From NCBI GenBank assembly GCA_003583745.1, contig QXPY01000006.1:1-64000 (forward strand): a stretch of DNA of 64,000 nt, read 5' to 3'. This DNA comes from Rhodocyclales bacterium GT-UBC (GTDB taxonomy: Bacteria > Pseudomonadota > Gammaproteobacteria > Burkholderiales > Rhodocyclaceae). The position numbers and the translations under genes are program-made. A model generated the notes under the pieces. The model ran no database searches. It was given only the letters and a program-made list of their open reading frames with translations, and was not told where the DNA came from. Positions 1 to 64,000 of the stretch are shown here, one piece after another; positions within the stretch are counted from its first letter, which is position 1; the number at the start of each line of letters is the position of its first letter.

Positions 1-27
1 GGTCACCGCCAGGCTACCCTATGCTTA

Positions 28-58
28 GCCCCTTCAGGTCCCCTGAAGGGGCTTTTGC
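28..58 (+). terminator. Rho-independent terminator
   Basis: A perfect 11-bp stem (28-38 with 42-52) closes a TCC loop and is followed by TTTTGCCTTTCT. It would end a plus-strand transcript that enters from left of the window. The insertion element begins about 15 bases further on, so the element sits just behind this terminator and outside the upstream gene. Confidence 0.85.
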
Positions 59-71
59 CTTTCTGGAAAAA

Positions 72-114
72 TCGACGTCCCCCCGGAATTGAGTAGCGCC
101 TGACTTTAGAGTCC
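72..114 (+). repeat. IS3 element left inverted repeat
   Basis: The left end pairs with the reverse complement of 1237-1278. There are 13 identical bases at the outer tip, a GTAGC match in the middle and an 11-base inner match (CTTTAGAGTCC). The orfA start codon lies 21 bases inside this repeat. Confidence 0.85.
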
Positions 115-134
115 AAACTTTCACGATAAGGAGA

Positions 135-404
135 TTGGACATGAAGAAGCGATTCACCGAAGAACAGATCATTGGTTTCCTGCGGGAAGCAGAAGCGGGG
201 ATGCTGATTGCGGAACTGTGCCGCAAGCACGCCTTCTCAGAAGCGAGTTACTACCTCTGGCGCAGCAAGTTCGGCGGAATGAGTGTGTCGGACGCCAAGC
301 GGCTCAAGGAGCTCGAAACGGAAAACACGCGCTTGAAGAAACTGCTGGCCGAAACGATGCTGGAAAACGAGATTGCCAAGGAGGCCCTGCGAAAAAAGTG
401 GTGA
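135..404 (+). CDS. IS3-family transposase OrfA
   Basis: This 89-residue helix-turn-helix protein forms the N-terminal, end-binding part of an IS3 transposase. The N-terminal part reads as an HTH_Tnp_1 domain (KKRFTEEQIIGFLREAE, then CRKHAFSEASYYLW). It is followed by a leucine-zipper-like stretch (LKELETENTRLKKLLAE) that usually drives multimerisation. The start is supported by the AAGGAG Shine-Dalgarno sequence just upstream. The gene ends at TGA 402-404, immediately after an A6G slippery run at 392-398. A -1 shift there moves ribosomes into orfB and makes the OrfAB transposase. Confidence 0.92.
   Translation: MDMKKRFTEEQIIGFLREAEAGMLIAELCRKHAFSEASYYLWRSKFGGMSVSDAKRLKELETENTRLKKLLAETMLENEIAKEALRKKW
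392..398 (+). other. Programmed -1 frameshift site (A6G) of the IS3 element
   Basis: AAAAAAG lies 4 bases before the orfA stop codon. OrfB is in the -1 frame relative to OrfA, as expected for programmed frameshifting in IS3 elements. No obvious strong downstream hairpin was checked in detail. Confidence 0.75.
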
Positions 405-1261
405 GCGCACCGTCACGCCGTGATCTGGTGCGCCACCTGATCGACAAGGGACTCAGCGAGCGAAAGTCATTACGTTTTTTCGGGATGAGTCCGAGTTCAT
501 TCCGTTACCGGCCGGCGACGGATCGCAATGCGGCTTTGAAGGAGCAGATCGTCACGCTCGCCCAACGCCATCGGCGTTACGGGGCCGGGATGATCTACTT
601 GAAGCTGCGGCAGGCCGGCATGGTGGTGAATCACAAGCGGGTGGATCGGCTCTACCCCGAGGCCGGTCTGCAAGTGAGAAGGCGAAAGCGGAAGAAGATC
701 CCGGTGTCGGATCGTCATCCGCTGGAGCGCCCTTCGGCTGCCAATCAGGTCTGGTCAATGGATTTCGTGTTCGACCGGACGGCAGAAGGGCGTGTCATCA
801 AGAGCCTGACTGTGGTCGATGATGCCACGCATGAAGCCGTGGCCATTGTTCCAGAACGAGCGATCGGCGGCATGCAACTTACCCGGACCCTCGATCAGTT
901 GGCCAAAACACGCGGCCTGCCCAAAGCAATCAGGACGGACAACGGCAAAGAGTTCTGTAGTCGGGCTATGCTGAATTGGGCGCATGCCCGTGGTGTACAA
1001 CTCTTTCTCATTGAGCCGGGCAAACCGAATCAGAACGCCTATATCGAATCGTTCAATGGGCGTTTCCGAGATGAATGCCTGAATGAGCACTGGCTCACCA
1101 GCCTGCGCCATGCCCAGGTCGTCATCGAAGGCTGGCGCCGTGAATACAACGAGGAGCGACCGAAAAAATCCCTGGGCGGTTTGACGCCTGCAGCTTATGC
1201 CAAATCACTTACCCAGAAATCGGGTAAATTACCCTCGGACTCTAAAGCCCTCTGCTACTGA
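398..1261 (+). CDS. IS3-family transposase OrfB (DDE integrase core)
   Basis: OrfB supplies the catalytic DDE domain. The N-terminal part (about residues 5-60) is an HTH_21-type region (LVRHLIDKGLSERKSLRFFGMSPSS is its start region), and the rve core follows. The three acidic residues are visible in WSMDFVFD, IRTDNGKEF and NAYIESFNGRFRDE. In vivo it is probably translated mainly as a fusion to OrfA. GTG codons at 398 or 401 are the possible independent starts. The reading frame is open further upstream but overlaps orfA there. The stop codon lies inside the right inverted-repeat region, as is common for this family. Confidence 0.92.
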   Translation: MVSAPSRRDLVRHLIDKGLSERKSLRFFGMSPSSFRYRPATDRNAALKEQIVTLAQRHRRYGAGMIYLKLRQAGMVVNHKRVDRLYPEAGLQVRRRKRKKIPVSDRHPLERPSAANQVWSMDFVFDRTAEGRVIKSLTVVDDATHEAVAIVPERAIGGMQLTRTLDQLAKTRGLPKAIRTDNGKEFCSRAMLNWAHARGVQLFLIEPGKPNQNAYIESFNGRFRDECLNEHWLTSLRHAQVVIEGWRREYNEERPKKSLGGLTPAAYAKSLTQKSGKLPSDSKALCY

Positions 1262-1278
1262 AAACGGGGGGACGTCGA
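1237..1278 (-). repeat. IS3 element right inverted repeat
   Basis: Read on the minus strand this matches the left end in its first 13 bases and in an 11-base inner block. It overlaps the last codons of orfB. Confidence 0.85.
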
Positions 1279-1388
1279 GTCGCTTAAAAAAACCAGTTTC
1301 TATCCAACTGCGTGGGGCCACCTCGGAAAGCGTCGTTCTGATGCCGTCTGCCGAATAGTGTGACGTTGCGAGAATGTGGTTCCCGGAA

Positions 1389-1425
1389 AATAAAATGGCC
1401 TGTCAGATAATCTGGCAGGCCATTT
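1389..1425 (-). terminator. Terminator of fabI
   Basis: A 15-bp stem (1393-1407 with 1411-1425, one G-U pair) has a 3-base loop. On the minus strand it is followed by TTTTATTTTCC. It lies 25 bases beyond the fabI stop codon. The remaining bases between the insertion element and this site (1279-1388) hold nothing I recognise. Confidence 0.85.
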
Positions 1426-1449
1426 CTAAATGATTTGATTCTTATACGT

Positions 1450-2247
1450 TTAGGCAGGGAGCGGGTCGGCGTTGCCTAGGGCGGTTGTGTTCATCCCACC
1501 ATCCACATACAGGATCTCACCGGTAATGCCGCTCGCCAGGTCAGAAAGCATGAAGGCAGCGGCATTGCCAACTTCTTCGATCGTTACATTGCGGCGCAAT
1601 GGAGCATTGTGCGAGTTGTACGAGAGAAGTTTGCCAAAATTGCCAATGCCGGATGCAGCCAAGGTTTTGATCGGTCCCGCCGAAATTGCATTGGCGCGGA
1701 TACCTTCTGGTCCGAGGCAAAATGCAAGGTAGCGCGTAGCAGCTTCCAGGCTGGCTTTGGCCAATCCCATCGTGTTGTAGTTCGGCATGGTACGCTCGGC
1801 ACCAAGGTATGAAAGGGCCAGAGCGGAACTCCGACGGCCTTGCATCATTGGGCGAGCCGCTTTGACCAGGGCAGGGTAGCTGTAAGACGAAATTTCGTGA
1901 GCAATCCGGAATGCGTCACGCGAGATGCCATCCAGGAAATCGCCTTCGATCGCTTCGGTAGGTGCATAGGCAATCGAGTGAACCAAGCCGTCAAGTCCGT
2001 CCCAGTGTTTGCCCAGTTCAACGAACAAGTTAGTGATTTGCTCGTCGCTGCTGACGTCGACGGGAATAGTGATATCGCTACCGAATTCGGCGGCGAATTT
2101 CTTGATTCGGTCTTCGAAGCGTTCATTCTGGTAGGTGAAGGCAAGTTGGGCGCCTTCGCGATGGCATGCCTTGGCAATGCCATAGGCAATGGAATGCTTG
2201 GAAAGCAGACCGGTAATCAGAATCTTCTTGTCGGCGAGAAAGCCCAT
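1450..2247 (-). CDS. fabI: Enoyl-[acyl-carrier-protein] reductase (NADH), FabI
   Basis: FabI reduces trans-2-enoyl-ACP in the last step of each cycle of type II fatty-acid synthesis and is the classic triclosan target. The 265-residue length matches E. coli FabI (262). The FabI-type nucleotide-binding start ([18 protein letters not shown]), the catalytic Tyr-x6-Lys (YNTMGLAK) and the C-terminal GEILYVDGG motif are all present. A GGGAG Shine-Dalgarno sequence precedes the ATG. The gene is transcribed alone and has its own terminator. Confidence 0.96.
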
Positions 2248-2290
2248 GTGTTGTTCTCCCTAAGGGGTTGAGCCGCAGGATTATAAAGCA

Positions 2291-3937
2291 TCACATGTTC
2301 GGATAGGTTGGCCCTTCGCCACCTTGTGGCACAACCCACGTAATATTTTGTGTTGGATCCTTGATGTCGCAGGTTTTGCAATGTACGCAATTCTGAGCAT
2401 TGATCTGTAGGCGCGGTGCGCCATTGTTATCTGTTTCCACAATCTCATATACCCCTGCCGGGCAAAAGCGTTGTTCCGGGGCGTCATAGCGCGCCAGGTT
2501 GAGGGAGATTGGCGTGGTGGGGTCCTTAAGCTGCAAGTGACAAGGCTGGTCTTCTTCGTGATTGGTGCTGGAGAGGAAAACCGATGACAGGCGATCAAAC
2601 GTCAATTGCCCATCCGGTTTGGGATACGTAATGGCTTGGCATTCGCTGGCCGGTTTCAGTTTGGCGTGGTCTGGCGTCTTGTTACGGAGCGTCCACGGTG
2701 CATTTCCGCCAAAAACGATCTGATCAATGCCAAACATCAATGAGCCCAATTTCAGCCCCTTGTTCATCCAGGGCTTGAAGTTGCGTGCCTGGTGAAGTTC
2801 CTTATGGAGCCAGCTCTTTCTGAATGCATCCGGATAGGTGCTTAGTTCATCGCGTTGGCGTTCCGCAGCTAATGCGGCGAAGCACGCTTCAGCGGCCAGC
2901 ATGCCCGACTTGATGGCGCAGTGCGATCCTTTGATGCGCGCGGCATTGAGGAAGCCAGCGTCGTCGCCAACCAACAGGCCGCCGGGAAACACCAGCTTGG
3001 GCAAAGATTGGAGTCCGCCTGCGGCAAGGGCACGTGCGCCATAGGAGATGCGTTTGCCGCCTTCCAGGAATTTGCGGATTGCCGGGTGAGTTTTGAAACG
3101 TTGAAACTCTTCGAACGGCGAAAGGTAGGGGTTGCTATAACCGAGGCCGACAACAAAGCCGACGGCTACCTGATTGTTTTCCAGATGGTAGAGGAATCCG
3201 CCGCCATAGGTGTCCGCTGCCATGGGCCAGCCACCGCTATGCACGACCAGTCCGAGTTGGTGCTGCTCGGGCTGGATTTCCCAGAGTTCCTTGAGTCCGA
3301 TGCCGTAGGTTTGCGGATCGACGCCATCATCCAGTTTGAAGTGGGCTTGCAGTTGTTTGCCGAGATGGCCACGGCAGCCTTCGGCAAAGAACGTATATTT
3401 GCCGTGCAGTTCCATGCCCATCTGGAAGTTAGGGCCTTCACTCCCGTCGCGCAGGCGTCCCATGTCACCGGTTGCAACCCCCTTGACGGCACCGTTCTCG
3501 TCAAACAGGATTTCCGAACCTGCAAAGCCGGGATAAATTTCGACCCCGAGTGCCTCCGCCTGCTCGCCTAGCCAGCGGCACACGTTGCCAAGTGAAACCA
3601 CATAGTTGCCTTCATTGTGGAAACATTTGGGGAGCAGGCTGTTCGGAATTTTGGTTGCGCCGGTTTCGGTAAGAATAAAGAAACGGTCCTCAGAGACAGG
3701 TGCATTCAACGGGGCGCCATCTTCTTTCCAGTTCGGGAGGAGTTCGCTCAGGGCGCGCGGATCCATGACCGCGCCCGAAAGTATGTGGGCGCCGATTTCG
3801 GCACCTTTCTCGATCAGGCAAACGGAAATCTCCTGGCCTGATTCGATTGCTTGTTGCTTCAGTCGAATGGCCGATGCCAGACCGGCAGGTCCACCGCCAA
3901 CGATAACGACGTCGAATTCCATGGCTTCGCGTTCCAT
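2291..3937 (-). CDS. Electron-transfer flavoprotein:ubiquinone oxidoreductase
   Basis: This protein passes electrons from reduced ETF (fed by acyl-CoA and related dehydrogenases) to ubiquinone at the inner membrane. The 548 residues begin with an FAD-binding GGGPAGLASAIRL motif. The C-terminus carries the four cysteines of the [4Fe-4S] cluster (CPAG, then CVHCKTC). Length and domain order match the full-length Etf-QO family. The chosen ATG has GAGGAGG just upstream; an in-frame ATG five codons later is possible. The gene lies next to fabI and is divergent from a thioesterase, so it sits in a fatty-acid context. The etfAB genes are not in the window. Confidence 0.95.
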   Translation of the reverse strand: MEREAMEFDVVIVGGGPAGLASAIRLKQQAIESGQEISVCLIEKGAEIGAHILSGAVMDPRALSELLPNWKEDGAPLNAPVSEDRFFILTETGATKIPNSLLPKCFHNEGNYVVSLGNVCRWLGEQAEALGVEIYPGFAGSEILFDENGAVKGVATGDMGRLRDGSEGPNFQMGMELHGKYTFFAEGCRGHLGKQLQAHFKLDDGVDPQTYGIGLKELWEIQPEQHQLGLVVHSGGWPMAADTYGGGFLYHLENNQVAVGFVVGLGYSNPYLSPFEEFQRFKTHPAIRKFLEGGKRISYGARALAAGGLQSLPKLVFPGGLLVGDDAGFLNAARIKGSHCAIKSGMLAAEACFAALAAERQRDELSTYPDAFRKSWLHKELHQARNFKPWMNKGLKLGSLMFGIDQIVFGGNAPWTLRNKTPDHAKLKPASECQAITYPKPDGQLTFDRLSSVFLSSTNHEEDQPCHLQLKDPTTPISLNLARYDAPEQRFCPAGVYEIVETDNNGAPRLQINAQNCVHCKTCDIKDPTQNITWVVPQGGEGPTYPNM

Positions 3938-3963
3938 GATGCCTCCTCTATTTATTGTGACGT

Positions 3964-4112
3964 TGTAAACAATACGGTACAGTATGGAAATGCATTGATC
4001 AACCCCTTGGAAACATTGTTGAGATGGAACATAAAAAGAAACTGATGCATGTCACCACGATGCCGATTCGCTGGGGCGACATGGATGCCTATGGTCATGT
4101 AAACAATACGGT
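3964..4112. repeat. Exact 15-bp direct repeat in promoter and coding sequence
   Basis: TGTAAACAATACGGT occurs at 3964-3978, in the divergent ETF-QO/thioesterase promoter region, and again at 4098-4112, where it encodes part of the conserved HVNNTVYF motif of the thioesterase. An exact 15-base match this close is unlikely by chance. It may be a micro-duplication or a pair of operator sites. Confidence 0.6.
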
Positions 4113-4434
4113 TTATTTCCGTTACATGGAGCAGGCGCGAGTCGAGTGGCTGGAAGCGGAAAATGTTGTTGTTCGCCCAGGCGGAGATGGCCCGGTGATC
4201 ATCAATACCGCCTGTACCTTCCTTATTCCGTTGACCTACCCGGGGCGGGTCGAGGTTCGTACATATGTCGGAAGCATTGGTCGTTCCAGTGTTCAGACTT
4301 ATGTCGAGATGCGTGTCGAAGGTGATGATCGTCTCTATGCCGAGGGCTCGGCGAAAGTGGTGTGGATGGACACGCGAACGGGCAAATCGGTTCCCTTGCC
4401 TGATCATGTGCGGGCGGCACTCGAAGCGGAGTAA
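4024..4434 (+). CDS. Hot-dog fold acyl-CoA thioesterase (YbgC/4-hydroxybenzoyl-CoA thioesterase type)
   Basis: A single hot-dog domain of 136 residues is expected to hydrolyse acyl-CoA thioesters. The family signature RWGDMDAYGHVNNTVYFRYMEQ is near the N-terminus, with the usual catalytic Asp (GDMDAYGHVN). The gene is divergent from ETF-QO, and a link to fatty-acid or aromatic acyl-CoA turnover is likely. The natural substrate cannot be read from the sequence. The first ATG has a weak ribosome-binding site; an in-frame ATG 7 codons later is an alternative. Confidence 0.88.
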   Translation: MEHKKKLMHVTTMPIRWGDMDAYGHVNNTVYFRYMEQARVEWLEAENVVVRPGGDGPVIINTACTFLIPLTYPGRVEVRTYVGSIGRSSVQTYVEMRVEGDDRLYAEGSAKVVWMDTRTGKSVPLPDHVRAALEAE

Positions 4435-4448
4435 ACTCGCTGCCCATT

Positions 4449-5813
4449 GTGTCGTCAATTGCGAAGAACATGGGCAAAAAGGAAATTTGGGAGAAGCTGC
4501 TCTCGGCCGACCGGCCCGGTGCCGGCAAGGCGCCGGGAACACCCGAGCGGACCGCTTTTCAACAGGATTATGACCGTATTGTCTTCACCTCGGCTTTTCG
4601 CCGATTGAAGGATAAGACGCAGGTTTTCCCGCTGTCCAAGAGTGACTATGTCCGTACGCGCTTGACGCACAGCCTCGAAGCCAGTTGTGTCGGGCGTTCG
4701 CTGGGGGCTGTGGTTGGTCGCGAGATCATTGCTCGGCATGGCCTGCAGCATGTCGAATCAGGCGATTTCGGGGCGATCGTGGCCGCTGCTTGTCTGGCCC
4801 ACGATATCGGCAATCCTCCCTTCGGTCATGCCGGTGAGGATGCGATCCGGGAATGGTTCATCACTTCCGGTTTGCTCGATCAACATGATTTCACACCTGA
4901 ACAGCGCGCTGATTTCGAGCGTTACGAGGGCAATGCACAGGGATTTCGCATCGTTACCCGTTTGCAGAATCCGGCGAATCCCGGCTTGCAACTGACCAGC
5001 GCGGTGCTGGCGACTTTTACCAAGTATCCGCGCCCATCCCATCTGCGGGAGGAACTGGATGGCAAGAGCGGCCGCAAATTCGGGTTTTTCCAGCATGATG
5101 CCGAAGCCTTTCGCGAGGTGGCCGCTTCTACCGGTCTGATCGAACGTATTCCGGGCAAGGCCTGGCGGCGTCATCCGCTGGCTTTCCTGGTCGAGGTGGC
5201 TGACGATACCTGCTACCTGATCGTCGATCTGGAAGATGCCGCCAAGCTGGGTTTCGTGCCCTATCGCGATGCCGAGTGCCTGCTCGCCGATCTGGCCGGC
5301 AATACGGTCAATGGCGGTCGCCTGGATCGCTTGCACGACCCCAAGGAACGTCTGGAATATTTGCGTGCCAAAGCGATTGGTCGCCTGCTGGAAAGCGCCG
5401 CCTCGGTCTTTCTGGAAAATGAGGATGCCATCCTTAACGGCGAGTTCGATGAGGAGTTGCTTGAGCAATCACCCGTCGCCATCCCGTTGCAGGCGGTGCT
5501 CCGGCTGGCCAAGGACACGATCTACACCGCCCGTCCAGCCCTGGAAATCGAGACCGCCGGTTTCGAGGTCCTGGGGGCCTTGCTCGGTTTGTTCAGCAAT
5601 GCGGTGGAAGCGAAGAGTGGCCATGGGCGCTTCACGACACGCGAGCGGATGTTGCTGAAGCTGCTGCCGAACCAGTTCCTGGGCCATGCCGGCGAACCGA
5701 GTGCCGATCCTTACACCCGCCTGCTGCAAGTCGCGGACTTCGTTGCCGGCATGACTGATTCTTACGCAGTGGACATGTATCGCAAGCTGAAGGGCTTCGA
5801 TCTTCCGACCTGA
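4449..5813 (+). CDS. dgt: Deoxyguanosinetriphosphate triphosphohydrolase-like protein (HD domain)
   Basis: This protein belongs to the dNTP triphosphohydrolase family, which cleaves dNTPs to deoxynucleosides and triphosphate. The metal-binding HD motif is split over LTHSLEAS and CLAHDIGNPPFGHAGEDAI near residues 75-125. The family signature FTSAFRRLKDKTQVFPL precedes it. At 454 residues the gene has full length. It is read here from GTG 4449; ATG 4470 (MGKKEIWEKLL) is an equally plausible start. The gene follows the thioesterase by 14 bases and is probably co-transcribed with it. The type-1/type-2 family split and the true substrate remain uncertain. Confidence 0.9.
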   Translation: MSSIAKNMGKKEIWEKLLSADRPGAGKAPGTPERTAFQQDYDRIVFTSAFRRLKDKTQVFPLSKSDYVRTRLTHSLEASCVGRSLGAVVGREIIARHGLQHVESGDFGAIVAAACLAHDIGNPPFGHAGEDAIREWFITSGLLDQHDFTPEQRADFERYEGNAQGFRIVTRLQNPANPGLQLTSAVLATFTKYPRPSHLREELDGKSGRKFGFFQHDAEAFREVAASTGLIERIPGKAWRRHPLAFLVEVADDTCYLIVDLEDAAKLGFVPYRDAECLLADLAGNTVNGGRLDRLHDPKERLEYLRAKAIGRLLESAASVFLENEDAILNGEFDEELLEQSPVAIPLQAVLRLAKDTIYTARPALEIETAGFEVLGALLGLFSNAVEAKSGHGRFTTRERMLLKLLPNQFLGHAGEPSADPYTRLLQVADFVAGMTDSYAVDMYRKLKGFDLPT

Positions 5814-5828
5814 TTGAAAGGAAAGAAT

Positions 5829-6986
5829 ATGCAGAGTTTCGATTTCTACAACCCAACCCGGATCGTCTTCGGGCCGGAGAAAATTTCCAAACTGGCAACG
5901 CTGGTGCCGGCCGAGGCCCGCGTCCTGATCCTTTACGGCGGTGCCAGTGCCCAAAAGAACGGCACGCTCGATGAAGTCAGGGCGGCGCTGGGTGGGCGCG
6001 TGGTGCAGGAATTCGGTGGCATCGAGCCGAATCCGACCTACGAAACCCTGATGCAGGCGGTCGAGCAGATCCGGCGTGAAAAGCTCGATTTCCTGCTCGC
6101 CGTCGGTGGCGGCTCGGTGATCGACGGCACCAAGTTTGTCGCGGCTGCCGTCAATTTCCCCGGCGAACCGTGGGATATCCTCGAAACCCATGGCCGCAGC
6201 GTGCGCAGCGCCTTGCCTTTCGCCTCGGTGCTGACCTTGCCGGCCACCGGTTCGGAGATGAACAGCGGCGCCGTGATCACCAAAAAAGCGACTCATGCCA
6301 AGCTGGCCTTCATGAGCCCGATGGTTTTCCCGAAGTTTTCGATTCTTGATCCGACCAAGACCTATTCCTTGCCGCCGCAGCAGATCGCCAATGGCGTCGT
6401 CGATGCCTTCGTGCATATCGTCGAGCAGTACCTGACCTATCCGGTGCAAGGCATGGCGCAAGATCGTTTTGCCGAAGGCCTGTTGCAGACTTTGATCGAA
6501 ATCGGTCCCAAGGCGCTCGCGACACCGGAGGATTACGATGTCCGGGCCAACCTGATGTGGGTGGCGACGCTGGCCCTGAACGGTTTGATCGGTGCCGGCG
6601 TGCCGCAGGATTGGGCGACCCACATGATCGGCCACGAAATCACCGCGCTGCACGGGGTCGATCATGCCCGTACGCTCGCCATCGTGCTGCCTTCCTTGCT
6701 CAACATCCAGCGTCAGGACAAGCATGCCAAACTGCTGCAGTACGCCGAGCGCGTCTGGCAGATTCGCGACGGCAGCGAAGAGCAACGGATTGATGCGGCC
6801 ATCGAGCAGACCCGGCAGTTCTTCGAAGGCCTGGGCATCAAGACCCGTCTTTCGGGTTATGGCATCGGTCCGGAGGCGATCGAGCCGATCGTCGCGCAAC
6901 TGGTGGCGCATGGCATGTCTGCGCTCGGTGAGCGGCAGAACATCACGCCCGAGGTCAGCCGGCGGATACTGGCTGCCGCAGCCTGA
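5829..6986 (+). CDS. yqhD: Iron-containing NADPH-dependent alcohol/aldehyde dehydrogenase, YqhD type
   Basis: The 385-residue protein belongs to the Fe-ADH family and reduces short-chain and toxic aldehydes with NADPH. YqhD hallmarks are present: the cofactor motif GGGSVIDGTKF, LPATGSEMNSGAVI, and metal ligands in DAFVHIVEQ and GHEITALHGVDHARTLAI. The start at ATG 5829 is chosen because AAAGGAAAG precedes it. It lies 15 bases after dgt and is probably in the same transcript. The symbol follows the E. coli homologue. Confidence 0.9.
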   Translation: MQSFDFYNPTRIVFGPEKISKLATLVPAEARVLILYGGASAQKNGTLDEVRAALGGRVVQEFGGIEPNPTYETLMQAVEQIRREKLDFLLAVGGGSVIDGTKFVAAAVNFPGEPWDILETHGRSVRSALPFASVLTLPATGSEMNSGAVITKKATHAKLAFMSPMVFPKFSILDPTKTYSLPPQQIANGVVDAFVHIVEQYLTYPVQGMAQDRFAEGLLQTLIEIGPKALATPEDYDVRANLMWVATLALNGLIGAGVPQDWATHMIGHEITALHGVDHARTLAIVLPSLLNIQRQDKHAKLLQYAERVWQIRDGSEEQRIDAAIEQTRQFFEGLGIKTRLSGYGIGPEAIEPIVAQLVAHGMSALGERQNITPEVSRRILAAAA

Positions 6987-7016
6987 TCGACAGAGGTAAA
7001 AGAGGGCGCTTTCCGG

Positions 7017-7322
7017 CTATTTGAGTGCGGCCAGGAAGCGCTTGCGGGCGCGTTCGAGTTCGGGCCGGTAGGCTTCGCCGACCAGTTGCGAACAGGTCTG
7101 GTAAAAAGCCTGAAAGGCTGACTTGACCGTGGACTCGGCAAGCTTTCCCGGCGTGCCGGCCTCGTTGTCGGTGCCCGGGAGGTCAAGCGGCTTGAGGATG
7201 GCGTAACGAGGGATGATCCGCTGCCCGCCTTGTTCGGAAGAGGCCGTCAGCGGCCCGGTTTTGACGAAAACGAGACCTTCGTATTCAAAGCGTTCGCCGA
7301 TGGCGAAATGTTGCAGTTTCAT
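7017..7322 (-). CDS. Hypothetical protein (101 aa)
   Basis: This short acidic/basic mixed protein has no signal peptide or membrane segment. It begins MKLQHFAIGERFEYEGLVFVK and ends in a charged helix (RARKRFLAALK). I do not recognise the family. It is convergent with yqhD and divergent from the SOS operon, so it may share the promoter region at 7323-7440. Confidence 0.65.
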   Translation of the reverse strand: MKLQHFAIGERFEYEGLVFVKTGPLTASSEQGGQRIIPRYAILKPLDLPGTDNEAGTPGKLAESTVKSAFQAFYQTCSQLVGEAYRPELERARKRFLAALK

Positions 7323-7406
7323 GGTTCCGACGTGATCGTGGCGTGTTGCCCGATATTAGCAGTTTGTCGGGAAGGGCCGGATTCTTCACTTGCCAAAACA
7401 TGGATA

Positions 7407-7422
7407 CTGTATAAAAATACAG
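7407..7422 (+). promoter_or_regulatory. LexA-binding SOS box
   Basis: CTGTATAAAAATACAG is a near-perfect match to the E. coli-type SOS box (CTG-N10-CAG with an AT-rich centre). It lies 25 bases before the lexA start codon and in front of the imuA-imuB-dnaE2 genes. It should make the operon LexA-repressed and DNA-damage inducible. Confidence 0.92.
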
Positions 7423-7447
7423 ATACCGGTTTTTAGTGGAGCAGGCC

Positions 7448-8053
7448 ATGAAACTTACGCCACGGCAGCAGGAAATTCTCGACTTCATCAAAAGTACGCT
7501 CGAGGTCCTCGGCGCGCCGCCGACCCGCATGGAAATTTCCAGCGCTTTCGGTTTTGCCTCGCCCAATGCGGCGGAAGATCATCTCAAGGCCCTGGCCAAG
7601 AAGGGGGCCATTGTCCTCGAGCCGGGCTCGGCCCGGGGTATTCGCCTGGTCGAGCAGCTTGGCTTGCCCCTGATTGGCATGGTGGCTGCCGGCTCTCCCA
7701 TTCTTGCCGTCGAAAACGTGCAAGGGCGTTATGCGCTGGATGCCGGCCTGTTCAGTCCGCGAGCGGACTTTCTGCTCAAGGTGCGTGGCTTGTCGATGAT
7801 CGACGTCGGCATTTTCGACGGTGACCTGCTGGCGGTGCACAAGACCAACCAGGCGCGGGACGGGCAGATTGTCGTTGCCCGCCTGGACGAAGAGGTCACG
7901 GTCAAGCGTTTGCAGCGCAGCAACGGACAGATCCGCCTGATTGCCGAAAATCCCGATTTCGAGCCGATCATCGTCAATCCCGATGAAACCGATTTTGCCA
8001 TCGAGGGGATTGCAGTTGGCTTGATTCGCGGGGCGATCAGCCCCTTGTCATGA
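7448..8053 (+). CDS. lexA: LexA-type SOS repressor heading the imu operon
   Basis: The 201-residue repressor has an N-terminal winged-helix DNA-binding domain (about residues 1-65) and a C-terminal S24 self-cleavage domain. The scissile Ala81-Gly82 bond (VAAGSP), the nucleophile Ser116 (GLSMID) and the general base Lys153 (VTVKRL) are all in place. The N-terminus is of the divergent type often seen in second LexA copies linked to mutagenesis cassettes. The ATG at 7448 follows the SOS box. The stop codon overlaps the imuA start (ATGA), which indicates translational coupling. Whether another lexA exists in the genome cannot be seen here. Confidence 0.93.
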
Positions 8054-8763
8054 ACTGCGTGCCGTTGCCGAGCCCTTTGGCGGAGGTCCTGGCCAGGGGG
8101 GATGTCTGGCGCGGCGATACCTTGGCCAGCTTGGCCGGTGAAACGATACCGAGCGGGCATGCCGAACTCGATGCCGAATTGCCGGGCGGCGGTTGGCCGC
8201 GTGGCAATCTGACCGAGTTTCTGGTCGAAAGCAGTGGCTTGGGCGAGGTTTCGCTGCTGCTGCCGGCCCTGGCTCGCCTGTCGGCAGACGGGGGCTGGCT
8301 GGCGCTGGTCACGCCGCCTTGTTTGCCGCATGCCCCCGCCTGGGCGGCGGCCGGATTGGCGCTGGAACGGATTGTCGTTCTGCAAGCCGGGAAGCAGACC
8401 GCCTGGTGTGTCGAGCAGCTATTGGCTTCGGATGGATTTGCCGGCGTGCTGGCCTGGCCGCAGGCCGGGATCGATGCGCGTAGCCTGCGCCGTCTCCAGG
8501 TGGCGGCCGAAGGGCGATCTGCCATGGCGTGCCTGTGGCGACCATCCGCCGCTGGTCATGCGCCATCGCCGGCGCCATTGCGTATTCAATTGGCGGCGGG
8601 TGAGGCGGGGCTGTCGGTACGTATCATCAAACGGCGCGGTCGTCCGGCGGCGCGACCGCTCGATCTATCTTTGCCTCGCCCCGGGAGACTCACGCGTGCT
8701 CTGGCTGGCCCTGCACTTTCCCTTGTTGCCGCTCGAAGCCTTGCCTCTGAGGCAGTCGCCTAG
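8050..8763 (+). CDS. imuA: Translesion-synthesis accessory protein ImuA
   Basis: ImuA is a RecA/SulA-like accessory factor of the damage-induced mutasome formed with ImuB and DnaE2. This 237-residue protein shows the family start ([25 protein letters not shown]) with a RecA-like core that lacks a clear Walker A lysine. The C-terminus is Arg/Pro-rich. The ATG overlaps the lexA stop by 4 bases. The end overlaps imuB by 68 bases, a dense arrangement typical of this operon. Confidence 0.88.
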
Positions 8764-10189
8764 TGCTGTCGTCAGTCGGGGGCGGGTCCTGTGCTGCGAT
8801 ACCCTGGCAGCTAGGGCTGGTGTCAGAGACGGCCAACGACTTTCAACGGCTCTTGGCTTGCAGCCGGGACTGGCGGTTTTCGAGCGCGATACGCAGCTTG
8901 AGTGCAGGGCGCTGGAGAGCCTGGCCTGTTGGGCTGGCCGCTTCACGCCAACGGTCAGTGTGTCCGAGCCAGCCACGCTTCTGCTCGAGATTGCCGGATG
9001 CCAACGGCTGTTTGGCGGCCTTGAGGCGATTGTCGACGTCGTGCAAGCGGGCTGTGCGGCTCAGTCCTACAGCATAGGCTGGGCGGTAGCACCGACGCCC
9101 TTGGCGGCTGAATGGTTGGCTCGTGCTGGTGCCGGGCAAGTTCTTCGAGATATTCCCCAGATGCGGCAGGCGCTGGCAGGCTTGTCCTGTGCGGTTCCCG
9201 ACTGGGGGCGGGATGCACAGGCCCGGCTCGATGCCTTTGGCCTGAGCCGTCTGGGCGATTTGCGCGCCTTGCCTTCAGCCGGTCTGCGGCAACGGATTGG
9301 TCCTCTCGCGCTGGATGCCTTGCTGCGCGCCTGGGGCGAGATGCCAGACCCGCGGCGGAACTTTGTCTTTCCCGAGCAGTTTGCGCAGAAATTGGAATTG
9401 CCAGCCCGGATCGAGCAGGCCGAGGCCCTGGTTTTTGCCGGACAGCGCCTGTTTTCGGCCTTCGCCGGTTGGCTGCAGGGGCGGCAATTGCTGGTTCGCG
9501 TCTGTCGTTTGCAGCTGACGCACGACGATGCGTCGCAGACTGACCTGCCCCTGCGCTTTGCCGAACCTGCCGCCGATGAAGGACGTTTTGTCCGTTTGTT
9601 GCGCGAGCATCTCGGGCGTTTGTTGTTGCGTGCGCCGGTCGAAGCCATTGCCTTGCTGGCCGATGAGTTGCAGCCTTCTTCCGGCACAACGGCCAGCCTT
9701 TTCGAACAACCCCGGCAGGGCGAAGGCACGCTGGTTTGCCTGGAGCGCTTGCAGGCCCGCCTGGGCGGTGCCGCCGTACAGGTGTTGGGCGCGAAGGCGG
9801 ATTACCGCCCGGAATGTGCCAGCTCAGGCCATGCGCCGAATGCCATGGTGTCGGCCGGAGATCCTTCGCTGACTGGCTTGCCTGGTGGCGCGCAACGACC
9901 GCTTTGGTTGTTGCCGGTCCCGCAGGCTTTGATCGAGCGCCATGGCTGCCCGTACTGGCATGGCGCGTTGAAGCTGCTGTCGCGTGGCGAGCGCCTGGAG
10001 AGCGGTTGGTGGGATGAGGGCGAGGCTGCTCTGTCGGGGGGGGACGCTGTATCAGACAACAAGACAGGCAAGCCGGCAGGTATTGGCGACGTACGGCGCG
10101 ATTATTTCGTGGCTCGCAATCCGCTGGGGCAGTGGGCCTGGGTTTTCCGCGATGCGGAAGGCTGGTTCCTGCACGGCCTGTTTGCCTGA
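8696..10189 (+). CDS. imuB: Inactive Y-family polymerase-like protein ImuB
   Basis: ImuB is a Y-family DNA polymerase relative without polymerase activity that bridges the beta clamp, ImuA and DnaE2. The 497-residue protein starts at GTG 8696 ([15 protein letters not shown]), preceded by GGGAG. It keeps the Y-family fold, including the little-finger region, but at the N-terminus it lacks the DxDxF catalytic signature. The frame is open further upstream only inside imuA. The C-terminus (DYFVARNPLGQWAWVFRDAEGWFLHGLF) is the usual ImuB ending. Confidence 0.9.
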   Translation: MLWLALHFPLLPLEALPLRQSPSAVVSRGRVLCCDTLAARAGVRDGQRLSTALGLQPGLAVFERDTQLECRALESLACWAGRFTPTVSVSEPATLLLEIAGCQRLFGGLEAIVDVVQAGCAAQSYSIGWAVAPTPLAAEWLARAGAGQVLRDIPQMRQALAGLSCAVPDWGRDAQARLDAFGLSRLGDLRALPSAGLRQRIGPLALDALLRAWGEMPDPRRNFVFPEQFAQKLELPARIEQAEALVFAGQRLFSAFAGWLQGRQLLVRVCRLQLTHDDASQTDLPLRFAEPAADEGRFVRLLREHLGRLLLRAPVEAIALLADELQPSSGTTASLFEQPRQGEGTLVCLERLQARLGGAAVQVLGAKADYRPECASSGHAPNAMVSAGDPSLTGLPGGAQRPLWLLPVPQALIERHGCPYWHGALKLLSRGERLESGWWDEGEAALSGGDAVSDNKTGKPAGIGDVRRDYFVARNPLGQWAWVFRDAEGWFLHGLFA

Positions 10190-10205
10190 TTCGGGAGAGT
10201 GGGTC

Positions 10206-13200
10206 ATGTCCTTGCCGGAGTATGCAGAGCTGCACTGTCTGTCCAATTTCAGCTTCCTGCGCGGTGCGTCGCACCCGGATGAATTGGTCGAACGTGCGGT
10301 CGTTCAGGGCTATCGCGCCTTGGCGCTGACCGACGAGTGTTCGCTGGCCGGCGTCGTGCGCGCCCATCTGGCGGCACGGCAAACTGCGTTGAAATTGATT
10401 GTCGGTAGCGAGATGACGACGGTCGATGGTTTGAAACTGGTTTTTCTGGCCTGCAATCGACACGGATACGGCAACCTTTCGGCATTGATCACGCTTGCCA
10501 GGCGACGCGCCGGGAAGGGGGCTTACACCCTGCAGCGCAAGGATCTCGAGGCCTTGTCGCCGAGCGGTGCGGTGCCCGATTGCCTGGTGCTCTGGGTGCC
10601 TGGTACGACGCCTGAGGCGGCGGATGGGCAGTGGCTGGCACAGCGCTTTCCGGGGCGTTGCTGGATTGCTGCCGAGTTGTTGGCCGCCGGCGACGATAGC
10701 GCTCGTCTGGATACATTGCTGGCACTAAGCAGCGTTTGTGGCCTGCCGATGGTGGCAGCGGGCGATGTCCATATGCATGTCCGGGCCCGCCGGCCGATAC
10801 AGGATGTGCTGACCGCGCTGCGCCTTAAAACCTCGGTTTTCGAGGCGGGGTATCGGCTTTTTCCCAATGGCGAGCGTCACCTGCGCTCGCGTCTGCGCCT
10901 GTCCCGCCTGTATCCGCCGGAATGGTTGGCCGAGACCTTGGTGATTGCTGCGCTGTGCAATTTTTCGCTCGATGAGTTGCGTTACGAATATCCTGAGGAA
11001 ATCGTGCCGGCGGGCGAGACGCCAGCCGGCTGGTTGCGCCACGAGACGGAGCAGGGCTTGCTGCGGCGCTATCCGGCGGCCGTGCCGGACAGTGTCCGGG
11101 GGCGCGTCGAGCATGAATTGGCCTTGATTGCCGAGATGGGCTACGAGGCTTATTTTTTGACGGTGTACGACATCGTCTGTTTTGCCCGCAGTCGGGGCAT
11201 TCTTTGTCAGGGGCGGGGGTCGGCGGCCAATTCCGCGGTGTGCTATGCGCTGGGGGTGACGGAAGTCGATCCTGCCCGTTCGTCCCTGTTGTTCGAGCGT
11301 TTCGTTTCGAAAGAGCGCGGCGAACCGCCGGATATCGATGTCGATTTCGAACACGAGCGACGCGAGGAGGTGATCCAGTACATCTATCGCAAATACGGCC
11401 GCGAGCGGGCCGCCCTGGCGGCGGCCCTGATTACCTATCGCACCAAGGGCGCTCTGCGCGATGCCGGCCGGGCCCTCGGTTTCGGCATTGCCCAGATCAA
11501 TGCGCTGACGGCGTCGTTGGCCTGGTGGGACAAACGTGAGCAATTGCCGGAGCGCTTTGCCGAACAGGGGCTCGACCCGGCCTCGCCGCGGGTCGAGAAA
11601 TGGCTGGCGATTGCCGAAGCCTTGCGCGGCTTTCCCCGGCACCTGACCCAGCACGTCGGCGGTTTCGTCATTTCGCGCGGGCCGCTGTCCCGGCTGGTGC
11701 CGGTCGAGAGTGCCGCGATGCCCGAACGCAGCGTCATCCAGTGGGACAAGGATGATCTCGACGCCATGGGCTTGATGAAGGTCGATGTGCTGGCCCTCGG
11801 CATGCTGTCGGCAATTCATCGCATGCTGCAGATCGTTGGCGCCCAGCGTGGTCAGCCCATGCGGCTACAGGACATTCCGGCCGAGGACCCGGCCACTTAC
11901 GCGATGCTGTGCAAGGCAGACAGCATGGGCGTCTTCCAGGTCGAGTCGCGGGCCCAGATGGCCATGTTGCCGCGCTTGCTGCCCCGCAACTTCTACGATC
12001 TGGTGGTCGAAGTAGCGCTGGTCCGACCCGGACCGATCCAGGGCGACATGGTGCATCCCTACCTGAAGCGCCGGCGTGACAAATCCTTGATCGAAAAAAT
12101 CTCGCCGGCCGTCGATGCGGTGCTGGCGCGTACCTTCGGCGTGCCGATCTTCCAGGAGCAAGTCATGCAGCTGGCCGTGGTGGCGGCCAATTTCACGCCC
12201 GGCGAGGCCGACCAGTTGCGGCGGGCGATGGCCGCCTGGAAGCGCAAGGGCGGGCTGGAACCCTTCGAGCAGAAACTGCTCGCCGGCATGGCCGCCAACG
12301 GTCTGCCGGAAAGCTTTGCCCGGCGCATCATTGCGCAGATCCAGGGCTTCGGCGAGTACGGTTTCCCGGAGTCCCACGCCGCCAGCTTTGCGCTGCTGGT
12401 CTATGCCTCGGCCTGGCTCAAGCGGCATCATCCGGCCGCCTTCCTGTGCGGTTTGCTGAATAGCCAGCCGATGGGGTTTTATTCGCCATCGATGTTGATC
12501 CAGGACGCCCGTCGCCACGGCGTCGTTGTTCTACCTGTCGATGTGACGGCGAGCGGTGTGGATAGTCAGGTTACCGATTCGGGGGCGGTGCGTCTGGGGC
12601 TGCGCGAGATCAAGGGACTGGCTGAAGCGGCAGCGGCGCGTATAGTCGCCAGCCGCGGGCGCGGCGCCTTCCGCGATGTCGTCGATCTGGCGGCTCGCGC
12701 CGCTTTGCAGCGGCGCGATCTGGACCTGCTTGCTGCGGCCGACGCCTTGTTTCATCTGGGAGGCCATCGTCGGCAGGCAGCCTGGTCGAGCGCCGTCGCC
12801 GTCAAGCAAGGGGACTTGTTCGATGGTCTGGCCTTGTCCGAAACATCTGTCGATTTGCCCGAGCCGACGCTGGCCGAGAATCTGCTTGCCGATTATCGGC
12901 AACTGGGTCACAGCCTGCGTCCTCATCCCTTGCTGCTGTTGCGTCCGGAGCTTGAGGCTCGACGTTTCGTCCGGGCGGTCGACCTGCGGCATGCGGCGGA
13001 TCGCAGCGTGATTCGCGCCGCCGGCATCGTGGTCGGTCGGCAGCGGCCGGGCACCGCGACCGGTATCGTTTTCGTCACTCTGGAAGACGAAAGCGGCTGG
13101 TCGAACATCGTCGTTCAGCCCTGGTTGGTTGAAAAGCAACGTCATGAACTGCTTGGCGCGAGTTGTCTGGGGGTGTTCGGGCAATTACAGAAGGAGGGCG

Positions 13201-13286
13201 ATGTCGTCCATCTGGTTGCCAAGCGCCTGATTGATCTCAGTGCCTGGTTGGGGCGCCTGGAGACCCGCAGCCGGGATTTCCACTAG
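10206..13286 (+). CDS. dnaE2: Error-prone DNA polymerase DnaE2 (ImuC)
   Basis: This is a C-family polymerase alpha subunit for damage-induced mutagenesis. At 1026 residues it is shorter than replicative DnaE, as normal for DnaE2. It has an N-terminal PHP domain ([23 protein letters not shown]), the polymerase active-site motif PDIDVDF near residues 375-381 and a C-terminal OB fold ([26 protein letters not shown]). ATG 10206 is preferred because GGGAGAG precedes it. It follows imuB by 16 bases and completes the lexA-imuA-imuB-dnaE2 operon. Confidence 0.95.
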
Positions 13287-13443
13287 GCACGCGACTCGTC
13301 TGCATGTGAGGTGCGTATCGATAGCAAATTGCTTGTCATCTGAAGCAATCGCGTTCAATCTTGTTAATGCAAGCATTGGCAAGCCTTTCCGGCAGTGTGC
13401 GTCGATCAAGCTCAGGGGGCGAAGCCACATATGGGAGATAAAT

Positions 13444-15813
13444 ATGTCGCTGAATCAGACGGTGTTCGATGCCGCCGAACTGGAACGCATGGACGCCTGG
13501 TGGCGTGCCGCCAACTATCTTTCGGTCGGGCAGATTTACCTGTTCGCCAACCCGCTGCTCAAGGAACCGCTGCAGCGCGCCCACATCAAGCCGCGCCTGC
13601 TCGGCCACTGGGGCACGACGCCCGGCCTCAATTTCATCTACGTGCATCTGAACCGGGCAATCCGCCAGCACGACCTGAACATGATCTTCATCGCCGGCCC
13701 CGGTCACGGCGGCCCGGCGGTGGTCGCCAATACCTGGCTGGAAGGCAGCTACAGCGAGCTGTACTCGGATATCTCGCAGGACGAAGAGGGCATGCGTCGG
13801 CTGTTCCGGCAATTCTCCTTCCCCGGCGGCATTCCCAGCCATGCCTCGCCGGATACGCCGGGCTCGATCCACGAAGGCGGCGAACTGGGCTATGCGCTGT
13901 TCCATGCCTACGGGGCAGTGTTCGACAATCCGGATCTGATCGCCTGCTGCGTCGTCGGCGACGGCGAGGCCGAGACCGGACCGCTGGCCACCTCCTGGCA
14001 TTCCAACAAGTTCCTCAACCCGTGCCGCGACGGCGCGGTGCTGCCCATCCTTCACCTCAACGGCTACAAGATCGCCAACCCGACGCTGCTCGCCCGCATC
14101 AGTCAGCGTGAGCTGGAGTGCCTGTTCGTCGGCTACGGCTACAAACCGCACTTCGTCGAGGGCGACGACCCGGCCGCCATGCACCGACTGATGGCCGAAA
14201 CGATCGATCTGGCGCTGGCCGAAATCCGTGCCATCCAGTACCAGGCAAGGCAGGGCGGCGAAGTCAGCCGGCCGCGCTGGCCGATGATCATCCTGCGTTC
14301 GCCCAAGGGCTGGACCGGACCGAAAATGGTCGATGGCAAGCCAAGCGAAGGCTCCTGGCGTTCGCACCAGGTACCGTTCAGCGACATGGACAAGGCGGAG
14401 CATGTCGAACTGCTGGCCGAGTGGCTACAGTCCTACCGCCCGGCCGAACTGTTCGATGCCAACGGCCGGCTGATGCCGGAGATCGCGGCGCTGGCGCCGC
14501 AGGGCATCCGGCGCATGGGGGCCAATCCGTATGCCAATGGCGGCGCCTTGCTGCGCGACCTGCGCCTGCCCGATTTTCGCGACTACGCGCTGGCCGTGCC
14601 GGCGCCTGGTGCGGTAGTCGGCGAGGCAACGCGGGCGATGAGCGTCTTCCTGCGCGACGTGATGCGGCATAACGCCGACAACTTCCGGGTCTTCGGACCG
14701 GACGAAACGGTCTCCAACCGGCTCGGCGCGCTGCTCGAAGTTACCGAACGCAGCTGGATGGCCGAGCGCCTGGCCGACGACGACCACCTGGCGCCAGATG
14801 GTCGGGTGATGGAAATCCTCTCCGAGCATGCCTGCCAGGGCTGGCTCGAAGGCTATTTGCTGACCGGCCGACACGGCCTGTTCTCCTGCTACGAAGCCTT
14901 CATCCACATCGTCGATTCGATGTTCAACCAGCACGCCAAATGGCTCAAGGTCTGCAACGAGATTCCCTGGCGGCGGCCGATCGCTTCGCTCAACATCCTG
15001 CTCACTTCGCACGTCTGGCGTCAGGACCACAACGGTTTCTCGCACCAGGACCCGGGCTTCATCGATCACGTGGTGAACAAGAAGGCCGACATCATCCGCG
15101 TCTATCTGCCGCCGGATGCCAACACGCTGCTCTACGTCACCGACCGCTGCCTGAAAAGCCGCAACCTGATCAACGTCATCGTCGCCGGCAAGCAGCCGGA
15201 TCGCCAGTGGCTGGACATGGATGCCGCGATTAACCACGCCAGCGCCGGTATCGGTTTGTGGGAGTGGGCCTGCAACGACCAGCCGGGCGAGCCGGACATC
15301 GTGCTGGCCGCCGCCGGCGATGTCCCGACGCTGGAAATGCTGGCCGCCATCGACCTGCTGCACCAGCTGACGCCCGATCTGAGAATCCGCTTCATCAATG
15401 TCGTCGACCTGATGACCCTGCAGCCGCAGGAAGAGCACCCCCATGGCCTGTCCAGCGATGAATTCGATTCACTGTTCACCACCGACAAGCCCATCATCTT
15501 CGCCTACCACGGCTACCCCTGGCTGATCCACCGGCTGACCTACCGGCGCAACAACACCAACCTGCATGTGCGCGGCTACAAGGAGGAGGGCACGACGACC
15601 ACGCCGTTCGACATGGTTGTGCTCAACAACCTCGACCGCTTCCATCTGGTGATAGATGTCGCCAACCGGGTACCCAAGCTGCAGCCACAGGCCGCCCACA
15701 TCAAGCAGGCCATGCGCGACAAGCTCAACCAGCACACCCGCTATATCCACGAATACGGCGAGGATATGCCGGAGATTCGCAACTGGCAGTGGCCGGGGGC
15801 GGCAGGGAATTGA
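13444..15813 (+). CDS. xfp: Xylulose-5-phosphate/fructose-6-phosphate phosphoketolase
   Basis: This thiamine-diphosphate enzyme splits xylulose 5-phosphate or fructose 6-phosphate into acetyl phosphate plus glyceraldehyde 3-phosphate or erythrose 4-phosphate. The 789-residue length and order match Xfp: phosphoketolase signature [18 protein letters not shown]/Mg motif [16 protein letters not shown]-terminal transketolase-like domain. GGGAG precedes the ATG. No acetate kinase or phosphate acetyltransferase lies beside it, so use of the acetyl phosphate depends on genes elsewhere. The 157 bases before it hold no gene. Confidence 0.95.
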
Positions 15814-15911
15814 TGGTGATTATTGGGCTTTGGGGGCTGGCGATCACCCAAAGGCTGGCGGATGGAGCTTTGGAAGCGGCTTTTCGCGCAAGGTCCGTGT
15901 TGACCGCAGGA
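15814..15911. other. Gene-free junction between xfp and the cassette block, with alternating stems
   Basis: CTTTGGG, CCCAAAG and CTTTGG alternate at about 15829-15875, so two mutually exclusive hairpins can form. CTGGCG occurs twice nearby. The segment GCGGCTTTTCGCGC just beyond resembles the core of the attC-like site at 16993-17064. I see no T-run terminator and no clear recombination-site ends. It may be a decayed attC site of the last cassette. Confidence 0.35.
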
Positions 15912-16463
15912 TCAGAGCGCATTGCTGACCTTCCGTTGTTCAGAACTTGCTAGACGCCATCCCCAAAGCATCAGGGCAATGCCAGATGCAATAACGCCAA
16001 ATGCGAAATAGAAAAATCGCTCTTGCTGGGCGTGATATGCGCCCAGCGATTGCTCGAGACTCAACAGGTCTTCCCCTGCATGCTGAATCCGCCATGCCAA
16101 AGCGTCCGTGCGGCCAGCAATATCCTTTTCAGTAAACCAGACTGTAATCTCCGCTCCATCTTTGAGTTGAAGGAGGTTGGGGGTTGCATTGCAGTCCCAG
16201 ATAAAACCGTAGTTGTTGATCCGTGCGCCGACGTTGATGTTTCCGGATTGGACCGTAAACAACGCCCATCGGCCCACTCTCGATGGCGCATGTACCTCAA
16301 CGCGACCTACGAGAGAACCAGAAATCGGACGCAGGTCTCCAGCAGCGGGTGGCGGAAGGAAAAAGTGGAGAAGTAAAAACGCTATAACAGCTATGACGCC
16401 AATCACGGCCAGGAACAGCCCGAGTCCGAATTGTCGAATGTCGCCGAGGCTTCGCGGTCTCAT
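15912..16463 (-). CDS. Hypothetical membrane protein, probable cassette gene
   Basis: The 183-residue protein has two membrane segments: about residues 12-36 (GLGLFLAVIGVIAVIAFLLLHFF) and about 147-166 (FFYFAFGVIASGIALMLWGW). Between them is a soluble domain of about 110 residues, probably extracytoplasmic, with a single Cys (WDCNATPN). The family is not recognised. The start codon lies only 2 bases after the R' end of an attC-like site, and there is no clear Shine-Dalgarno sequence. It is the last gene of the cassette block. Confidence 0.7.
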   Translation of the reverse strand: MRPRSLGDIRQFGLGLFLAVIGVIAVIAFLLLHFFLPPPAAGDLRPISGSLVGRVEVHAPSRVGRWALFTVQSGNINVGARINNYGFIWDCNATPNLLQLKDGAEITVWFTEKDIAGRTDALAWRIQHAGEDLLSLEQSLGAYHAQQERFFYFAFGVIASGIALMLWGWRLASSEQRKVSNAL

Positions 16464-16465
16464 GT

Positions 16466-16538
16466 GCTTTAACGATGCAACTCAACGGACCACGGACGGC
16501 GAAGCTGACCGTTGGTCCGCTGGAGCGGGTTGTTAGTC
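16466..16538 (-). repeat. attC-like recombination site A
   Basis: Read on the minus strand, the site starts GACTAAC and ends GTTAAAGC, close to the RYYYAAC and GTTRRRY integron boxes. Between them CGGACCAACGG pairs with CCGTGGTCCG and leaves one extra unpaired A in the left arm. Such extrahelical bases are a hallmark of attC sites. The site starts 3 bases after the stop codon of the 16542-16973 gene and ends 2 bases before the next ATG. At 73 bp it is in the normal attC size range. Confidence 0.78.
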
Positions 16539-16541
16539 GAG

Positions 16542-16973
16542 TTACTGTTGAAAGGAGTTTTGAATTTGATCGTTCCAAGCAAAGCTATTCAAAACCCAGC
16601 CGGTTGGTGATTTGTAGAAAAAAAATACCCATGGCAAGGCATGCTTTGCAGTTTTCTCGACGTAGATCAGACGCAATATTGAATCGCCAGCTTTTCTTTC
16701 GTTGACCAATTCATAACCAAATGATTTGCCATATCGAACACCAAATTGGTCGCGCTGAGATTTGGTTTGCAAGGCCAAGCCTTGAAATTCCGATTCCGGA
16801 ATGACGACATATGGCTTAATTAAAGAAAAAGCGGCAGCAAGTTCGCCTTTTGCGACCTGGGCCATGAACTTTTCGCTTAGCTGCTTTGCTTCGGCTTCCG
16901 ATTTGAATGTGTCAGCGTATGCGGCGATAGAAATACTAAGTGCCGCAATTGCCATACCGAGACGTTTGATCAT
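16542..16973 (-). CDS. Hypothetical exported protein (DUF4019-like), probable cassette gene
   Basis: This 143-residue protein starts with a Sec signal peptide (MIKRLGMAIAALSISIAAYA, cleavage likely after AYA). The mature part has an amphipathic N-terminal helix (EAEAKQLSEKFMAQVAKGELAAAF), then a small alpha/beta domain ending WVLNSFAWNDQIQ. The layout resembles DUF4019-type periplasmic proteins, a weak assignment by eye. AAGGAG precedes the ATG closely. Attc-like sites flank it on both sides, which supports a mobile cassette gene. Confidence 0.78.
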   Translation of the reverse strand: MIKRLGMAIAALSISIAAYADTFKSEAEAKQLSEKFMAQVAKGELAAAFSLIKPYVVIPESEFQGLALQTKSQRDQFGVRYGKSFGYELVNERKAGDSILRLIYVEKTAKHALPWVFFFYKSPTGWVLNSFAWNDQIQNSFQQ

Positions 16974-16992
16974 GATGCTCCTTAATAATTTT

Positions 16993-17064
16993 GCTAACGT
17001 GGAATTGATTCGCCTGCGCGGCTTTTCACGCAGGTCGCCTCAAGAGAGAGCTTAGGGGTTGGAT
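16993..17064 (-). repeat. attC-like recombination site B
   Basis: On the minus strand the site runs from ATCCAAC (a perfect RYYYAAC) to GTTAGC. A central stem pairs CCTGCG with CGCAGG, and an outer TTGA/TCAA pair lies beyond an asymmetric unpaired stretch. At 72 bp it is almost the same length as site A. The next gene's AAGGAG and ATG follow about 20 bases after the GTTAGC end, the spacing expected for a cassette. Confidence 0.6.
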
Positions 17065-17143
17065 GGACCATTGCGCTTAAGCCTAATGACACGGCAAATG
17101 ATATAGGCATAACGCAAAAGCGAAAACCGGAATGCGCCACTAA

Positions 17144-17225
17144 GCAACGTGGAAAGAACGAATGCGGGGCTCTCTGTACCCAGCCAGGACTAAACAGCGG
17201 CTTTGATTCCGAGCGACGGGTTAGC
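17144..17225 (-). repeat. Possible degenerate attC-like site C
   Basis: On the minus strand it starts GCTAAC, overlapping the stop codon of the 17221-17694 gene. It ends ACGTTGC, matching the ACGTTAGC end of site B in context (TTCCACGTT is shared). Internal pairing is weak. About 80 bases with no gene separate it from site B. Confidence 0.38.
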
Positions 17226-17694
17226 GGTGATAGAACTTTGCATTTGTAATTCTGTCTGCAGGGGTAAAGCGCTCTAACGCGGCAGCCAATACCTCAAGAT
17301 TTTCATATCCCTCAAAACGCATTACTTCACCAGAACAGGTTGTAACGACTATTGATGCCAAGGCGATAGATTTGAACTGCAAGCGCAGGTTTTTAATTTG
17401 AGAGATGTCGACGGTGACAACGACATCCTTGTAGCTGACAGCAATTTTTCCTGCATTTTCGTCCAGTTCAAGAACGGGGTAGGCCCCGGCCCCTTCTTTG
17501 ATGATTTTGTATGTCCTGCGTATTGGCGGTGCGAACAGCAATAGACCAATTACTGGAAAAGCCATGTCCGACAGAGACTTTGCATCCAATAGCATTCTCA
17601 AGCAGGCGACAGACAGTGCTGTCATGAATAATGCGAAGAACGCTGATTTGCGGTTCTGTTTCTTTATGTGTTCAGTGGTGATTTGGAGTCGCAT
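17221..17694 (-). CDS. Hypothetical membrane protein with C-terminal PH-like domain, probable cassette gene
   Basis: The 157-residue protein has two closely spaced hydrophobic segments (about 18-38 and 44-60) separated by a short loop with Asp/Lys. A cytoplasmic beta-rich domain follows (YPVLELDENAGKIAVSYKDVVVTVDISQIKNLRL). The overall plan resembles small bacterial PH-domain-like membrane proteins, but this is only a fold guess. The stop codon is embedded in the possible attC site C. No recombination-type box lies directly upstream, so it may mark the proximal end of the cluster. Confidence 0.7.
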   Translation of the reverse strand: MRLQITTEHIKKQNRKSAFFALFMTALSVACLRMLLDAKSLSDMAFPVIGLLLFAPPIRRTYKIIKEGAGAYPVLELDENAGKIAVSYKDVVVTVDISQIKNLRLQFKSIALASIVVTTCSGEVMRFEGYENLEVLAAALERFTPADRITNAKFYHR

Positions 17695-18018
17695 GATGAC
17701 CGCTACGAGTTATAGACAAAAAAAGTCTAATATTCTTAAGCTTGTCCAATAAAGACAAATGTTGGACAGGCCGAATCGCAGGCTGCACAAGGCATACCGG
17801 GATTTCTTCTTCTATTCATTTCGAGGGGTAAAAGACATACTGGATAAGTTTAAACCTACCTCAATGGCATTTTTGCTGCAACCGGTGAGCCTTTTCCGGC
17901 AATATTCCGCAGCAAATGTCAAATTGGTAATAAATCTTTAATCTCAATGTGTTACATTGAGCGCTGCCCGATTTGGGGCATAACTAGTACAAATATGCGC
18001 CGAAGCGCAAAGGATGTT
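17695..18018. other. AT-rich intergenic stretch at the edge of the cassette block
   Basis: No supported gene is seen. A short open frame at 17759-17941 has no ribosome-binding site and no recognisable features. Two inverted repeats stand out: TAGAC-N7-GTCTA at 17713-17729 and TGTCCAA-N12-TTGGACA at 17743-17768. The second contains GTCCAAC on the minus strand, a perfect RYYYAAC box, so it could be part of an attachment site. Confidence 0.4.
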
Positions 18019-18198
18019 ATGAATCAACTTGAAGTGTTGCGTGAGAATGCAACGAAATTGTGTGCCGAGCACGGCGTGACCATTCAGCCTTATGGCAAGG
18101 TCTGGTGGCTGATCGGTAACGGCATCAACCGCGTTGTTGCCGAGCTTGCCGGGCTATGCCGGTCTGACCTGCAACCGCTGGTCGTGGCGGAACGCTGA
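18019..18198 (+). CDS. Small hypothetical protein (59 aa)
   Basis: The frame begins at ATG 18019, just after AAAGGA, and encodes MNQLEVLRENATKLCAEHGVTIQPYG followed by an amphipathic second half. It has a single Cys in each half and no signal peptide. A clean terminator follows 35 bases after the stop, which supports a real transcription unit. The family is not recognised. Its C-terminal part (WWLIGNGINRVVAELAGL) looks helical. Confidence 0.65.
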   Translation: MNQLEVLRENATKLCAEHGVTIQPYGKVWWLIGNGINRVVAELAGLCRSDLQPLVVAER

Positions 18199-18232
18199 CG
18201 CGCTCCTGGTCAGCTACCGATTTTGAATAACG

Positions 18233-18258
18233 AACCCGCATTTGGCGGGTTTTTTATT
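18233..18258 (+). terminator. Rho-independent terminator
   Basis: The stem AACCCGC/GCGGGTT with a 5-base loop is followed by TTTTATTT. It terminates the 59-residue gene upstream. Confidence 0.85.
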
Positions 18259-18448
18259 TGCTGCGTTTTCTGTCGGTCCAGCGCCGGCCTTCCTTGGCAC
18301 GTTCCGGGTCGCTGCGGCGATCGACAGCAGCACGGGCCTTTTGCTTGCGGTCGCGGCGAATGCGCAAGGTGGCGCCAACGTGCAACAGGGCGATGATGGT
18401 TGTCATGCCCAGGAAAGGCCAGGGTTGATCGATGATGTTTTGCAGCAT
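18254..18448 (-). CDS. Small hypothetical membrane protein (64 aa)
   Basis: Starting at ATG 18448, the protein has one hydrophobic segment (about residues 9-28, PWPFLGMTTIIALLHVGATL). A strongly basic tail follows (RIRRDRKQKARAAVDRRSDPERAKEGRRWTDRKR). An upstream in-frame start at 18493 would add 15 residues. Single-pass proteins with a long basic cytoplasmic tail are common but uncharacterised. The frame overlaps the convergent terminator slightly. Confidence 0.5.
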   Translation of the reverse strand: MLQNIIDQPWPFLGMTTIIALLHVGATLRIRRDRKQKARAAVDRRSDPERAKEGRRWTDRKRSK

Positions 18449-18596
18449 GGGCGCGACGGACCTTGGGTAAGGGTTGAACGTGCAGACTAACACCCTACGG
18501 GGTGAGCATTATTTCATTTAGATGATGGCGTTCACTGTGGAGGACTCAGGTTGGACCAGATGATCCCGAATAGGTGCCCTTGCTGAAGCAATCGGC

Positions 18597-19111
18597 TTAG
18601 TCGGCGCAATAAGCCTGCTGGCCGAAAAACGTGCAGTTGAAAAATTGCTTTTCCGGCTCCAGCCGGGATAGGCGGGCGGCGGTCCGGGCTTCGTAGTTGC
18701 GTACCATGTCGTTGCCCTGGTCGTTGTCGAGGGCGCTGAAAAACAGGTTGATCAACTCGGCTTCCTTGGCTTCGGCTTGTTCTTCGCTGACGTAGCCTTT
18801 TGCTCTGATCAGCCAGACCTTGTGGAGTTCGCTGAAAATCGCCCGAAAGAACGGTCGGCTGCAGCGTCCCCAATCCAGATAGGAGAGGGCTTGGTAGTAG
18901 AAAGTCCGGGTGGATTCGCCGGAAATGGCTCGTGGGCTGTAGCGGCGGTTCCAGGCCAGGAAGTCGGCCGAGCAGTCGCCGTTTTTTTCGATGTAGGCAT
19001 TGATCGCCAACAGCGGGGCACTCGAAGCCGGCCAGGCGACTTGTGTCGAGGCCAAGAGCGCCAAGGCGAGGATCGTCTGGCGCCAGCGTGAATGATGAAG
19101 GACTTGTGACA

Positions 19112-19112
<1 letters not shown>
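18597..19112 (-). CDS. Hypothetical exported protein at the end of the urease operon
   Basis: The 171-residue protein has a signal peptide (WRQTILALALLASTQVAWPASS) and a helical mature domain with five cysteines (GDCSADF, GRCSRP, FFNCTF, AYCAD), suggesting disulfides. The start codon overlaps the ureG stop by one base (TGATG), so it is translationally coupled to ureG. The family is not recognised. Its position suggests a role linked to urease or urea/ammonia handling, but this is inference from operon position only. Confidence 0.75.
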
Positions 19113-19732
<620 letters not shown>

Positions 19733-19736
19733 GTTT

Positions 19737-20423
19737 TTACGATCTGAAGAGACGGGAATATTGGGTTTCGTGGCGGGTGCAGGCCAGGGCGAAGGCCGGC
19801 GTGAAGTTCGACCAGGCCGCCTCCGGCAGCGTTAATGCGCTTTCGGCAACCGCCGGGATGCGCCGGCCCAGGTCGGCCAGCAGACGCTGGCCGGAGGCCT
19901 GGCCGAGCGGCACCGCCTTGAGCGCGGCCATCACCTGGTTTTCGGCCCAGGACCAGAGGTAGGCGCTGAGGGCTGGTAAGGTTTCGATCTGCCAGCTGGC
20001 GGCCAGCCCGGCCCAGCCGGTCGGAAAGGCGATTTCATCGAGTTCGCCGAGCGTGCGCTCGACATCGGTCAGTTCGTCCGAACGAAGGTCGCGCACCAGG
20101 CGATGCAGCGAAAAGCCCATCTGCGCGGTTTCGGCGCGCAACTCGGCGGATTCGCGGCTGGCCAGGAATTCCGCGTTCAGACGGCGGATTTCGCTGCCGT
20201 CTCCAGCTGACCAGGCGGCCATCAACGCGGCAAGCAGCGGCGCTTCGTAGCGGCCGATGCCATGCGCCATCAGATCGCCGATCCAGCGCCCGGCGCTGGC
20301 TTCGTCGTGGATGGTGCCGACTTCGACCGCCCATTCCAGACCTTGCGAATAGGTATAGGCGCCGACCGGCAGCGCGGGGCTGGCCAGTTGCAGCAGGCGG
20401 GCGAGCTGGAGCGAAGGGGTCAT
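19737..20423 (-). CDS. ureF: Urease accessory protein UreF
   Basis: This all-helical scaffold of the UreDFG nickel-insertion complex activates and gates UreG. The 228-residue protein begins [34 protein letters not shown], the UreF signature start. The frame extends further upstream only into ureE sequence in another frame. The ATG lies 20 bases after the ureE stop. Confidence 0.95.
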
Positions 20424-20442
20424 GGAGATCTGGCCGGCCGGT

Positions 20443-20997
20443 TCAGCGTGGCTTGAATTCGTGAATCTTCGGCACCGAGCGATGCGGGCCGTGGCCGGGA
20501 TTGTGCAGGGCGGCGTGCTCTGCTTCGGCGTCGTCGGCGTGGTGGTGATGGCCATGCCCGCCGGTATGGGCACCGTAGGCGCCGGATTCGGGCTGGAACG
20601 GCGCTTCGGCTTCGCTGACGCGGCAACCCAGTCCCTTGACCATTTCGGCCAGGACGTGGTCGGTCTGGAAGCGCAGCTTGCCGCCGTTCTCGGTCGGCAG
20701 GATCTGCACCGGCACATGGCGGTTGCCCAGGTGGTAGGCGGCGCGGGCAAACAGCAGCGGCGTGTCGGCGACCGCCTCGATCAGTTTTTCCGGTGCGGCG
20801 AGGATCTCGATCACGGCCGAGCCGTCTTCTGCCGCCAGCTTGTCGCCGCCGTGCAGATGATCGCCGCGTTCGAGAAAAATGCCGGCTTCCCGGCCGGAAG
20901 CCAGCGTGACCTTGAGGCGGCTGCGCTTGCGTTCGTCGTAGGCGAGGGCGACCGAGTCGGTTGCGGAGGCTTGAGTACGTTGATTCAGAATCAGCAT
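20443..20997 (-). CDS. ureE: Urease accessory nickel metallochaperone UreE
   Basis: UreE binds nickel and hands it to the UreDFG complex. The 184-residue protein has an N-terminal peptide-binding domain, the conserved YHLGNRHVP motif with the interface histidine, and a His-rich C-terminal tail (HTGGHGHHHHADD). It starts 3 bases from the stop of the uncharacterised gene between ureC and ureE. Confidence 0.96.
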   Translation of the reverse strand: MLILNQRTQASATDSVALAYDERKRSRLKVTLASGREAGIFLERGDHLHGGDKLAAEDGSAVIEILAAPEKLIEAVADTPLLFARAAYHLGNRHVPVQILPTENGGKLRFQTDHVLAEMVKGLGCRVSEAEAPFQPESGAYGAHTGGHGHHHHADDAEAEHAALHNPGHGPHRSVPKIHEFKPR

Positions 20998-20999
20998 GA

Positions 21000-21587
21000 T
21001 TATTTCGGGCCAACGCCCTTGTAGTGGTCAGGGTCGAAATCGGCGATGTCGATCTTGCCGAAGTCGCGTGGAGGCTTGTAAATGCGGCTTTTCATCTTGT
21101 CCGGCGCCGAGGTGTGGAAGGAAGACTCGTCTACGCGCACCAGTTGCCAGGTGTCGTCGCGCCGCGAATAGGCAAAACTAAAGCTGTTCGACCAGCGCCA
21201 GTTGCTGCCGCCGTAGTGATTCACCGAGAACCGTCCCTTGCTTGCTTCGATGCTTTCGTAAGGGTCGCCGAACACGCCACCGCACTGCCGGCAATAGACT
21301 ACCTTGTCGTTGTGTTTGACCACGGCGAGGCGGCCATCGGGCTGGCGCAGGGCGATGACCAGCGTGCGCGGGCCATCATCCGTAGTGGCGACAGGTTCGT
21401 GGATCAACAGGACATCGGGGCGGCCATCAGCGTTGAGGTCGGCACTCCGCCAGTCGAGCACCTGGCTGCCTTTGGGCAGCAACTGGCGCACCTCGGGCGG
21501 CGGTACCTGTTCCGGTTCGGCATGAAGCGCGCCCAGAGGCAGGCTGGCGACCAGCCAGAGTGCGACGGGATGAAGTGGACGGCGCAC
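21000..21587 (-). CDS. Uncharacterised exported protein between ureC and ureE
   Basis: Starting from GTG 21587, two bases after the ureC stop, the 195-residue product has a clear signal peptide (RRPLHPVALWLVASLPLGALHA). The mature part contains DLNADGRPDVLLI, an FG-GAP/VCBS-like calcium-binding loop with Asp/Asn ligands. A CRQCGG pair and an aromatic beta-rich region follow. The tight spacing on both sides puts it firmly in the urease operon. A periplasmic protein is not a standard urease component, so its role is unknown. It may sense or bind metal, but nothing here proves that. Confidence 0.8.
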   Translation of the reverse strand: MRRPLHPVALWLVASLPLGALHAEPEQVPPPEVRQLLPKGSQVLDWRSADLNADGRPDVLLIHEPVATTDDGPRTLVIALRQPDGRLAVVKHNDKVVYCRQCGGVFGDPYESIEASKGRFSVNHYGGSNWRWSNSFSFAYSRRDDTWQLVRVDESSFHTSAPDKMKSRIYKPPRDFGKIDIADFDPDHYKGVGPK

Positions 21588-21589
21588 GC

Positions 21590-23296
21590 TCAGAACAGGA
21601 AGTAGCGTTGTGCCATTGGCAATTCGGTGGCCGGCTCGCAGACCAGGTGCACGCCGTCGGCCTTGACCACGTAGGTTTCGGGATCGACGGTGATTTCCGG
21701 CGTGGCGCCGTTGTGCACCATGTCGGCCTTGGTCAGCGTGCGGGTGCCGGAGACGGCGACCAGCGGCTTGCTCAGGCCGAGCGCCGCGACTGCCGGGTTT
21801 TCCAGCGCCGCTTGCGAGACGAAGGTCACCGAGGTCTTCAGCGCCTTGCCGAAGCTGCCGAACATCGGCCGGTAATGCACCGGCTGCGGCGTCGGGATCG
21901 AGGCGTTGGGGTCGCCCATCGCGGCGGCAGCGATCATGCCGCCCTTGAGAATCAGGCTGGGCTTGACGCCGAAGAAGGCCGGTTTCCACAGCACCAGGTC
22001 GGCCAGCTTGCCAACTTCAATGGAGCCGACGGTATGGGCGATGCCGTGGGTCAGCGCCGGGTTGATGGTGTATTTGGCGATGTAGCGCTTGACGCGGAAA
22101 TTGTCGTGGCGGGCATTGTCTTCGGGCAGGGCGCCGCGCTGCAGTTTCATCTTGTGCGCCGCCTGCCAGGTGCGGATGATGACCTCGCCGACGCGGCCCA
22201 TGGCCTGCGAGTCGGACGACATCATCGAGAAGACGCCGAGATCGTGCAGGATGTCTTCGGCGGCGATGGTCTCGCGACGGATGCGGCTTTCGGCGAAGGC
22301 GACGTCCTCGGCGATGCTCGGATCGAGGTGATGGCAAACCATCAGCATGTCGAGATGCTCGTCGATTGTATTCACCGTGTAAGGCATGGTCGGGTTGGTC
22401 GAGCTGGGCAGGACGTTGGGCAGCCCGGCCGCCTTGATGATGTCCGGTGCGTGGCCGCCGCCGGCACCTTCGGTGTGGAAGGTGTGGATGGTGCGGCCCT
22501 TGAAGGCGCCGATGGTGGCTTCGACGAAGCCCGATTCGTTCAGCGTGTCGGTGTGGATGGCGACCTGCACGTCCATCTCGTCGGCCACCGTCAGGCAGCA
22601 GTCGATGGCGGCCGGGGTGGTGCCCCAGTCTTCGTGCAGCTTCAAGCCAATCACGCCGGCTTCGACCTGTTCGCGCAGCGCTTCCGGCAGGCTGGCATTG
22701 CCCTTGCCGAGGAAGCCGAGGTTCATCGGGAAGGCGTCCGCCGCTTCGAGCATGCGGTGGATGTGCCACGGTCCCGGCGTGCAGGTGGTGGCAAAAGTGC
22801 CGGTCGCCGGTCCGGTGCCGCCGCCGATCATGGTGGTGACGCCGGAGTAGAGCGCCTCGTCGATCTGCTGCGGGCAAATGAAATGGATGTGGCTGTCGAT
22901 GCCGCCGGCGGTGACGATCATGCCTTCGCCGGCGATGACTTCGGTGCCGGGGCCGACCACAATCGTCACGCCGGGCTGGATGTCCGGGTTGCCGGCCTTG
23001 CCGATGGCGGCGATGCGGCCGTCCTTCAAGCCGATGTCGGCCTTGACGATGCCGGTGACGGCATCGACGATCAGGGCGTTGGTGATCACGGTATCGACCG
23101 TTTCAGCAGAGACGCGCTGGCCCTGGCCCATGCCGTCGCGGATGACCTTGCCGCCGCCGAATTTCACTTCTTCGCCGTAGATCGTGTAGTCCTTCTCGAC
23201 CTCGATAATCAGCTCGGTATCGGCCAGACGCAGGCGGTCGCCCGTGGTCGGGCCGAACATTTCGGCATAGGCCTGACGGGAAATCTTGGTACTCAT
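21590..23296 (-). CDS. ureC: Urease alpha subunit (catalytic)
   Basis: UreC hydrolyses urea to ammonia and carbamate at a dinickel centre. The 568-residue protein carries the nickel ligands HIHF and the carbamylated lysine region [10 protein letters not shown]. The active-site flap is [22 protein letters not shown], with the conserved Cys-His. The ATG at 23296 overlaps the ureB stop (TGATG); a GTG one codon earlier is possible. This is a three-subunit (UreABC) bacterial urease. Confidence 0.98.
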
Positions 23297-23601
23297 CACA
23301 ATGCTCCCTGAACCAGGCCACGGAATCCGTAGACCTTCTTGTCACCGGCCAGCGCGACCAATTGCACGGTGCGCGTTTGCCCCGGTTCGAAACGCACGGC
23401 GGTGCCGGCCGCGATGTCGAGACGATAGCCGCGCGCCGCTTCGCGGTCGAAGCTCAGCCCGGCATTGGTTTCGTAAAAGTGATAGTGCGAACCGACCTGG
23501 ATCGGGCGGTCGCCGGTGTTGGCAACGACCAGCGTGATCGTCGGCCGGCCGACGTTGAGTTCGAGTTCGCCGGCTTCGGCGAGGAGTTCTCCGGGAATCA
23601 T
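23296..23601 (-). CDS. ureB: Urease beta subunit
   Basis: This 101-residue structural subunit begins [19 protein letters not shown], with the typical [11 protein letters not shown] and [14 protein letters not shown] motifs. It starts 11 bases after ureA and overlaps ureC by one base. The beta subunit is separate, not fused to UreA. Confidence 0.97.
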
Positions 23602-23612
23602 TGCGTTCTCCG

Positions 23613-23915
23613 TTAAACGATGGGGTTGTGGACAGTGACTAGCTTGGTGCCGTCCGGGAAGGTCGCTTCGACCTGGATTTCGGGGATCAGCTCGGCAATG
23701 CCGTCCATCACGTCGGCCCGGCTCAGCACCTGGGTGCCTTCGTGCATCAGTTCGGCGACGGTCTTGCCTTCGCGGGCACCTTCCATGATGGCGCAGGTGA
23801 TCAGCGCCACGGCTTCCGGGTAATTGAGCTTCAGGCCCTTGGCCTTGCGCCGTTCGGCGAGCAGGCCGGCGGTGAAGATCAGCAACTTGTCTTTTTCTCT
23901 TGGCGTCAGTTCCAT
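23613..23915 (-). CDS. ureA: Urease gamma subunit
   Basis: The 100-residue protein [22 protein letters not shown]... has the family ending [16 protein letters not shown] good Shine-Dalgarno sequence (AGGAGTC) precedes the ATG. It is the second gene of the operon after ureD. Confidence 0.97.
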
Positions 23916-23924
23916 GAAGACTCC

Positions 23925-24788
23925 TCAGGTATTCCAGATTCGGGGGGTAAGGGCAGGGCGGCCGCAATAGGCCGGGCGCAGGATTTCCCACAGGCGGGCG
24001 AACCACAGGCGGGCGGCTTCGCTGTTGTTGCCCAGGTAGCGGGCGATCAATACGCCGGGCAGCAGGCTCAGGCCGTGCGCGGCCTGATCGTCGGGAGCAA
24101 ACTGGCGGCAGGCGGCAAGCAGTTCGCTTCCTTGTTGCGGCAGTTCCGGATGGCTCAGCAGCAAGGTGCCACAGACCGTGGCGCCGGCCCAGCCGGCCGG
24201 GCTGTGCAGCATCGGATCGTCGCCGGCAAAGCCGCCACGTTCGAGCCAGATCGGACGACCGTCGCGCTCGATGCGGTAAAGCAGGTCGAAGCGGCCGTGG
24301 TCGAAGCGCTCGCCGGCGGCGGCGCGCCCGAGGCAAAGGATGTCCCAGCCGATGAAACGGCTGTCGGCCGCCAGCTCGACACGGGTTTCCATGCGCGCCC
24401 GGGCACCCGAGAAGACAATGCTCTCCTGGGGTAGCCATTCCAGCGTGGCGCCTTCGGCAACACGCAGATTGACGGTCTGTGAGGCGAGTGCACCATCCGA
24501 GCGATACCACTTGCCGGCCCCCGGCGTGGTGATCTGGGCATGGCTTTGCGCCTCTGTGGTGATGTTGATCGACAAGTGGTCGCCGCCCGCGATGCCGGAT
24601 GGCGGGTGCAGGAGCAAGGCCTGGCAGACGCCTTCGCCTTCCGGATAAAGCGCCTTCTGGACGCGCAGCGGGCCACTGTGGCGGTTCCCGGCAAGTACGC
24701 TGCGTTCGCCGCGCCGGGAAAAGACGAGCTGCAACTCGGCATGCCAGGTGTTGGCAGCCGGGGGAAGGGCGGGCAGGCGGGAATTCAT
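23925..24788 (-). CDS. ureD: Urease accessory protein UreD
   Basis: UreD (UreH) binds apo-urease and forms a tunnel for nickel transfer with UreF and UreG. The 287-residue protein has the family motifs [14 protein letters not shown] and [12 protein letters not shown]. It is the first gene of the operon. The 94-bp region up to the divergent SGNH hydrolase gene (24789-24882) must hold the operon promoter; no sigma-54 box was found there. Confidence 0.95.
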
Positions 24789-24882
24789 CCGGCAATTATC
24801 CCGGAAGGCACTGGTGGTCGGCCATACGCAAGACTACGCAGTGCGTGCTAGGCTGCCGCTTCCTCAATAGCGGAGTGGGGCA

Positions 24883-25521
24883 GTGCAGCGCAGATCTTTT
24901 CTCGTTACGGCGGGCATTCTGGCGGTCGTGACCCAGCTTGGCGCCTGCGGCAAGAAAACCCGGCTGGCTGCACTGCCACCTGGCAGCGTCGTGCTGGCCT
25001 TCGGCGATAGCGTGACCTTCGGCACAGGGGCGGGCAGCGGCGAGGATTGGCCGGGCTTGCTCGCCGCACGTACCGGCTGGCAGGTGGTCAATGCCGGGGT
25101 GCCGGGCGATATGGCGGAGGTGGCTGGTGGCCGCATCGGTGCGCTGCTCGCCGAACACCGACCGCAACTCGTTTTGCTCGAACTGGGCGGCAACGACCTG
25201 TTGCGCGGTCGGTCGGGCGAAGCCATCAAGGCCGATTTGCGCCGGCTGATCCGGGATATCCGGGCGAGCGGCGCGCAAGTCGTCCTGGTGGCGGTGCCGG
25301 CCATGTCTCTGCAGGCTTTGGTCGGCCATCCGGCCGATGCCCCGCTCTATGCGGCGCTGGCCGAGGAGGAGCGCATTCCACTGGTCGCCGATGTCTTCGC
25401 CAAGGTGCTCGGCCATGCGGAATGGCGGGCCGATGCCATCCATCCGAATGCCGAGGGATACCGGCAGATGGCCGCCGGTATCCACGCCCGCTTGCAACAG
25501 CTCGGGCTGGCGGCACGCTGA
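24883..25521 (+). CDS. SGNH/GDSL-type esterase lipoprotein (TesA-like)
   Basis: The 212-residue hydrolase has all four SGNH blocks: FGDSVTFG with the nucleophile Ser, GVPGD, GGNDLL, and DAIHPN with the catalytic Asp-His. The N-terminus is basic and carries RRSFL before a hydrophobic stretch ending in the lipobox LGAC. An outer-membrane or periplasmic lipoprotein, possibly Tat-exported, is therefore likely. GTG 24883 is the start; no closer ATG fits. The gene is divergent from the urease operon. The substrate is unknown; lysophospholipid or acyl-ester cleavage is typical of the family. Confidence 0.87.
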   Translation: MQRRSFLVTAGILAVVTQLGACGKKTRLAALPPGSVVLAFGDSVTFGTGAGSGEDWPGLLAARTGWQVVNAGVPGDMAEVAGGRIGALLAEHRPQLVLLELGGNDLLRGRSGEAIKADLRRLIRDIRASGAQVVLVAVPAMSLQALVGHPADAPLYAALAEEERIPLVADVFAKVLGHAEWRADAIHPNAEGYRQMAAGIHARLQQLGLAAR

Positions 25522-25526
25522 CCGGT

Positions 25527-26366
25527 TTATTGTCTGACCTCGCGGGCATTGTCCGGCGCGGCAAATTCGCCGCTGCTGCGGAATGGATTGATGTCGAGGC
25601 CGCCACGCCGGGTGTAGCGGGCGTAGACGGCGAGTGCCTCGGGGGCGCAATGGCGGCGGATATCGCAATAGATGCGCTCGACGCATTGCTCGTGGAATTC
25701 ATTGTGGTTGCGGAAGGAAACGATATAGCGAAGCAGCCCGGCGTGGTCGATTGGCCGGCCGCGATAGCGGATCACCACCATGCCCCAGTCGGGCTGGCCG
25801 GTTACCAGGCAATTCGATTTCAGCAGGTGCGAATAGAGCGTTTCCTCGACCGGTTGGCCATCGGTGGCATGCAGCAACTCGGGGGCGGGCTGGTAGGTGT
25901 CGCAGGCGATATCCAGCTCGTCGAGCAGATGGCCGGCTGGATAAGCGATGGCCGGCTGTGGCCGCTGGCCGAGGACCTCGATGCTGACGCCGATCTCGCC
26001 GCCGGCCGCGGCCGACAGGTCCCGCCCTAGCACCTCGGCGACTTCTGCCGCATTGGCAAACCGGCTCTGGTTGAAGGAATTCAGGTAGAGCTTGAAGGAT
26101 TTCGACTCGATCAGGTTCGGCGTGTCGGCGGGAATGCGGAAGCTGCCGACGGCCACCACGGGCTTGCCTTTCGGATTCAGCCAGGACAGCTCGTAGGCGT
26201 TCCACAGGTCTTCGCCGGTAAAGGGGAGCGCCTGTTCGTCGATGCCGATTTCCGAGCGCTTGATCTGGCGCGGAATCGGAAACAGCAACTCCGGCGCATA
26301 TTCGTTGCGGTATTCGGTGCTCTTGCCGAGCGGGGAAAGGGTACTGGGATCGAAAGGGGTTTTCAT
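25527..26366 (-). CDS. queF: NADPH-dependent 7-cyano-7-deazaguanine reductase QueF
   Basis: QueF reduces preQ0 to preQ1 in queuosine biosynthesis. At 279 residues this is the long, bimodular (E. coli YqcD-like) form. The nucleophilic cysteine is in [15 protein letters not shown], and a substrate-binding Glu is in [12 protein letters not shown]. The start at ATG 26366 is preferred over an upstream TTG. It is convergent with the SGNH hydrolase gene. Confidence 0.95.
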
Positions 26367-26423
26367 GGGCGCTGATTTTACCCGCAAGGCTTGCCGGCGA
26401 GCGCCGGCCCCGTCGGTCGGGCA

Positions 26424-26462
26424 ACAAAAACGGCGCGGAAGCCAGGGGCCGGCCGCGCCGTT
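26424..26462 (-). terminator. Terminator of the Tsx-like porin gene
   Basis: The 10-bp stem AACGGCGCGG/CCGCGCCGTT is followed on the minus strand by TTTTTGTTG. It starts about 20 bases after the stop codon of the channel protein gene. Confidence 0.88.
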
Positions 26463-26483
26463 GCGACTCTCGGAGATGGCGCC

Positions 26484-27338
26484 TTAGAAGTGGTACTCGG
26501 CGCGGATCATCGGGGTCTTGGCGAACGCGCCGTCGCCGGCTGCACCGTTGTGGTCGTTACCGAACTTGTTCTTCCAGTACTGGTATTCCAGACCCAGCTT
26601 GAAGGTACGCGGTGCGGCGCCGACCAGCGGGCTGAGGTCGTACATGACCTGCATGTCGAGGTTGGTTTCCGGCTTGGTCGCGCCACCGAACTCGTTCTTG
26701 CCCTTGGCGGCGATGTAGTTCATGTAGCCTTCGAAGGACAGGCCGGTGGCGCCGAGCGGAATGCCCCAGGCCAGGTTCAGCATCGGGTGCGGGTCGTAGG
26801 AGTAACGCTCGGTGTGCGTCTTGGTGTAGCTGTTGTAGGGCGCATTGCTTTCCCACAGTTGCAGCACGCTGATGTTCAGGAAACCCGGCACATCCATCAT
26901 GATGGTCGGACCGGCAACCAGCATGCGCTTCTTGGAGTTGTAGCCGGCGTCGTCCTTGGTGTTGACGTCGAAACCGCCGGTGAAGCCGACGCTGCGGATC
27001 GGGCCGAAGCTCAGGTTCTTGCCGGTGATCTTGCCGAAGTCAAGGGTGTGGCGATAGACGATGTAGATTTCCTGGGCACCCGAGTTGGAACCGGCGGTGG
27101 AGGGGTCCTTGCTGTCGGAGAGCAGCACGTCGGCGTTGAAGAAGTTGCTGCCGTACTTGTAGCCGCTGGCGTGCGTCAGGTTGAAGATGCTTTTCGCGAT
27201 GTCGTTGTTGTTGAACGGCTCGGCGAACTTGGTCCCGTAACGATAGCCGATCGAAGTGTCGCTCCAGTCGGCAGCCTGGGCGCTCAGGCCGGCTGCCATC
27301 AGGGCGAGACCGATGAGGGTGGATTTGCGGGTAAACAT
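26484..27338 (-). CDS. Outer-membrane channel protein, nucleoside-specific Tsx-like
   Basis: The 284-residue protein starts with a signal peptide (KSTLIGLALMAAGLSAQA/ADWSD) and ends in a C-terminal aromatic (RAEYHF), as outer-membrane beta-barrels do. Alternating strands such as IGYRYGTKF, ADVLLSDSKD and LNLAWGIPLG fit a 12-14 strand barrel of the Channel_Tsx type. AGGAGG precedes the ATG. The neighbouring importer genes suggest nucleoside or nucleobase uptake. The exact solute is inference. Confidence 0.78.
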   Translation of the reverse strand: MFTRKSTLIGLALMAAGLSAQAADWSDTSIGYRYGTKFAEPFNNNDIAKSIFNLTHASGYKYGSNFFNADVLLSDSKDPSTAGSNSGAQEIYIVYRHTLDFGKITGKNLSFGPIRSVGFTGGFDVNTKDDAGYNSKKRMLVAGPTIMMDVPGFLNISVLQLWESNAPYNSYTKTHTERYSYDPHPMLNLAWGIPLGATGLSFEGYMNYIAAKGKNEFGGATKPETNLDMQVMYDLSPLVGAAPRTFKLGLEYQYWKNKFGNDHNGAAGDGAFAKTPMIRAEYHF

Positions 27339-27739
27339 GAATGAACCTCCTGATGAACGAATTTGATTTTTGTCGGAGCTACCGTTGTCGCATTGCAGCA
27401 TTGAACCGATGGGCAAAATTTATCAGGGAGGCGTTCATAAAGGAGGGATACCCATTATTTGAAAATTTGTATAAACCATCTTTTATACCCCGTTGAATAT
27501 ACTGGGCTTATTTGAATTTAAATATCGATTTCACATGCACTCGAAAGGGGCGCGGAAAGATTTTTCGCACCTTTTTAATGCAGTTTTTTGCCCTGTTTTT
27601 GCCTTATCGATCCGATGCCGCGCGGTATTTTAATCCGCTTTCCAGGTTGCTGTAAAAAACATAAATCAAATCATATAGATAGTCTCTGGCATGGCGATTG
27701 CGTAGATCAACGCACTTTACTTGTCCTGGAGAAAAATAA
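27339..27739. promoter_or_regulatory. Divergent regulatory region between the Tsx-like gene and the ABC importer
   Basis: This 401-bp gene-free stretch is AT-rich and contains the sigma-54 promoter described separately. A diverged enhancer-like element, TGCACTCGAAAGGGGCGC at 27536-27553, partly matches the NtrC consensus. Next to it is an imperfect dyad, GGGGCGCGGAAA/TTTTTCGCACC, at about 27547-27571. Both lie roughly 130-160 bp upstream of the promoter, a normal enhancer distance. No gene was found. Confidence 0.5.
27687..27702 (+). promoter_or_regulatory. Sigma-54 (-24/-12) promoter
   Basis: TGGCATGGCGATTGCG matches the sigma-54 consensus TGGCAC-N5-TTGCW, with GG and GC exactly 10 bases apart. 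Transcription would begin near 27713, about 27 bases before the ABC binding-protein ATG. It implies activation by an enhancer-binding protein, most simply NtrC under nitrogen limitation. Confidence 0.8.
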
Positions 27740-28768
27740 ATGTCTGTCCCGTTCAATGCATGTCGTCGCCTGTTCATCGCGGCCAGCCTGGCTTTTCTTG
27801 CCGCACCCGTGCTGGCCGATATCCCGACCAAGCTGAAATTCACCCTGGACTGGCGTTTCGAAGGGCCGTCCGCGCCTTTCCTTATGGCCAAGGCCAAGGG
27901 CTATTTCGCGGCCGAAGGTCTGGATGTCGAAATCGACTCCGGCGCCGGCTCGGCGGGGGCCGTCACGCGGGTGGCTACCGGCGCCTACGAAATGGGCTTC
28001 GCCGACTTCAATGCCCTGGTCGAATACGACGCCAAGACGCCCAATTCGAAGATCCAGGCGGTCTACATGGTGTACAACGCGACCCCGGCAGCGGTCTTCG
28101 TCTTGAAGAAGTCGGGGATCACCAAGCCGGCCGATCTGGTCGGCAAGACCCTGGCGGCACCGATTTTCGACGCCGGGCGCAAGGCCTGGCCGGCTTTTGC
28201 CAAGTCCAACAAGCTGGCGGTCGACGCCGTCAAATGGCAGACCGTCGAACCGGCGCTGCGCGAAACCCTGCTGGCACGGGGCGACGTGGACGGGATCACC
28301 GGCTTCTACTTCACCAGCCTGCTCAATTTGGAAGCGCGCGGCGTCAAGACCGAGGACATCGTCGCCCTCAAGTTCCCGGATTTCGGCGTTGAACTCTACG
28401 GCAACGCCATCATCGCCAGCCCGAAGCTAATGGCCGAAAACCCGAAGGCGGTGGCTGGCGTGTTGCGAGCCTTCAACAAGGCGCTCAAGGAAACCATCGC
28501 CAACCCGGTGGCGGCGATTGCCTACGTCAAGGAGCGCGATCCGCTGATCAATGTCGATCTGGAAACCCGTCGCCTCAAGCTGGCCCTGGATTCGAGCGTG
28601 GTCACGCCGGAAGTGAAATCGGTCGGCCTGGGGGCGGTGACGCCGGAGCGCCTGCAGCGCTCGTTGGCCGAGACGGCCGAAGCCTATGCGCTGCCCAAGG
28701 TGCCGGCTGCCGCCGACCTGTTCAATGCCAACTTCCTGCCGGCCAAGGCCGACCGGATGCTCAAGTAA
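27740..28768 (+). CDS. ABC transporter substrate-binding protein, NitT/TauT (NMT1/THI5-like) family
   Basis: The 342-residue periplasmic protein has a signal peptide (RRLFIAASLAFLAAPVLA). An NMT1-type domain follows (KLKFTLDWRFEGPSAPFLMAKAKGYFAAEGLDVEI). GGAG lies about 10 bases before the ATG. The family binds sulfonates, nitrate, pyrimidines or other small N/S compounds. A sigma-54 promoter and nearby nucleobase genes favour a nitrogen-source ligand such as a pyrimidine or purine-like base. That is inference only. Confidence 0.88.
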   Translation: MSVPFNACRRLFIAASLAFLAAPVLADIPTKLKFTLDWRFEGPSAPFLMAKAKGYFAAEGLDVEIDSGAGSAGAVTRVATGAYEMGFADFNALVEYDAKTPNSKIQAVYMVYNATPAAVFVLKKSGITKPADLVGKTLAAPIFDAGRKAWPAFAKSNKLAVDAVKWQTVEPALRETLLARGDVDGITGFYFTSLLNLEARGVKTEDIVALKFPDFGVELYGNAIIASPKLMAENPKAVAGVLRAFNKALKETIANPVAAIAYVKERDPLINVDLETRRLKLALDSSVVTPEVKSVGLGAVTPERLQRSLAETAEAYALPKVPAAADLFNANFLPAKADRMLK

Positions 28769-28834
28769 GTCGCTACCGGCGCCATCTGTCCCGCCGGGGC
28801 AGGGGCGCCGGGGTCATCCGACAGGAATCCCCTT

Positions 28835-29614
28835 ATGTCATTTGTCAGCTTTGAAAACGTCAGCCTGAGCTACGCGCCGGGTGGCGCCAACGCCATCGAG
28901 AATGTCAGCCTGAACATCCGGGAAGGTGAATTCGTTGCCGTCGTCGGACCGTCCGGCTGCGGCAAATCCACCCTGATGAAGCTGGTTTCCGGTCTCAAGC
29001 CGCCGAGCGAAGGCTATGTCTTCGTCGATGGGCGCGAGGTTGGCGGGCCGCTGAAGATCATCGGCATGGCCTTTCAGGCCGCCAACCTGCTGCCCTGGCG
29101 CACCACGCTGGACAACGTGATGTTGCCGCTGGAGATCGTCGAGCCGTTTCGCAGCAACCTGAAAAAGGAAAAGGCCAAGTACACCGCCGATGCCGAAGCC
29201 CTGCTCGCCAAGGTCGGCCTGGCCGGCTACGGCGACAAGTTCCCGTGGGAACTGTCGGGCGGCATGCAGCAACGCGCCTCGATCTGCCGCGCGCTGATCC
29301 ACCAGCCGCGCCTGTTGATGCTCGACGAACCGTTCGGCGCCCTTGATGCCTTCACCCGCGAGGAGCTGTGGTGCATGTTGCGCGACCTCTGGCAGCAACA
29401 GCCCTTCACCGTCGTGCTGGTGACGCACGATCTGCGCGAGGCGGTCTTCCTGGCCGATACCGTGTATGTGATGAGCAAGCGCCCGGGCCGCATCCTGGTG
29501 CGCAAGGAAATCGACCTGCCGCGCCCGCGGTCGCTCGACGTGACCTATACCGACGCCTTCGCCGGCTACGTTCACGAATTGCGTGAACACATCGGCCGTA
29601 TTCGTGAATCCTGA
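28835..29614 (+). CDS. ABC transporter ATP-binding protein, NitT/TauT family
   Basis: This 259-residue ATPase drives the importer. It has Walker A GPSGCGKST, Q-loop FQAANLLPW, the ABC signature LSGGMQQR and Walker B LLMLDEPFGALD, followed by the switch His (VTHD). It lies between the binding protein and permease genes on the same strand. Confidence 0.95.
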   Translation: MSFVSFENVSLSYAPGGANAIENVSLNIREGEFVAVVGPSGCGKSTLMKLVSGLKPPSEGYVFVDGREVGGPLKIIGMAFQAANLLPWRTTLDNVMLPLEIVEPFRSNLKKEKAKYTADAEALLAKVGLAGYGDKFPWELSGGMQQRASICRALIHQPRLLMLDEPFGALDAFTREELWCMLRDLWQQQPFTVVLVTHDLREAVFLADTVYVMSKRPGRILVRKEIDLPRPRSLDVTYTDAFAGYVHELREHIGRIRES

Positions 29615-29625
29615 GGAGCGCCAGC

Positions 29626-30402
29626 ATGGCCGTTAAACAAACCACCCTGATCAAGGCTGCGCCCTGGGCCTTGACCATCGCCATCTTCCTGATCTGGGAA
29701 GTCATCTGCAGCGGCTTGAAGATTCCCGACTACCTGATGCCGGCGCCGAGTGCGATCTGGGCCTCCGGCCACGAGTATGCCGGGCCGATCATGATGCACG
29801 CGACGCAGACCTTGTTCACCACGCTGGCCGGTTTTGCGCTGGCGGTCGTGGTCGGCATGCTGCTCGGCCTGGCGGTGGGCGCCTCGCCGCTGATCTACAA
29901 GGCCTGCTATCCGCTGCTGGTCGGCTTCAACAGTATTCCGAAGGTGGCTTTCGTGCCGGTGCTGGTCGTCTGGTTCGGCATCGGCACCATTCCCGCCATC
30001 CTGACCGCCTTCCTGATCTCCTTCTTCCCGGTCGTGGTCAATGTGGCGACCGGCCTGGCGACGCTGGAACCGGAACTGGAAGACGTGCTGCGTTCGCTCG
30101 GCGCCAAGCGCTGGGACATCATGGTCAAGGTCGGCTTGCCGCGCTCGCTGCCGTATTTCTTTGCCTCGCTGAAGGTGGCGATCACGCTGGCCTTCGTCGG
30201 TTCGGTGATTTCCGAAACCGTGGCGTCCAATCTCGGTATCGGCTACCTGATGATGTCGGCCAGCTCGTCGATGAACATGCCGCTCGTTTTTGCCGGGCTG
30301 ATCGTCATCGGCGTCATGGGCGTCGTGATGTACGAACTGTTTGCCTTGCTGGAGAAGCGTCTGACCGGCTGGGCACACCGCAATCCGAACGCCCCGGGCT
30401 GA
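29626..30402 (+). CDS. ABC transporter permease, NitT/TauT family
   Basis: The 258-residue inner-membrane protein has about six hydrophobic segments. It carries the permease coupling motif in the EAA-like region (LEPELEDVLRSLGAKRWDIMVKVGLPRSLP). GAGGAG precedes the ATG closely, and the gene starts 11 bases after the ATPase. It completes a three-gene importer ended by a terminator at 30421. Confidence 0.95.
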   Translation: MAVKQTTLIKAAPWALTIAIFLIWEVICSGLKIPDYLMPAPSAIWASGHEYAGPIMMHATQTLFTTLAGFALAVVVGMLLGLAVGASPLIYKACYPLLVGFNSIPKVAFVPVLVVWFGIGTIPAILTAFLISFFPVVVNVATGLATLEPELEDVLRSLGAKRWDIMVKVGLPRSLPYFFASLKVAITLAFVGSVISETVASNLGIGYLMMSASSSMNMPLVFAGLIVIGVMGVVMYELFALLEKRLTGWAHRNPNAPG

Positions 30403-30420
30403 TTCGCTTGAGGTGAGAAC

Positions 30421-30448
30421 AACGGCGCTGCGGCGCCGTTTTTTTTGC
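30421..30448 (+). terminator. Terminator of the ABC importer operon
   Basis: The 8-bp stem AACGGCGC/GCGCCGTT with a 4-base loop is followed by eight T residues. Confidence 0.92.
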
Positions 30449-30465
30449 CCATTCGATGTGGCGTA

Positions 30466-30487
30466 GCTACAAAGTATTACAAAAGGC
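30466..30487 (+). promoter_or_regulatory. Tandem 10-bp-phased repeat upstream of the hybrid kinase gene
   Basis: CTACAAAGTATTACAAAAGG contains TACAAA twice, 10 bases apart, about 90-105 bp before the sensor kinase ATG. It closely matches the repeat at 37095-37112 in front of the OmpR-type operon (shared TACAAAG-N-ATTACAA). One-helical-turn direct repeats are typical of OmpR/PhoB-class binding sites. The assignment is by pattern only. Confidence 0.5.
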
Positions 30488-30574
30488 ATAATGTCGGCAT
30501 ATTAGGAATTTGTTATTCCGTATTGGCGCTCTGCGTCCTTATCGGTCAGCCGGCTTATCCGGGCAAAGCAATTT

Positions 30575-33553
30575 ATGAAACACAATTTTCGCCTGCGCAG
30601 CTTGCTGGTTGCCGTTCTGCTTGTATCCAACCTGCTGGTCTGGGGGCTTTCCGGCCTGGCCTTGTACAACAGTCGACAACAATACGAGTCGAGAGCCGAA
30701 GCGCTCACCCAGAACATTGCCAAGGCAGTCGATCAGAGCCTGTCCAACAGTATCGAGAAGATCGACCTGGCCTTGCACGCTGTCGCCGATGAATTGGAGC
30801 GCCAGCTGGCCGAAGGGGGAATCCAGTCGGCGGCAATGAACAATTTCATGGAACGCCAGGCATTGCGCCTGCCGGAGGTAGAGGCATTCCGGGCATCCGA
30901 TGCCGATGGCCTGGTCATTCTCGGCAGGGGCGTCAACAAGGCGGATGCGGTGAGCTGGGCCGACCGTGCCTATTTCATCCAGTTACGGGCACAGGATGCA
31001 AAGCGGGTGTTGATCACCAAGCCGGTGATGGGCCGGATTTCGCGTGTGCCGATCATCGGCTTCCAGCTGCGTTACAACTTTCCGGACGGACGCTTTGCCG
31101 GCGTCGTTTCCGCGCCGGTCACACTCAATCATTTCAGCCAGTTGCTGGCGCAGTTTTCGGTCGGCGAGCACGGGACGATCGTCTTGCGCGATGCCGACCT
31201 CGGCTTGATTGCGCGCATCCCTGCCTTGTCCGACAAGCCGGCAGGCCAGGTCGGCAACAGCGTCATTTCACCTGAACTCAGGGCGGCGATCAGCTCCGGA
31301 CAGGTTGCCGGAACCTTCTACACGCCGGCTGCCGGCGACGGCCTCGAGCGCATGGTCAGTTTCAGCCGCCTGAGCCGTGCGCCGATGTTCTTTGCCGTGG
31401 GGGCCGCCAAGGAAGACTACCTGGCGGGTTGGTATGACGAACTGCACAAGACGCTGGCCCTGACTACCGGCTATTTGCTGCTCTCGATCATTCTTGGCGC
31501 GATCATCCTGCGTCTGCAGAGAGAGGCGGAACGAGGAGCTGTCGCCTTGGCCGAACGGGAGATGCGCCTGAAGACGATCATCGATAACGAGCCGGAATGC
31601 ATCAAGGTGGTCGATGCCGAGGGGCGATTGGTCGAAATGAACTCAGCCGGCCTCAAGATGATCGAGGCCGATTCGATGGCGCAGGTGGCGCTGCAGCGCG
31701 TCACCGACCTGATCGTGCCGGAATACCGGACGGCTTACATTGACATGCATCGGCGGGTGCTCGGTGGCAATACCGCGACCATGGAGTTCGAGGTGCGCGG
31801 CCTGAAGGGCGGGCGCCGCTGGCTGGAAACCCATGCTGCGCCCATGAATGACAACGGGCAGATCATGCAACTGGCGATTACCCGCGACATCAGCGAGCGC
31901 AAGAAGGCCGAAGCGGAGTTGGCGCAGCATCGGCGCAATCTCGAGCAACTGGTCGAAGAACGTAGCGCTGCCTTGATGGCGACGGAAGCCTGGGCGACCC
32001 ATATCGTGCAGTCGAGCGCCGATGGCTTGTTCGGGGTCGATGCAGATGGCCGGATCACCTTCATCAACCCGGCCGCCTGCGCCATGCTGGGGTACTCGGC
32101 CGAAGCGGTGATCGGGCAGTTGGCGCATCCGCTGTTTCATCACAGCCGGCCGGACGGAACACCCTATTTGCCGGCTGAGTGCCCTAGTTTTACAGCGTTG
32201 CGCGATGCGCGCACGATTCGGGTCGACGATGAGGTCTATTGGCATGCCGACGGTCACGCCATACCCGTGATGTACGCGATCCATCCGCTGAGTGTGAATG
32301 GCCGCAGCAGTGGCGCCGTCATCAGTTTCGTCGACATGAGCGCCTTGCAGGCCGCAGCCCGGGCCAGGGAGCAAGCCTTGCAGGAGGCGGAAAACCTGGC
32401 TCGCATGCGCAGCGAGTTTCTGGCCAACATGAGCCATGAGATCCGTACGCCGCTCAACGGCGTCCTCGGCTTTGCCGAAATCGGCCTGAAGCATTATCAA
32501 AATGCGCCGAAAGCGCAGGAGTCGTTCCGCAAGATTGTTTCTTCCGGAAAACGCCTGTTGGGCGTGATCAATGACATCCTCGACTTTTCCAAGATCGAGG
32601 CGGGAAAATTGACCATCGAGCAAACCGAGGTGTCGATCTGGGAAGTGGTCGATCATGTGCTCGAACTGGTGCGCGACCGGGCCCAGGCCAAACATCTCGA
32701 TCTGCGGATCAGCCTGTCGCCGGATTTGCCGACAACCTGTCTGGGCGATCCCTTGCGTTTGGGGCAGGTCCTGCTCAACGTCTTGTCGAACGCCATCAAA
32801 TTTACCGAACGGGGCCATGTCGCTCTTTCCGTCGCCTTGCAGGACGAGCGTCTGGTTTTTCGCGTGAGCGACACCGGGGTGGGTATGGACGAGGCGCAGA
32901 TGCAGCATTTGTTTACTCCCTTCCATCAGGCCGATGCCTCGGCTTCGCGGCGCTTCGGCGGGACCGGACTCGGCCTGGCGATCTGCCGGCAACTCCTGCA
33001 ACTGATGGCGGGCGAGATCAGCCTGTCCAGCCAGGCGGGGCAAGGCACCACGGTCGAGTTTCATGTGCCGTATTGCCCGGCGCCGATCATGCCGCCGGTG
33101 TCTGCCGTCCTGCCGGGTATGGCCTGGTCGGCCGACAAGCCATTGGCTGGCTTGTCCTTCCTGGTTGCCGAAGACGAGGTAATCAACCAGGAGATCCTGT
33201 ACGAGAACCTGGTCGAGGATGGCGCTCGGGTGGTGGTGGTCGATAACGGCCGCGCGGCGGTCGAGCGCATCGCCCGCGATGGCAGGGCGGCTTATGACTT
33301 GGTGCTGATGGATATCCAGATGCCGGAGATGGACGGTTACGAAGCGACCCGGCGAATTCTCGAAATGGCCCCGGATCTGCCAATCATCGCCCAGACCGCG
33401 CATGCCTTCAACGAGGAGCGCGAGCGCTGCTTTGCCGCCGGCATGGTCGGCCACGTGGCCAAACCATTCGATTCGAACGAATTGATCCATCTCGTGCGTC
33501 AGCATGTGCCGGCCCGCTCCGGCAAGCCGATACCGTTGGCGGACGCGAGTTAA
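30575..33553 (+). CDS. Hybrid sensor histidine kinase (Cache-PAS-PAS-HisKA-HATPase-REC)
   Basis: The 992-residue membrane sensor has TM1 at about residues 10-30 and a periplasmic Cache-like domain (about 45-285). TM2 (about 295-312) and two PAS domains (about 330-445 and 465-590) follow. The phospho-acceptor His621 is in NMSHEIRTPLNG. The HATPase domain has DTGVGMD and FGGTGLGLAI, and the C-terminal receiver has Asp913 (LMDIQMPEMDG). No output regulator is adjacent, so it must signal through an Hpt/response regulator elsewhere. Ligand unknown; the gene follows a nitrogen-type ABC importer. Confidence 0.92.
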   Translation: MKHNFRLRSLLVAVLLVSNLLVWGLSGLALYNSRQQYESRAEALTQNIAKAVDQSLSNSIEKIDLALHAVADELERQLAEGGIQSAAMNNFMERQALRLPEVEAFRASDADGLVILGRGVNKADAVSWADRAYFIQLRAQDAKRVLITKPVMGRISRVPIIGFQLRYNFPDGRFAGVVSAPVTLNHFSQLLAQFSVGEHGTIVLRDADLGLIARIPALSDKPAGQVGNSVISPELRAAISSGQVAGTFYTPAAGDGLERMVSFSRLSRAPMFFAVGAAKEDYLAGWYDELHKTLALTTGYLLLSIILGAIILRLQREAERGAVALAEREMRLKTIIDNEPECIKVVDAEGRLVEMNSAGLKMIEADSMAQVALQRVTDLIVPEYRTAYIDMHRRVLGGNTATMEFEVRGLKGGRRWLETHAAPMNDNGQIMQLAITRDISERKKAEAELAQHRRNLEQLVEERSAALMATEAWATHIVQSSADGLFGVDADGRITFINPAACAMLGYSAEAVIGQLAHPLFHHSRPDGTPYLPAECPSFTALRDARTIRVDDEVYWHADGHAIPVMYAIHPLSVNGRSSGAVISFVDMSALQAAARAREQALQEAENLARMRSEFLANMSHEIRTPLNGVLGFAEIGLKHYQNAPKAQESFRKIVSSGKRLLGVINDILDFSKIEAGKLTIEQTEVSIWEVVDHVLELVRDRAQAKHLDLRISLSPDLPTTCLGDPLRLGQVLLNVLSNAIKFTERGHVALSVALQDERLVFRVSDTGVGMDEAQMQHLFTPFHQADASASRRFGGTGLGLAICRQLLQLMAGEISLSSQAGQGTTVEFHVPYCPAPIMPPVSAVLPGMAWSADKPLAGLSFLVAEDEVINQEILYENLVEDGARVVVVDNGRAAVERIARDGRAAYDLVLMDIQMPEMDGYEATRRILEMAPDLPIIAQTAHAFNEERERCFAAGMVGHVAKPFDSNELIHLVRQHVPARSGKPIPLADAS

Positions 33554-34026
33554 GGGCGGTCGGGGCGGGCTTCGTCCGGGCAGACGGATTCGACCCCGAT
33601 ATCCTCGTTCCACAAGCCCGGTTGTTCGGTCATGAAGCGGCGCATGAGTTCGATGCAATCGGGCTCTTGCAACACCGTCACCTCGATGCCGCGCGAACGC
33701 AGCCATTCTTCTTCGCCCATGAAACTACGGTTCTCGCCGACGATCACCCGGCGGATGCCATACAACACGATGGCGCCGCTGCACATGGCGCAGGGCGATA
33801 GCGTCGTGTAGAGAACGGCGTCGTGATAAATCCGGGCGGGCTGGCGACCGGCGTTTTCGAACGCATCCATTTCGCCGTGCAGGATGGCGCTGCCCTTTTG
33901 TACTCGACGGTTGTGACCGCGTCCGATGATCCGCTCTTGATGGACGATCACCGAACCGATCGGAATGCCGCCCTCGGCCAGGCCCTGCCGGGCCTCATCG
34001 AGGGCTGCCTGCATGAAGCGGTCCAT
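33550..34026 (-). CDS. Cytosine deaminase, yeast Fcy1-type (CDA superfamily)
   Basis: The 158-residue zinc hydrolase should deaminate cytosine to uracil and release ammonia. The zinc ligands are His50 with catalytic Glu52 (ILHGEMDAFEN), Cys79 and Cys82 (LSPCAMC). The region VLYTTLSPCAMCSGAIVLYGIRRVIVGEN and the ending LWNEDIGV closely follow yeast Fcy1, which is also 158 residues. This differs from the amidohydrolase-type CodA of E. coli. It sits 27 bases after scpB in one operon. A broader nucleobase specificity cannot be excluded. Confidence 0.82.
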   Translation of the reverse strand: MDRFMQAALDEARQGLAEGGIPIGSVIVHQERIIGRGHNRRVQKGSAILHGEMDAFENAGRQPARIYHDAVLYTTLSPCAMCSGAIVLYGIRRVIVGENRSFMGEEEWLRSRGIEVTVLQEPDCIELMRRFMTEQPGLWNEDIGVESVCPDEARPDRP

Positions 34027-34053
34027 GTTGTCTCCCTGTGCGTCGTCTCCGAC

Positions 34054-34833
34054 TTACTCGCCAAGATACACCGGCGGGCGCTTTTCCATGAAGGCATGAA
34101 TGCCTTCGGCGTAATCGCGGCTGTTGTAGACCACACGGCGCAAGCCCTGTATCCGTTCGAAATCCGCCGGCGACAGGGCATGGGCGGCCGCCAGGATGCG
34201 CAGCTGTTCCTTCATCACGCCAATCGCCAGTGGCGAGTTGCGCGCCATGGCATGGGCGATTTCCATGGTGAAGGCGGTGATTTCCTCGGCCGGGATGACG
34301 TGATTGATGATGCCCTGGCGTTCGAGCCGCGCCGCAGTCATCGGCCGCCCGGTGAACAGGAGCTCCTTGGCGATATGGGGCGGGGCGGTATTCAGGAAGG
34401 TGAGCAGGCCGGTGGCGTTGTAGGGCACGCCCAGTTTGGCCGGGGTCGCGGCAAAGGTCGCTTCCGGCGTGGCGACGATCATGTCGCAGGCGAAGACCAG
34501 TTCGCAGGCGCCGCCCCAGACGCCGCCCTCGATCATGGCGATGACCGGGGCAGGAAAGGCTTCCACTTCGCGTACCAGCATGCGTAACGGGTCCTGCCAG
34601 CCAAGCGGGTCGCGCCCGCCAAGCGGCAATTCGGCGACGTTGTGGCCGGACGACCAGACCTTGGCACCAGGCTGGGCACGCAGGATGGCGACCCGGACAC
34701 CGGCGGATTTGAACGATTCGAAGCTGGCCGCAACCTCATGCACCAGTTCTTCGGACAAGGCGTTGCGTTTGAGTTGGTAATTAAGCGTGATGGTGCCGAT
34801 GCCATCTTCGATTTCGGCGATGATCAGAGACAT
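34054..34833 (-). CDS. scpB: Methylmalonyl-CoA decarboxylase-like enoyl-CoA hydratase family protein (ScpB/YgfG type)
   Basis: This crotonase-fold enzyme converts methylmalonyl-CoA to propionyl-CoA in the ScpB family. It follows E. coli YgfG along its length (SSGHNVAELPLGGRDPLGWQDPLR; EGGVWGGACELVFACDMIVAT; FERIQGLRRVVYNSRDYAEG). The oxyanion-hole glycines are in GGVWGGACE. At 259 residues the length is normal. GGGAAAC precedes the ATG. Linkage to a cytosine deaminase is unusual. Malonate semialdehyde/methylmalonate chemistry occurs in reductive or Rut-type pyrimidine breakdown, which could explain it, but that is inference. Confidence 0.83.
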   Translation of the reverse strand: MSLIIAEIEDGIGTITLNYQLKRNALSEELVHEVAASFESFKSAGVRVAILRAQPGAKVWSSGHNVAELPLGGRDPLGWQDPLRMLVREVEAFPAPVIAMIEGGVWGGACELVFACDMIVATPEATFAATPAKLGVPYNATGLLTFLNTAPPHIAKELLFTGRPMTAARLERQGIINHVIPAEEITAFTMEIAHAMARNSPLAIGVMKEQLRILAAAHALSPADFERIQGLRRVVYNSRDYAEGIHAFMEKRPPVYLGE

Positions 34834-34951
34834 GTTGTTTCCCGTTTGTACGTTGCGTCGATTGTGCCGCAGCCATTGCCGCTCACCGATGTTTTTGCTG
34901 TATGAATTGTTTCAGTTTCTGTTGTGACGACTCTCGTGCGGGCGGGAGCGT

Positions 34952-36292
34952 TCATGCCTCTGCCGGCAGCGCGCGGTCCGGATCGACGGCCGGCAGGTGC
35001 AGGATTGCCTCCAGGCCCCCATGCGGCCGGTTGAGCAGGCTCAGGCGGCCGCCTTCGAGGGCCATGATGCGGTCGACGATCGCCAGGCCGAGACCGGCCC
35101 CGGATGGTCCGCTGCGGGCCTGGGCCAGGCGGGTAAAGGGTTGCCGCAAGCGAGGCTGGGCGTCTGGCGGAATGCCCGGGCCGCGATCGATGATGCGCAA
35201 TTGCAGTTCGTCGGCCCGGCCAGCCAGGACAATCGACACCTCGTCCTGGCTGTATTTCAGGGCGTTGTCGAGCAGGTTGGCAATGGCTCGCCGCAAGGCT
35301 ACCGGGCGACAAAGGAGGAGCGGCAGGTTGGCGTCTTCCGGTGCGATGCGTAGACGCGGCGAAGCCTGGCCGGCGACGACGTCGCGAAGCAGTTCCTCGG
35401 GATGGCACAGGCTGGGCGATTCGGCATTGCCCAGACGGGCAAAGTCGATGAACTGGTCGATGATCTGGTCGGCAGCGGCGATGTGCCGCACCATGCCTTG
35501 GCGCAGCGCTTCGTCGCCACCGGCGTCGAGGATTTCGACCGCCAGCCGCAGTTTGGCGAGCGGCGTGCGCAGATCGTGGGAAATCCCGGCCAGCATGATG
35601 TTGCGTTCCCGCTCGCTGGCTTCAAGCTGGCGGGCCATGCGCTCGAATGCCGTTGCCAGATGGGCGATTTCACTGGGTGCATCGGCGATCCGGAAACTCG
35701 GAAAGCGTCCCTCGGCGAGCCCTGCCGCGGCCTGTTCCAGGGCCTTGAGCGGGCGGTGCAGGCTGCGCTGGATCAACCAGGCCCCCAGCGCGGCCAGTAC
35801 GCTGCTGATCAATACAATGACCAGTACCAAGGTGAGACGGGGCGCGTCGAGCGGTTGGGCATCAAGGCCCAGCCACCAGCTTTCGCCGCCGATCCGGGTT
35901 TCGATCCACAGCCGGCGGTGGGGGGCTTCCGACCAGGCAAGGCGATACGTTTCGCCCAGGCGTGCTTGCAGGCGTTGCAAGGCGAGCCGCGTCAGCAGAC
36001 GATCGGGCACGGTCAATGACGCCGGCCGTTGCGGCTGCAGGCGGACCGTCCCGTCCTGTGCCGCCAACTGCCGGGCAAAGGCCTGGCGTTCCAAGGCGGG
36101 CTGGCGCTCGATGGCCGCAGAAAGCACCTGCAGATAGTTTCCACTCAGTTCGGCCATGCGTTCGATGCGCGGCACTTGTATGAACAGATGAAAACCCAGG
36201 GCGACGGCGATTTCGGCGCACAGGATCAGCGCCACGATGCGTAGCAGATTGCGTCCGTAGAGGCTGCGCGGCTGCCAGCGACCGAGGTTCAT
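34952..36292 (-). CDS. Sensor histidine kinase, EnvZ/PmrB-like
   Basis: The 446-residue inner-membrane kinase has TM1 at about residues 17-37, a periplasmic domain of about 120 residues and TM2 at about 158-178. A HAMP linker (RSLHRPLKALEQAAAGLAEG) follows, then HisKA with the acceptor His in GISHDLRTPLAKLR. The HATPase motifs are NLLDNALKYS, DRGPGIP and GAGLGLAIV. Its ATG overlaps the stop of the response regulator gene (ATGA), so the two are co-translated. Confidence 0.93.
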   Translation of the reverse strand: MNLGRWQPRSLYGRNLLRIVALILCAEIAVALGFHLFIQVPRIERMAELSGNYLQVLSAAIERQPALERQAFARQLAAQDGTVRLQPQRPASLTVPDRLLTRLALQRLQARLGETYRLAWSEAPHRRLWIETRIGGESWWLGLDAQPLDAPRLTLVLVIVLISSVLAALGAWLIQRSLHRPLKALEQAAAGLAEGRFPSFRIADAPSEIAHLATAFERMARQLEASERERNIMLAGISHDLRTPLAKLRLAVEILDAGGDEALRQGMVRHIAAADQIIDQFIDFARLGNAESPSLCHPEELLRDVVAGQASPRLRIAPEDANLPLLLCRPVALRRAIANLLDNALKYSQDEVSIVLAGRADELQLRIIDRGPGIPPDAQPRLRQPFTRLAQARSGPSGAGLGLAIVDRIMALEGGRLSLLNRPHGGLEAILHLPAVDPDRALPAEA

Positions 36293-37008
36293 TCGGCTTC
36301 CTCGTCGCCGATGAAAACGTAACCGGCACCCCAGACGGTGCGGATGTAGCGGGGAGCGGCCGGGGCGGCCTCGAGGATGCGACGCAGACGCAGAATCTGC
36401 ACATCGACGCTGCGCTCGCTGTTGCCGTGATCGCGGCCGAAGGCCAGCGTGAGCAGCCGTTCCCGACTCAAGGGGCGACCGGCCTGGCCGCTCAAGGCGC
36501 GCAGCAGAGCGAATTCGCCGCTGCTCAGTTCGATGGGTTGCCCGTTGCGGGTCAATTGGCAGCTTTCCAGGTTCAGTCGGTACGGGCCGAAGGCGATTGT
36601 GCCGCTGGCTGTCAGCGAGGCGCTGTTGCGCGCCAGTTGCTGGCGTCTGAGCAAGGCGTTGAGGCGGGCTGCCAGCTCGCGCGGCTCGAAGGGTTTCGGC
36701 AGGTAGTCGTCGGCACCGGTTTCCAGGCCGATGATGCGGTCGATGGCGTCGCCGCGCGCGGTCAGCATCAGGATGGGAATGCTCTCGCCGGCCGTGCGCA
36801 GCCGTCGGCAAATCGACAAGCCGTCTTCGTCGGGCAGCATGAGGTCGAGAATCAGCGCGTCGTAGCACTCTCTGGCCAGCAATTTGTCCAGCTGGGCGGC
36901 GCTCTCCACCTGTCTGACCGTAAAGCCCTGGCTGCCCAGATAACGTTGCAGCAGGGTGCGCATTTCGGCTTCGTCGTCGAGGACAAGGATACGAGGCGAT
37001 GGGTTCAT
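36289..37008 (-). CDS. OmpR/PhoB-family response regulator
   Basis: The 239-residue regulator has a receiver domain (VLDDEAEMRTLL; phospho-acceptor Asp in ALILDLMLPDEDG; conserved Lys in YLPKPFEPREL). A winged-helix Trans_reg_C domain ends VDVQILRLRRILE...IRTVWGAGYVF. ATG 37008 is chosen because the residues upstream of it look non-coding. It heads the two-component operon and is divergent from a secreted-protein gene. Phased repeats between them are probable binding sites. Confidence 0.95.
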   Translation of the reverse strand: MNPSPRILVLDDEAEMRTLLQRYLGSQGFTVRQVESAAQLDKLLARECYDALILDLMLPDEDGLSICRRLRTAGESIPILMLTARGDAIDRIIGLETGADDYLPKPFEPRELAARLNALLRRQQLARNSASLTASGTIAFGPYRLNLESCQLTRNGQPIELSSGEFALLRALSGQAGRPLSRERLLTLAFGRDHGNSERSVDVQILRLRRILEAAPAAPRYIRTVWGAGYVFIGDEEAE

Positions 37009-37094
37009 CGGTGGCAGGCGGTTGATCGATGGCGCATTTTGCCTGTGCCGGCAGTTGTCGGGGAGGGGGCGGGGCCGCAATCCGGACAGAAAGT

Positions 37095-37141
37095 GATTAC
37101 AAAGGATTACAAGGGCCGGCGCGTCTAACAAACCCTAACAA
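37095..37141. promoter_or_regulatory. Two pairs of 10-bp-phased direct repeats, probable response-regulator sites
   Basis: GATTACAA occurs at 37095-37102 and 37105-37112. CTAACAA occurs at 37125-37131 and 37135-37141. Each pair is spaced exactly 10 bp, one helical turn, the usual layout for OmpR/PhoB-type dimers. The sites lie between the regulator ATG (37008, minus) and the secreted-protein ATG (37232, plus), so they could serve autoregulation and control of the divergent gene. Confidence 0.65.
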
Positions 37142-37231
37142 TTGCCATCGGCATGCCTGGCGCCGGCTGGCTAGACTGCATTCACCGTCCGCGAGCGGTC
37201 ATTCAATCGTTTCAATTCTCTGGAGATCGTC

Positions 37232-37759
37232 ATGCAATTTAACCGCAAACTTGCCCTGTTTCCGCTTCTTGCACTGTGCCTGAGTGCAGCCTTGCCGGCC
37301 TCAATCCAGGCGCGCGAACGTTTTGTCCGGCCCAATGCCGATGGCGGGGTTACTGCCGGCCGTCTGAACGGAGGCATCGGGCCGCAGGGTGGTGCCCACC
37401 TGCGTGGAAGGCGGACGCAGAGCGACGGCCAGGGCAATGTGACCTCGAGCAGCGGTGGCGTATTTCGTGGCGCGAACGGCGCGCAGGGCGGACAGGCCGC
37501 CCAGGTAAGCCGTCATGCCGACGGTTCCGCCAGCCGCCAGGGCGGTTTCGCCGCCAGTGGCGAGCGTGGCTCGATCCAGAGCCAGGGGAGCGCCAGCCGT
37601 AGTGTCGATGGCACGGTCAGTGGGCAGCGCAATACGAGTGCGACCGGTGCCAGCGGCAACACCTATCAGGGAAATACCAGCTATACCAAGGGTGAGGGCG
37701 TCAGCCACAGCGCAAGTTGCACCGATGCAGCGGGCAACAGCATTCCTTGCACCCGTTGA
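37232..37759 (+). CDS. Gly/Ser/Gln-rich secreted protein
   Basis: The 175-residue product has a signal peptide (KLALFPLLALCLSAALPASIQA) and a low-complexity mature region rich in Gly, Ser, Gln and Asn (GAQGGQAAQVSRHADGSASRQGG, GQRNTSATGASGNTYQGNTSYTKG). It ends with two cysteines (SCTDAAGNSIPCTR). The composition suggests an extended or adhesive cell-surface or periplasmic protein. No family is recognised. GGAG precedes the ATG. It is probably controlled by the divergent two-component system. Confidence 0.82.
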   Translation: MQFNRKLALFPLLALCLSAALPASIQARERFVRPNADGGVTAGRLNGGIGPQGGAHLRGRRTQSDGQGNVTSSSGGVFRGANGAQGGQAAQVSRHADGSASRQGGFAASGERGSIQSQGSASRSVDGTVSGQRNTSATGASGNTYQGNTSYTKGEGVSHSASCTDAAGNSIPCTR

Positions 37760-37777
37760 GCGCCCGGGGCGGTGGCG

Positions 37778-38698
37778 ATGAAAGCTTGGCATCTGGCCCT
37801 GATCGGGCTTCTGTTCTCCTGTTGCCTGGCTCAGAGCGTGCAGGCCGGGCCCTTGCTCGATCGTCTGCGCGAGCGCCGGGCGGGGAGCGCCAGCGCGAGC
37901 GGCAATAGCTTGCCGCCGGACGTGCAGCGCCTGAGCAACCTGGCTTATGGGAGCGATCCGGCACAACGGCTCGATGTTTACCTGCCGGCGAACGCCCACC
38001 AGGCACCGGTGATTTTCATGGTGCATGGTGGCGCCTGGGCCGTTGGCGATAAAGCCATGGGCCGGGTGGTCGAGGCCAAGGTGGCGCGCTGGGTGGGCCG
38101 GGGCTTCATTTTTGTCTCGACCAATTACCGCATGCTGCCCGATGCGCCGCCCGATGTGCAGTTGCGCGATGTGCAGCGGGCTCTGGCCTTCGCCCAGGGA
38201 AAAGCGGGCGAGTGGGGCGGCGATGCGCAGCGCTTCATCCTGATGGGGCATTCGGCAGGAGCACATCTGGTGGCGCTGCTGGCCGCCAGCCCGGCGGCGG
38301 CTCGTCAGGCCGGGTTACAGGCCCCCGTGGCGACCGTGGCGCTGGATAGCGCGGCGATGAATTTGGTCGAGATCATGAGTCAGCCGCATTACCGGCTTTA
38401 CGACAAGCCATTCGGCGACGATCCGGTGTATTGGCAGCGCATGTCGCCAACGCTCAATCTCGGTCCTGGTGCCCCGCCTTTCCTGCTCGTCTGTTCGAGT
38501 CGGCGCGAAGCATCGTGCCAGCAGGCGAGGCAATTTGCCGAACGAGCCGGCGCGCAGGGCATTCGTGCCGAGGTGCTGAGCCAGGACTTGTCGCATGGCG
38601 ACATCAACAGTCAACTCGGTTTGCCGGGGCGCTATACCGATGCGGTGGAGGATTTCATGGCGAGTCTGGATCGCCAGCTTGAACGCCTGTTGCGCTAG
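37778..38698 (+). CDS. Exported alpha/beta-hydrolase (carboxylesterase/kynurenine formamidase-like)
   Basis: The 306-residue protein has a signal peptide (HLALIGLLFSCCLAQSVQA) and a BD-FAE/esterase-type alpha/beta-hydrolase fold. The oxyanion-hole motif is HGGAW, the nucleophile is in GHSAGAHL, and the catalytic His is probably in LSHGDIN. ATG 37778 is used; GTG 37772 is an alternative. It follows the Gly-rich secreted protein by 18 bases, so the two likely share a transcript. Substrate unknown. Confidence 0.85.
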   Translation: MKAWHLALIGLLFSCCLAQSVQAGPLLDRLRERRAGSASASGNSLPPDVQRLSNLAYGSDPAQRLDVYLPANAHQAPVIFMVHGGAWAVGDKAMGRVVEAKVARWVGRGFIFVSTNYRMLPDAPPDVQLRDVQRALAFAQGKAGEWGGDAQRFILMGHSAGAHLVALLAASPAAARQAGLQAPVATVALDSAAMNLVEIMSQPHYRLYDKPFGDDPVYWQRMSPTLNLGPGAPPFLLVCSSRREASCQQARQFAERAGAQGIRAEVLSQDLSHGDINSQLGLPGRYTDAVEDFMASLDRQLERLLR

Positions 38699-38836
38699 CC
38701 CGCGCCGCGGCGGCACATCGGGTTGAACGAAATGCATACGGGATAATCAAATCGGCATGTCATCCTGCGCTCCGCCATGCCCTCAAGCTGGCGGATCGCT
38801 TCCTTTTTGTTTGCCAGACAGCAAGGGGGTAGCGTC

Positions 38837-39811
38837 ATGTTGTTCATCACCAATCGTTTTCCCAAAGGGTCCATCCAGACCCGGGCCGGCCGCAATTTCG
38901 AGTTCGATCTGAGAAACAATGCGCCGAGCAATTCGGTGTTCTTTTGCGAACGCAACGATGATGGTTCGCTGGTTGAAGTCGGTGGTCTGAATTTTCTGTC
39001 GCGTCTGAAAGCCTCGGACTATCGTCAAATCCTGCTCTACATCCACGGCTTTTCCAATTTGCCGGAGGATGTATTTGCTGCCGCAACCGAGTTTCAGGCA
39101 TTGTGCAACGGCAAGGACACCGGCGAAGTGCTGGTCGTCCCGGTGATCTGGCCCTGCGACAACGATCTTGGCATCGTCCAGGATTACTGGGATGACCAGA
39201 AATCGGCCGACGGCAGTGCCTTGTCGCTATCCCGCGCACTGTGCCGCTTTCTCGAATGGCGGGAGTCGAGCCGGAACGACCCGGGCGATCCCTGCCTGAA
39301 GCGGATCAACGTACTCGCCCATTCGATGGGTAACCGGGTCTTGCGCGAAACGCTGGCGACCTGGGAGCGCTACGACCTGACCGATGGCGTGCCGCTGATC
39401 TTTCGCAACACTTTCCTGGTGGCGGCGGATATCGAGAACGAGTCGATCCATCGCAACGAACGGGGCAAACTGATCGCCGATGCCTCGCGTAACGTGGTGG
39501 TTTATTTTGCTTCCGACGATCTGGCGCTGCGCGCCAGCAAGGCCGCCAACCTGAAGAACAAGATCGCCTCGCGCCGTCTCGGCCACACCGGGCCGGAAAA
39601 CATGGATCTGACACCGAAGAATGTCTATGTCGTCGATTGCGACGACGTCAATAACGCCTACGACAATCCCAAGGGGCATTCGTACTTCCGCAGCGGACGC
39701 ATTCATGGCCAGCCGGGGCTGGTCTTCGAGCACATCTACGGTTGTCTGAAAAGCGGCCGGGTCTTTCCGGAGGATGAGACACGCCGCTCGACCATCATCC
39801 GCGAAGCTTGA
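38837..39811 (+). CDS. Alpha/beta-hydrolase family protein (DUF900-like)
   Basis: The 324-residue protein lacks a signal peptide. ILLYIHGFSN forms the oxyanion region, and the nucleophile Ser is in NVLAHSMGNRVLRE. The DUF900 assignment is by overall pattern. AAGGGGG precedes the ATG at 38837. The gene is convergent with the yfi operon. Function unknown; lipase or esterase activity is plausible. Confidence 0.8.
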   Translation: MLFITNRFPKGSIQTRAGRNFEFDLRNNAPSNSVFFCERNDDGSLVEVGGLNFLSRLKASDYRQILLYIHGFSNLPEDVFAAATEFQALCNGKDTGEVLVVPVIWPCDNDLGIVQDYWDDQKSADGSALSLSRALCRFLEWRESSRNDPGDPCLKRINVLAHSMGNRVLRETLATWERYDLTDGVPLIFRNTFLVAADIENESIHRNERGKLIADASRNVVVYFASDDLALRASKAANLKNKIASRRLGHTGPENMDLTPKNVYVVDCDDVNNAYDNPKGHSYFRSGRIHGQPGLVFEHIYGCLKSGRVFPEDETRRSTIIREA

Positions 39812-39820
39812 GGCGGTGGC

Positions 39821-40312
39821 TTAGCTGCCGGCGATGACCAGTACGACCCGGCGGTTTTGTGCCCGTCCATCGGACGTGTGATTGTCGGTGACCGGTATCC
39901 GGCTGCCGAGGCCGCGAACCGTCATGCCGTTTGCCGGCATGCCGGCAGCCTGCATGGCATCGGCGACCGCTTGCGCGCGGCGCAGCGAAAGCTGGTCGTT
40001 GTAGCTGGCCTGGCCGGTATTGTCGGTGTGGCCGTCGATGCGGACCTGGGTGATCTCCATGTCCAGCAGCAGACGGGCGATGCGGGCGACGGCCTGGCGG
40101 GCGGGGGCGGTCAGTACAGCCTCGTTGGTCCCGAAGAGGAGCTTTTCCGAGGCGCTGAATTCCCAGCCGGCATCGGTTTGTACGAATCCGGCCTGCTTGA
40201 GCAGGGCAATGTTTTCCGGGTTGGCCGTGCCCTTGGCTGGCGGCGCAGACTGGCAGGCGGCCAGGAGCAGGACGATCAGTCCGAAGAAAAAATGGCGCTT
40301 GAGCGTATTCAT
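39821..40312 (-). CDS. yfiB: OmpA-family lipoprotein YfiB of the YfiBNR system
   Basis: YfiB sequesters the periplasmic inhibitor YfiR at the outer membrane and so releases the cyclase YfiN. This 163-residue protein has a lipoprotein signal (FFFGLIVLLLAACQS) and an OmpA-like peptidoglycan-binding domain (RIDGHTDNTGQASYNDQLSLRRAQAV; GLGSRIPVTDN; NRRVVLVI). Its ATG overlaps the yfiN stop (ATGA). Symbol by homology and operon context. Confidence 0.88.
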   Translation of the reverse strand: MNTLKRHFFFGLIVLLLAACQSAPPAKGTANPENIALLKQAGFVQTDAGWEFSASEKLLFGTNEAVLTAPARQAVARIARLLLDMEITQVRIDGHTDNTGQASYNDQLSLRRAQAVADAMQAAGMPANGMTVRGLGSRIPVTDNHTSDGRAQNRRVVLVIAGS

Positions 40313-41583
40313 GCGTTTTCTTTCAATGAGGCGGCACCTTGTCGGCCGGCCAGTGCGTAAGCACCTCGACCGGCGCGTTTCGACTGATACATCGCTTCGT
40401 CGGCGCTTTTCAACAGTCCGGCAGCATCGCCGGCATGATCGGGATAGAGGGCGATGCCGATGCTCAGGCTGGTTCGCAATTCGGCGCCGGAGGACAACTC
40501 GATCGGCTCTGCCATGCTGTCGAGAATATTGCCGGCAACGCGTGCGGCTTGGGCCGGTTCGCCCAGATGCGACAGCAGGACGGCGAATTCGTCGCCGCCC
40601 AGGCGGGCGACCAGGTCGCTTTCCCTGACCGTTGCCCGCAGGCGAGCGGCAATCGCACACAGAACGGCATCGCCGGCTTCGTGACCGAGCTTGTCGTTGA
40701 TCGATTTGAAGCGATCCGCGTCGATGAAAAAGAGGGCCAGGCGCTCGTCTTTCTCTTTGGCATGGAGAAAAGCCGAGGCCAGTCGGTTTTCGAACTGGGC
40801 GCGATTGGCAAGGCCGGTCAGCGGGTCGTGGTTGGCCTTGAAGTCGAGTTGCTCGTTGTCGCTCTGCATTTGCTGGCGCCAGCTTTCGAGTTCTGCGAGC
40901 AGGGCGTTGAAGTCGTCGCCGAGAGATTGCAGTTCGGCGATCTGCTGCGGCGCGACGCGTTGACCGAATTGCCGCTCGCGGCGGGCCCGCGAGGCGATTT
41001 CGGCGAGATGCTGCAAGGGGGCGACGATGGCCCGGCTGGCTTGATGCGACAGGCGGGAGGCGATGAAACGGCAAAGCAGCAGGCTGATCAAGCCGCAGGC
41101 GAGACTGGAGAGCAGGAAAATGAGCAGGTTCTGGCCCGATGCGTAAAGTTTGACCTGGCCGATTCGCTGATCGTCGTGGCGGATATCTTCGACGGCCGGT
41201 CGCGACAGCAGCAGGCTGGCCAGCAGGCGTTCGATGGCGATGCCGGTGTGGCTTGGCCTTTCCTGCCAGCGGGCGATTTCGTTGCCGTCACGGTCGATGA
41301 CCAGGGCGGAGGCCAGTTGATGGTCGCCGGCCATCTGGCTCAAGGCCTCGTTGGCCGCTTCGCTGTCGTTGAAGACGACGGCGGCCTCGACGGTATAGGC
41401 GATGTTGTGGGCCGCTAGGGCGAGGTTGTCGACCATGTAGGCGCGCAGCGCGACCAGGCCGAGCAGCACGATGGAAGCACCGAGCACGAGCAGCGCAATG
41501 GTGGCGATGCGCATGTTCGCCTGGTGCAACAGGAAGCTCAGGGCCGGCGGCTGGGAACGGGCGGGGGAATCAGTTCGCTTCAT
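40309..41583 (-). CDS. yfiN: Membrane diguanylate cyclase YfiN
   Basis: The 424-residue enzyme makes c-di-GMP. Two membrane segments (about 26-48 and 155-178) flank a periplasmic CHASE8-like domain. A HAMP region and a C-terminal GGDEF domain follow. The active site is intact (LGGDEFAVLL), and an inhibitory RxxD (RESD) lies five residues before it. It overlaps yfiR by 14 bases and yfiB by 4 bases. YfiR should repress it through its periplasmic domain. Confidence 0.92.
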   Translation of the reverse strand: MKRTDSPARSQPPALSFLLHQANMRIATIALLVLGASIVLLGLVALRAYMVDNLALAAHNIAYTVEAAVVFNDSEAANEALSQMAGDHQLASALVIDRDGNEIARWQERPSHTGIAIERLLASLLLSRPAVEDIRHDDQRIGQVKLYASGQNLLIFLLSSLACGLISLLLCRFIASRLSHQASRAIVAPLQHLAEIASRARRERQFGQRVAPQQIAELQSLGDDFNALLAELESWRQQMQSDNEQLDFKANHDPLTGLANRAQFENRLASAFLHAKEKDERLALFFIDADRFKSINDKLGHEAGDAVLCAIAARLRATVRESDLVARLGGDEFAVLLSHLGEPAQAARVAGNILDSMAEPIELSSGAELRTSLSIGIALYPDHAGDAAGLLKSADEAMYQSKRAGRGAYALAGRQGAASLKENA

Positions 41584-42124
41584 GCTGATTCTTCTTTCTT
41601 TGCAGCAATTGCAGCACTTTCGGATTGATCCGGATGCCGCTGCGCGAAATGGCATCCAGATTGGCCCGCAAACCGACCTCGCCGGCCTGGATCGGCAGGC
41701 AGAACATGGTCGGCTCGGCACACACCGCGTCGTTTTCGCTGATGCTCAGGATCGGACGGCCGACCGCTTTGTCGAGCAGCTTCTTGCGTTCGGCCGCGGG
41801 CAGGGTGCCGAGAAACAGGACGTCGCAGCGCCCGCTCCAGTCGGCTTCATCGCTGCCGATACGGCGATAGGACAGCAGCTGTTCGCCGATCTGGCCCGGC
41901 GTGCCGAGGCCTTCTTTGAGGTAGGCCGGTTGGCCGGCGATGCAGAAGCGCAGCTTGTCCGTCGAAGACGGCCAGCGGGCGTAGCCGATGATGCCGGTGA
42001 CGACCCGCGATACCTGGGTCTCGAGGTCGGCCGGCGCGGCATCGGAGGGGGGCACGCCGAGCGCACTGGCGAGGGCGAAACTGGCCAGCAGAAGGAGCGG
42101 AAACGGGGCGAGTAGTCGGCGCAA
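41570..42124 (-). CDS. yfiR: Periplasmic repressor YfiR
   Basis: YfiR binds and inhibits YfiN and responds to envelope and redox stress. The 184-residue protein has a signal peptide (LLLLASFALASALG). The YfiR-type core contains four cysteines (RFCIAG, GRCDVL and the C-x6-C pair CAEPTMFC), which fits the disulfides known for this family. The order yfiR-yfiN-yfiB is the canonical operon. The 117 bases up to guaD contain its promoter. Confidence 0.9.
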   Translation of the reverse strand: MRRLLAPFPLLLLASFALASALGVPPSDAAPADLETQVSRVVTGIIGYARWPSSTDKLRFCIAGQPAYLKEGLGTPGQIGEQLLSYRRIGSDEADWSGRCDVLFLGTLPAAERKKLLDKAVGRPILSISENDAVCAEPTMFCLPIQAGEVGLRANLDAISRSGIRINPKVLQLLQRKKNQHEAN

Positions 42125-42241
42125 TGCAGGTCCCGGGGAAGAGAAGAGGCAATTGATGAAAATGACGGACGCTTGCCGCCATCTTAATTGCCCCTTGCCC
42201 GGTCAACCCGAGAAGGTTTTCACACTTTGCCGGAAGAAAGT

Positions 42242-43573
42242 TCAGGCCGCGATGTAGGCCGCCTTGCCCATGATGTGCGTTGCCATCACGCAGCGCTCGT
42301 CGCCCAGGATCATCATGGCGAACAGTCGCTCGGCCAGGCCTTCGCCGCCCTTGAGACGGAAATCCAGCTCCGGCGTGGCGCGCGGGTCGAGGACGATGAA
42401 ATCGGCCTCCTTGCCCGGTGCAAAATTGCCGATGAAGTCGTCGAGATAAAGCGCCTGGGCGCCGCCCAGCGTGGCCAGAAACCAGGCGCGCAGCGGCGGC
42501 AGCGGGCGCTGGTGCAGTTGCGACACCTTGTAGGCCTCGCCCAGCGTGCGGATCAGGCTGAATGAGGTACCGCCGCCGACATCGGTGGCCAGCCCGACGC
42601 GGATGCCGGCATCGCTGGCCGCCGGGTGGTTGAAGAAGCCGCTGCCAAGGAACAGGTTGGAGGTCGGGCAGAAGGCCGCAGCGGCGCCGAACTGGGCCAT
42701 TTCCTCGATCTCGACCGGTGCCAGGTGGATGCAGTGGCCGTAGATGCTGCGCGGGCCGAGTAGGCCGTAGTGGTTGTAGACGTCGAGATAGTCGCGGCAA
42801 TGCGGGAACAGCTCGCCGACCCAGGCGATTTCGTCCGGATTCTCGGCCAGGTGCGATTGCACGTGCAGATCGGGCTGGCTGCGGTAGAGCGCGCCGGCCA
42901 GGGCCAGCTGGTCAGGCGTCGAGGTCGGCGCGAAGCGCGGCGTGATGCTGTAGCGCAGGCGACCCTTGCCATGCCAGCGCTCGATCAGCGCCAGGCAGTC
43001 GCGCTCGGCCTCGGCGACGGTATCCATCAGGTTGGCCGGGGCATTGCGGTCCATCATCACCTTGCCGGTCAGCATGCGCAGATTGTGCCGCTCGGCCGAG
43101 GCCATGAAGGCATCGACCGATTCGGGATGCACCGTCGAGAACACCGAAGCGGTCGTCGTGCCGTGCGCCAGCATGCGTTCGACGAAGTAATCGGCGGTGG
43201 CGCTGCCGACTGCCGGGTCGCAGAAGGCGGCTTCGGCCGGAAAGGTGTAATCGTTCAGCCAGTCGAGCAATTGCCGACCAAAGGAGGCAATGATGCCGGA
43301 CTGCGGGTAATGGCAATGGGTGTCCACCAGGCCGGGCAGGATCAGCTTGCCGGAGTAGTCGAAGACTTCGGCCTCGCCCAGGATGGCCGGCGGGATGCGG
43401 GCCAGGATGTCCGCCCAAGGGCCGACGTCGGCGATATGGCCATCCTCGATCCACAGCGCGCCATCGGCAAAGTATTGGTAGCTGTCGGCGGCATCGTGTT
43501 CGCCGGGGTCGGCGAGAAAGTGCAGGACCTGTCCGTGGACGAGCTGGTAGCGTGGTTTGAGCGAATCGTTCAT
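42242..43573 (-). CDS. guaD: Guanine deaminase (amidohydrolase family)
   Basis: GuaD converts guanine to xanthine and ammonia, feeding xanthine dehydrogenase encoded in the same operon. The 443-residue protein has the metal ligands LPGLVDTHCHYPQ, HSHLAEN-type VQSHLAENPDE, YGHCIHL and the catalytic Asp in GLATDVGGGTSFS. It is the last gene of the operon and starts 6 bases after the preceding gene. Confidence 0.95.
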   Translation of the reverse strand: MNDSLKPRYQLVHGQVLHFLADPGEHDAADSYQYFADGALWIEDGHIADVGPWADILARIPPAILGEAEVFDYSGKLILPGLVDTHCHYPQSGIIASFGRQLLDWLNDYTFPAEAAFCDPAVGSATADYFVERMLAHGTTTASVFSTVHPESVDAFMASAERHNLRMLTGKVMMDRNAPANLMDTVAEAERDCLALIERWHGKGRLRYSITPRFAPTSTPDQLALAGALYRSQPDLHVQSHLAENPDEIAWVGELFPHCRDYLDVYNHYGLLGPRSIYGHCIHLAPVEIEEMAQFGAAAAFCPTSNLFLGSGFFNHPAASDAGIRVGLATDVGGGTSFSLIRTLGEAYKVSQLHQRPLPPLRAWFLATLGGAQALYLDDFIGNFAPGKEADFIVLDPRATPELDFRLKGGEGLAERLFAMMILGDERCVMATHIMGKAAYIAA

Positions 43574-43579
43574 GAAATC

Positions 43580-44941
43580 TCAGTGCGTGCCGTTGGCCAG
43601 TTGGCGGGCCAGGCGATTGTGGTGGGCGACCAGGGGTTGCAGTTCGAGTGGCAGCAGCTGGCCGTCGGCGACGACCGGCTTGCCGTTGATGATGGAATGA
43701 CGAACCGACTGCGGCGTACAGAAAACCAGGGCGGCGACCGGGTCATGCACGGCGGCGCCGGCCAGGTCGAGACCGCCGGTCGGGAAGGCAACCAGGTCGG
43801 CGCTCATGCCCGGCGCCAGGGCGCCGATGTCGTCGCGGCCAAGCACCTTGGCGCCGCCCAGCGTGGCGAGTTCGAGCGCCTGGCGGGCGTTCATCGCCGC
43901 CGGGCCATGGCCGACGCGGGCCAGCAGCATGGCCTGGCGGGCTTCGCCGAGCAGGTGGGCGGCATCGTTCGAGGCACAGCCGTCCACGCCGAGGCCGACA
44001 GGCACGCCGGCTTCGCGCAGCGCCGGGATCGGCGCAATGCCGGAGGCCAGCCGCATGTTGGAGCAGGGGCAGTGCGCGACACCGGTGCCGGTGCGGGCAA
44101 ACAGGCCGATACCTGGCGTGTCGAGCTTGACGCAGTGGGCATGCCAGACGTCGTGGCCGACCCAGCCGAGCGATTCGGCGTATTCGGCCGGCGTCATGCC
44201 GAACTTCTCGCGGCTGTAGGCGACATCGTTGTCGTTCTCGGCCAGGTGGGTGTGCAGCGAAACCCCGTAGCTGCGCGCCAGTACCGCCGCCTCGCGCATC
44301 AGGTCGCGGCTGACCGAGAACGGCGAGCAGGGGGCGACGACGATGCGTTGCATGGCGTGGCGTTGCGGGTCATGCCAGGTTTCGATCAGGCGCTGGGTGT
44401 CCTTGAGGATGCTGGCTTCGTCCTCGACCAGGCGGTCGGGCGGCAGGCCGCCCTGGCTTTCGCCGACGCTCATGCTGCCGCGTGCGGCGTGAAAGCGCAT
44501 GCCGATGGTTGCGGCAGCCTCGATCGAGTCGTCGAGACGGCTGCCGTTCGGGTAGAGGTAGAGATGGTCGCTCGATGTCGTGCAGCCGGAAAGGATCAGC
44601 TCGGCCATCGCGGTCAGCGTCGAGACGCGCACCATCTCCGGCGTCAGGCCGGCCCAGATCGGGTAAAGCCGGCGCAGCCAGCCGAACAGCTCGGCGTCCT
44701 GGGCGCCGGGAATGGCCCGGGTCAGGCTCTGGTACATGTGGTGGTGGGTATTGACCAGGCCGGGCAGGGCGACCGTGCCGGCCAGCGAGATCACCTGGTC
44801 GGCCGTGGCTGGCAGTTGCTCGCTGCTGCCGACCGCTTCGATCACGCCATCGCGGATGAAGACGCCGCCGCCGGCGATTTCGCGGCGGGCAGCATCCATG
44901 GTGACGAGGACGTCGGCGTCTTTCAGTAAAAGTGTAGGCAT
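43580..44941 (-). CDS. 8-oxoguanine deaminase (amidohydrolase, AtzB/TrzN relatives)
   Basis: The 453-residue zinc amidohydrolase most resembles the 8-oxoguanine deaminase group, which converts 8-oxoguanine to urate. Metal ligands appear in LPGLVNTHHHMYQS, SLHTHLAEND, HAHCVKL and GLGVDGCASND. Placement between purine importer genes and guaD supports a purine substrate. Related enzymes act on s-triazines or isoxanthopterin, so substrate assignment is probable and not certain. Confidence 0.78.
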   Translation of the reverse strand: MPTLLLKDADVLVTMDAARREIAGGGVFIRDGVIEAVGSSEQLPATADQVISLAGTVALPGLVNTHHHMYQSLTRAIPGAQDAELFGWLRRLYPIWAGLTPEMVRVSTLTAMAELILSGCTTSSDHLYLYPNGSRLDDSIEAAATIGMRFHAARGSMSVGESQGGLPPDRLVEDEASILKDTQRLIETWHDPQRHAMQRIVVAPCSPFSVSRDLMREAAVLARSYGVSLHTHLAENDNDVAYSREKFGMTPAEYAESLGWVGHDVWHAHCVKLDTPGIGLFARTGTGVAHCPCSNMRLASGIAPIPALREAGVPVGLGVDGCASNDAAHLLGEARQAMLLARVGHGPAAMNARQALELATLGGAKVLGRDDIGALAPGMSADLVAFPTGGLDLAGAAVHDPVAALVFCTPQSVRHSIINGKPVVADGQLLPLELQPLVAHHNRLARQLANGTH

Positions 44942-44944
44942 GGC

Positions 44945-45865
44945 TCAGGGCAGGAAGGGCTTGCCGAGCGAGGCCGGCAGGTTGAGCTGGAGCAGCCGGC
45001 GGTCGCGCGAGATGACGACCAGCACGACGATGGTGGCGGCGTAAGGCAGAGCAGCCAGGAATTGCACCGGCACGTCGATGCCCAGGCCCTGGGCATGGAA
45101 TTGCAGGATGGTGACGGCGCCGAACAGGTAGGCGCCGAGCAGCAGGCGCAGCGGTTTCCAGGTGGCGAAGACGACCAGCGCGACGGCGATCCAGCCGCGG
45201 CCAGCGCTCATGTTCTGCACCCAGAGCGGGGTATAGACGGTGGACAGGTAGGCGCCGGCGATACCGGCCATGGCGCCGCCGAAGGCCACTGCGCCGTAGC
45301 GGATGCCGAGCACCGGGTAGCCGATGGCGTGGGCCGACTCGGGCGATTCGCCAACCGCCTTGAGGAGCAGGCCGAGGCGGGTCCTGGCCAGGGTCCAGGC
45401 GACGACGGCGAAGGTGATGAAGGAGAGGTAGACCACCGCATCCTGCTTGAACAGGATCGGCCCGAGCAGCGGAATGTCGGAAAGCAGCGGGATGACCAGC
45501 GGTTGCAGGCCGGGCAGGCTGTAGCTGACATAGTGCTGGCCGATGAAGGCGGAGAGGCCGATGCCGAAGATGGTCAGGGCAAGGCCGCAGGCCGCCTGGT
45601 TGGCGGCCAGCGACAAGGCGAAAAAGGCGAAGATCAGCGCGGTGGCGGCACCGGCTAGGGCCCCGGCCGGCAGGCCGGCGGCGGCACCGTAGCCGGTTTC
45701 GGCGGCGAGCGCGAAGCCGGCGATGGCGCCGGTCAGCATCATGCCCTCGACGCCGAGGTTGATGACGCCGGTGCGCTCGGCGACCAGTTCGCCGAGGCCG
45801 GCGAAGATCAGCGGGGTGGCGGCGGCGATGGCGCCGGCCAGGACGGGAATCAGGCTTTCAATCAT
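44945..45865 (-). CDS. ABC transporter permease, BMP/YufQ-type purine nucleoside importer
   Basis: The 306-residue membrane protein has about eight hydrophobic segments and the BPD_transp_2 family start (TPLIFAGLGELVAERTGVINLGVEGMMLTGAIAGF). It pairs with the permease encoded just upstream. It starts 21 bases after that gene and ends 3 bases before the 8-oxoguanine deaminase ATG. Confidence 0.92.
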   Translation of the reverse strand: MIESLIPVLAGAIAAATPLIFAGLGELVAERTGVINLGVEGMMLTGAIAGFALAAETGYGAAAGLPAGALAGAATALIFAFFALSLAANQAACGLALTIFGIGLSAFIGQHYVSYSLPGLQPLVIPLLSDIPLLGPILFKQDAVVYLSFITFAVVAWTLARTRLGLLLKAVGESPESAHAIGYPVLGIRYGAVAFGGAMAGIAGAYLSTVYTPLWVQNMSAGRGWIAVALVVFATWKPLRLLLGAYLFGAVTILQFHAQGLGIDVPVQFLAALPYAATIVVLVVISRDRRLLQLNLPASLGKPFLP

Positions 45866-45886
45866 GAGCGTTTCCTTGGGCGGCGG

Positions 45887-46942
45887 TCAGAGGGGTTTGC
45901 GCAGGCGGTTGTCGATGAAGGCATCGGCGCCGAGCAGGAAGAACAGCAGCATGCCCTGGAAGATGCCGGTGATCGCCGCCGGCATCTGCAGGCTGACCTG
46001 GGCCGCCTCGCCGCCGAGGTAGATCAGCGCCATCAAGGCCCCGGCGAGTACGATGCCGAGCGCGTGCAGGCGGCCGAGGTAGGCGACGATGATGGCGGCG
46101 AAACCGTAGCCCGGCGAGATGTTGAGATTCAACTGGCCGACCGGCCCGGCGACTTCGCCGACCCCGGCCAGACCGGCGGTCAGGCCGGAGATGACCAGGC
46201 TGAACCACACCGTCTGCTTGGCCGAGAAGCCGGCGTAGCGCGAGGCGGCCGGTGCCTGGCCGCCGACTTCGAGCTGGTAGGAGAGGAAGCTGCGGGCGTT
46301 GAACAGCCAGAAGGCGAGTACCGCGAACAGCGTGATGAAGATCGAGGTATTGACCCGCGAGCCTTCGAGCAGGATGCCGAACAGCGCGTTGTCGCCGAAC
46401 ATGATCGATTGCGGGAAGTTCATCCCGTCCGGGTCGCGCCACGGGCCGTTGACCATGTAGGAGAGGATGAAGGTGGCGACGTAGGTCAGCATCAGCGTGG
46501 TCAGCGTCTCCTCGGCGTTGAAGCGCGTCTTGAGCAGCGCCGGCAGGGCGCCCCACAAGGCACCGCCGAGGGCGCCGGCGACCACCATGGCCGGGATCAC
46601 CCAGGCCGAGTCGCTGCCGTCGAAATGGATGGCGACGCCGCCGCCGAACAGGGCGCCGATGATCAGCTGGCCTTCTGCGCCGATGTTGTAGATGCGGGCC
46701 TTGAAGCCGATGGCCAGGCCTTGGGCAATGAGGATCAGCGGACAGGCCTTGATCAGCAGCTCGCTCCAGCCGTAGCTGGAGGTCAGCGGCTGGATGAAGA
46801 AGACCTCGAAGGAGGCCAGCGGCGACTTGTCGAGTGCCCAGAACAGGAAGGAGCCGGCCAGCAGCGTGGCGACGATGGCGATCAGGGGCGCCGTCCAGCG
46901 CATCAACTGCGACGGCTGGGCGCGGGGTTCAAGCAGATGCAT
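45887..46942 (-). CDS. ABC transporter permease, BMP/YufP-type purine nucleoside importer
   Basis: The 351-residue BPD_transp_2 family protein has an N-terminal cytoplasmic lead of about 17 residues. About nine hydrophobic segments follow, with the motif GFKARIYNIGAEGQLIIGALFGG. ATG 46942 (MHLLEPRAQ) overlaps the ATPase gene by 14 bases; residues further upstream look non-coding. It forms a heterodimeric channel with the second permease. Confidence 0.92.
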   Translation of the reverse strand: MHLLEPRAQPSQLMRWTAPLIAIVATLLAGSFLFWALDKSPLASFEVFFIQPLTSSYGWSELLIKACPLILIAQGLAIGFKARIYNIGAEGQLIIGALFGGGVAIHFDGSDSAWVIPAMVVAGALGGALWGALPALLKTRFNAEETLTTLMLTYVATFILSYMVNGPWRDPDGMNFPQSIMFGDNALFGILLEGSRVNTSIFITLFAVLAFWLFNARSFLSYQLEVGGQAPAASRYAGFSAKQTVWFSLVISGLTAGLAGVGEVAGPVGQLNLNISPGYGFAAIIVAYLGRLHALGIVLAGALMALIYLGGEAAQVSLQMPAAITGIFQGMLLFFLLGADAFIDNRLRKPL

Positions 46943-48473
46943 GGCTGGACTCCGTGGGCTGGGCGGTTTCGTTGAACAGGCCGGACATCTGCAGGCCGAC
47001 CGATTCGGCATTGGTCGCCGCCTTGGGCTGGGCGGCGGAGAGCTTGCCGGCGGCAAGCACGGCGATGTTGTCGCTGATCTCGAACAGTTCTTCGAGTTCT
47101 TCCGAGATCACCAGGATGGCGACGCCGGTGCGCGACAGGTCGAGCAAGGTCTGGCGCAGGAAGGCGGCGGCGCCGACATCGACGCCCCAGGTCGGTTGGG
47201 CGACGATCATCAGCTTGGGGGCGAGCATGATCTCGCGGCCGACGATGAATTTCTGCAGGTTGCCGCCGGACAGCGAACGTGCTGCCGCGCCCGGGCCGCC
47301 GCAACGGACGTCGAAGCGGGCGATGCATTGCTCGGCAAAGTCCTTGGCCTTTTGGTAGCTGACCAGCCCCCAGCGCTTCATGCCCTGGCGATGAGCGGTG
47401 AGCAGCGCGTTGCGGGACAGCGACAGGGATGGCACGGCACCCCGTCCGAGCCGCTCTTCCGGTACGAAGACCAGGCCCTTGGCGCGGCGCTGGCCGGCAT
47501 CGAGATGACCGACCGCCTCGCCGGCGAGCCAGATGGCTTCGCGGTCTACCGTCTGCTCACCGGACAGCGCGGCGAGCAATTCCGCCTGGCCGTTGCCGGA
47601 AATGCCGGCGATGCCGAGGATCTCGCCGGCATGGACAGTCAGCGAGATGTTGGCGAGCGAGGTGCCGAACGGGTCGTCCGAAACCAGGCTGAGCCGGTCG
47701 ACTTCGAGCACCGGCTTGACCTGGCCGGTATAAGCCGGCGCCTCGCAGACCGGCAGTTCGCGGCCGATCATCATGCGCGCCAGGCTGGCCGGCGTTTCGT
47801 CGCGCGGAATGGCGGTGCCGGTGACCTTGCCGCCGCGCATGATGGTGGCGCTGTCGCACAGCGACTTGATCTCGTGCAGCTTGTGGCTGATGTAGAGGAT
47901 GGAGACGCCTTCCGCAGACAGCCGGCGCAGGGTCTCGAACAGCTTCTGCACGGCTTGCGGCGTGAGGACCGAGGTCGGCTCGTCGAGGATCAGCAGTTTC
48001 GGATCCTGCAGCAGGCAGCGCACGATCTCGACCCGCTGGCGTTCGCCGACCGACAGGCTATGCACGCTGCGGTAAGGGTCGAGCGGCAGGCCGTAGCGTT
48101 CGGATACTTCCTTGACGCGCACGGCCAGCGCCGCCAGGTCGAAGGGCTCGTCGAGGACCAGGGCGATGTTCTCGACCACGCTCAGCGTCTCGAACAGCGA
48201 AAAGTGCTGGAACACCATGCCAATGCCCAGCTTGCGTGCCTGCGCCGGGTTGGCGATGGAAACCTGGCGGCCGTCCCACATCATCTCGCCTTCGTCGGCC
48301 TTGACCGCGCCGTAGATGATCTTCATCAGCGTGCTCTTGCCGGCACCGTTTTCGCCGAGGATGGCGTGGATCTCGCCGGGCATGACGCTGATGCTGACAT
48401 CGGCGTTGGCGACGACGCTGGGGTAGCGCTTGGTGATGTGCAACAGGGCCAGTCGGGGCTCGGTCGGGGTCAT
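46929..48473 (-). CDS. ABC transporter ATP-binding protein, BMP/YufO-type
   Basis: The 514-residue protein has two fused ATPase domains. The first is canonical (GENGAGKST, LSVGERQRVEIV, LLILDEPTSVLT). The second has a degenerate Walker A (GISGNGQAE, no Lys) but a normal signature LSGGNLQKF, as in RbsA and YufO. It energises the purine-type importer and begins 2 bases after xdhC. Confidence 0.94.
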   Translation of the reverse strand: MTPTEPRLALLHITKRYPSVVANADVSISVMPGEIHAILGENGAGKSTLMKIIYGAVKADEGEMMWDGRQVSIANPAQARKLGIGMVFQHFSLFETLSVVENIALVLDEPFDLAALAVRVKEVSERYGLPLDPYRSVHSLSVGERQRVEIVRCLLQDPKLLILDEPTSVLTPQAVQKLFETLRRLSAEGVSILYISHKLHEIKSLCDSATIMRGGKVTGTAIPRDETPASLARMMIGRELPVCEAPAYTGQVKPVLEVDRLSLVSDDPFGTSLANISLTVHAGEILGIAGISGNGQAELLAALSGEQTVDREAIWLAGEAVGHLDAGQRRAKGLVFVPEERLGRGAVPSLSLSRNALLTAHRQGMKRWGLVSYQKAKDFAEQCIARFDVRCGGPGAAARSLSGGNLQKFIVGREIMLAPKLMIVAQPTWGVDVGAAAFLRQTLLDLSRTGVAILVISEELEELFEISDNIAVLAAGKLSAAQPKAATNAESVGLQMSGLFNETAQPTESSHASA

Positions 48474-48475
48474 GC

Positions 48476-49480
48476 TTACTCCGGCAGGGATTGGGTGTCG
48501 ATCAGGCGCGGACGGCCGGCCTGGCTCACCAGTTGGCGGGTATTGTGAATCTGGAAAACCTGCGCGGCAACGGCCAGCGCGATGGCGACGGGTTCCTTGC
48601 TGATGATGCCGGGAATGCCGATCGGGCAGGTCAGTTCGTTCAGGCGGTCGGGCAGCAGGCCGCGGTCGAGCAGCCGGTGCTCGAAGGAAGCGCGTTTGCT
48701 GCGCGAGCCGATCAGGCCGAAATAGGCAAAGTCATTGCGCTTGTAGATCGCCTCGCAGAGGGCAAAGTCGAGCGTGTGGCTGTGCGTCATGATGAGGAAA
48801 TAGGCCCCGGCCGGCGCGGCGGCCACTTCGCTTTCCGGCAGGTCGGTGACGACGGCGCGCAGGCCGTGGCAGTCGATGCCGGCAAAGGCTTCGTCGCGGC
48901 TGTCGATCCAGTGCAGTTCGGCGCCCAGCGGCAAGAGCTGGCGGACCAGCGCCTGGGCGACATGGCCGGCGCCGAACAGGTAAACCGGGAAGCCCTGGCG
49001 GGCGATTTCCTGGCTGAACTGCCAGTGCTCTGGGGCGCCATGCAGCACCGTGCCCTGGCCGGCTTGCGCCATGCGCTGCCAGTTCGATGCCGTTTGCTTG
49101 CTGTCGAGCCGGCGCTGCAGGACGGCGCCATCGCGCACGGCCTTGCGGCGTTCCTGCCAGGCGGGCAGGGTGCTGGCCGGAATCGCTTCGTAAAGCAGCC
49201 AGACGACACCGCCGCAGCATTGGCCGAGGCGGGCGCCGAGGTTGTAGCGGCTGACCAGAGGCGGCGGGTTGTCGCTGTCCAGCATGCGTTGCGCCTGATG
49301 GATCGCCTGCCATTCGAGATGGCCGCCGCCGATGGTGTCGGCCACCGCGTTGCCGGCCACCACCATGCAGGCGCCGGCTTCGCGCGGGGCCGAACCCTGG
49401 GTACGGGCAACGCTGACCAGCACGGCATCGTTACCCGCGGCCAGTTGGTCGATCAGCGCGTCGAGCCAGTCAGTGGCCAT
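48476..49480 (-). CDS. xdhC: Xanthine dehydrogenase accessory protein XdhC
   Basis: XdhC binds and sulfurates the molybdenum cofactor and inserts it into XdhB. The 334-residue protein has an N-terminal XdhC/CoxI domain (SVARTQGSAPREAGACMVV; GGGHLEWQAI; LGQCCGG) and a C-terminal Rossmann domain (VYLFGAGHVAQALVRQL). It overlaps xdhB by 11 bases. Confidence 0.95.
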   Translation of the reverse strand: MATDWLDALIDQLAAGNDAVLVSVARTQGSAPREAGACMVVAGNAVADTIGGGHLEWQAIHQAQRMLDSDNPPPLVSRYNLGARLGQCCGGVVWLLYEAIPASTLPAWQERRKAVRDGAVLQRRLDSKQTASNWQRMAQAGQGTVLHGAPEHWQFSQEIARQGFPVYLFGAGHVAQALVRQLLPLGAELHWIDSRDEAFAGIDCHGLRAVVTDLPESEVAAAPAGAYFLIMTHSHTLDFALCEAIYKRNDFAYFGLIGSRSKRASFEHRLLDRGLLPDRLNELTCPIGIPGIISKEPVAIALAVAAQVFQIHNTRQLVSQAGRPRLIDTQSLPE

Positions 49481-51833
49481 CGTCGGCCTCCGTGTTCTGG
49501 CCGAGCAGAATGGCGTCGAGAATGGCTTCTGGCGTGGCCGGGGCGCTCAGTTGCACCGGTTGGCCGGCCGGCAGGGTGGCCGCGACGGCATCGCGGATGG
49601 CCTGGAAGACCGACAGTGCCAGCATGAAGGGCGGTTCGCCGACCGCTTTCGAACGGTGAATGCTGTCCTCGACATTGGCGTTGTCGTAGAGGCGGACGTT
49701 GAACACCGCCGGCAGGTCGGTGGCGGTCGGAATCTTGTAGGTCGAGGGCGCGTGGCTCATCAGCCGGCCGGCTTGCGGACCTTCGCTTTTCCACCACAGT
49801 TCCTCGCTGGTCAGCCAGCCCATGCCCTGGACGAAGCCGCCTTCGATCTGGCCGATGTCGAGTGCCGGATTGATCGATCGGCCAACGTCGTGAAGGATAT
49901 CGACGCGCAGCAGGCGCATTTCGCCGGTCAGCGTGTCGATCGCCACTTCGCTGGCCGAGGCGCCGTAGGCGAAGTAGTAGAATGGCCGGCCGAGCTTGGT
50001 CACCGGGTCGAAATGCAGCTTCGGGGTGCGGTAGAAGCCGGCATCCCACAGCTGGATGCGCGCCCGGTAGGCGGCCAGAACGAGGTCGCCGAACGCCGCG
50101 TCGTAGCAATCGCCAGCCTTGACCCGGCCGTCGGTGAACACCACGTCTTCGGCCTTCACCTTGCCGTTGCACAGATCGACGACGAAGGCGGCGAGGCGGG
50201 TCTTGATGTTCAGGCAGGCGTTTTGCGACGCCTTGCCGTTCAGGTCGGCGCCGCTCGATGCCGCGGTGGCCGAGGTGTTGGCGACGCGACTGGTGTCAGT
50301 CGAGGACAGGCGCACGTCTTCGAGCGGCAGGCCGAATTCGTGGGCGACGATCTGCTTGATCTTGGTGTACAGGCCCTGGCCCATCTCGGTGCCACCGTGC
50401 GAAACGAGCACGGTGCCGTCGGTATAGACATGGACCAGCGCGCCGGCCTGGTTGTAGTGCGTGGCATTGAAGGAGATGCCGAACTTGATCGGGGTCAGCG
50501 CCAGGCCGCGCTTGATGACCGGGCTGCTGGCGTTGAATTCGGCAATCGCCGCCCGCCGCGCCGCGTAGTCGCATTCGGAGGCCAGTTCGGCAACCAGCGC
50601 CGGGGCGACGTTGTCCTCGACGATCATGCCGTAGGGTGTGCTGCTGCGCGCCCCGGGTTCGACGTCGTAGAAGTTGTTCTGGCGCACGGCCAGTGGATCG
50701 AGGCCGAGGTGGCGGGCGATGTCGTCGAGCACGGTTTCGATGACGAACATGCCCTGCGGCCCGCCGAAGCCGCGGAAGGCGGTGTTCGACACGGTGTTGG
50801 TCTTGCAGCGCAGGCTACGCAGCGCCACCGCGTCAAGGTAGTAGGCGTTGTCGATGTGGCAGATGGTGCGGTCGTTGACCGGGCCGGAGAGGTCGGCCGA
50901 GTAGCCGCAGTTGGAGGCCATTTGCAGTTTCAGACCGAGCAGCCGGCCGCTGTTGTCGAAGGCGGATTCCCACTGGTACTGGAAGCCGTGACGCTTGCCG
51001 GTGGCGATCATGTCGTCGTCGCGGTCGAGCCGCAGCTTGACCGGCCGCCCGGTGTGCACGGCGAGCAGCGCAGCCAGACAGGCCCATTGTGCGGATTGCG
51101 ACTCCTTGCCGCCGAAACCGCCGCCCATGCGCCGGCATTCGACGCTGACCTGGTGCGAGCGCCAGCCCAGCGCGTGCGAGACCAGTTGCTGCATCTCGGT
51201 CGGGTGCTGGGTCGAGCAGATCAGGTGCAGGCTGTGGTCTTCTTTCGGCTGGGCGTAGGAAATCTGCCCTTCCAGGTAGAAGTGTTCCTGGCCACCAACG
51301 GCCGCCGTACCGGACAGCGTGTGGGGAGCGGTGGCGAAAGCCGCATCGACCGCGCCGCGCGTCATGGCGAAGGGTGGCAGAACCCAGGATTCGGCGGCAA
51401 TTGCCGCATCCATGTCGAGGATCGGCGTCTCGATCTCGTATTCGGCCTTGGCCAACCTGGCCGCCTGACGGGCGGCATCGCGTGTGTCGGCAGCGACGGC
51501 GAACAGCACCTGGCCGTAGAACTGGATGGCGTCGTTGGCGATGATCGGGTCGTCGTGCAGGATCGGCCCGCAGTTGTTTTCGCCGGGAATGTCGGCGGCG
51601 GTGATTACCGCCCGTACGCCGGGATAGGCGCGTACGGCCGACAGGTCGAGGCTTTTCAGCCGGCCGCGGGCGCAGGTCGACAGCCCGGCGGCGGCATGCA
51701 GCGTGCCGGCCAGTTCGGGCAGGTCGTCGATATAGCTGGCCTTGCCGCTGACGTGCAGGTGGGCGCTTTCATGCGCCACCGGGCGCCCGACGACGGCGCT
51801 GCCGCTCGGGGTGTTGTTGGGACGGGCGTTCAT
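49470..51833 (-). CDS. xdhB: Xanthine dehydrogenase molybdopterin subunit XdhB
   Basis: This subunit oxidises hypoxanthine/xanthine at the molybdenum centre. The 787-residue protein starts at ATG 51833, overlapping the xdhA stop (ATGA). It shows Moco-binding motifs GGGFGGKESQ and AFRGFGGPQGMFVIE, and the catalytic Glu region KAVGEPPFMLALSVF. Arg and Glu positions are as in the R. capsulatus two-subunit type. Confidence 0.96.
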   Translation of the reverse strand: MNARPNNTPSGSAVVGRPVAHESAHLHVSGKASYIDDLPELAGTLHAAAGLSTCARGRLKSLDLSAVRAYPGVRAVITAADIPGENNCGPILHDDPIIANDAIQFYGQVLFAVAADTRDAARQAARLAKAEYEIETPILDMDAAIAAESWVLPPFAMTRGAVDAAFATAPHTLSGTAAVGGQEHFYLEGQISYAQPKEDHSLHLICSTQHPTEMQQLVSHALGWRSHQVSVECRRMGGGFGGKESQSAQWACLAALLAVHTGRPVKLRLDRDDDMIATGKRHGFQYQWESAFDNSGRLLGLKLQMASNCGYSADLSGPVNDRTICHIDNAYYLDAVALRSLRCKTNTVSNTAFRGFGGPQGMFVIETVLDDIARHLGLDPLAVRQNNFYDVEPGARSSTPYGMIVEDNVAPALVAELASECDYAARRAAIAEFNASSPVIKRGLALTPIKFGISFNATHYNQAGALVHVYTDGTVLVSHGGTEMGQGLYTKIKQIVAHEFGLPLEDVRLSSTDTSRVANTSATAASSGADLNGKASQNACLNIKTRLAAFVVDLCNGKVKAEDVVFTDGRVKAGDCYDAAFGDLVLAAYRARIQLWDAGFYRTPKLHFDPVTKLGRPFYYFAYGASASEVAIDTLTGEMRLLRVDILHDVGRSINPALDIGQIEGGFVQGMGWLTSEELWWKSEGPQAGRLMSHAPSTYKIPTATDLPAVFNVRLYDNANVEDSIHRSKAVGEPPFMLALSVFQAIRDAVAATLPAGQPVQLSAPATPEAILDAILLGQNTEADDGH

Positions 51834-53335
51834 CGGCGGGCCTCCTGGCCGATCGGCGCCAGTTGATCGAGGCGGACCGGTGGCTGAGCCGGGCTGCCAT
51901 CCAGGCGGGTTTCCAGCCAGAAGCGTTGCAGCAGGTTGGCCGCCACGTTGAGACGATAGGCGCTGCTGGCACGGACGTCGGACATCGGCGTGAAATCCTC
52001 GCGCAAGGCGGCCATGCCGAGGCGGACGCTGTTCAGGTCCCAGGGCCGGCCGAGCAGGGCGGCTTCGCAGGCATCGGCCCGTTTCGGCGTGGCGGCCATG
52101 CCGCCGAAGGCAATGCGCGCCCGGCGGATGATCCCCTCGTCGTCGAGGTGCACGGCCAGGCCGGCGGCGACCGCAGAGATGTCCTGGTCGGTGCGCTTGG
52201 CCACCTTGTAACTGCGGAACAGTCGCTGCAAGGGGGCGCTCGGCGCATCCAGGCGCAGGGCGCGAACGAATTCGCCGGGGCGCAGCGCGGTTTTCTGGTA
52301 ATCGAGATAGAAGTCTTCCAGCGCCATTTCGCGGGTCGCTTCGCCCTTTTGCAGCACGATGCGGGCGCCGAGCGCGATCAGGGCCGGCATCGAATCGCCG
52401 ATCGGCGAGCCGTTGGCGACATTGCCGCCCAGCGTGCCGGCGTTTTTGACCGGGGTGGAAGCGAAACGGCGGGCCAGTTCGGCCCATTGCGGCTCGAAGG
52501 CTGTAAGGGCGGCAAAGGCATCGGTGAGCGTGACACCGGCACCGATTTCCAGATGTTCGGCGCCCAGGCTGAGGGTTTTCAGTTCGGCGACGGCGCCGAG
52601 CTGGATGATTTCGCCGAGGTCGCGTCCCTGCTTGGTGACCCACAGGCCGACATCGGTGCCGCCGGCAACCAGTCGGGCCTCCGGCAGGCGTTCGCGCAGT
52701 TCGGCCAGTTCGACCAGATTGCGCGGGCTGTGGCTGCGCCGGTCGGCACCTTCGTAGTCGAGCGGTGGCAGCTTGGCCAGCGCTTTCAGTGCGGCGATCA
52801 CCGGCTGGCGGTTGAGCGGCTGGCGGGGCAGGGCATAGGCGTCGCGGGTGGCGTCCACGATCGGCCGGTAGCCGGTGCAGCGGCACAGGTTGCCGGACAG
52901 CGTATGGTCGATCTCCTCGCGCTCCGGGCAGGTCGGCTGGTTTTCGTAGAGGGCGAACAGCGACATGGCGAAGCCCGGCGTGCAGAAACCGCATTGCGAA
53001 CCGTGGCGGTCGACCAGCGCCTGCTGGACCGGGTGCAGGCGGTCGGCGGCCGGGGCAAGGTCTTCGACGGTGAACAAGGCCTTGCCGTCGAGTGCCGGCA
53101 GGAACTGGATGCAGGCATTGACGGCGCGCAGTTGCAGTTCCTCCTGGCCGTCGGCGCCGGTCAGTTCGCCGATGACGACGGTGCAGGCGCCGCAGTCGCC
53201 TTCGGCGCAACCTTCCTTGGTCCCGGTCTGGCGCAGGTCTTCGCGCAGGTACTGGAGGACGGTGCGGGTCGGCGCAACGCCCTGCACTTGTTGCAGGGCA
53301 CCGCGGAAGTAAAACTGGATGGGACGATCAGCCAT
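51830..53335 (-). CDS. xdhA: Xanthine dehydrogenase FeS/FAD subunit XdhA
   Basis: This subunit carries electrons from the molybdenum site to NAD. The 501-residue protein has two [2Fe-2S] motifs (GCAEGDCGACTVV...VNAC; GFCTPGFAM...NLCRCTGYRPI). An FAD-binding domain (ARLVAGGTDVGL; KNAGTLGGNVANGSPIGD) and a CO-dehydrogenase flavoprotein C-terminal domain follow. It heads an eight-gene operon that runs to guaD. The ATG lacks a strong Shine-Dalgarno sequence. Confidence 0.96.
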   Translation of the reverse strand: MADRPIQFYFRGALQQVQGVAPTRTVLQYLREDLRQTGTKEGCAEGDCGACTVVIGELTGADGQEELQLRAVNACIQFLPALDGKALFTVEDLAPAADRLHPVQQALVDRHGSQCGFCTPGFAMSLFALYENQPTCPEREEIDHTLSGNLCRCTGYRPIVDATRDAYALPRQPLNRQPVIAALKALAKLPPLDYEGADRRSHSPRNLVELAELRERLPEARLVAGGTDVGLWVTKQGRDLGEIIQLGAVAELKTLSLGAEHLEIGAGVTLTDAFAALTAFEPQWAELARRFASTPVKNAGTLGGNVANGSPIGDSMPALIALGARIVLQKGEATREMALEDFYLDYQKTALRPGEFVRALRLDAPSAPLQRLFRSYKVAKRTDQDISAVAAGLAVHLDDEGIIRRARIAFGGMAATPKRADACEAALLGRPWDLNSVRLGMAALREDFTPMSDVRASSAYRLNVAANLLQRFWLETRLDGSPAQPPVRLDQLAPIGQEARR

Positions 53336-53431
53336 GGTGCAAAAAGAAGTTTCGATAACGATGATTCAAGGTAGCACAGCTGGCACGGCGGGGTTGAGGC
53401 CCGGCGGACGATAAGGGTTATTCGAACTGGC

Positions 53432-53926
53432 TTATGGGCGCTGCCAGAAGCCGGCATGCGGCGCCGCCGCTTCGTCTTCAAGCCGGGGGCCGCTGACTTC
53501 GATGTGGCGCTGGCCACGGGCGAAAACTTCGCGGCAGGGCAGCGAAAAGGTCGGGTTTTCCGGATGATCGCCGGTCAGTTCGAGCAGGCGGTGTTCCGAT
53601 AGCGCATAGACGACCCGGCCGATGCCGCACCAATAGATGGCACCGGCGCACATGGCGCAGGGTTCGGCGCTGCTGTAGAGGGTCGCTTCAGCCAGTTGTT
53701 CCGGGCTGAGGCGGCGGGCGGCCAGGCTGGCGGCAACCAGCTCGGCATGGCGGGTCGGGTCGCCGTCCGGTGGCAGCGAGTCGTTGCCGGCTTCGGCGAC
53801 GATATGCCCGGCCGCATCGACGACGATGGCGGCAAACGGGTGCTTGCCGGCGTCGCGCACCTGGGCGGACAGTTCGATGCAGCGGCGCAGGTGAATGTCG
53901 TCCTGCTGGCTGGAATGGCTTGTCAT
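53432..53926 (-). CDS. CDA-fold nucleoside/guanine deaminase family protein
   Basis: The 164-residue zinc deaminase has the ligands PTRHAELVAA (His with catalytic Glu) and SAEPCAMCAGAIYW. It resembles the small bacterial guanine deaminase/nucleoside deaminase group more than TadA. AAGGAG precedes the ATG at 53926. It lies 96 bases upstream of xdhA on the same strand, probably feeding the same purine pathway. Because an amidohydrolase GuaD is also encoded, its substrate may differ (adenine, guanosine or another base). Confidence 0.8.
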   Translation of the reverse strand: MTSHSSQQDDIHLRRCIELSAQVRDAGKHPFAAIVVDAAGHIVAEAGNDSLPPDGDPTRHAELVAASLAARRLSPEQLAEATLYSSAEPCAMCAGAIYWCGIGRVVYALSEHRLLELTGDHPENPTFSLPCREVFARGQRHIEVSGPRLEDEAAAPHAGFWQRP

Positions 53927-54089
53927 GACGCGTTCTCCTTGGGTATTGTCGGCATTATCCGGGGGGAGCGATAAAAGCGATGACAGTCTTTGCCGATACT
54001 GCTCATAACGTTGGCGAGATAGGTCAGGCCGTCCGGCCTTGCTAAAGTTGCAGCCAGCAACCCCGCAGACATTTTTAGGAGAATCAAGC

Positions 54090-55169
54090 ATGCTGCTGTC
54101 CCGTCTCAAAACACTCACTGCTGTAGCGGTCATGGCCGTCTCCAGCCTGACTGGCGCCCAGGCCGCCGAGCCTTTGAAAGCCGGCTTCGTCTATATCGGC
54201 CCGACCGGCGACCACGGCTGGACCTACTCGCACGATGAAGGGCGCAAGATGCTCGAAGCCCAGTCCGGTGGCAAGGTCAAGACGGCTTTCGTCGAGAACG
54301 TGCCGGAAACCGCCGATGCCGAGCGTGTCTTCCGCGATCTGGCACAAAAGGGCAACAAGGTGGTGTTCGGCACCTCCTTCGGTTACATGAACCAGATGGC
54401 CAAGGTCGCCAAGGCTTTCCCCAACACCATTTTCATGCACGCCACCGGTTACAAGACGGCAGCCAACCTGGGTGTTTACGACGTCCGGACCTATGAAGGC
54501 GCTTACATGCTGGGCGTCGTCGCCGGCAAGATGAGCAAGGGCAACAAGCTCGGCGTGGTCGCCTCGATCCCCATTCCGGAAGTCATCCGCAACATCAATG
54601 CCTTCACCATCGGCGCGCGCAGCGTCAATCCGAACATCACCACCCGCGCCATCTGGGTGAATTCCTGGTTCGATCCGGGCAAGGAACGTGAAGCCGCGCT
54701 GGCCCTGATCTCGCAAGGCTGTGACGTGCTGATGCAGAACACCGACTCGCCGGCTGTCGTCCAGGCTGCCCAGGAAAAAGGCGTGCTCGCCTTCGGTTGG
54801 GATTCCGACATGAGCAAGTTCGGCGGCAAGGCCCATCTGGCGGCCTCCGTGCTGAACTGGGGCGTCATCTACAAGAAGACGCTGGAAGAAGTCGAAGCCG
54901 GCACCTGGAAGAGCGGCGACCTGTGGTGGGGCGTCAAGGAAGGCGCGGTCAACATCGAGAGCTTCGGCGGTGTCGTGCCGGCCGATGTCAAGAAACTGGC
55001 CGAACAGCGTCGCGACGACATCAAGGCGGCCAAGCTGCATCCCTTCACCGGCCCGCTCAAGGACCAGTCCGGCAAGGAATTCCTCGCCGCCGGCAAGACC
55101 TACGCCGATGGCGATCTGAAGAAGATGAACTTCTACGTCGAAGGCGTCGAAGGCGCGATTCCGAAGTAA
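54090..55169 (+). CDS. BMP-family ABC transporter substrate-binding protein
   Basis: The 359-residue periplasmic protein has a signal peptide (LKTLTAVAVMAVSSLTGAQA) and a PnrA/BMP domain (KAGFVYIGPTGDHGWTYSHDEGR; FGTSFGYMNQ; VLMQNTDSPAVVQAAQEKG). The family binds purine nucleosides or related purines. It is the obvious partner of the permeases and ATPase encoded at 44.9-48.5 kb although it is transcribed divergently and separated by the xdh genes. AGGAG precedes the ATG. A terminator follows. Confidence 0.93.
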   Translation: MLLSRLKTLTAVAVMAVSSLTGAQAAEPLKAGFVYIGPTGDHGWTYSHDEGRKMLEAQSGGKVKTAFVENVPETADAERVFRDLAQKGNKVVFGTSFGYMNQMAKVAKAFPNTIFMHATGYKTAANLGVYDVRTYEGAYMLGVVAGKMSKGNKLGVVASIPIPEVIRNINAFTIGARSVNPNITTRAIWVNSWFDPGKEREAALALISQGCDVLMQNTDSPAVVQAAQEKGVLAFGWDSDMSKFGGKAHLAASVLNWGVIYKKTLEEVEAGTWKSGDLWWGVKEGAVNIESFGGVVPADVKKLAEQRRDDIKAAKLHPFTGPLKDQSGKEFLAAGKTYADGDLKKMNFYVEGVEGAIPK

Positions 55170-55190
55170 CCCGGGTTTCCCGAACGACAG

Positions 55191-55216
55191 CGCGGCCTGC
55201 GGGCCGCGTTTTTTTT
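55191..55216 (+). terminator. Terminator of the BMP binding-protein gene
   Basis: The stem CGCGGCC/GGCCGCG with a 4-base loop is followed by eight T residues. Bases 55217-55459 beyond it hold no gene that I can support. Confidence 0.92.
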
Positions 55217-55459
55217 GCCTTGGCACGATTGGCAGCGTAGCCGATTGCCCGGGCTGCGTTGGGGGCGCGGTTCATCCGCGATTGGTGGACACCGGGCATT
55301 GAGAGGCCCTGGATTATTTCATGAAGATGATGAGCGCGATGACGGCAGCAGGCTTGCGATCGGCCATAAAGGCACCGTCAAAAAGGCCGCGAACGTCTCA
55401 CTGGTCGTCTGCGCAGGCATGCCGATGCGCTCTGGCATCTCGGCCTGTCGCGGCGCGCT

Positions 55460-56038
55460 TCAGTTGATCGGCGTTTCGCGCAGTTTGGGGGGGAGTTCGA
55501 AGTTGGGAGGGTTGCATTCGCCGAAGGGGTTGAACAGCGACGGTCCTTGGCAGTCGTTGGCCGGGGCTTCGAGCGCGGCATCGCGGGCGAGGTCGAGTTG
55601 ATCTTGTGCGGTATAAGCATTGCCGCTGAAACCAAACATGAAGGCTGGTTCGTTTCCGGGCAGGCTGCGCCCGTAGCCGCTATGGCAGGAGGTCATTTGC
55701 CAACGCGTTGGAATGTCGGCTGCACCTTCGCAGCGCAGAAAAGCCACGCCTGAAATTTCCTTGCAGTCGCTGATGCCGGCAAGGGCACCGGCCGGGACCG
55801 GGCCGATCAATTCGCAGCGCCGTGTCCTGGTGGTCAGGGCAAGGCTGAGTAATGGTCCATCGATGGTCGAAATGGCGATTTTCCGGGTGAAGCGAGCCGA
55901 GCCATCCGTGAATTTTGCAACCAGTACGCCACGTATTGCATCCTCCTTGCACGCCGACAGGGTGCCGATCGTGGCCAGAAGGGCAATGCATTTGCAGAGC
56001 GTGGTTCGTGCGTTGCGAGTCAGGAAGCCGTTGTTCAC
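55460..56038 (-). CDS. Hypothetical lipoprotein
   Basis: Read from GTG 56038, the protein has about 192 residues with a basic N-terminus (FLTRNARTTLCKC). A hydrophobic segment ends in the lipobox LSAC. The mature part has several cysteines (RRCELIG, SDCKEISG, RCEGAAD, SCHSGYG, NDCQG, GECNPP), suggesting disulfides. A TTG at 56059 could add 7 residues but abuts a terminator. The family is not recognised. Confidence 0.7.
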   Translation of the reverse strand: MNNGFLTRNARTTLCKCIALLATIGTLSACKEDAIRGVLVAKFTDGSARFTRKIAISTIDGPLLSLALTTRTRRCELIGPVPAGALAGISDCKEISGVAFLRCEGAADIPTRWQMTSCHSGYGRSLPGNEPAFMFGFSGNAYTAQDQLDLARDAALEAPANDCQGPSLFNPFGECNPPNFELPPKLRETPIN

Positions 56039-56057
56039 GTTGTTCGGGGCGATAGGC

Positions 56058-56085
56058 AAAAAACAGGGCGACCCGGAGGCCGCCC
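56058..56085 (-). terminator. Terminator after the Pal-like gene
   Basis: On the minus strand GGGCGGCCTCCGGGTCGCCC forms a bulged stem followed by TGTTTTTT. It lies about 28 bases after the stop codon of the Pal-like gene. Confidence 0.78.
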
Positions 56086-56113
56086 ATTATTTCGTTCCAA
56101 GTTGCTAATGGAA

Positions 56114-56620
56114 TCAGGGTTTGGCGGAAAAGTCGACCCGGCGGTTTTGGCTCCAGCATTTTTCTTCCGGGCAGTCCGCCTTGGGTTTCTCCTTGCCCAG
56201 ACTGACGGCTTCGATTCTGGCCTCAGGAACGCCGAGGATCACCAAGGCCTTGCGTACTGCTTCGGCACGCTTTTGGCCGAGTGCGAGATTATATTCGCTA
56301 CTGCCCCGTTCATCGGTGTTGCCTTCCAGGCTGACGTTCAGCTTGCTGTAGCGCTTGAGGAGTTCGGCTTGTTGTTGCAACAGGGTGTTGTATTCGGTTT
56401 TGACGCTGAAGTTGTCGTAATCGAAATAAATGCTGCTGCTCGATAGCTTTGCCGCGGCTTCCTTGAGCTGGCGGGTTTCCAGGTCGTCGCCGGGGTTGGC
56501 TGCAGGGGCGCTGAGTTGCGTGTTTGAGGTATTGGCCGGCGCTTCTTCCTTCGGGGTAGAGGCGCAGCCAACGAGGCAGAGGGCGAAGAGTCCGGCCGTG
56601 CCGAGCAAACGATTAGTCAC
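56114..56620 (-). CDS. Peptidoglycan-associated lipoprotein (Pal-like, OmpA family)
   Basis: From GTG 56620, preceded by AAGGAC, the 168-residue protein has a lipoprotein signal (LLGTAGLFALCLVGCAST) and a Pal domain (SIYFDYDNFSVKTEYN; VSLEGNTDERGSSEYNLALGQKRAEAV; NRRVDF). It would tether the outer membrane to peptidoglycan. It is not next to tolB or other tol genes, so it may be a second Pal copy. A possible disulfide is formed by CPEEKC near the C-terminus. Confidence 0.88.
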   Translation of the reverse strand: MTNRLLGTAGLFALCLVGCASTPKEEAPANTSNTQLSAPAANPGDDLETRQLKEAAAKLSSSSIYFDYDNFSVKTEYNTLLQQQAELLKRYSKLNVSLEGNTDERGSSEYNLALGQKRAEAVRKALVILGVPEARIEAVSLGKEKPKADCPEEKCWSQNRRVDFSAKP

Positions 56621-56746
56621 TTCGATGTCCTTTTTTAGCTTACATGGATCGATTGCGCGAACGGCGGTCGGGTATAGGCAGAACGCGCGCATGCGTACTC
56701 AATCCCGGTTTATGGAAAAGGCTGTCCGGGTAGGAAAATACATTGC

Positions 56747-56759
56747 TTATAAATATAAT
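56747..56759 (+). promoter_or_regulatory. Candidate -10 element overlapped by a dyad, marR promoter
   Basis: TATAAT at 56754-56759 is a consensus -10 box 30 bases before the MarR start codon. The dyad TTATA-AA-TATAA (56747-56758) overlaps it, as expected for an autorepressing MarR operator. The matching -35 is weak. Confidence 0.45.
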
Positions 56760-56789
56760 TTCCTGACTTTTATTTGGCAATGGTAGATC

Positions 56790-57275
56790 ATGAATGCTAG
56801 CCCCCAAGAACTGCAATTGGATGTTTTACAACAGTTTCGCGTGATCTACGGGAGTATGCGGCACTATTTTCGCGAGCTTGAGCAGCGTTGTGGTCTGCCT
56901 GGTTCGCAAACCTGGGTGCTGCAGGAAGTGACGCGTACGCCGGAGATCGGTGTAGGCGAATTGGCTCGCCGAATGGGGATTCATCAGTCCACATGCAGCA
57001 GCCTGGTGGAAAAATTGGTGGGCCGGGGATTGTTGTCCAAGCAAAAACACTCGGTCGATCAGCGGCGTGTTGGGTTGTGCGTGACCGCGGCCGGGCGAGA
57101 CGTCATGCAACGCTTGCCAGGGCCGGCCGATGGGGTTTTGCCCCAGGCTTTGGCCAGTATGCCGCTGGTTAGCTTAAAAACATTGAAAATCAATCTAGAT
57201 GAGCTGCTGCTGTTCATTCCTGGTGAGCAGGATGGATTCGCGACTACACCCTTGGCGGAGATGGTCGGTGAATAG
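56790..57275 (+). CDS. MarR-family transcriptional regulator
   Basis: The 161-residue winged-helix regulator has the DNA-binding region VGELARRMGIHQSTCSSLVEKLVGRGLLSKQ followed by the wing DQRRVGLCVTAAG. Helices at both ends would form the dimer interface. It is divergent from the Pal-like gene and overlaps the following OmpA-type lipoprotein gene by 8 bases. It probably regulates this envelope locus. Ligand unknown. Confidence 0.9.
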   Translation: MNASPQELQLDVLQQFRVIYGSMRHYFRELEQRCGLPGSQTWVLQEVTRTPEIGVGELARRMGIHQSTCSSLVEKLVGRGLLSKQKHSVDQRRVGLCVTAAGRDVMQRLPGPADGVLPQALASMPLVSLKTLKINLDELLLFIPGEQDGFATTPLAEMVGE

Positions 57276-57825
57276 GCGTTCGAATCGATGTGGCGTGGCT
57301 GTCGCCTGCCTGGGCCTGGCTGTCCTGCTGGGGTGTGCGGTACAGGACAAGCCTGAAGCGGTTCCGCCGGAAGAGGGCGGGAAGGTCTTGGGGAGTGTGG
57401 CGGCGGGCTCTGCTGTGGCATCGTCCGGTGCGGCGGCAGCACCTAAGCCTGCGCGGATCGGAGAGGAGGAATTCGTCCCTGTCGTCAGTGATGACAGGGC
57501 GGTGTTTTTCACGCTCGGTTCGGCATTTCTCACGCGCAAGGAGAAACACAAACTGAGCGTGGTGGCGCAAAGCCTGGCTGCCGATCGCAGCCTGCAGATA
57601 TTGCTGGTCGGGCATGCCAATGACAATGGCAGCCATGCTTATCATCAGACCCTTTCGCAAAATCGGGTCGCCGCGGTTGCAGCGTTTCTGCGTCGCCAGG
57701 GCATCTCGAAGGAGCGTATTCAGACTCGGGCGCTTGGGGGCGATGAGGTGCCGCTACCTTGTCGTTCGTCGCTTTGTCGTCAGAAGTCAAGGCGAGTCGA
57801 TCTGGTGATGTCTGTTGCCGAGTAG
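57268..57825 (+). CDS. OmpA-family lipoprotein linked to marR
   Basis: From GTG 57268 (GGAG 8 bases before), the 185-residue protein has a lipoprotein signal (VAVACLGLAVLLGCAVQ) and an Ala/Pro-rich linker. A divergent OmpA-like domain follows (LQILLVGHANDNGSHAYHQTLSQNRVAAV; RRVDLVM). In place of the typical GHTDxxG it has GHANDNG, so peptidoglycan binding may be altered. It is translationally coupled to marR. Confidence 0.83.
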   Translation: MNRRSNRCGVAVACLGLAVLLGCAVQDKPEAVPPEEGGKVLGSVAAGSAVASSGAAAAPKPARIGEEEFVPVVSDDRAVFFTLGSAFLTRKEKHKLSVVAQSLAADRSLQILLVGHANDNGSHAYHQTLSQNRVAAVAAFLRRQGISKERIQTRALGGDEVPLPCRSSLCRQKSRRVDLVMSVAE

Positions 57826-57861
57826 GGCGTACCGGCATTCTGCGCGAGTTTTCTGGCGACG

Positions 57862-57900
57862 AAAAAAAAGCCGTTCAGTGTAATCTGAACGGCTTTTTTT
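57862..57900. terminator. Bidirectional terminator between the OmpA-like gene and rne
   Basis: An A-run, a GCCGTTCAG/CTGAACGGC stem with a 6-base loop and a T-run make a symmetric terminator. It serves the plus-strand lipoprotein gene and the minus-strand rne gene. Confidence 0.93.
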
Positions 57901-57913
57901 GCGACTTATTGCC

Positions 57914-60709
57914 TTAGTTCTTCGTTTCAACCATCTGCAGCGGACCTTCATCGGAGGCGGCTACGGGCTTGGCCTTGCGTGGCCGTCCGAGCTTTGGCGG
58001 GGCTTCCGGCGGTACCGAAACGGCCGGTGCACTGGTGGTTTGCACCAGAATCAGGCCGCTCTCGCTGAGTACTTGTTGCAAGTCGACCGGCGCGGCTTCG
58101 ATGCTTGCCGTCGGTGCCTCTTCCACTGCTTCGACAACTGCCGGAGGAGCTACTTCTTCCGTGGCAGTTTGCATCGCCGGTTCGGGAATCGCTAGCGCCG
58201 GAGCAGCCTCGACAGCTTCGTCTGGGCTTGCTGCCACAGGCGCGATCTCGGTGTTTGCGGGACTTGCCGGATTCACCGTCGTTTCCGCGATGACTTGTTC
58301 GTTGGCCGAGGTCGATTCCGTTTCTGCTGCGACCGGGAGGACGTTGCTGGATGCGATCGGCGCCTCGGACGGCACTTCCGCTTGCAGGGTTTTGGGCTCG
58401 CTCGGGGTTGCTTGAGGTTCGATTGCCGGAATTACCACGACAACAGGTTCCTGGCTGATTTCCTGAGTAGCGGTCGATGCAAAGGCCGGCGTTTCTCCCT
58501 CAAGAGCAGCCGGTGCGCCGGTTTCGCTTTCATTGCGCCGCTCACCGCGGCCGCGGCCGCCACGCCGGCCGCGGCGACGGGCAGTCTGCTCATCATTCCC
58601 GGCCGGTGTTTCCGGTGCGTCGTTGGTGGCCTGCGAGGTGACTGGCAGGATTGCCGCGTCTTGCAGCAATTTGTTCTCGGTTGCTTCGCCGGGCTGCTGC
58701 GCTTGACGTTCGCGGCGTTCCTTGCGTTCGCCACGTTGGCGTCGCTCCTGGCGTTCCTTTTCCGGGCGTTGTTCGTTGGCGTTGCTGGCGGCTTCTTCGC
58801 GCGGTGCTTTGTCGTTGTTGCGCTCGTTACGATTGCCTCGTTCCTGGCGTTCGCCGTTCTCGTCGCGACGGTTGCCGTTACGGCCATTGTTACGGCCGTT
58901 TCTACCTTCGCCGCGCTCGCGACGGCCATCGCGGCCTTCTCTGCCTTTCTTCGGAGCCGGTGCCGGAGCGGGGGCCGGTTCTTCAACCTTGGGCTCGCTG
59001 CGGAACCAGGAGAACAGTCTGGAGAACAGACCCGGGCTGCTGGTCTGGGGGGCGGCCATCGGCGCGGCTTCAGTCTTTTCCGGCACGATCGGTGCTGGTT
59101 GTTCCGGCGAGATGCCCTTGATGACAGCTTCCTGGCGCGGTTTTGCTGCCTCGTCCTTGCCGTTGCCGATCTTCGAGGTTTCCTCTATCGGCGTATCAAC
59201 CATCTTGTAGGAAGGTTCGCGCAGGTCATCGTTGTTGAGATCGTCGTGGCGCAGACGGGTGATCGTGTGGGCCGGCGTTTCGAGATGGATGTTCGGAATC
59301 AGAAGGATGGTGACCTTGTGGCGCAACTCGATGGCCTGGATGTCGGGGCGCTTTTCGTTGAGCAGGAAGGTGGCTACGTCTACCGGAACCTGAACGTGCA
59401 CGGCGCCCGTATTTTCCTTCATCGCTTCTTCTTCGAGGATGCGCAGAATATGCAGCGCCGCCGATTCGGTAGAGCGGATGTGTCCGGTGCCGGTGCAGCG
59501 CGGACAGGAAATGTAGCTGGTTTCGGCCAGGGCCGGGCGCAGGCGCTGACGGGACAGTTCCATCAGTCCAAAGCGGCTGATCTTGCCCATCTGGACGCGG
59601 GCACGGTCGAAGCGCAATGCATCGCGCAGGCGATTTTCGACTTCGCGCTGGTTGCGCGGCGCTTCCATGTCGATGAAGTCGATGACGATCAGACCTCCCA
59701 AGTCGCGCAAACGCAGTTGGCGGGCCAGTTCGTCGGCGGCTTCGAGATTGGTCTTGAGTGCGGTTTCTTCGATGTCGGAACCCTTGGTCGAGCGGCCGGA
59801 GTTGACGTCTACGGCAACCAGCGCCTCGGTGTGGTCGATCACGATGGCGCCGCCCGACGGCAGGTTCACCTGGCGGACAAAGGCTGTTTCGATCTGGTGT
59901 TCGATCTGGAAACGCGAGAACAGCGGCACATCGTCGCGGTAGCGTTTGACGCGATTGACGTTGCCTGGCATGACCGTGCCCATGAAGGCGCGGGCTTGCT
60001 CATACACTTCGTCGGTGTCGATGAGGATTTCACCGATTTCGGAATGGAAGTAGTCGCGGATGGCGCGGATGACCAGGCTGCCCTCAAGATAAATGAGGAA
60101 GGCACCGCTTTGCTGTTGTGCAGCACCTTCGATGGCGCTCCACAGTTGCAGCAGGTAGTTCAAGTCCCACTGCAGTTCCTCGGCCTGGCGACCGATAGCC
60201 GCTGTGCGGGCGATCAGGCTCATGCCGTTGGGGACGCTGAGTTGGTCCATGGTCTCGCGCAGTTCGGCGCGCTCGTCGCCGTCAACGCGACGCGAAACAC
60301 CACCACCTCGCGGATTATTCGGCATCAGAACCAGGTAACGACCGGCTAGCGAAACATAAGTGGTGAGGGCTGCGCCCTTGTTACCGCGCTCGTCCTTGTC
60401 GACCTGAACGATCAACTCCTGGCCTTCTTTCAGGGCCTCGTTGATCTTGGCGCGACCAACCTCGACTCCTGGCTGGAAATAAGAACGGGAGATTTCCTTG
60501 AAAGGCAGGAAACCATGGCGATCAGCACCGTAGTCGACGAAGCAGGCTTCGAGGCTGGGTTCGATCCGGGTGATGACGCCCTTGTAAATATTGCTCTTGC
60601 GTTGTTCTTTTGCGGCGGACTCAATGTCGAGATCAATCAGCTTCTGACCATCGACAATGGCGACACGGAGTTCTTCCGCCTGTGTCGCATTGAAAAGCAT
60701 GCGTTTCAT
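57914..60709 (-). CDS. rne: Ribonuclease E
   Basis: This essential endoribonuclease handles mRNA decay and rRNA/tRNA processing. Of 931 residues, the N-terminal half is catalytic: S1 domain (about 35-120), metal-binding Asp in VAVDVNSGRSTKG and in LIVIDFIDME, and a Zn-link CPRC. The C-terminal half is disordered, Arg-rich (RREDENGERQERGNRNERN-like) and then Ala/Pro/Glu-rich, as scaffolds for degradosome and RNA binding are. ATG 60709 (MKRMLFNATQAEELRVAIVDGQ) is the family start; an upstream in-frame start would add 12 residues. Confidence 0.95.
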   Translation of the reverse strand: MKRMLFNATQAEELRVAIVDGQKLIDLDIESAAKEQRKSNIYKGVITRIEPSLEACFVDYGADRHGFLPFKEISRSYFQPGVEVGRAKINEALKEGQELIVQVDKDERGNKGAALTTYVSLAGRYLVLMPNNPRGGGVSRRVDGDERAELRETMDQLSVPNGMSLIARTAAIGRQAEELQWDLNYLLQLWSAIEGAAQQQSGAFLIYLEGSLVIRAIRDYFHSEIGEILIDTDEVYEQARAFMGTVMPGNVNRVKRYRDDVPLFSRFQIEHQIETAFVRQVNLPSGGAIVIDHTEALVAVDVNSGRSTKGSDIEETALKTNLEAADELARQLRLRDLGGLIVIDFIDMEAPRNQREVENRLRDALRFDRARVQMGKISRFGLMELSRQRLRPALAETSYISCPRCTGTGHIRSTESAALHILRILEEEAMKENTGAVHVQVPVDVATFLLNEKRPDIQAIELRHKVTILLIPNIHLETPAHTITRLRHDDLNNDDLREPSYKMVDTPIEETSKIGNGKDEAAKPRQEAVIKGISPEQPAPIVPEKTEAAPMAAPQTSSPGLFSRLFSWFRSEPKVEEPAPAPAPAPKKGREGRDGRRERGEGRNGRNNGRNGNRRDENGERQERGNRNERNNDKAPREEAASNANEQRPEKERQERRQRGERKERRERQAQQPGEATENKLLQDAAILPVTSQATNDAPETPAGNDEQTARRRGRRGGRGRGERRNESETGAPAALEGETPAFASTATQEISQEPVVVVIPAIEPQATPSEPKTLQAEVPSEAPIASSNVLPVAAETESTSANEQVIAETTVNPASPANTEIAPVAASPDEAVEAAPALAIPEPAMQTATEEVAPPAVVEAVEEAPTASIEAAPVDLQQVLSESGLILVQTTSAPAVSVPPEAPPKLGRPRKAKPVAASDEGPLQMVETKN

Positions 60710-61105
60710 TGTTTTGGGGCTCCTGCGCGCTTTCGCTCGCGACAAGGGAGGCCCGTACAGGCAGCGACAGTTTCAGTTATCGGGTTGCGTCATGAATGGT
60801 TTGCAATAGCGATGATGAAAGTGCTGATCATTATGTGGTCGCGTGTTTTTTATTGAAATGCGTGACCTGAAAATTCCTGCAACGGGCAATCCGTGCGTGC
60901 TTACAGCGGGCTAATCCATTACCATCACTACTTTTGGTGAGTGAACTTAACCAGTCGTTTTACGTTGGTCTGGCCTGGGCAAGTGGCACAGGAAAGACTT
61001 CGGAGCCTGCCGCGTGGCGGTCGCGCTTGTAGCGCGAGGCAAACGGTCTGACGGTTCGGAATCTCTTGCAAACCGAGACGTAAAACGTGGGCAGTATATT
61101 AGAAA
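60710..61105 (-). ncRNA. rne 5' leader / rne-rluC intergenic region, candidate structured RNA
   Basis: No protein gene is seen in this 396-bp stretch. On the minus strand CGTTTTACGT (61087-61078) is perfectly complementary to ACGTAAAACG (60965-60956). It encloses about 112 bases that contain further stems: CGGTT/AACCG, TCGCGCT-ACA-AGCGCGA and CCGC-CAC-GCGG. This forms a plausible multibranch RNA about 250-380 bases upstream of rne. RNase E genes are known to be autoregulated through structured leaders in other proteobacteria. The promoter of rluC on the plus strand must also lie here. Confidence 0.5.
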
Positions 61106-62113
61106 ATGAATGTTGCTGGTAACAATTCGGTCACTCATGTCGTGATCGCCGAAGAAGAGCAGGGTCAGCGACTCGACAACTTTTTGATCCGTCGTTGCAA
61201 AGGGGTGCCGAAAAGCCATCTTTACCGGATTCTGCGCAGCGGCGAGGTGCGGGTAAACAGCAAGCGGGTCGATGCAACCTACCGGCTGGTCGAGGGCGAC
61301 AATCTGAGGATTCCGCCGATCCGTATCGCCGAGCGGCCCCAGAACGAGGTGGATGAAGCGGCCAAGCAGCGGGTCGATTTGCCAATTATTTTTGAAGATG
61401 ATGCCATGCTGGTGATCGACAAGCCCGAGGGGATTGCCGTTCATGGAGGCAGCGGGGTCAGCTTCGGGGTGATCGAGGCTTTGCGGCGGCAGCGGCCACA
61501 GGCAAAATTTCTTGAATTGGCGCATCGCCTGGATCGCGAGACTTCCGGTGTGTTGCTGGTTGGCAAGAAGCGTCTGGCCCTGACGGCGCTGCATGACATG
61601 TTCCGTGAACACGGCGCTGGCGCCGACAAACGCTATCTGGTGTTGGTCAAGGGGCGTTGGATGAATACGACGCAGCATGTGAAGCTGCCCTTGTTCAAAT
61701 ACCTGACTGATAGCGGCGAACGTCGGGTTTCGGTCAATCCGGAAGGCAAGGCTTCTCATACCGTTTTTCGTCTGCTGGCTCGCTGGCCGGAGATGAGTCT
61801 GCTGGAGGCGCAGTTGAAGACCGGGCGTACGCACCAGATTCGGGTTCATCTCGCTCATCTTGGCTTCCCGATTCTGGGTGATGAGAAGTACGGGGATTTC
61901 GCCTTGAACAAAAACCTCAAGCGGGATGGTCTGAAGCGGATGGCGCTGCATGCCTGGCGGATGGTTTTCCGGCATCCACTGACAGCTGTGCCTATTGAAT
62001 GTATTGCACCTTTGCCGGACGGTATCGGTTCTTATGTATCTGCCGTCAATGCAAAAGCCGGGCGTGAGTTTGCAGCGGAGAATCTGGAACAAATTTTCGG
62101 GAAGGCACTCTGA
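61106..62113 (+). CDS. rluC: 23S rRNA pseudouridine synthase RluC
   Basis: RluC makes pseudouridines at positions 955, 2504 and 2580 (E. coli numbering) of 23S rRNA. The 335-residue protein has an N-terminal S4 domain (QRLDNFLIRRCKGVPKSHLYRILRSGEVRVNSKRV). The RluA-family catalytic motif HRLDRETSG contains the active Asp, and TGRTHQIRVH follows. The rne-rluC divergent pair is common in proteobacteria. Confidence 0.94.
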   Translation: MNVAGNNSVTHVVIAEEEQGQRLDNFLIRRCKGVPKSHLYRILRSGEVRVNSKRVDATYRLVEGDNLRIPPIRIAERPQNEVDEAAKQRVDLPIIFEDDAMLVIDKPEGIAVHGGSGVSFGVIEALRRQRPQAKFLELAHRLDRETSGVLLVGKKRLALTALHDMFREHGAGADKRYLVLVKGRWMNTTQHVKLPLFKYLTDSGERRVSVNPEGKASHTVFRLLARWPEMSLLEAQLKTGRTHQIRVHLAHLGFPILGDEKYGDFALNKNLKRDGLKRMALHAWRMVFRHPLTAVPIECIAPLPDGIGSYVSAVNAKAGREFAAENLEQIFGKAL

Positions 62114-62118
62114 AAGGC

Positions 62119-62769
62119 ATGAAATACGAACTGGTTGTTTTCGATTGGGATGGCACCTTGCTCGATTCGGCGGGGGCGATCGTCAATGCGATCAAGGCTT
62201 CGTGCCGGGATCTTGATTTGCCCGAGCCGAGCGATGCCCGGGCTCGGCACGTGATCGGCCTGGGCCTTGTCGATGCCATGCGCCTGGCAGTGCCGGAGTT
62301 GCCGGCGGAGCGCTATCAGGAAATGGTTGAGCGTTATCGCTTTCATTACCTCTCCGGAGATCACCAGTTGACCTTGTTTGACGGGGTGCCGGACATGTTG
62401 GCACGCCTGTGTTCGGCTGGGCATGTGCTCGCCATTGCAACCGGCAAGAGCCGCCAGGGCTTGGAGCGAGCGCTTGATCATTCTGGTTTGCGCCAGTACT
62501 TCAAGGCTTCGCGTTGTGCTGATGAGTGTCATTCCAAGCCACATCCGCAAATGCTTGACGAACTCATGGCGGAATTTGGTTTTGTGCCAGAGAAATTGGT
62601 GATGATTGGCGATACCTCGCATGATTTGCTGATGGCCAGTAACGCCCGGGTTGATTCGCTGGCAGTGACTTACGGGGCGCATCCGCACGAGCACTTGCTT
62701 GACCACAAACCGCTGGCTTGCTTGCATTCGGTTGGCGAGCTTGATTCGTGGCTGAAGACCTACGCTTGA
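62119..62769 (+). CDS. HAD-family phosphatase (phosphoglycolate phosphatase-like)
   Basis: The 216-residue hydrolase has the HAD motifs FDWDGTLLDS with the nucleophile Asp, ATGKS, the Lys in HSKPHP, and GDTSHDLLMA. The cap domain is helical (C1 type). AAAGG precedes the ATG, 5 bases after rluC. The substrate is not determined; Gph-type or nucleotide phosphatase activity is typical. Confidence 0.9.
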   Translation: MKYELVVFDWDGTLLDSAGAIVNAIKASCRDLDLPEPSDARARHVIGLGLVDAMRLAVPELPAERYQEMVERYRFHYLSGDHQLTLFDGVPDMLARLCSAGHVLAIATGKSRQGLERALDHSGLRQYFKASRCADECHSKPHPQMLDELMAEFGFVPEKLVMIGDTSHDLLMASNARVDSLAVTYGAHPHEHLLDHKPLACLHSVGELDSWLKTYA

Positions 62770-63107
62770 TCTGTGCCGGTGCCGATTTGCTTGATGCCGG
62801 CAAAGGGGTTCGCTTTGTCGTTCAGCGCCACGGGCGTTCGATTCCGGCATTCGTGATTCGTTTTCGAGGGGTTGTTTATGGCTATTTCAACGAATGTGGC
62901 CATATTCCAGTTGAATTGGACTGGGTGGGCGGCGAGTTCTTCGATGATTCCAAGCTATACTTGATTTGCTCAGTTCATGGCGCGCTTTATGCCCCGGAAT
63001 CGGGGCGGTGCCTGGGTGGGCGTTGTCATGGTAAGGGGCTGAAGCCCTTGCCTGTTTGCGAAATTGATCAACAGATTTATTTGAAACTAGATAAAAACGA
63101 TGGATAA
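62748..63107 (+). CDS. Rieske [2Fe-2S] domain protein
   Basis: This 119-residue single-domain protein has the Rieske ligands CGH (NECGHIPVEL) and CSVH (YLICSVHGALYAP). It may act as a small ferredoxin-like carrier. The start at GTG 62748 overlaps the HAD gene by 22 bases, and the end overlaps the peptidase gene by 8 bases. It therefore belongs to the rluC operon. The partner enzyme is unknown. Confidence 0.87.
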   Translation: MAEDLRLICAGADLLDAGKGVRFVVQRHGRSIPAFVIRFRGVVYGYFNECGHIPVELDWVGGEFFDDSKLYLICSVHGALYAPESGRCLGGRCHGKGLKPLPVCEIDQQIYLKLDKNDG

Positions 63108-64000
63108 CCCCCAATCTCCTGATAATGCTCCTGGGTGGGAGCGTAAGACGCTGGAAAAGCTGGCTTTTGCCGCGCTGGATGAGCAGCGGGCCAAGCGGCG
63201 CTGGGGGATTGTTTTTAAATCCTTGGGCCTGGTTTATCTGGTTATCGTGCTTTTTGCGGTTGTGGATTGGGGGGGGGGCTCCGAGCATGAGGGGCGCCAT
63301 ACTGCGATGGTTAATCTCTCTGGTGTGATCGAGGCCAAGGGGGAGGCCAATGCGGAAAACCTTATCGCGGCATTGCGGTCCGCCTTTGAGGAAAAAAACA
63401 CAGTCGGGGTTGTGCTGCGAATCAATAGTCCAGGAGGTAGTCCTGTTCAGGCGGGCATGATCAACGACGAAATTCGTCGTTTGCGGAGCAAATATCCGGA
63501 GAAGCCGCTTTATGCCGTGGTTGAAGATGTTTGTGCTTCGGGCGGATATTACGTCGCGGCGGCGGCAGACCGGATTTACGTCAATAAGGCGAGTATCGTC
63601 GGGTCAATTGGTGTGTTGATGGATGGGTTTGGTTTTACCGGTGTCATGGACAAGGTTGGTGTTGAGCGCCGCTTGCTGACGGCGGGGGAGAACAAGGGGT
63701 TTCTGGATCCATTCTCTCCGCAGGCTGACGGACATAAGGCGCATGCTCAGTCCTTGCTTAACGAAATTCACAAGCAATTCATTGATGTCGTGAAGGTAGG
63801 CCGTGGCAAGCGCTTGAAGGAAACGCCCGAGATGTTCTCAGGTTATATGTGGACCGGGGTGCAGAGTATCGAACTTGGTCTGGCTGACGATTTCGGTACG
63901 GTTGATTCTGTCGCGCGTGATGTCATTCAGGCGGAAAAAGTACTGGATTACTCGGTGAAGGATAATATTGCCGAACGCTTCGCCAAGCGCCTTGGGGCCG
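63100..64000 (+). CDS. sppA: S49-family signal peptide peptidase SppA (3' end outside window)
   Basis: The frame from ATG 63100 stays open to the window edge, giving 300 residues. One membrane segment lies at about residues 37-58 (GIVFKSLGLVYLVIVLFAVVDW). The protease domain has the nucleophile Ser147 (VCASGGYYVAAAADRIY) and the general base Lys199 (TAGENKGFLDPFSP), the dyad positions known for SppA. The enzyme degrades cleaved signal peptides in the membrane. The C-terminus is missing only because the window ends. Confidence 0.92.
   Translation, partial: MDNPQSPDNAPGWERKTLEKLAFAALDEQRAKRRWGIVFKSLGLVYLVIVLFAVVDWGGGSEHEGRHTAMVNLSGVIEAKGEANAENLIAALRSAFEEKNTVGVVLRINSPGGSPVQAGMINDEIRRLRSKYPEKPLYAVVEDVCASGGYYVAAAADRIYVNKASIVGSIGVLMDGFGFTGVMDKVGVERRLLTAGENKGFLDPFSPQADGHKAHAQSLLNEIHKQFIDVVKVGRGKRLKETPEMFSGYMWTGVQSIELGLADDFGTVDSVARDVIQAEKVLDYSVKDNIAERFAKRLGA

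Follow-up and report, generated by a model that had tools for sequence, protein, structure and literature searches.

A probable decaying integron cassette array, without an integrase of its own, between xfp and the urease genes of Rhodocyclales bacterium GT-UBC

The locus described here raises the question of how an AT-rich group of genes came to lie between xfp (end at 15813) and ureG (19112-19732) and the urease genes, names given in the first-pass annotation. In the window, by which we mean the whole 64 kb stretch of DNA that was analysed, G+C is 61.8%, against 49.2% for 15871-17706, as expected from that annotation, which had described an AT-rich block in GC-rich surroundings. It had also reported three orphan genes on one strand, and three minus-strand open frames are indeed present. 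None of the three proteins had a Pfam family above the curated cut-off (the best was DUF2231 with E=0.036 and 14.6 bits against a cut-off of 26.4), NCBIfam gave no family and PADLOC no row for any of them, and PHROGs returned a single weak row at E=0.012. By eye, the product of gene 3 has two N-terminal membrane segments, that of gene 2 a signal peptide and a small exported domain, and that of gene 1 membrane segments at both ends. A DNA search of plasmid records with the block yielded no match, and in Rfam, 15700-18200 matched no attC family and had only two rows, both at chance level (E=2.7 and 4.1). We conclude that the block is very probably a decaying integron cassette array without an integrase. 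As read from the sequence, it holds four cassette units on one strand, and the features are as follows.

15876-17705, minus strand: the decayed array
15876-15916, minus strand: half attC of cassette D, first half only, second half missing
15912-16463, minus strand: gene 1 (cassette D), open frame of 183 aa
16466-16538, minus strand: 73-bp attC of cassette C, lying between genes 2 and 1, the only complete attC
16542-16973, minus strand: gene 2 (cassette C), open frame of 143 aa
16993-17057, minus strand: degenerate attC of fragment B, with TAAG against TAAC in relatives and arms that pair poorly
about 17058-17213, minus strand: decayed 3' fragment of cassette B, with likeness to contig C11
17211-17226, minus strand: attC stub of cassette A, its first 16 bp, identical to the start of L137:2002-2073 (minus strand) before diverging
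17221-17694, minus strand: gene 3 (cassette A), open frame of 157 aa
17706-17780, minus strand: probable decayed attI, whose last base is the G that precedes the first cassette

The attC sites were searched for with a covariance model, R1, built from 14 attC sites chosen by eye and with motif scripts, none of them from the window. The genome itself supplied five members, from contigs other than that of the window (L004 and L023 with two each, L024 with one); named records supplied five, from the surroundings of their intI genes (L030, L046, L065, L068 and L085), and congeners four (L135, L137, L138 and L139). Excluded were two 96-bp sites and another 72-bp site (L023:671-742) of the genome itself, a site of 59 bp (L136) and several script matches that were short or doubtful. 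R1 is a purpose-built model, distinct from IntegronFinder's attC model, and its calibration is rough. Across the whole 64 kb it gave six rows at E<=10, two of which are significant, lie on the minus strand and are 454 bp apart: 16467-16538 with 47.8 bits (E=1e-9 in the window, 7.6e-8 genome-wide) and 16993-17057 with 31.1 bits (E=1.1e-5 in the window, 8.2e-4 genome-wide). The other four rows scored 8.1 to 9.6 bits, and one of them, 15859-15897, overlaps the half site after gene 1, which at 8.3 bits and E=3.4 is not significant. A covariance search had been proposed in the first-pass annotation for its three attC-like sites, and these two significant matches are its outcome. Genome-wide at E<=0.001, R1 matched 13 places, five of which are members of the model: C11 has seven, C3 and the window have two each, and C19 and C20 one each. 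Of the 75 other congeners, 6 have a match to the good site, 15 to the degenerate site and 6 to the half site (by row count), which marks the three as belonging to dispersed repeat families.

Motif searches gave a looser picture than the RYYYAAC/GTTRRRY ends claimed for two of the sites. Two strict attC box-motif scripts found no site in the block or the window, and a looser script found 16466-16538 along with a 117-bp TAAC...GTTATGC pairing at about 17103-17223, which was rejected as a single site when later comparison resolved it into a stub and a fragment. An attC recombines as a folded bottom strand that IntI cuts. Folded as single-stranded DNA, the bottom strand of 16466-16538 reaches -14.7 kcal/mol, an energy attained by 5/200 shuffles; the values for 16991-17057 and 15857-15911 are -9.5 kcal/mol (31/200 shuffles) and -9.3 kcal/mol (15/200). 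Complete relatives of these sites, in L004 (a canonical attC of the same genome), L138 and L139, fold at -29.7, -22.1 and -20.3 kcal/mol, in each case with 0/200 shuffles reaching the energy. The two weaker folds, which are no better than those of many shuffles, and the empty result of the strict scripts would suit hairpins of the ordinary intergenic sort, formed between unrelated genes and having nothing to do with integrons. That empty result also counts against reading the block as a decayed array, as do the presence of only one complete attC and the lack of significance of the tail of gene 1. The hairpin explanation is nonetheless scarcely credible in view of the R1 matches and because the genes recur in other genomes together with attCs; it is contradicted by the finding of gene 1, and of the ends of gene 3, between attCs and beside other neighbours.

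This recurrence was seen among the congeners, where, with the genome itself included, 33/76 match part of 15830-18250 at E<=1e-4, many of them only through a small gene at about 18019-18198 or short pieces of attC. The small gene adjoins the array on the plus strand, and several congeners have relatives of it at the DNA level. Together with its sites, gene 1 is 86% identical over 661 bp to G250:C112:7340-8000, a copy with R1 attC matches on both sides (L179:2839-2910 and 3460-3528), in a draft genome with 7% listed contamination; on the same contig there is a partial match to IntI, which has 407 bits and covers model positions 1-277 of 315. The gene 1 protein is 82.5% identical to the G250 protein lying in that attC array, with dN 0.100 and dS 0.354 for the pair (NG86). 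Since there are fewer amino-acid-changing than silent changes per site, the protein was probably useful in the lineage connecting the two copies, with signs of purifying selection. The start of gene 3 lies behind two different attCs at two contig ends of G026 (L135 and L136), and its end is found at a third (L137), along with a complete attC of 72 bp, so that both ends of the gene are seen in this congener and its middle is not; one of the G026 contigs with a part of gene 3 (C36) carries IntI. In G271, a homologue of gene 3 that is 53% identical has an attC match (L180:2710-2775) at its start. Homologues of gene 2 were found in 5/199 other genomes of the order. One of these, in G057 (L154), is 36-38% identical and has attC matches on both sides, and the loci of the relatives in the other four genomes have no R1 match at E<=0.05, so that this family looks like a cassette in one place and elsewhere like an ordinary chromosomal gene.

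Recurrence within attC boundaries and with other neighbours, the mark of a mobile cassette, was thus found for gene 1 in G250 and for the ends of gene 3 in G026, and for gene 2 only through its distant (36-38%) relative in G057. All three genes are sporadic: with the genome itself counted, gene 1 occurs in 1/200, gene 2 in 6/200 and gene 3 in 1/200 genomes of the order, a sample that includes one other member of the genus only. The block as a whole was matched in 0/59 other relatives and in 0/75 other congeners, and absence from relatives had been named beforehand as support for the integron reading. Neither a lack of covariance matches nor family-wide synteny, the two observations named in advance as refuting an integron origin, was found. 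Matches to both xfp and ureG were obtained in 11/59 relatives, in each of them on separate contigs, and the insertion itself, as an empty site, could therefore not be seen; in four relatives that were checked, the match ends near the xfp stop.

Comparison with these relatives shows what has become of each unit. Genes 3 and 1 are intact and have broken attCs, gene 2 is intact and has a complete attC, and the remaining unit is a cassette fragment (B) with a mutated attC. The complete site, 16466-16538, has by eye one extrahelical base, as had been noted before, and one of its arms differs from canonical sites by two C-to-T changes, also by eye. Genes 3 and 2 are separated by 247 bp (16974-17220), in which lie an attC stub, a cassette fragment and a degenerate attC. 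Cassette A in congener G026 has its complete 72-bp attC, of which the window keeps the first 16 bases only, and the sequence then runs directly into the last part of cassette B. The longer form of cassette B, on C11, contains a 168-codon open frame (L023 1246-1752, minus strand), and 17033-17213 (181 bases) is 84% identical to C11:1227-1407, which forms the end of that frame. The degenerate attC behind fragment B is of a type seen in G012 and has a better-paired relative at L138:2192-2257. At the far end of the array, the half attC after gene 1 is 93% identical to G006:C15:13273-13313, which lies within a complete attC (L139:2247-2315). The first-pass annotation had listed three comparable attC-like sites of 73, 72 and about 82 bp. 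The 73-bp site is good, the supposed 72-bp site is the composite gap, and the third is a half attC; the array has one good site, one degenerate site and one half attC, together with a stub.

An integrase had been reported as missing, which holds for the locus and fails for the genome. With 13 IntI queries, the best match in the window was at 39698 with E=0.057, rows in the block had E>=0.49, and there was none at E<=0.1 in 15001-20000. In the genome, the one listed match over the TIGR02249 cut-off is an IntI on C11 with 494 bits, followed by canonical attCs towards the contig end; the 72-bp attCs beside it are of the same type as the site in the window. PF13495, which was used for the integrase at first, had given three genome rows, two of them over its cut-off, with C11, C3 and C2 proteins among the rows; the C3 protein reaches only 73 bits with TIGR02249. 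Genus-wide, 48/76 genomes have a match over the TIGR02249 cut-off and 71/76 an attC at E<=0.001 (the model members of this genome included), counts that come from draft genomes in which some IntI or attC may be missed.

With a complete integron on C11, the block could be a piece of that resident array, moved here through chromosomal rearrangement. The longer relative of fragment B does lie in the C11 array, and the neighbourhood varies, as the separate contigs of xfp and ureG in the 11 relatives indicate. We nevertheless regard this origin as very improbable, because the identity is only 84%, a different attC stands behind fragment B, and the sequence before the array is unlike the attI beside the C11 IntI.

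The sequence before the array bears more directly on how it arose. Alignment with G026 sets the first base of cassette A, and the block begins just past the G at 17706; at the junction, the TT of GTT lacks one T. The 75 bases before this boundary were compared with 75 attI candidates, some of them doubtful, taken upstream of intI genes: 46 at first (45 from 80 intI loci, the other 35 having no usable site, plus that of the genome itself) and later 29 from 40 congeneric intI-upstream regions, of which the 11 without a site of at least 8 bits were dropped. The best matches were L236 (G260) and L238 (G247), with an end-anchored alignment score of 18.0, and they share with 17706-17780, in this order, TGTCC, TTATTGGACA, ATTA, GAC and GTCTA. 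This score was reached by 2/2000 first-order shuffles and by 2/2172 GC-matched control 75-mers from loci away from integrons that still include overlapping copies of the window; one of the two (L151) is the window site itself by a position worked out by hand, which leaves 1/2171 other controls. An earlier control with real 75-mers, of which 18/1521 reached the score with a maximum of 48, was spoiled by loci that included true attIs. When both strands of 15800-18200 were scanned, the score was highest at 17706 on the minus strand. An ungapped 18-base matrix gave 8.0 bits at the junction, a value reached by 2/5945 G|T positions in the window, a background that is GC-richer than the site and contains the site itself. 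A first alignment test with the 46 attIs was weak, its score being reached by 15/1000 shuffles and 1/18 GC-matched real 60-mers, and an nhmmer model of these 46 found no match. Further out, the likely intI start codon in L237, as read from its sequence, is about 130 bases from the cassette boundary; at the corresponding place beyond the attI candidate the window has nothing like intI, and matches of L236-L238 to the window beyond the attI are at chance level. On this comparison, 17706-17780 is probably a relic of an attI.

The main rival to be weighed here is that no integron was ever at this locus and that the resident IntI, or another, made the array in trans by loading cassettes at a secondary site that is no attI and lies between xfp and the urease genes. 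Insertion by IntI at a secondary site is expected to leave a boundary after a G, and the left end of the array is indeed a cassette boundary after a G. The genome also has an IntI elsewhere, its only listed match over the cut-off being on C11, and attC matches occur on C3, C19 and C20 (E<=0.001) and on C21 (E=0.019) as well. The 75 bases before the boundary, however, resemble congeneric attIs beyond what most controls do, and four units in one direction at one spot would fit an array fed through an attI better, so that loading in trans, while the most serious of the alternatives, is unlikely. Because the array opens with a cassette boundary that has attI-like sequence before it, loss of intI is the likeliest origin, short of proof, and the array is probably the relic of a once complete integron.

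Other arrays in the genome and in congeners also stand apart from an integrase. At the start of C11 (L023 2586, minus strand) and on C19 (L024 4378, plus strand), cassette arrays are headed by strong attI-like cores of 22.1 and 18.9 bits, scores that none of the 5945 background positions in the window attains; the attI candidate next to the resident IntI is unlike these cores, and no intI-like sequence was found at E<=0.1 in L023 1-6000 or in L024. The interior of C3, a 356-kb contig, has an array with two strong attCs at C3:181585-182083 (L200 2586-3084), and among the matches listed there is no IntI over the cut-off on C3. In G026, the same attI-like sequence heads the arrays of C36 (L135 719, plus strand) and C15 (L136 2035, plus strand); the only listed G026 IntI over the cut-off is on C36, and the C15 copy seems to lack an integrase. 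In addition, a sequence beginning TATGGACTCCCCC is found at C11:23-52, C11:229000-229029, C19:48027-48056, C20:578-607 and C3:182472-182501, a few bases after TAAC and following what appear to be the first bases of an attC, with three of the five places near contig ends. It resembles a mobile element with attC as its target, presumably akin to the IS1111-attC group, and Transposase_20, which was looked for in the assembly because of this suspicion, gave no match. The intI-less arrays of the C11 start, C19 and the window might be satellite platforms, loaded and reshuffled in trans by one integrase, an idea that we consider improbable; if it were true, the array in the window would be an abandoned platform that is freezing into the chromosome.

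Among known kinds of integron, the block is nearest to a CALIN, a cluster of attC sites lacking an integron integrase, for which at least two attC sites must lie close together on one strand. With such clusters it shares a pair of attCs less than 4 kb apart on the same strand, with single genes in between and no intI found at the locus. The first-pass annotation had suggested a CALIN or the tail of a chromosomal integron, and the two same-strand R1 matches, the lack of a local intI and the recurrence of genes 1 and 3 bear this out. The block differs from the usual CALIN in being more decayed, with one complete, one mutated and one half attC and a stub, and in having a probable attI relic at its start. 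It shares attCs of the 72-73 bp type and one-gene cassettes with the complete chromosomal integron at the end of C11; in contrast to a complete integron it has no intI next to the attI, and its putative attI has only a degenerate resemblance to one, and of another type than that of C11. An In0, which has intI and attI without cassettes, is likewise a partial integron, and the block is the reverse case, in which the cassettes were kept and the integrase lost.

If the array is the remnant of a complete integron, an integron integrase would once have put the cassettes at the attI whose remains are at 17706-17780, and the intI gene beyond it would later have been lost with no intI sequence remaining. 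A deletion would then have taken most of the attC of cassette A and the front of cassette B, deletion would also have removed the second half of the attC of cassette D, and the attI and the array would be decaying through point mutations and small deletions. The one complete attC, 16466-16538, might still be usable in trans by the C11 IntI, and the broken sites are probably no longer usable by IntI, so that the array today is probably a frozen group of genes. Integrase-less remnants of integrons are a known kind, and the block leaves the knowledge of integrons unchanged. What it offers is a readable case of the decay of an integron array, in which complete relatives of the broken sites in congeners reveal which half of an attC, or which part of a cassette, was lost.
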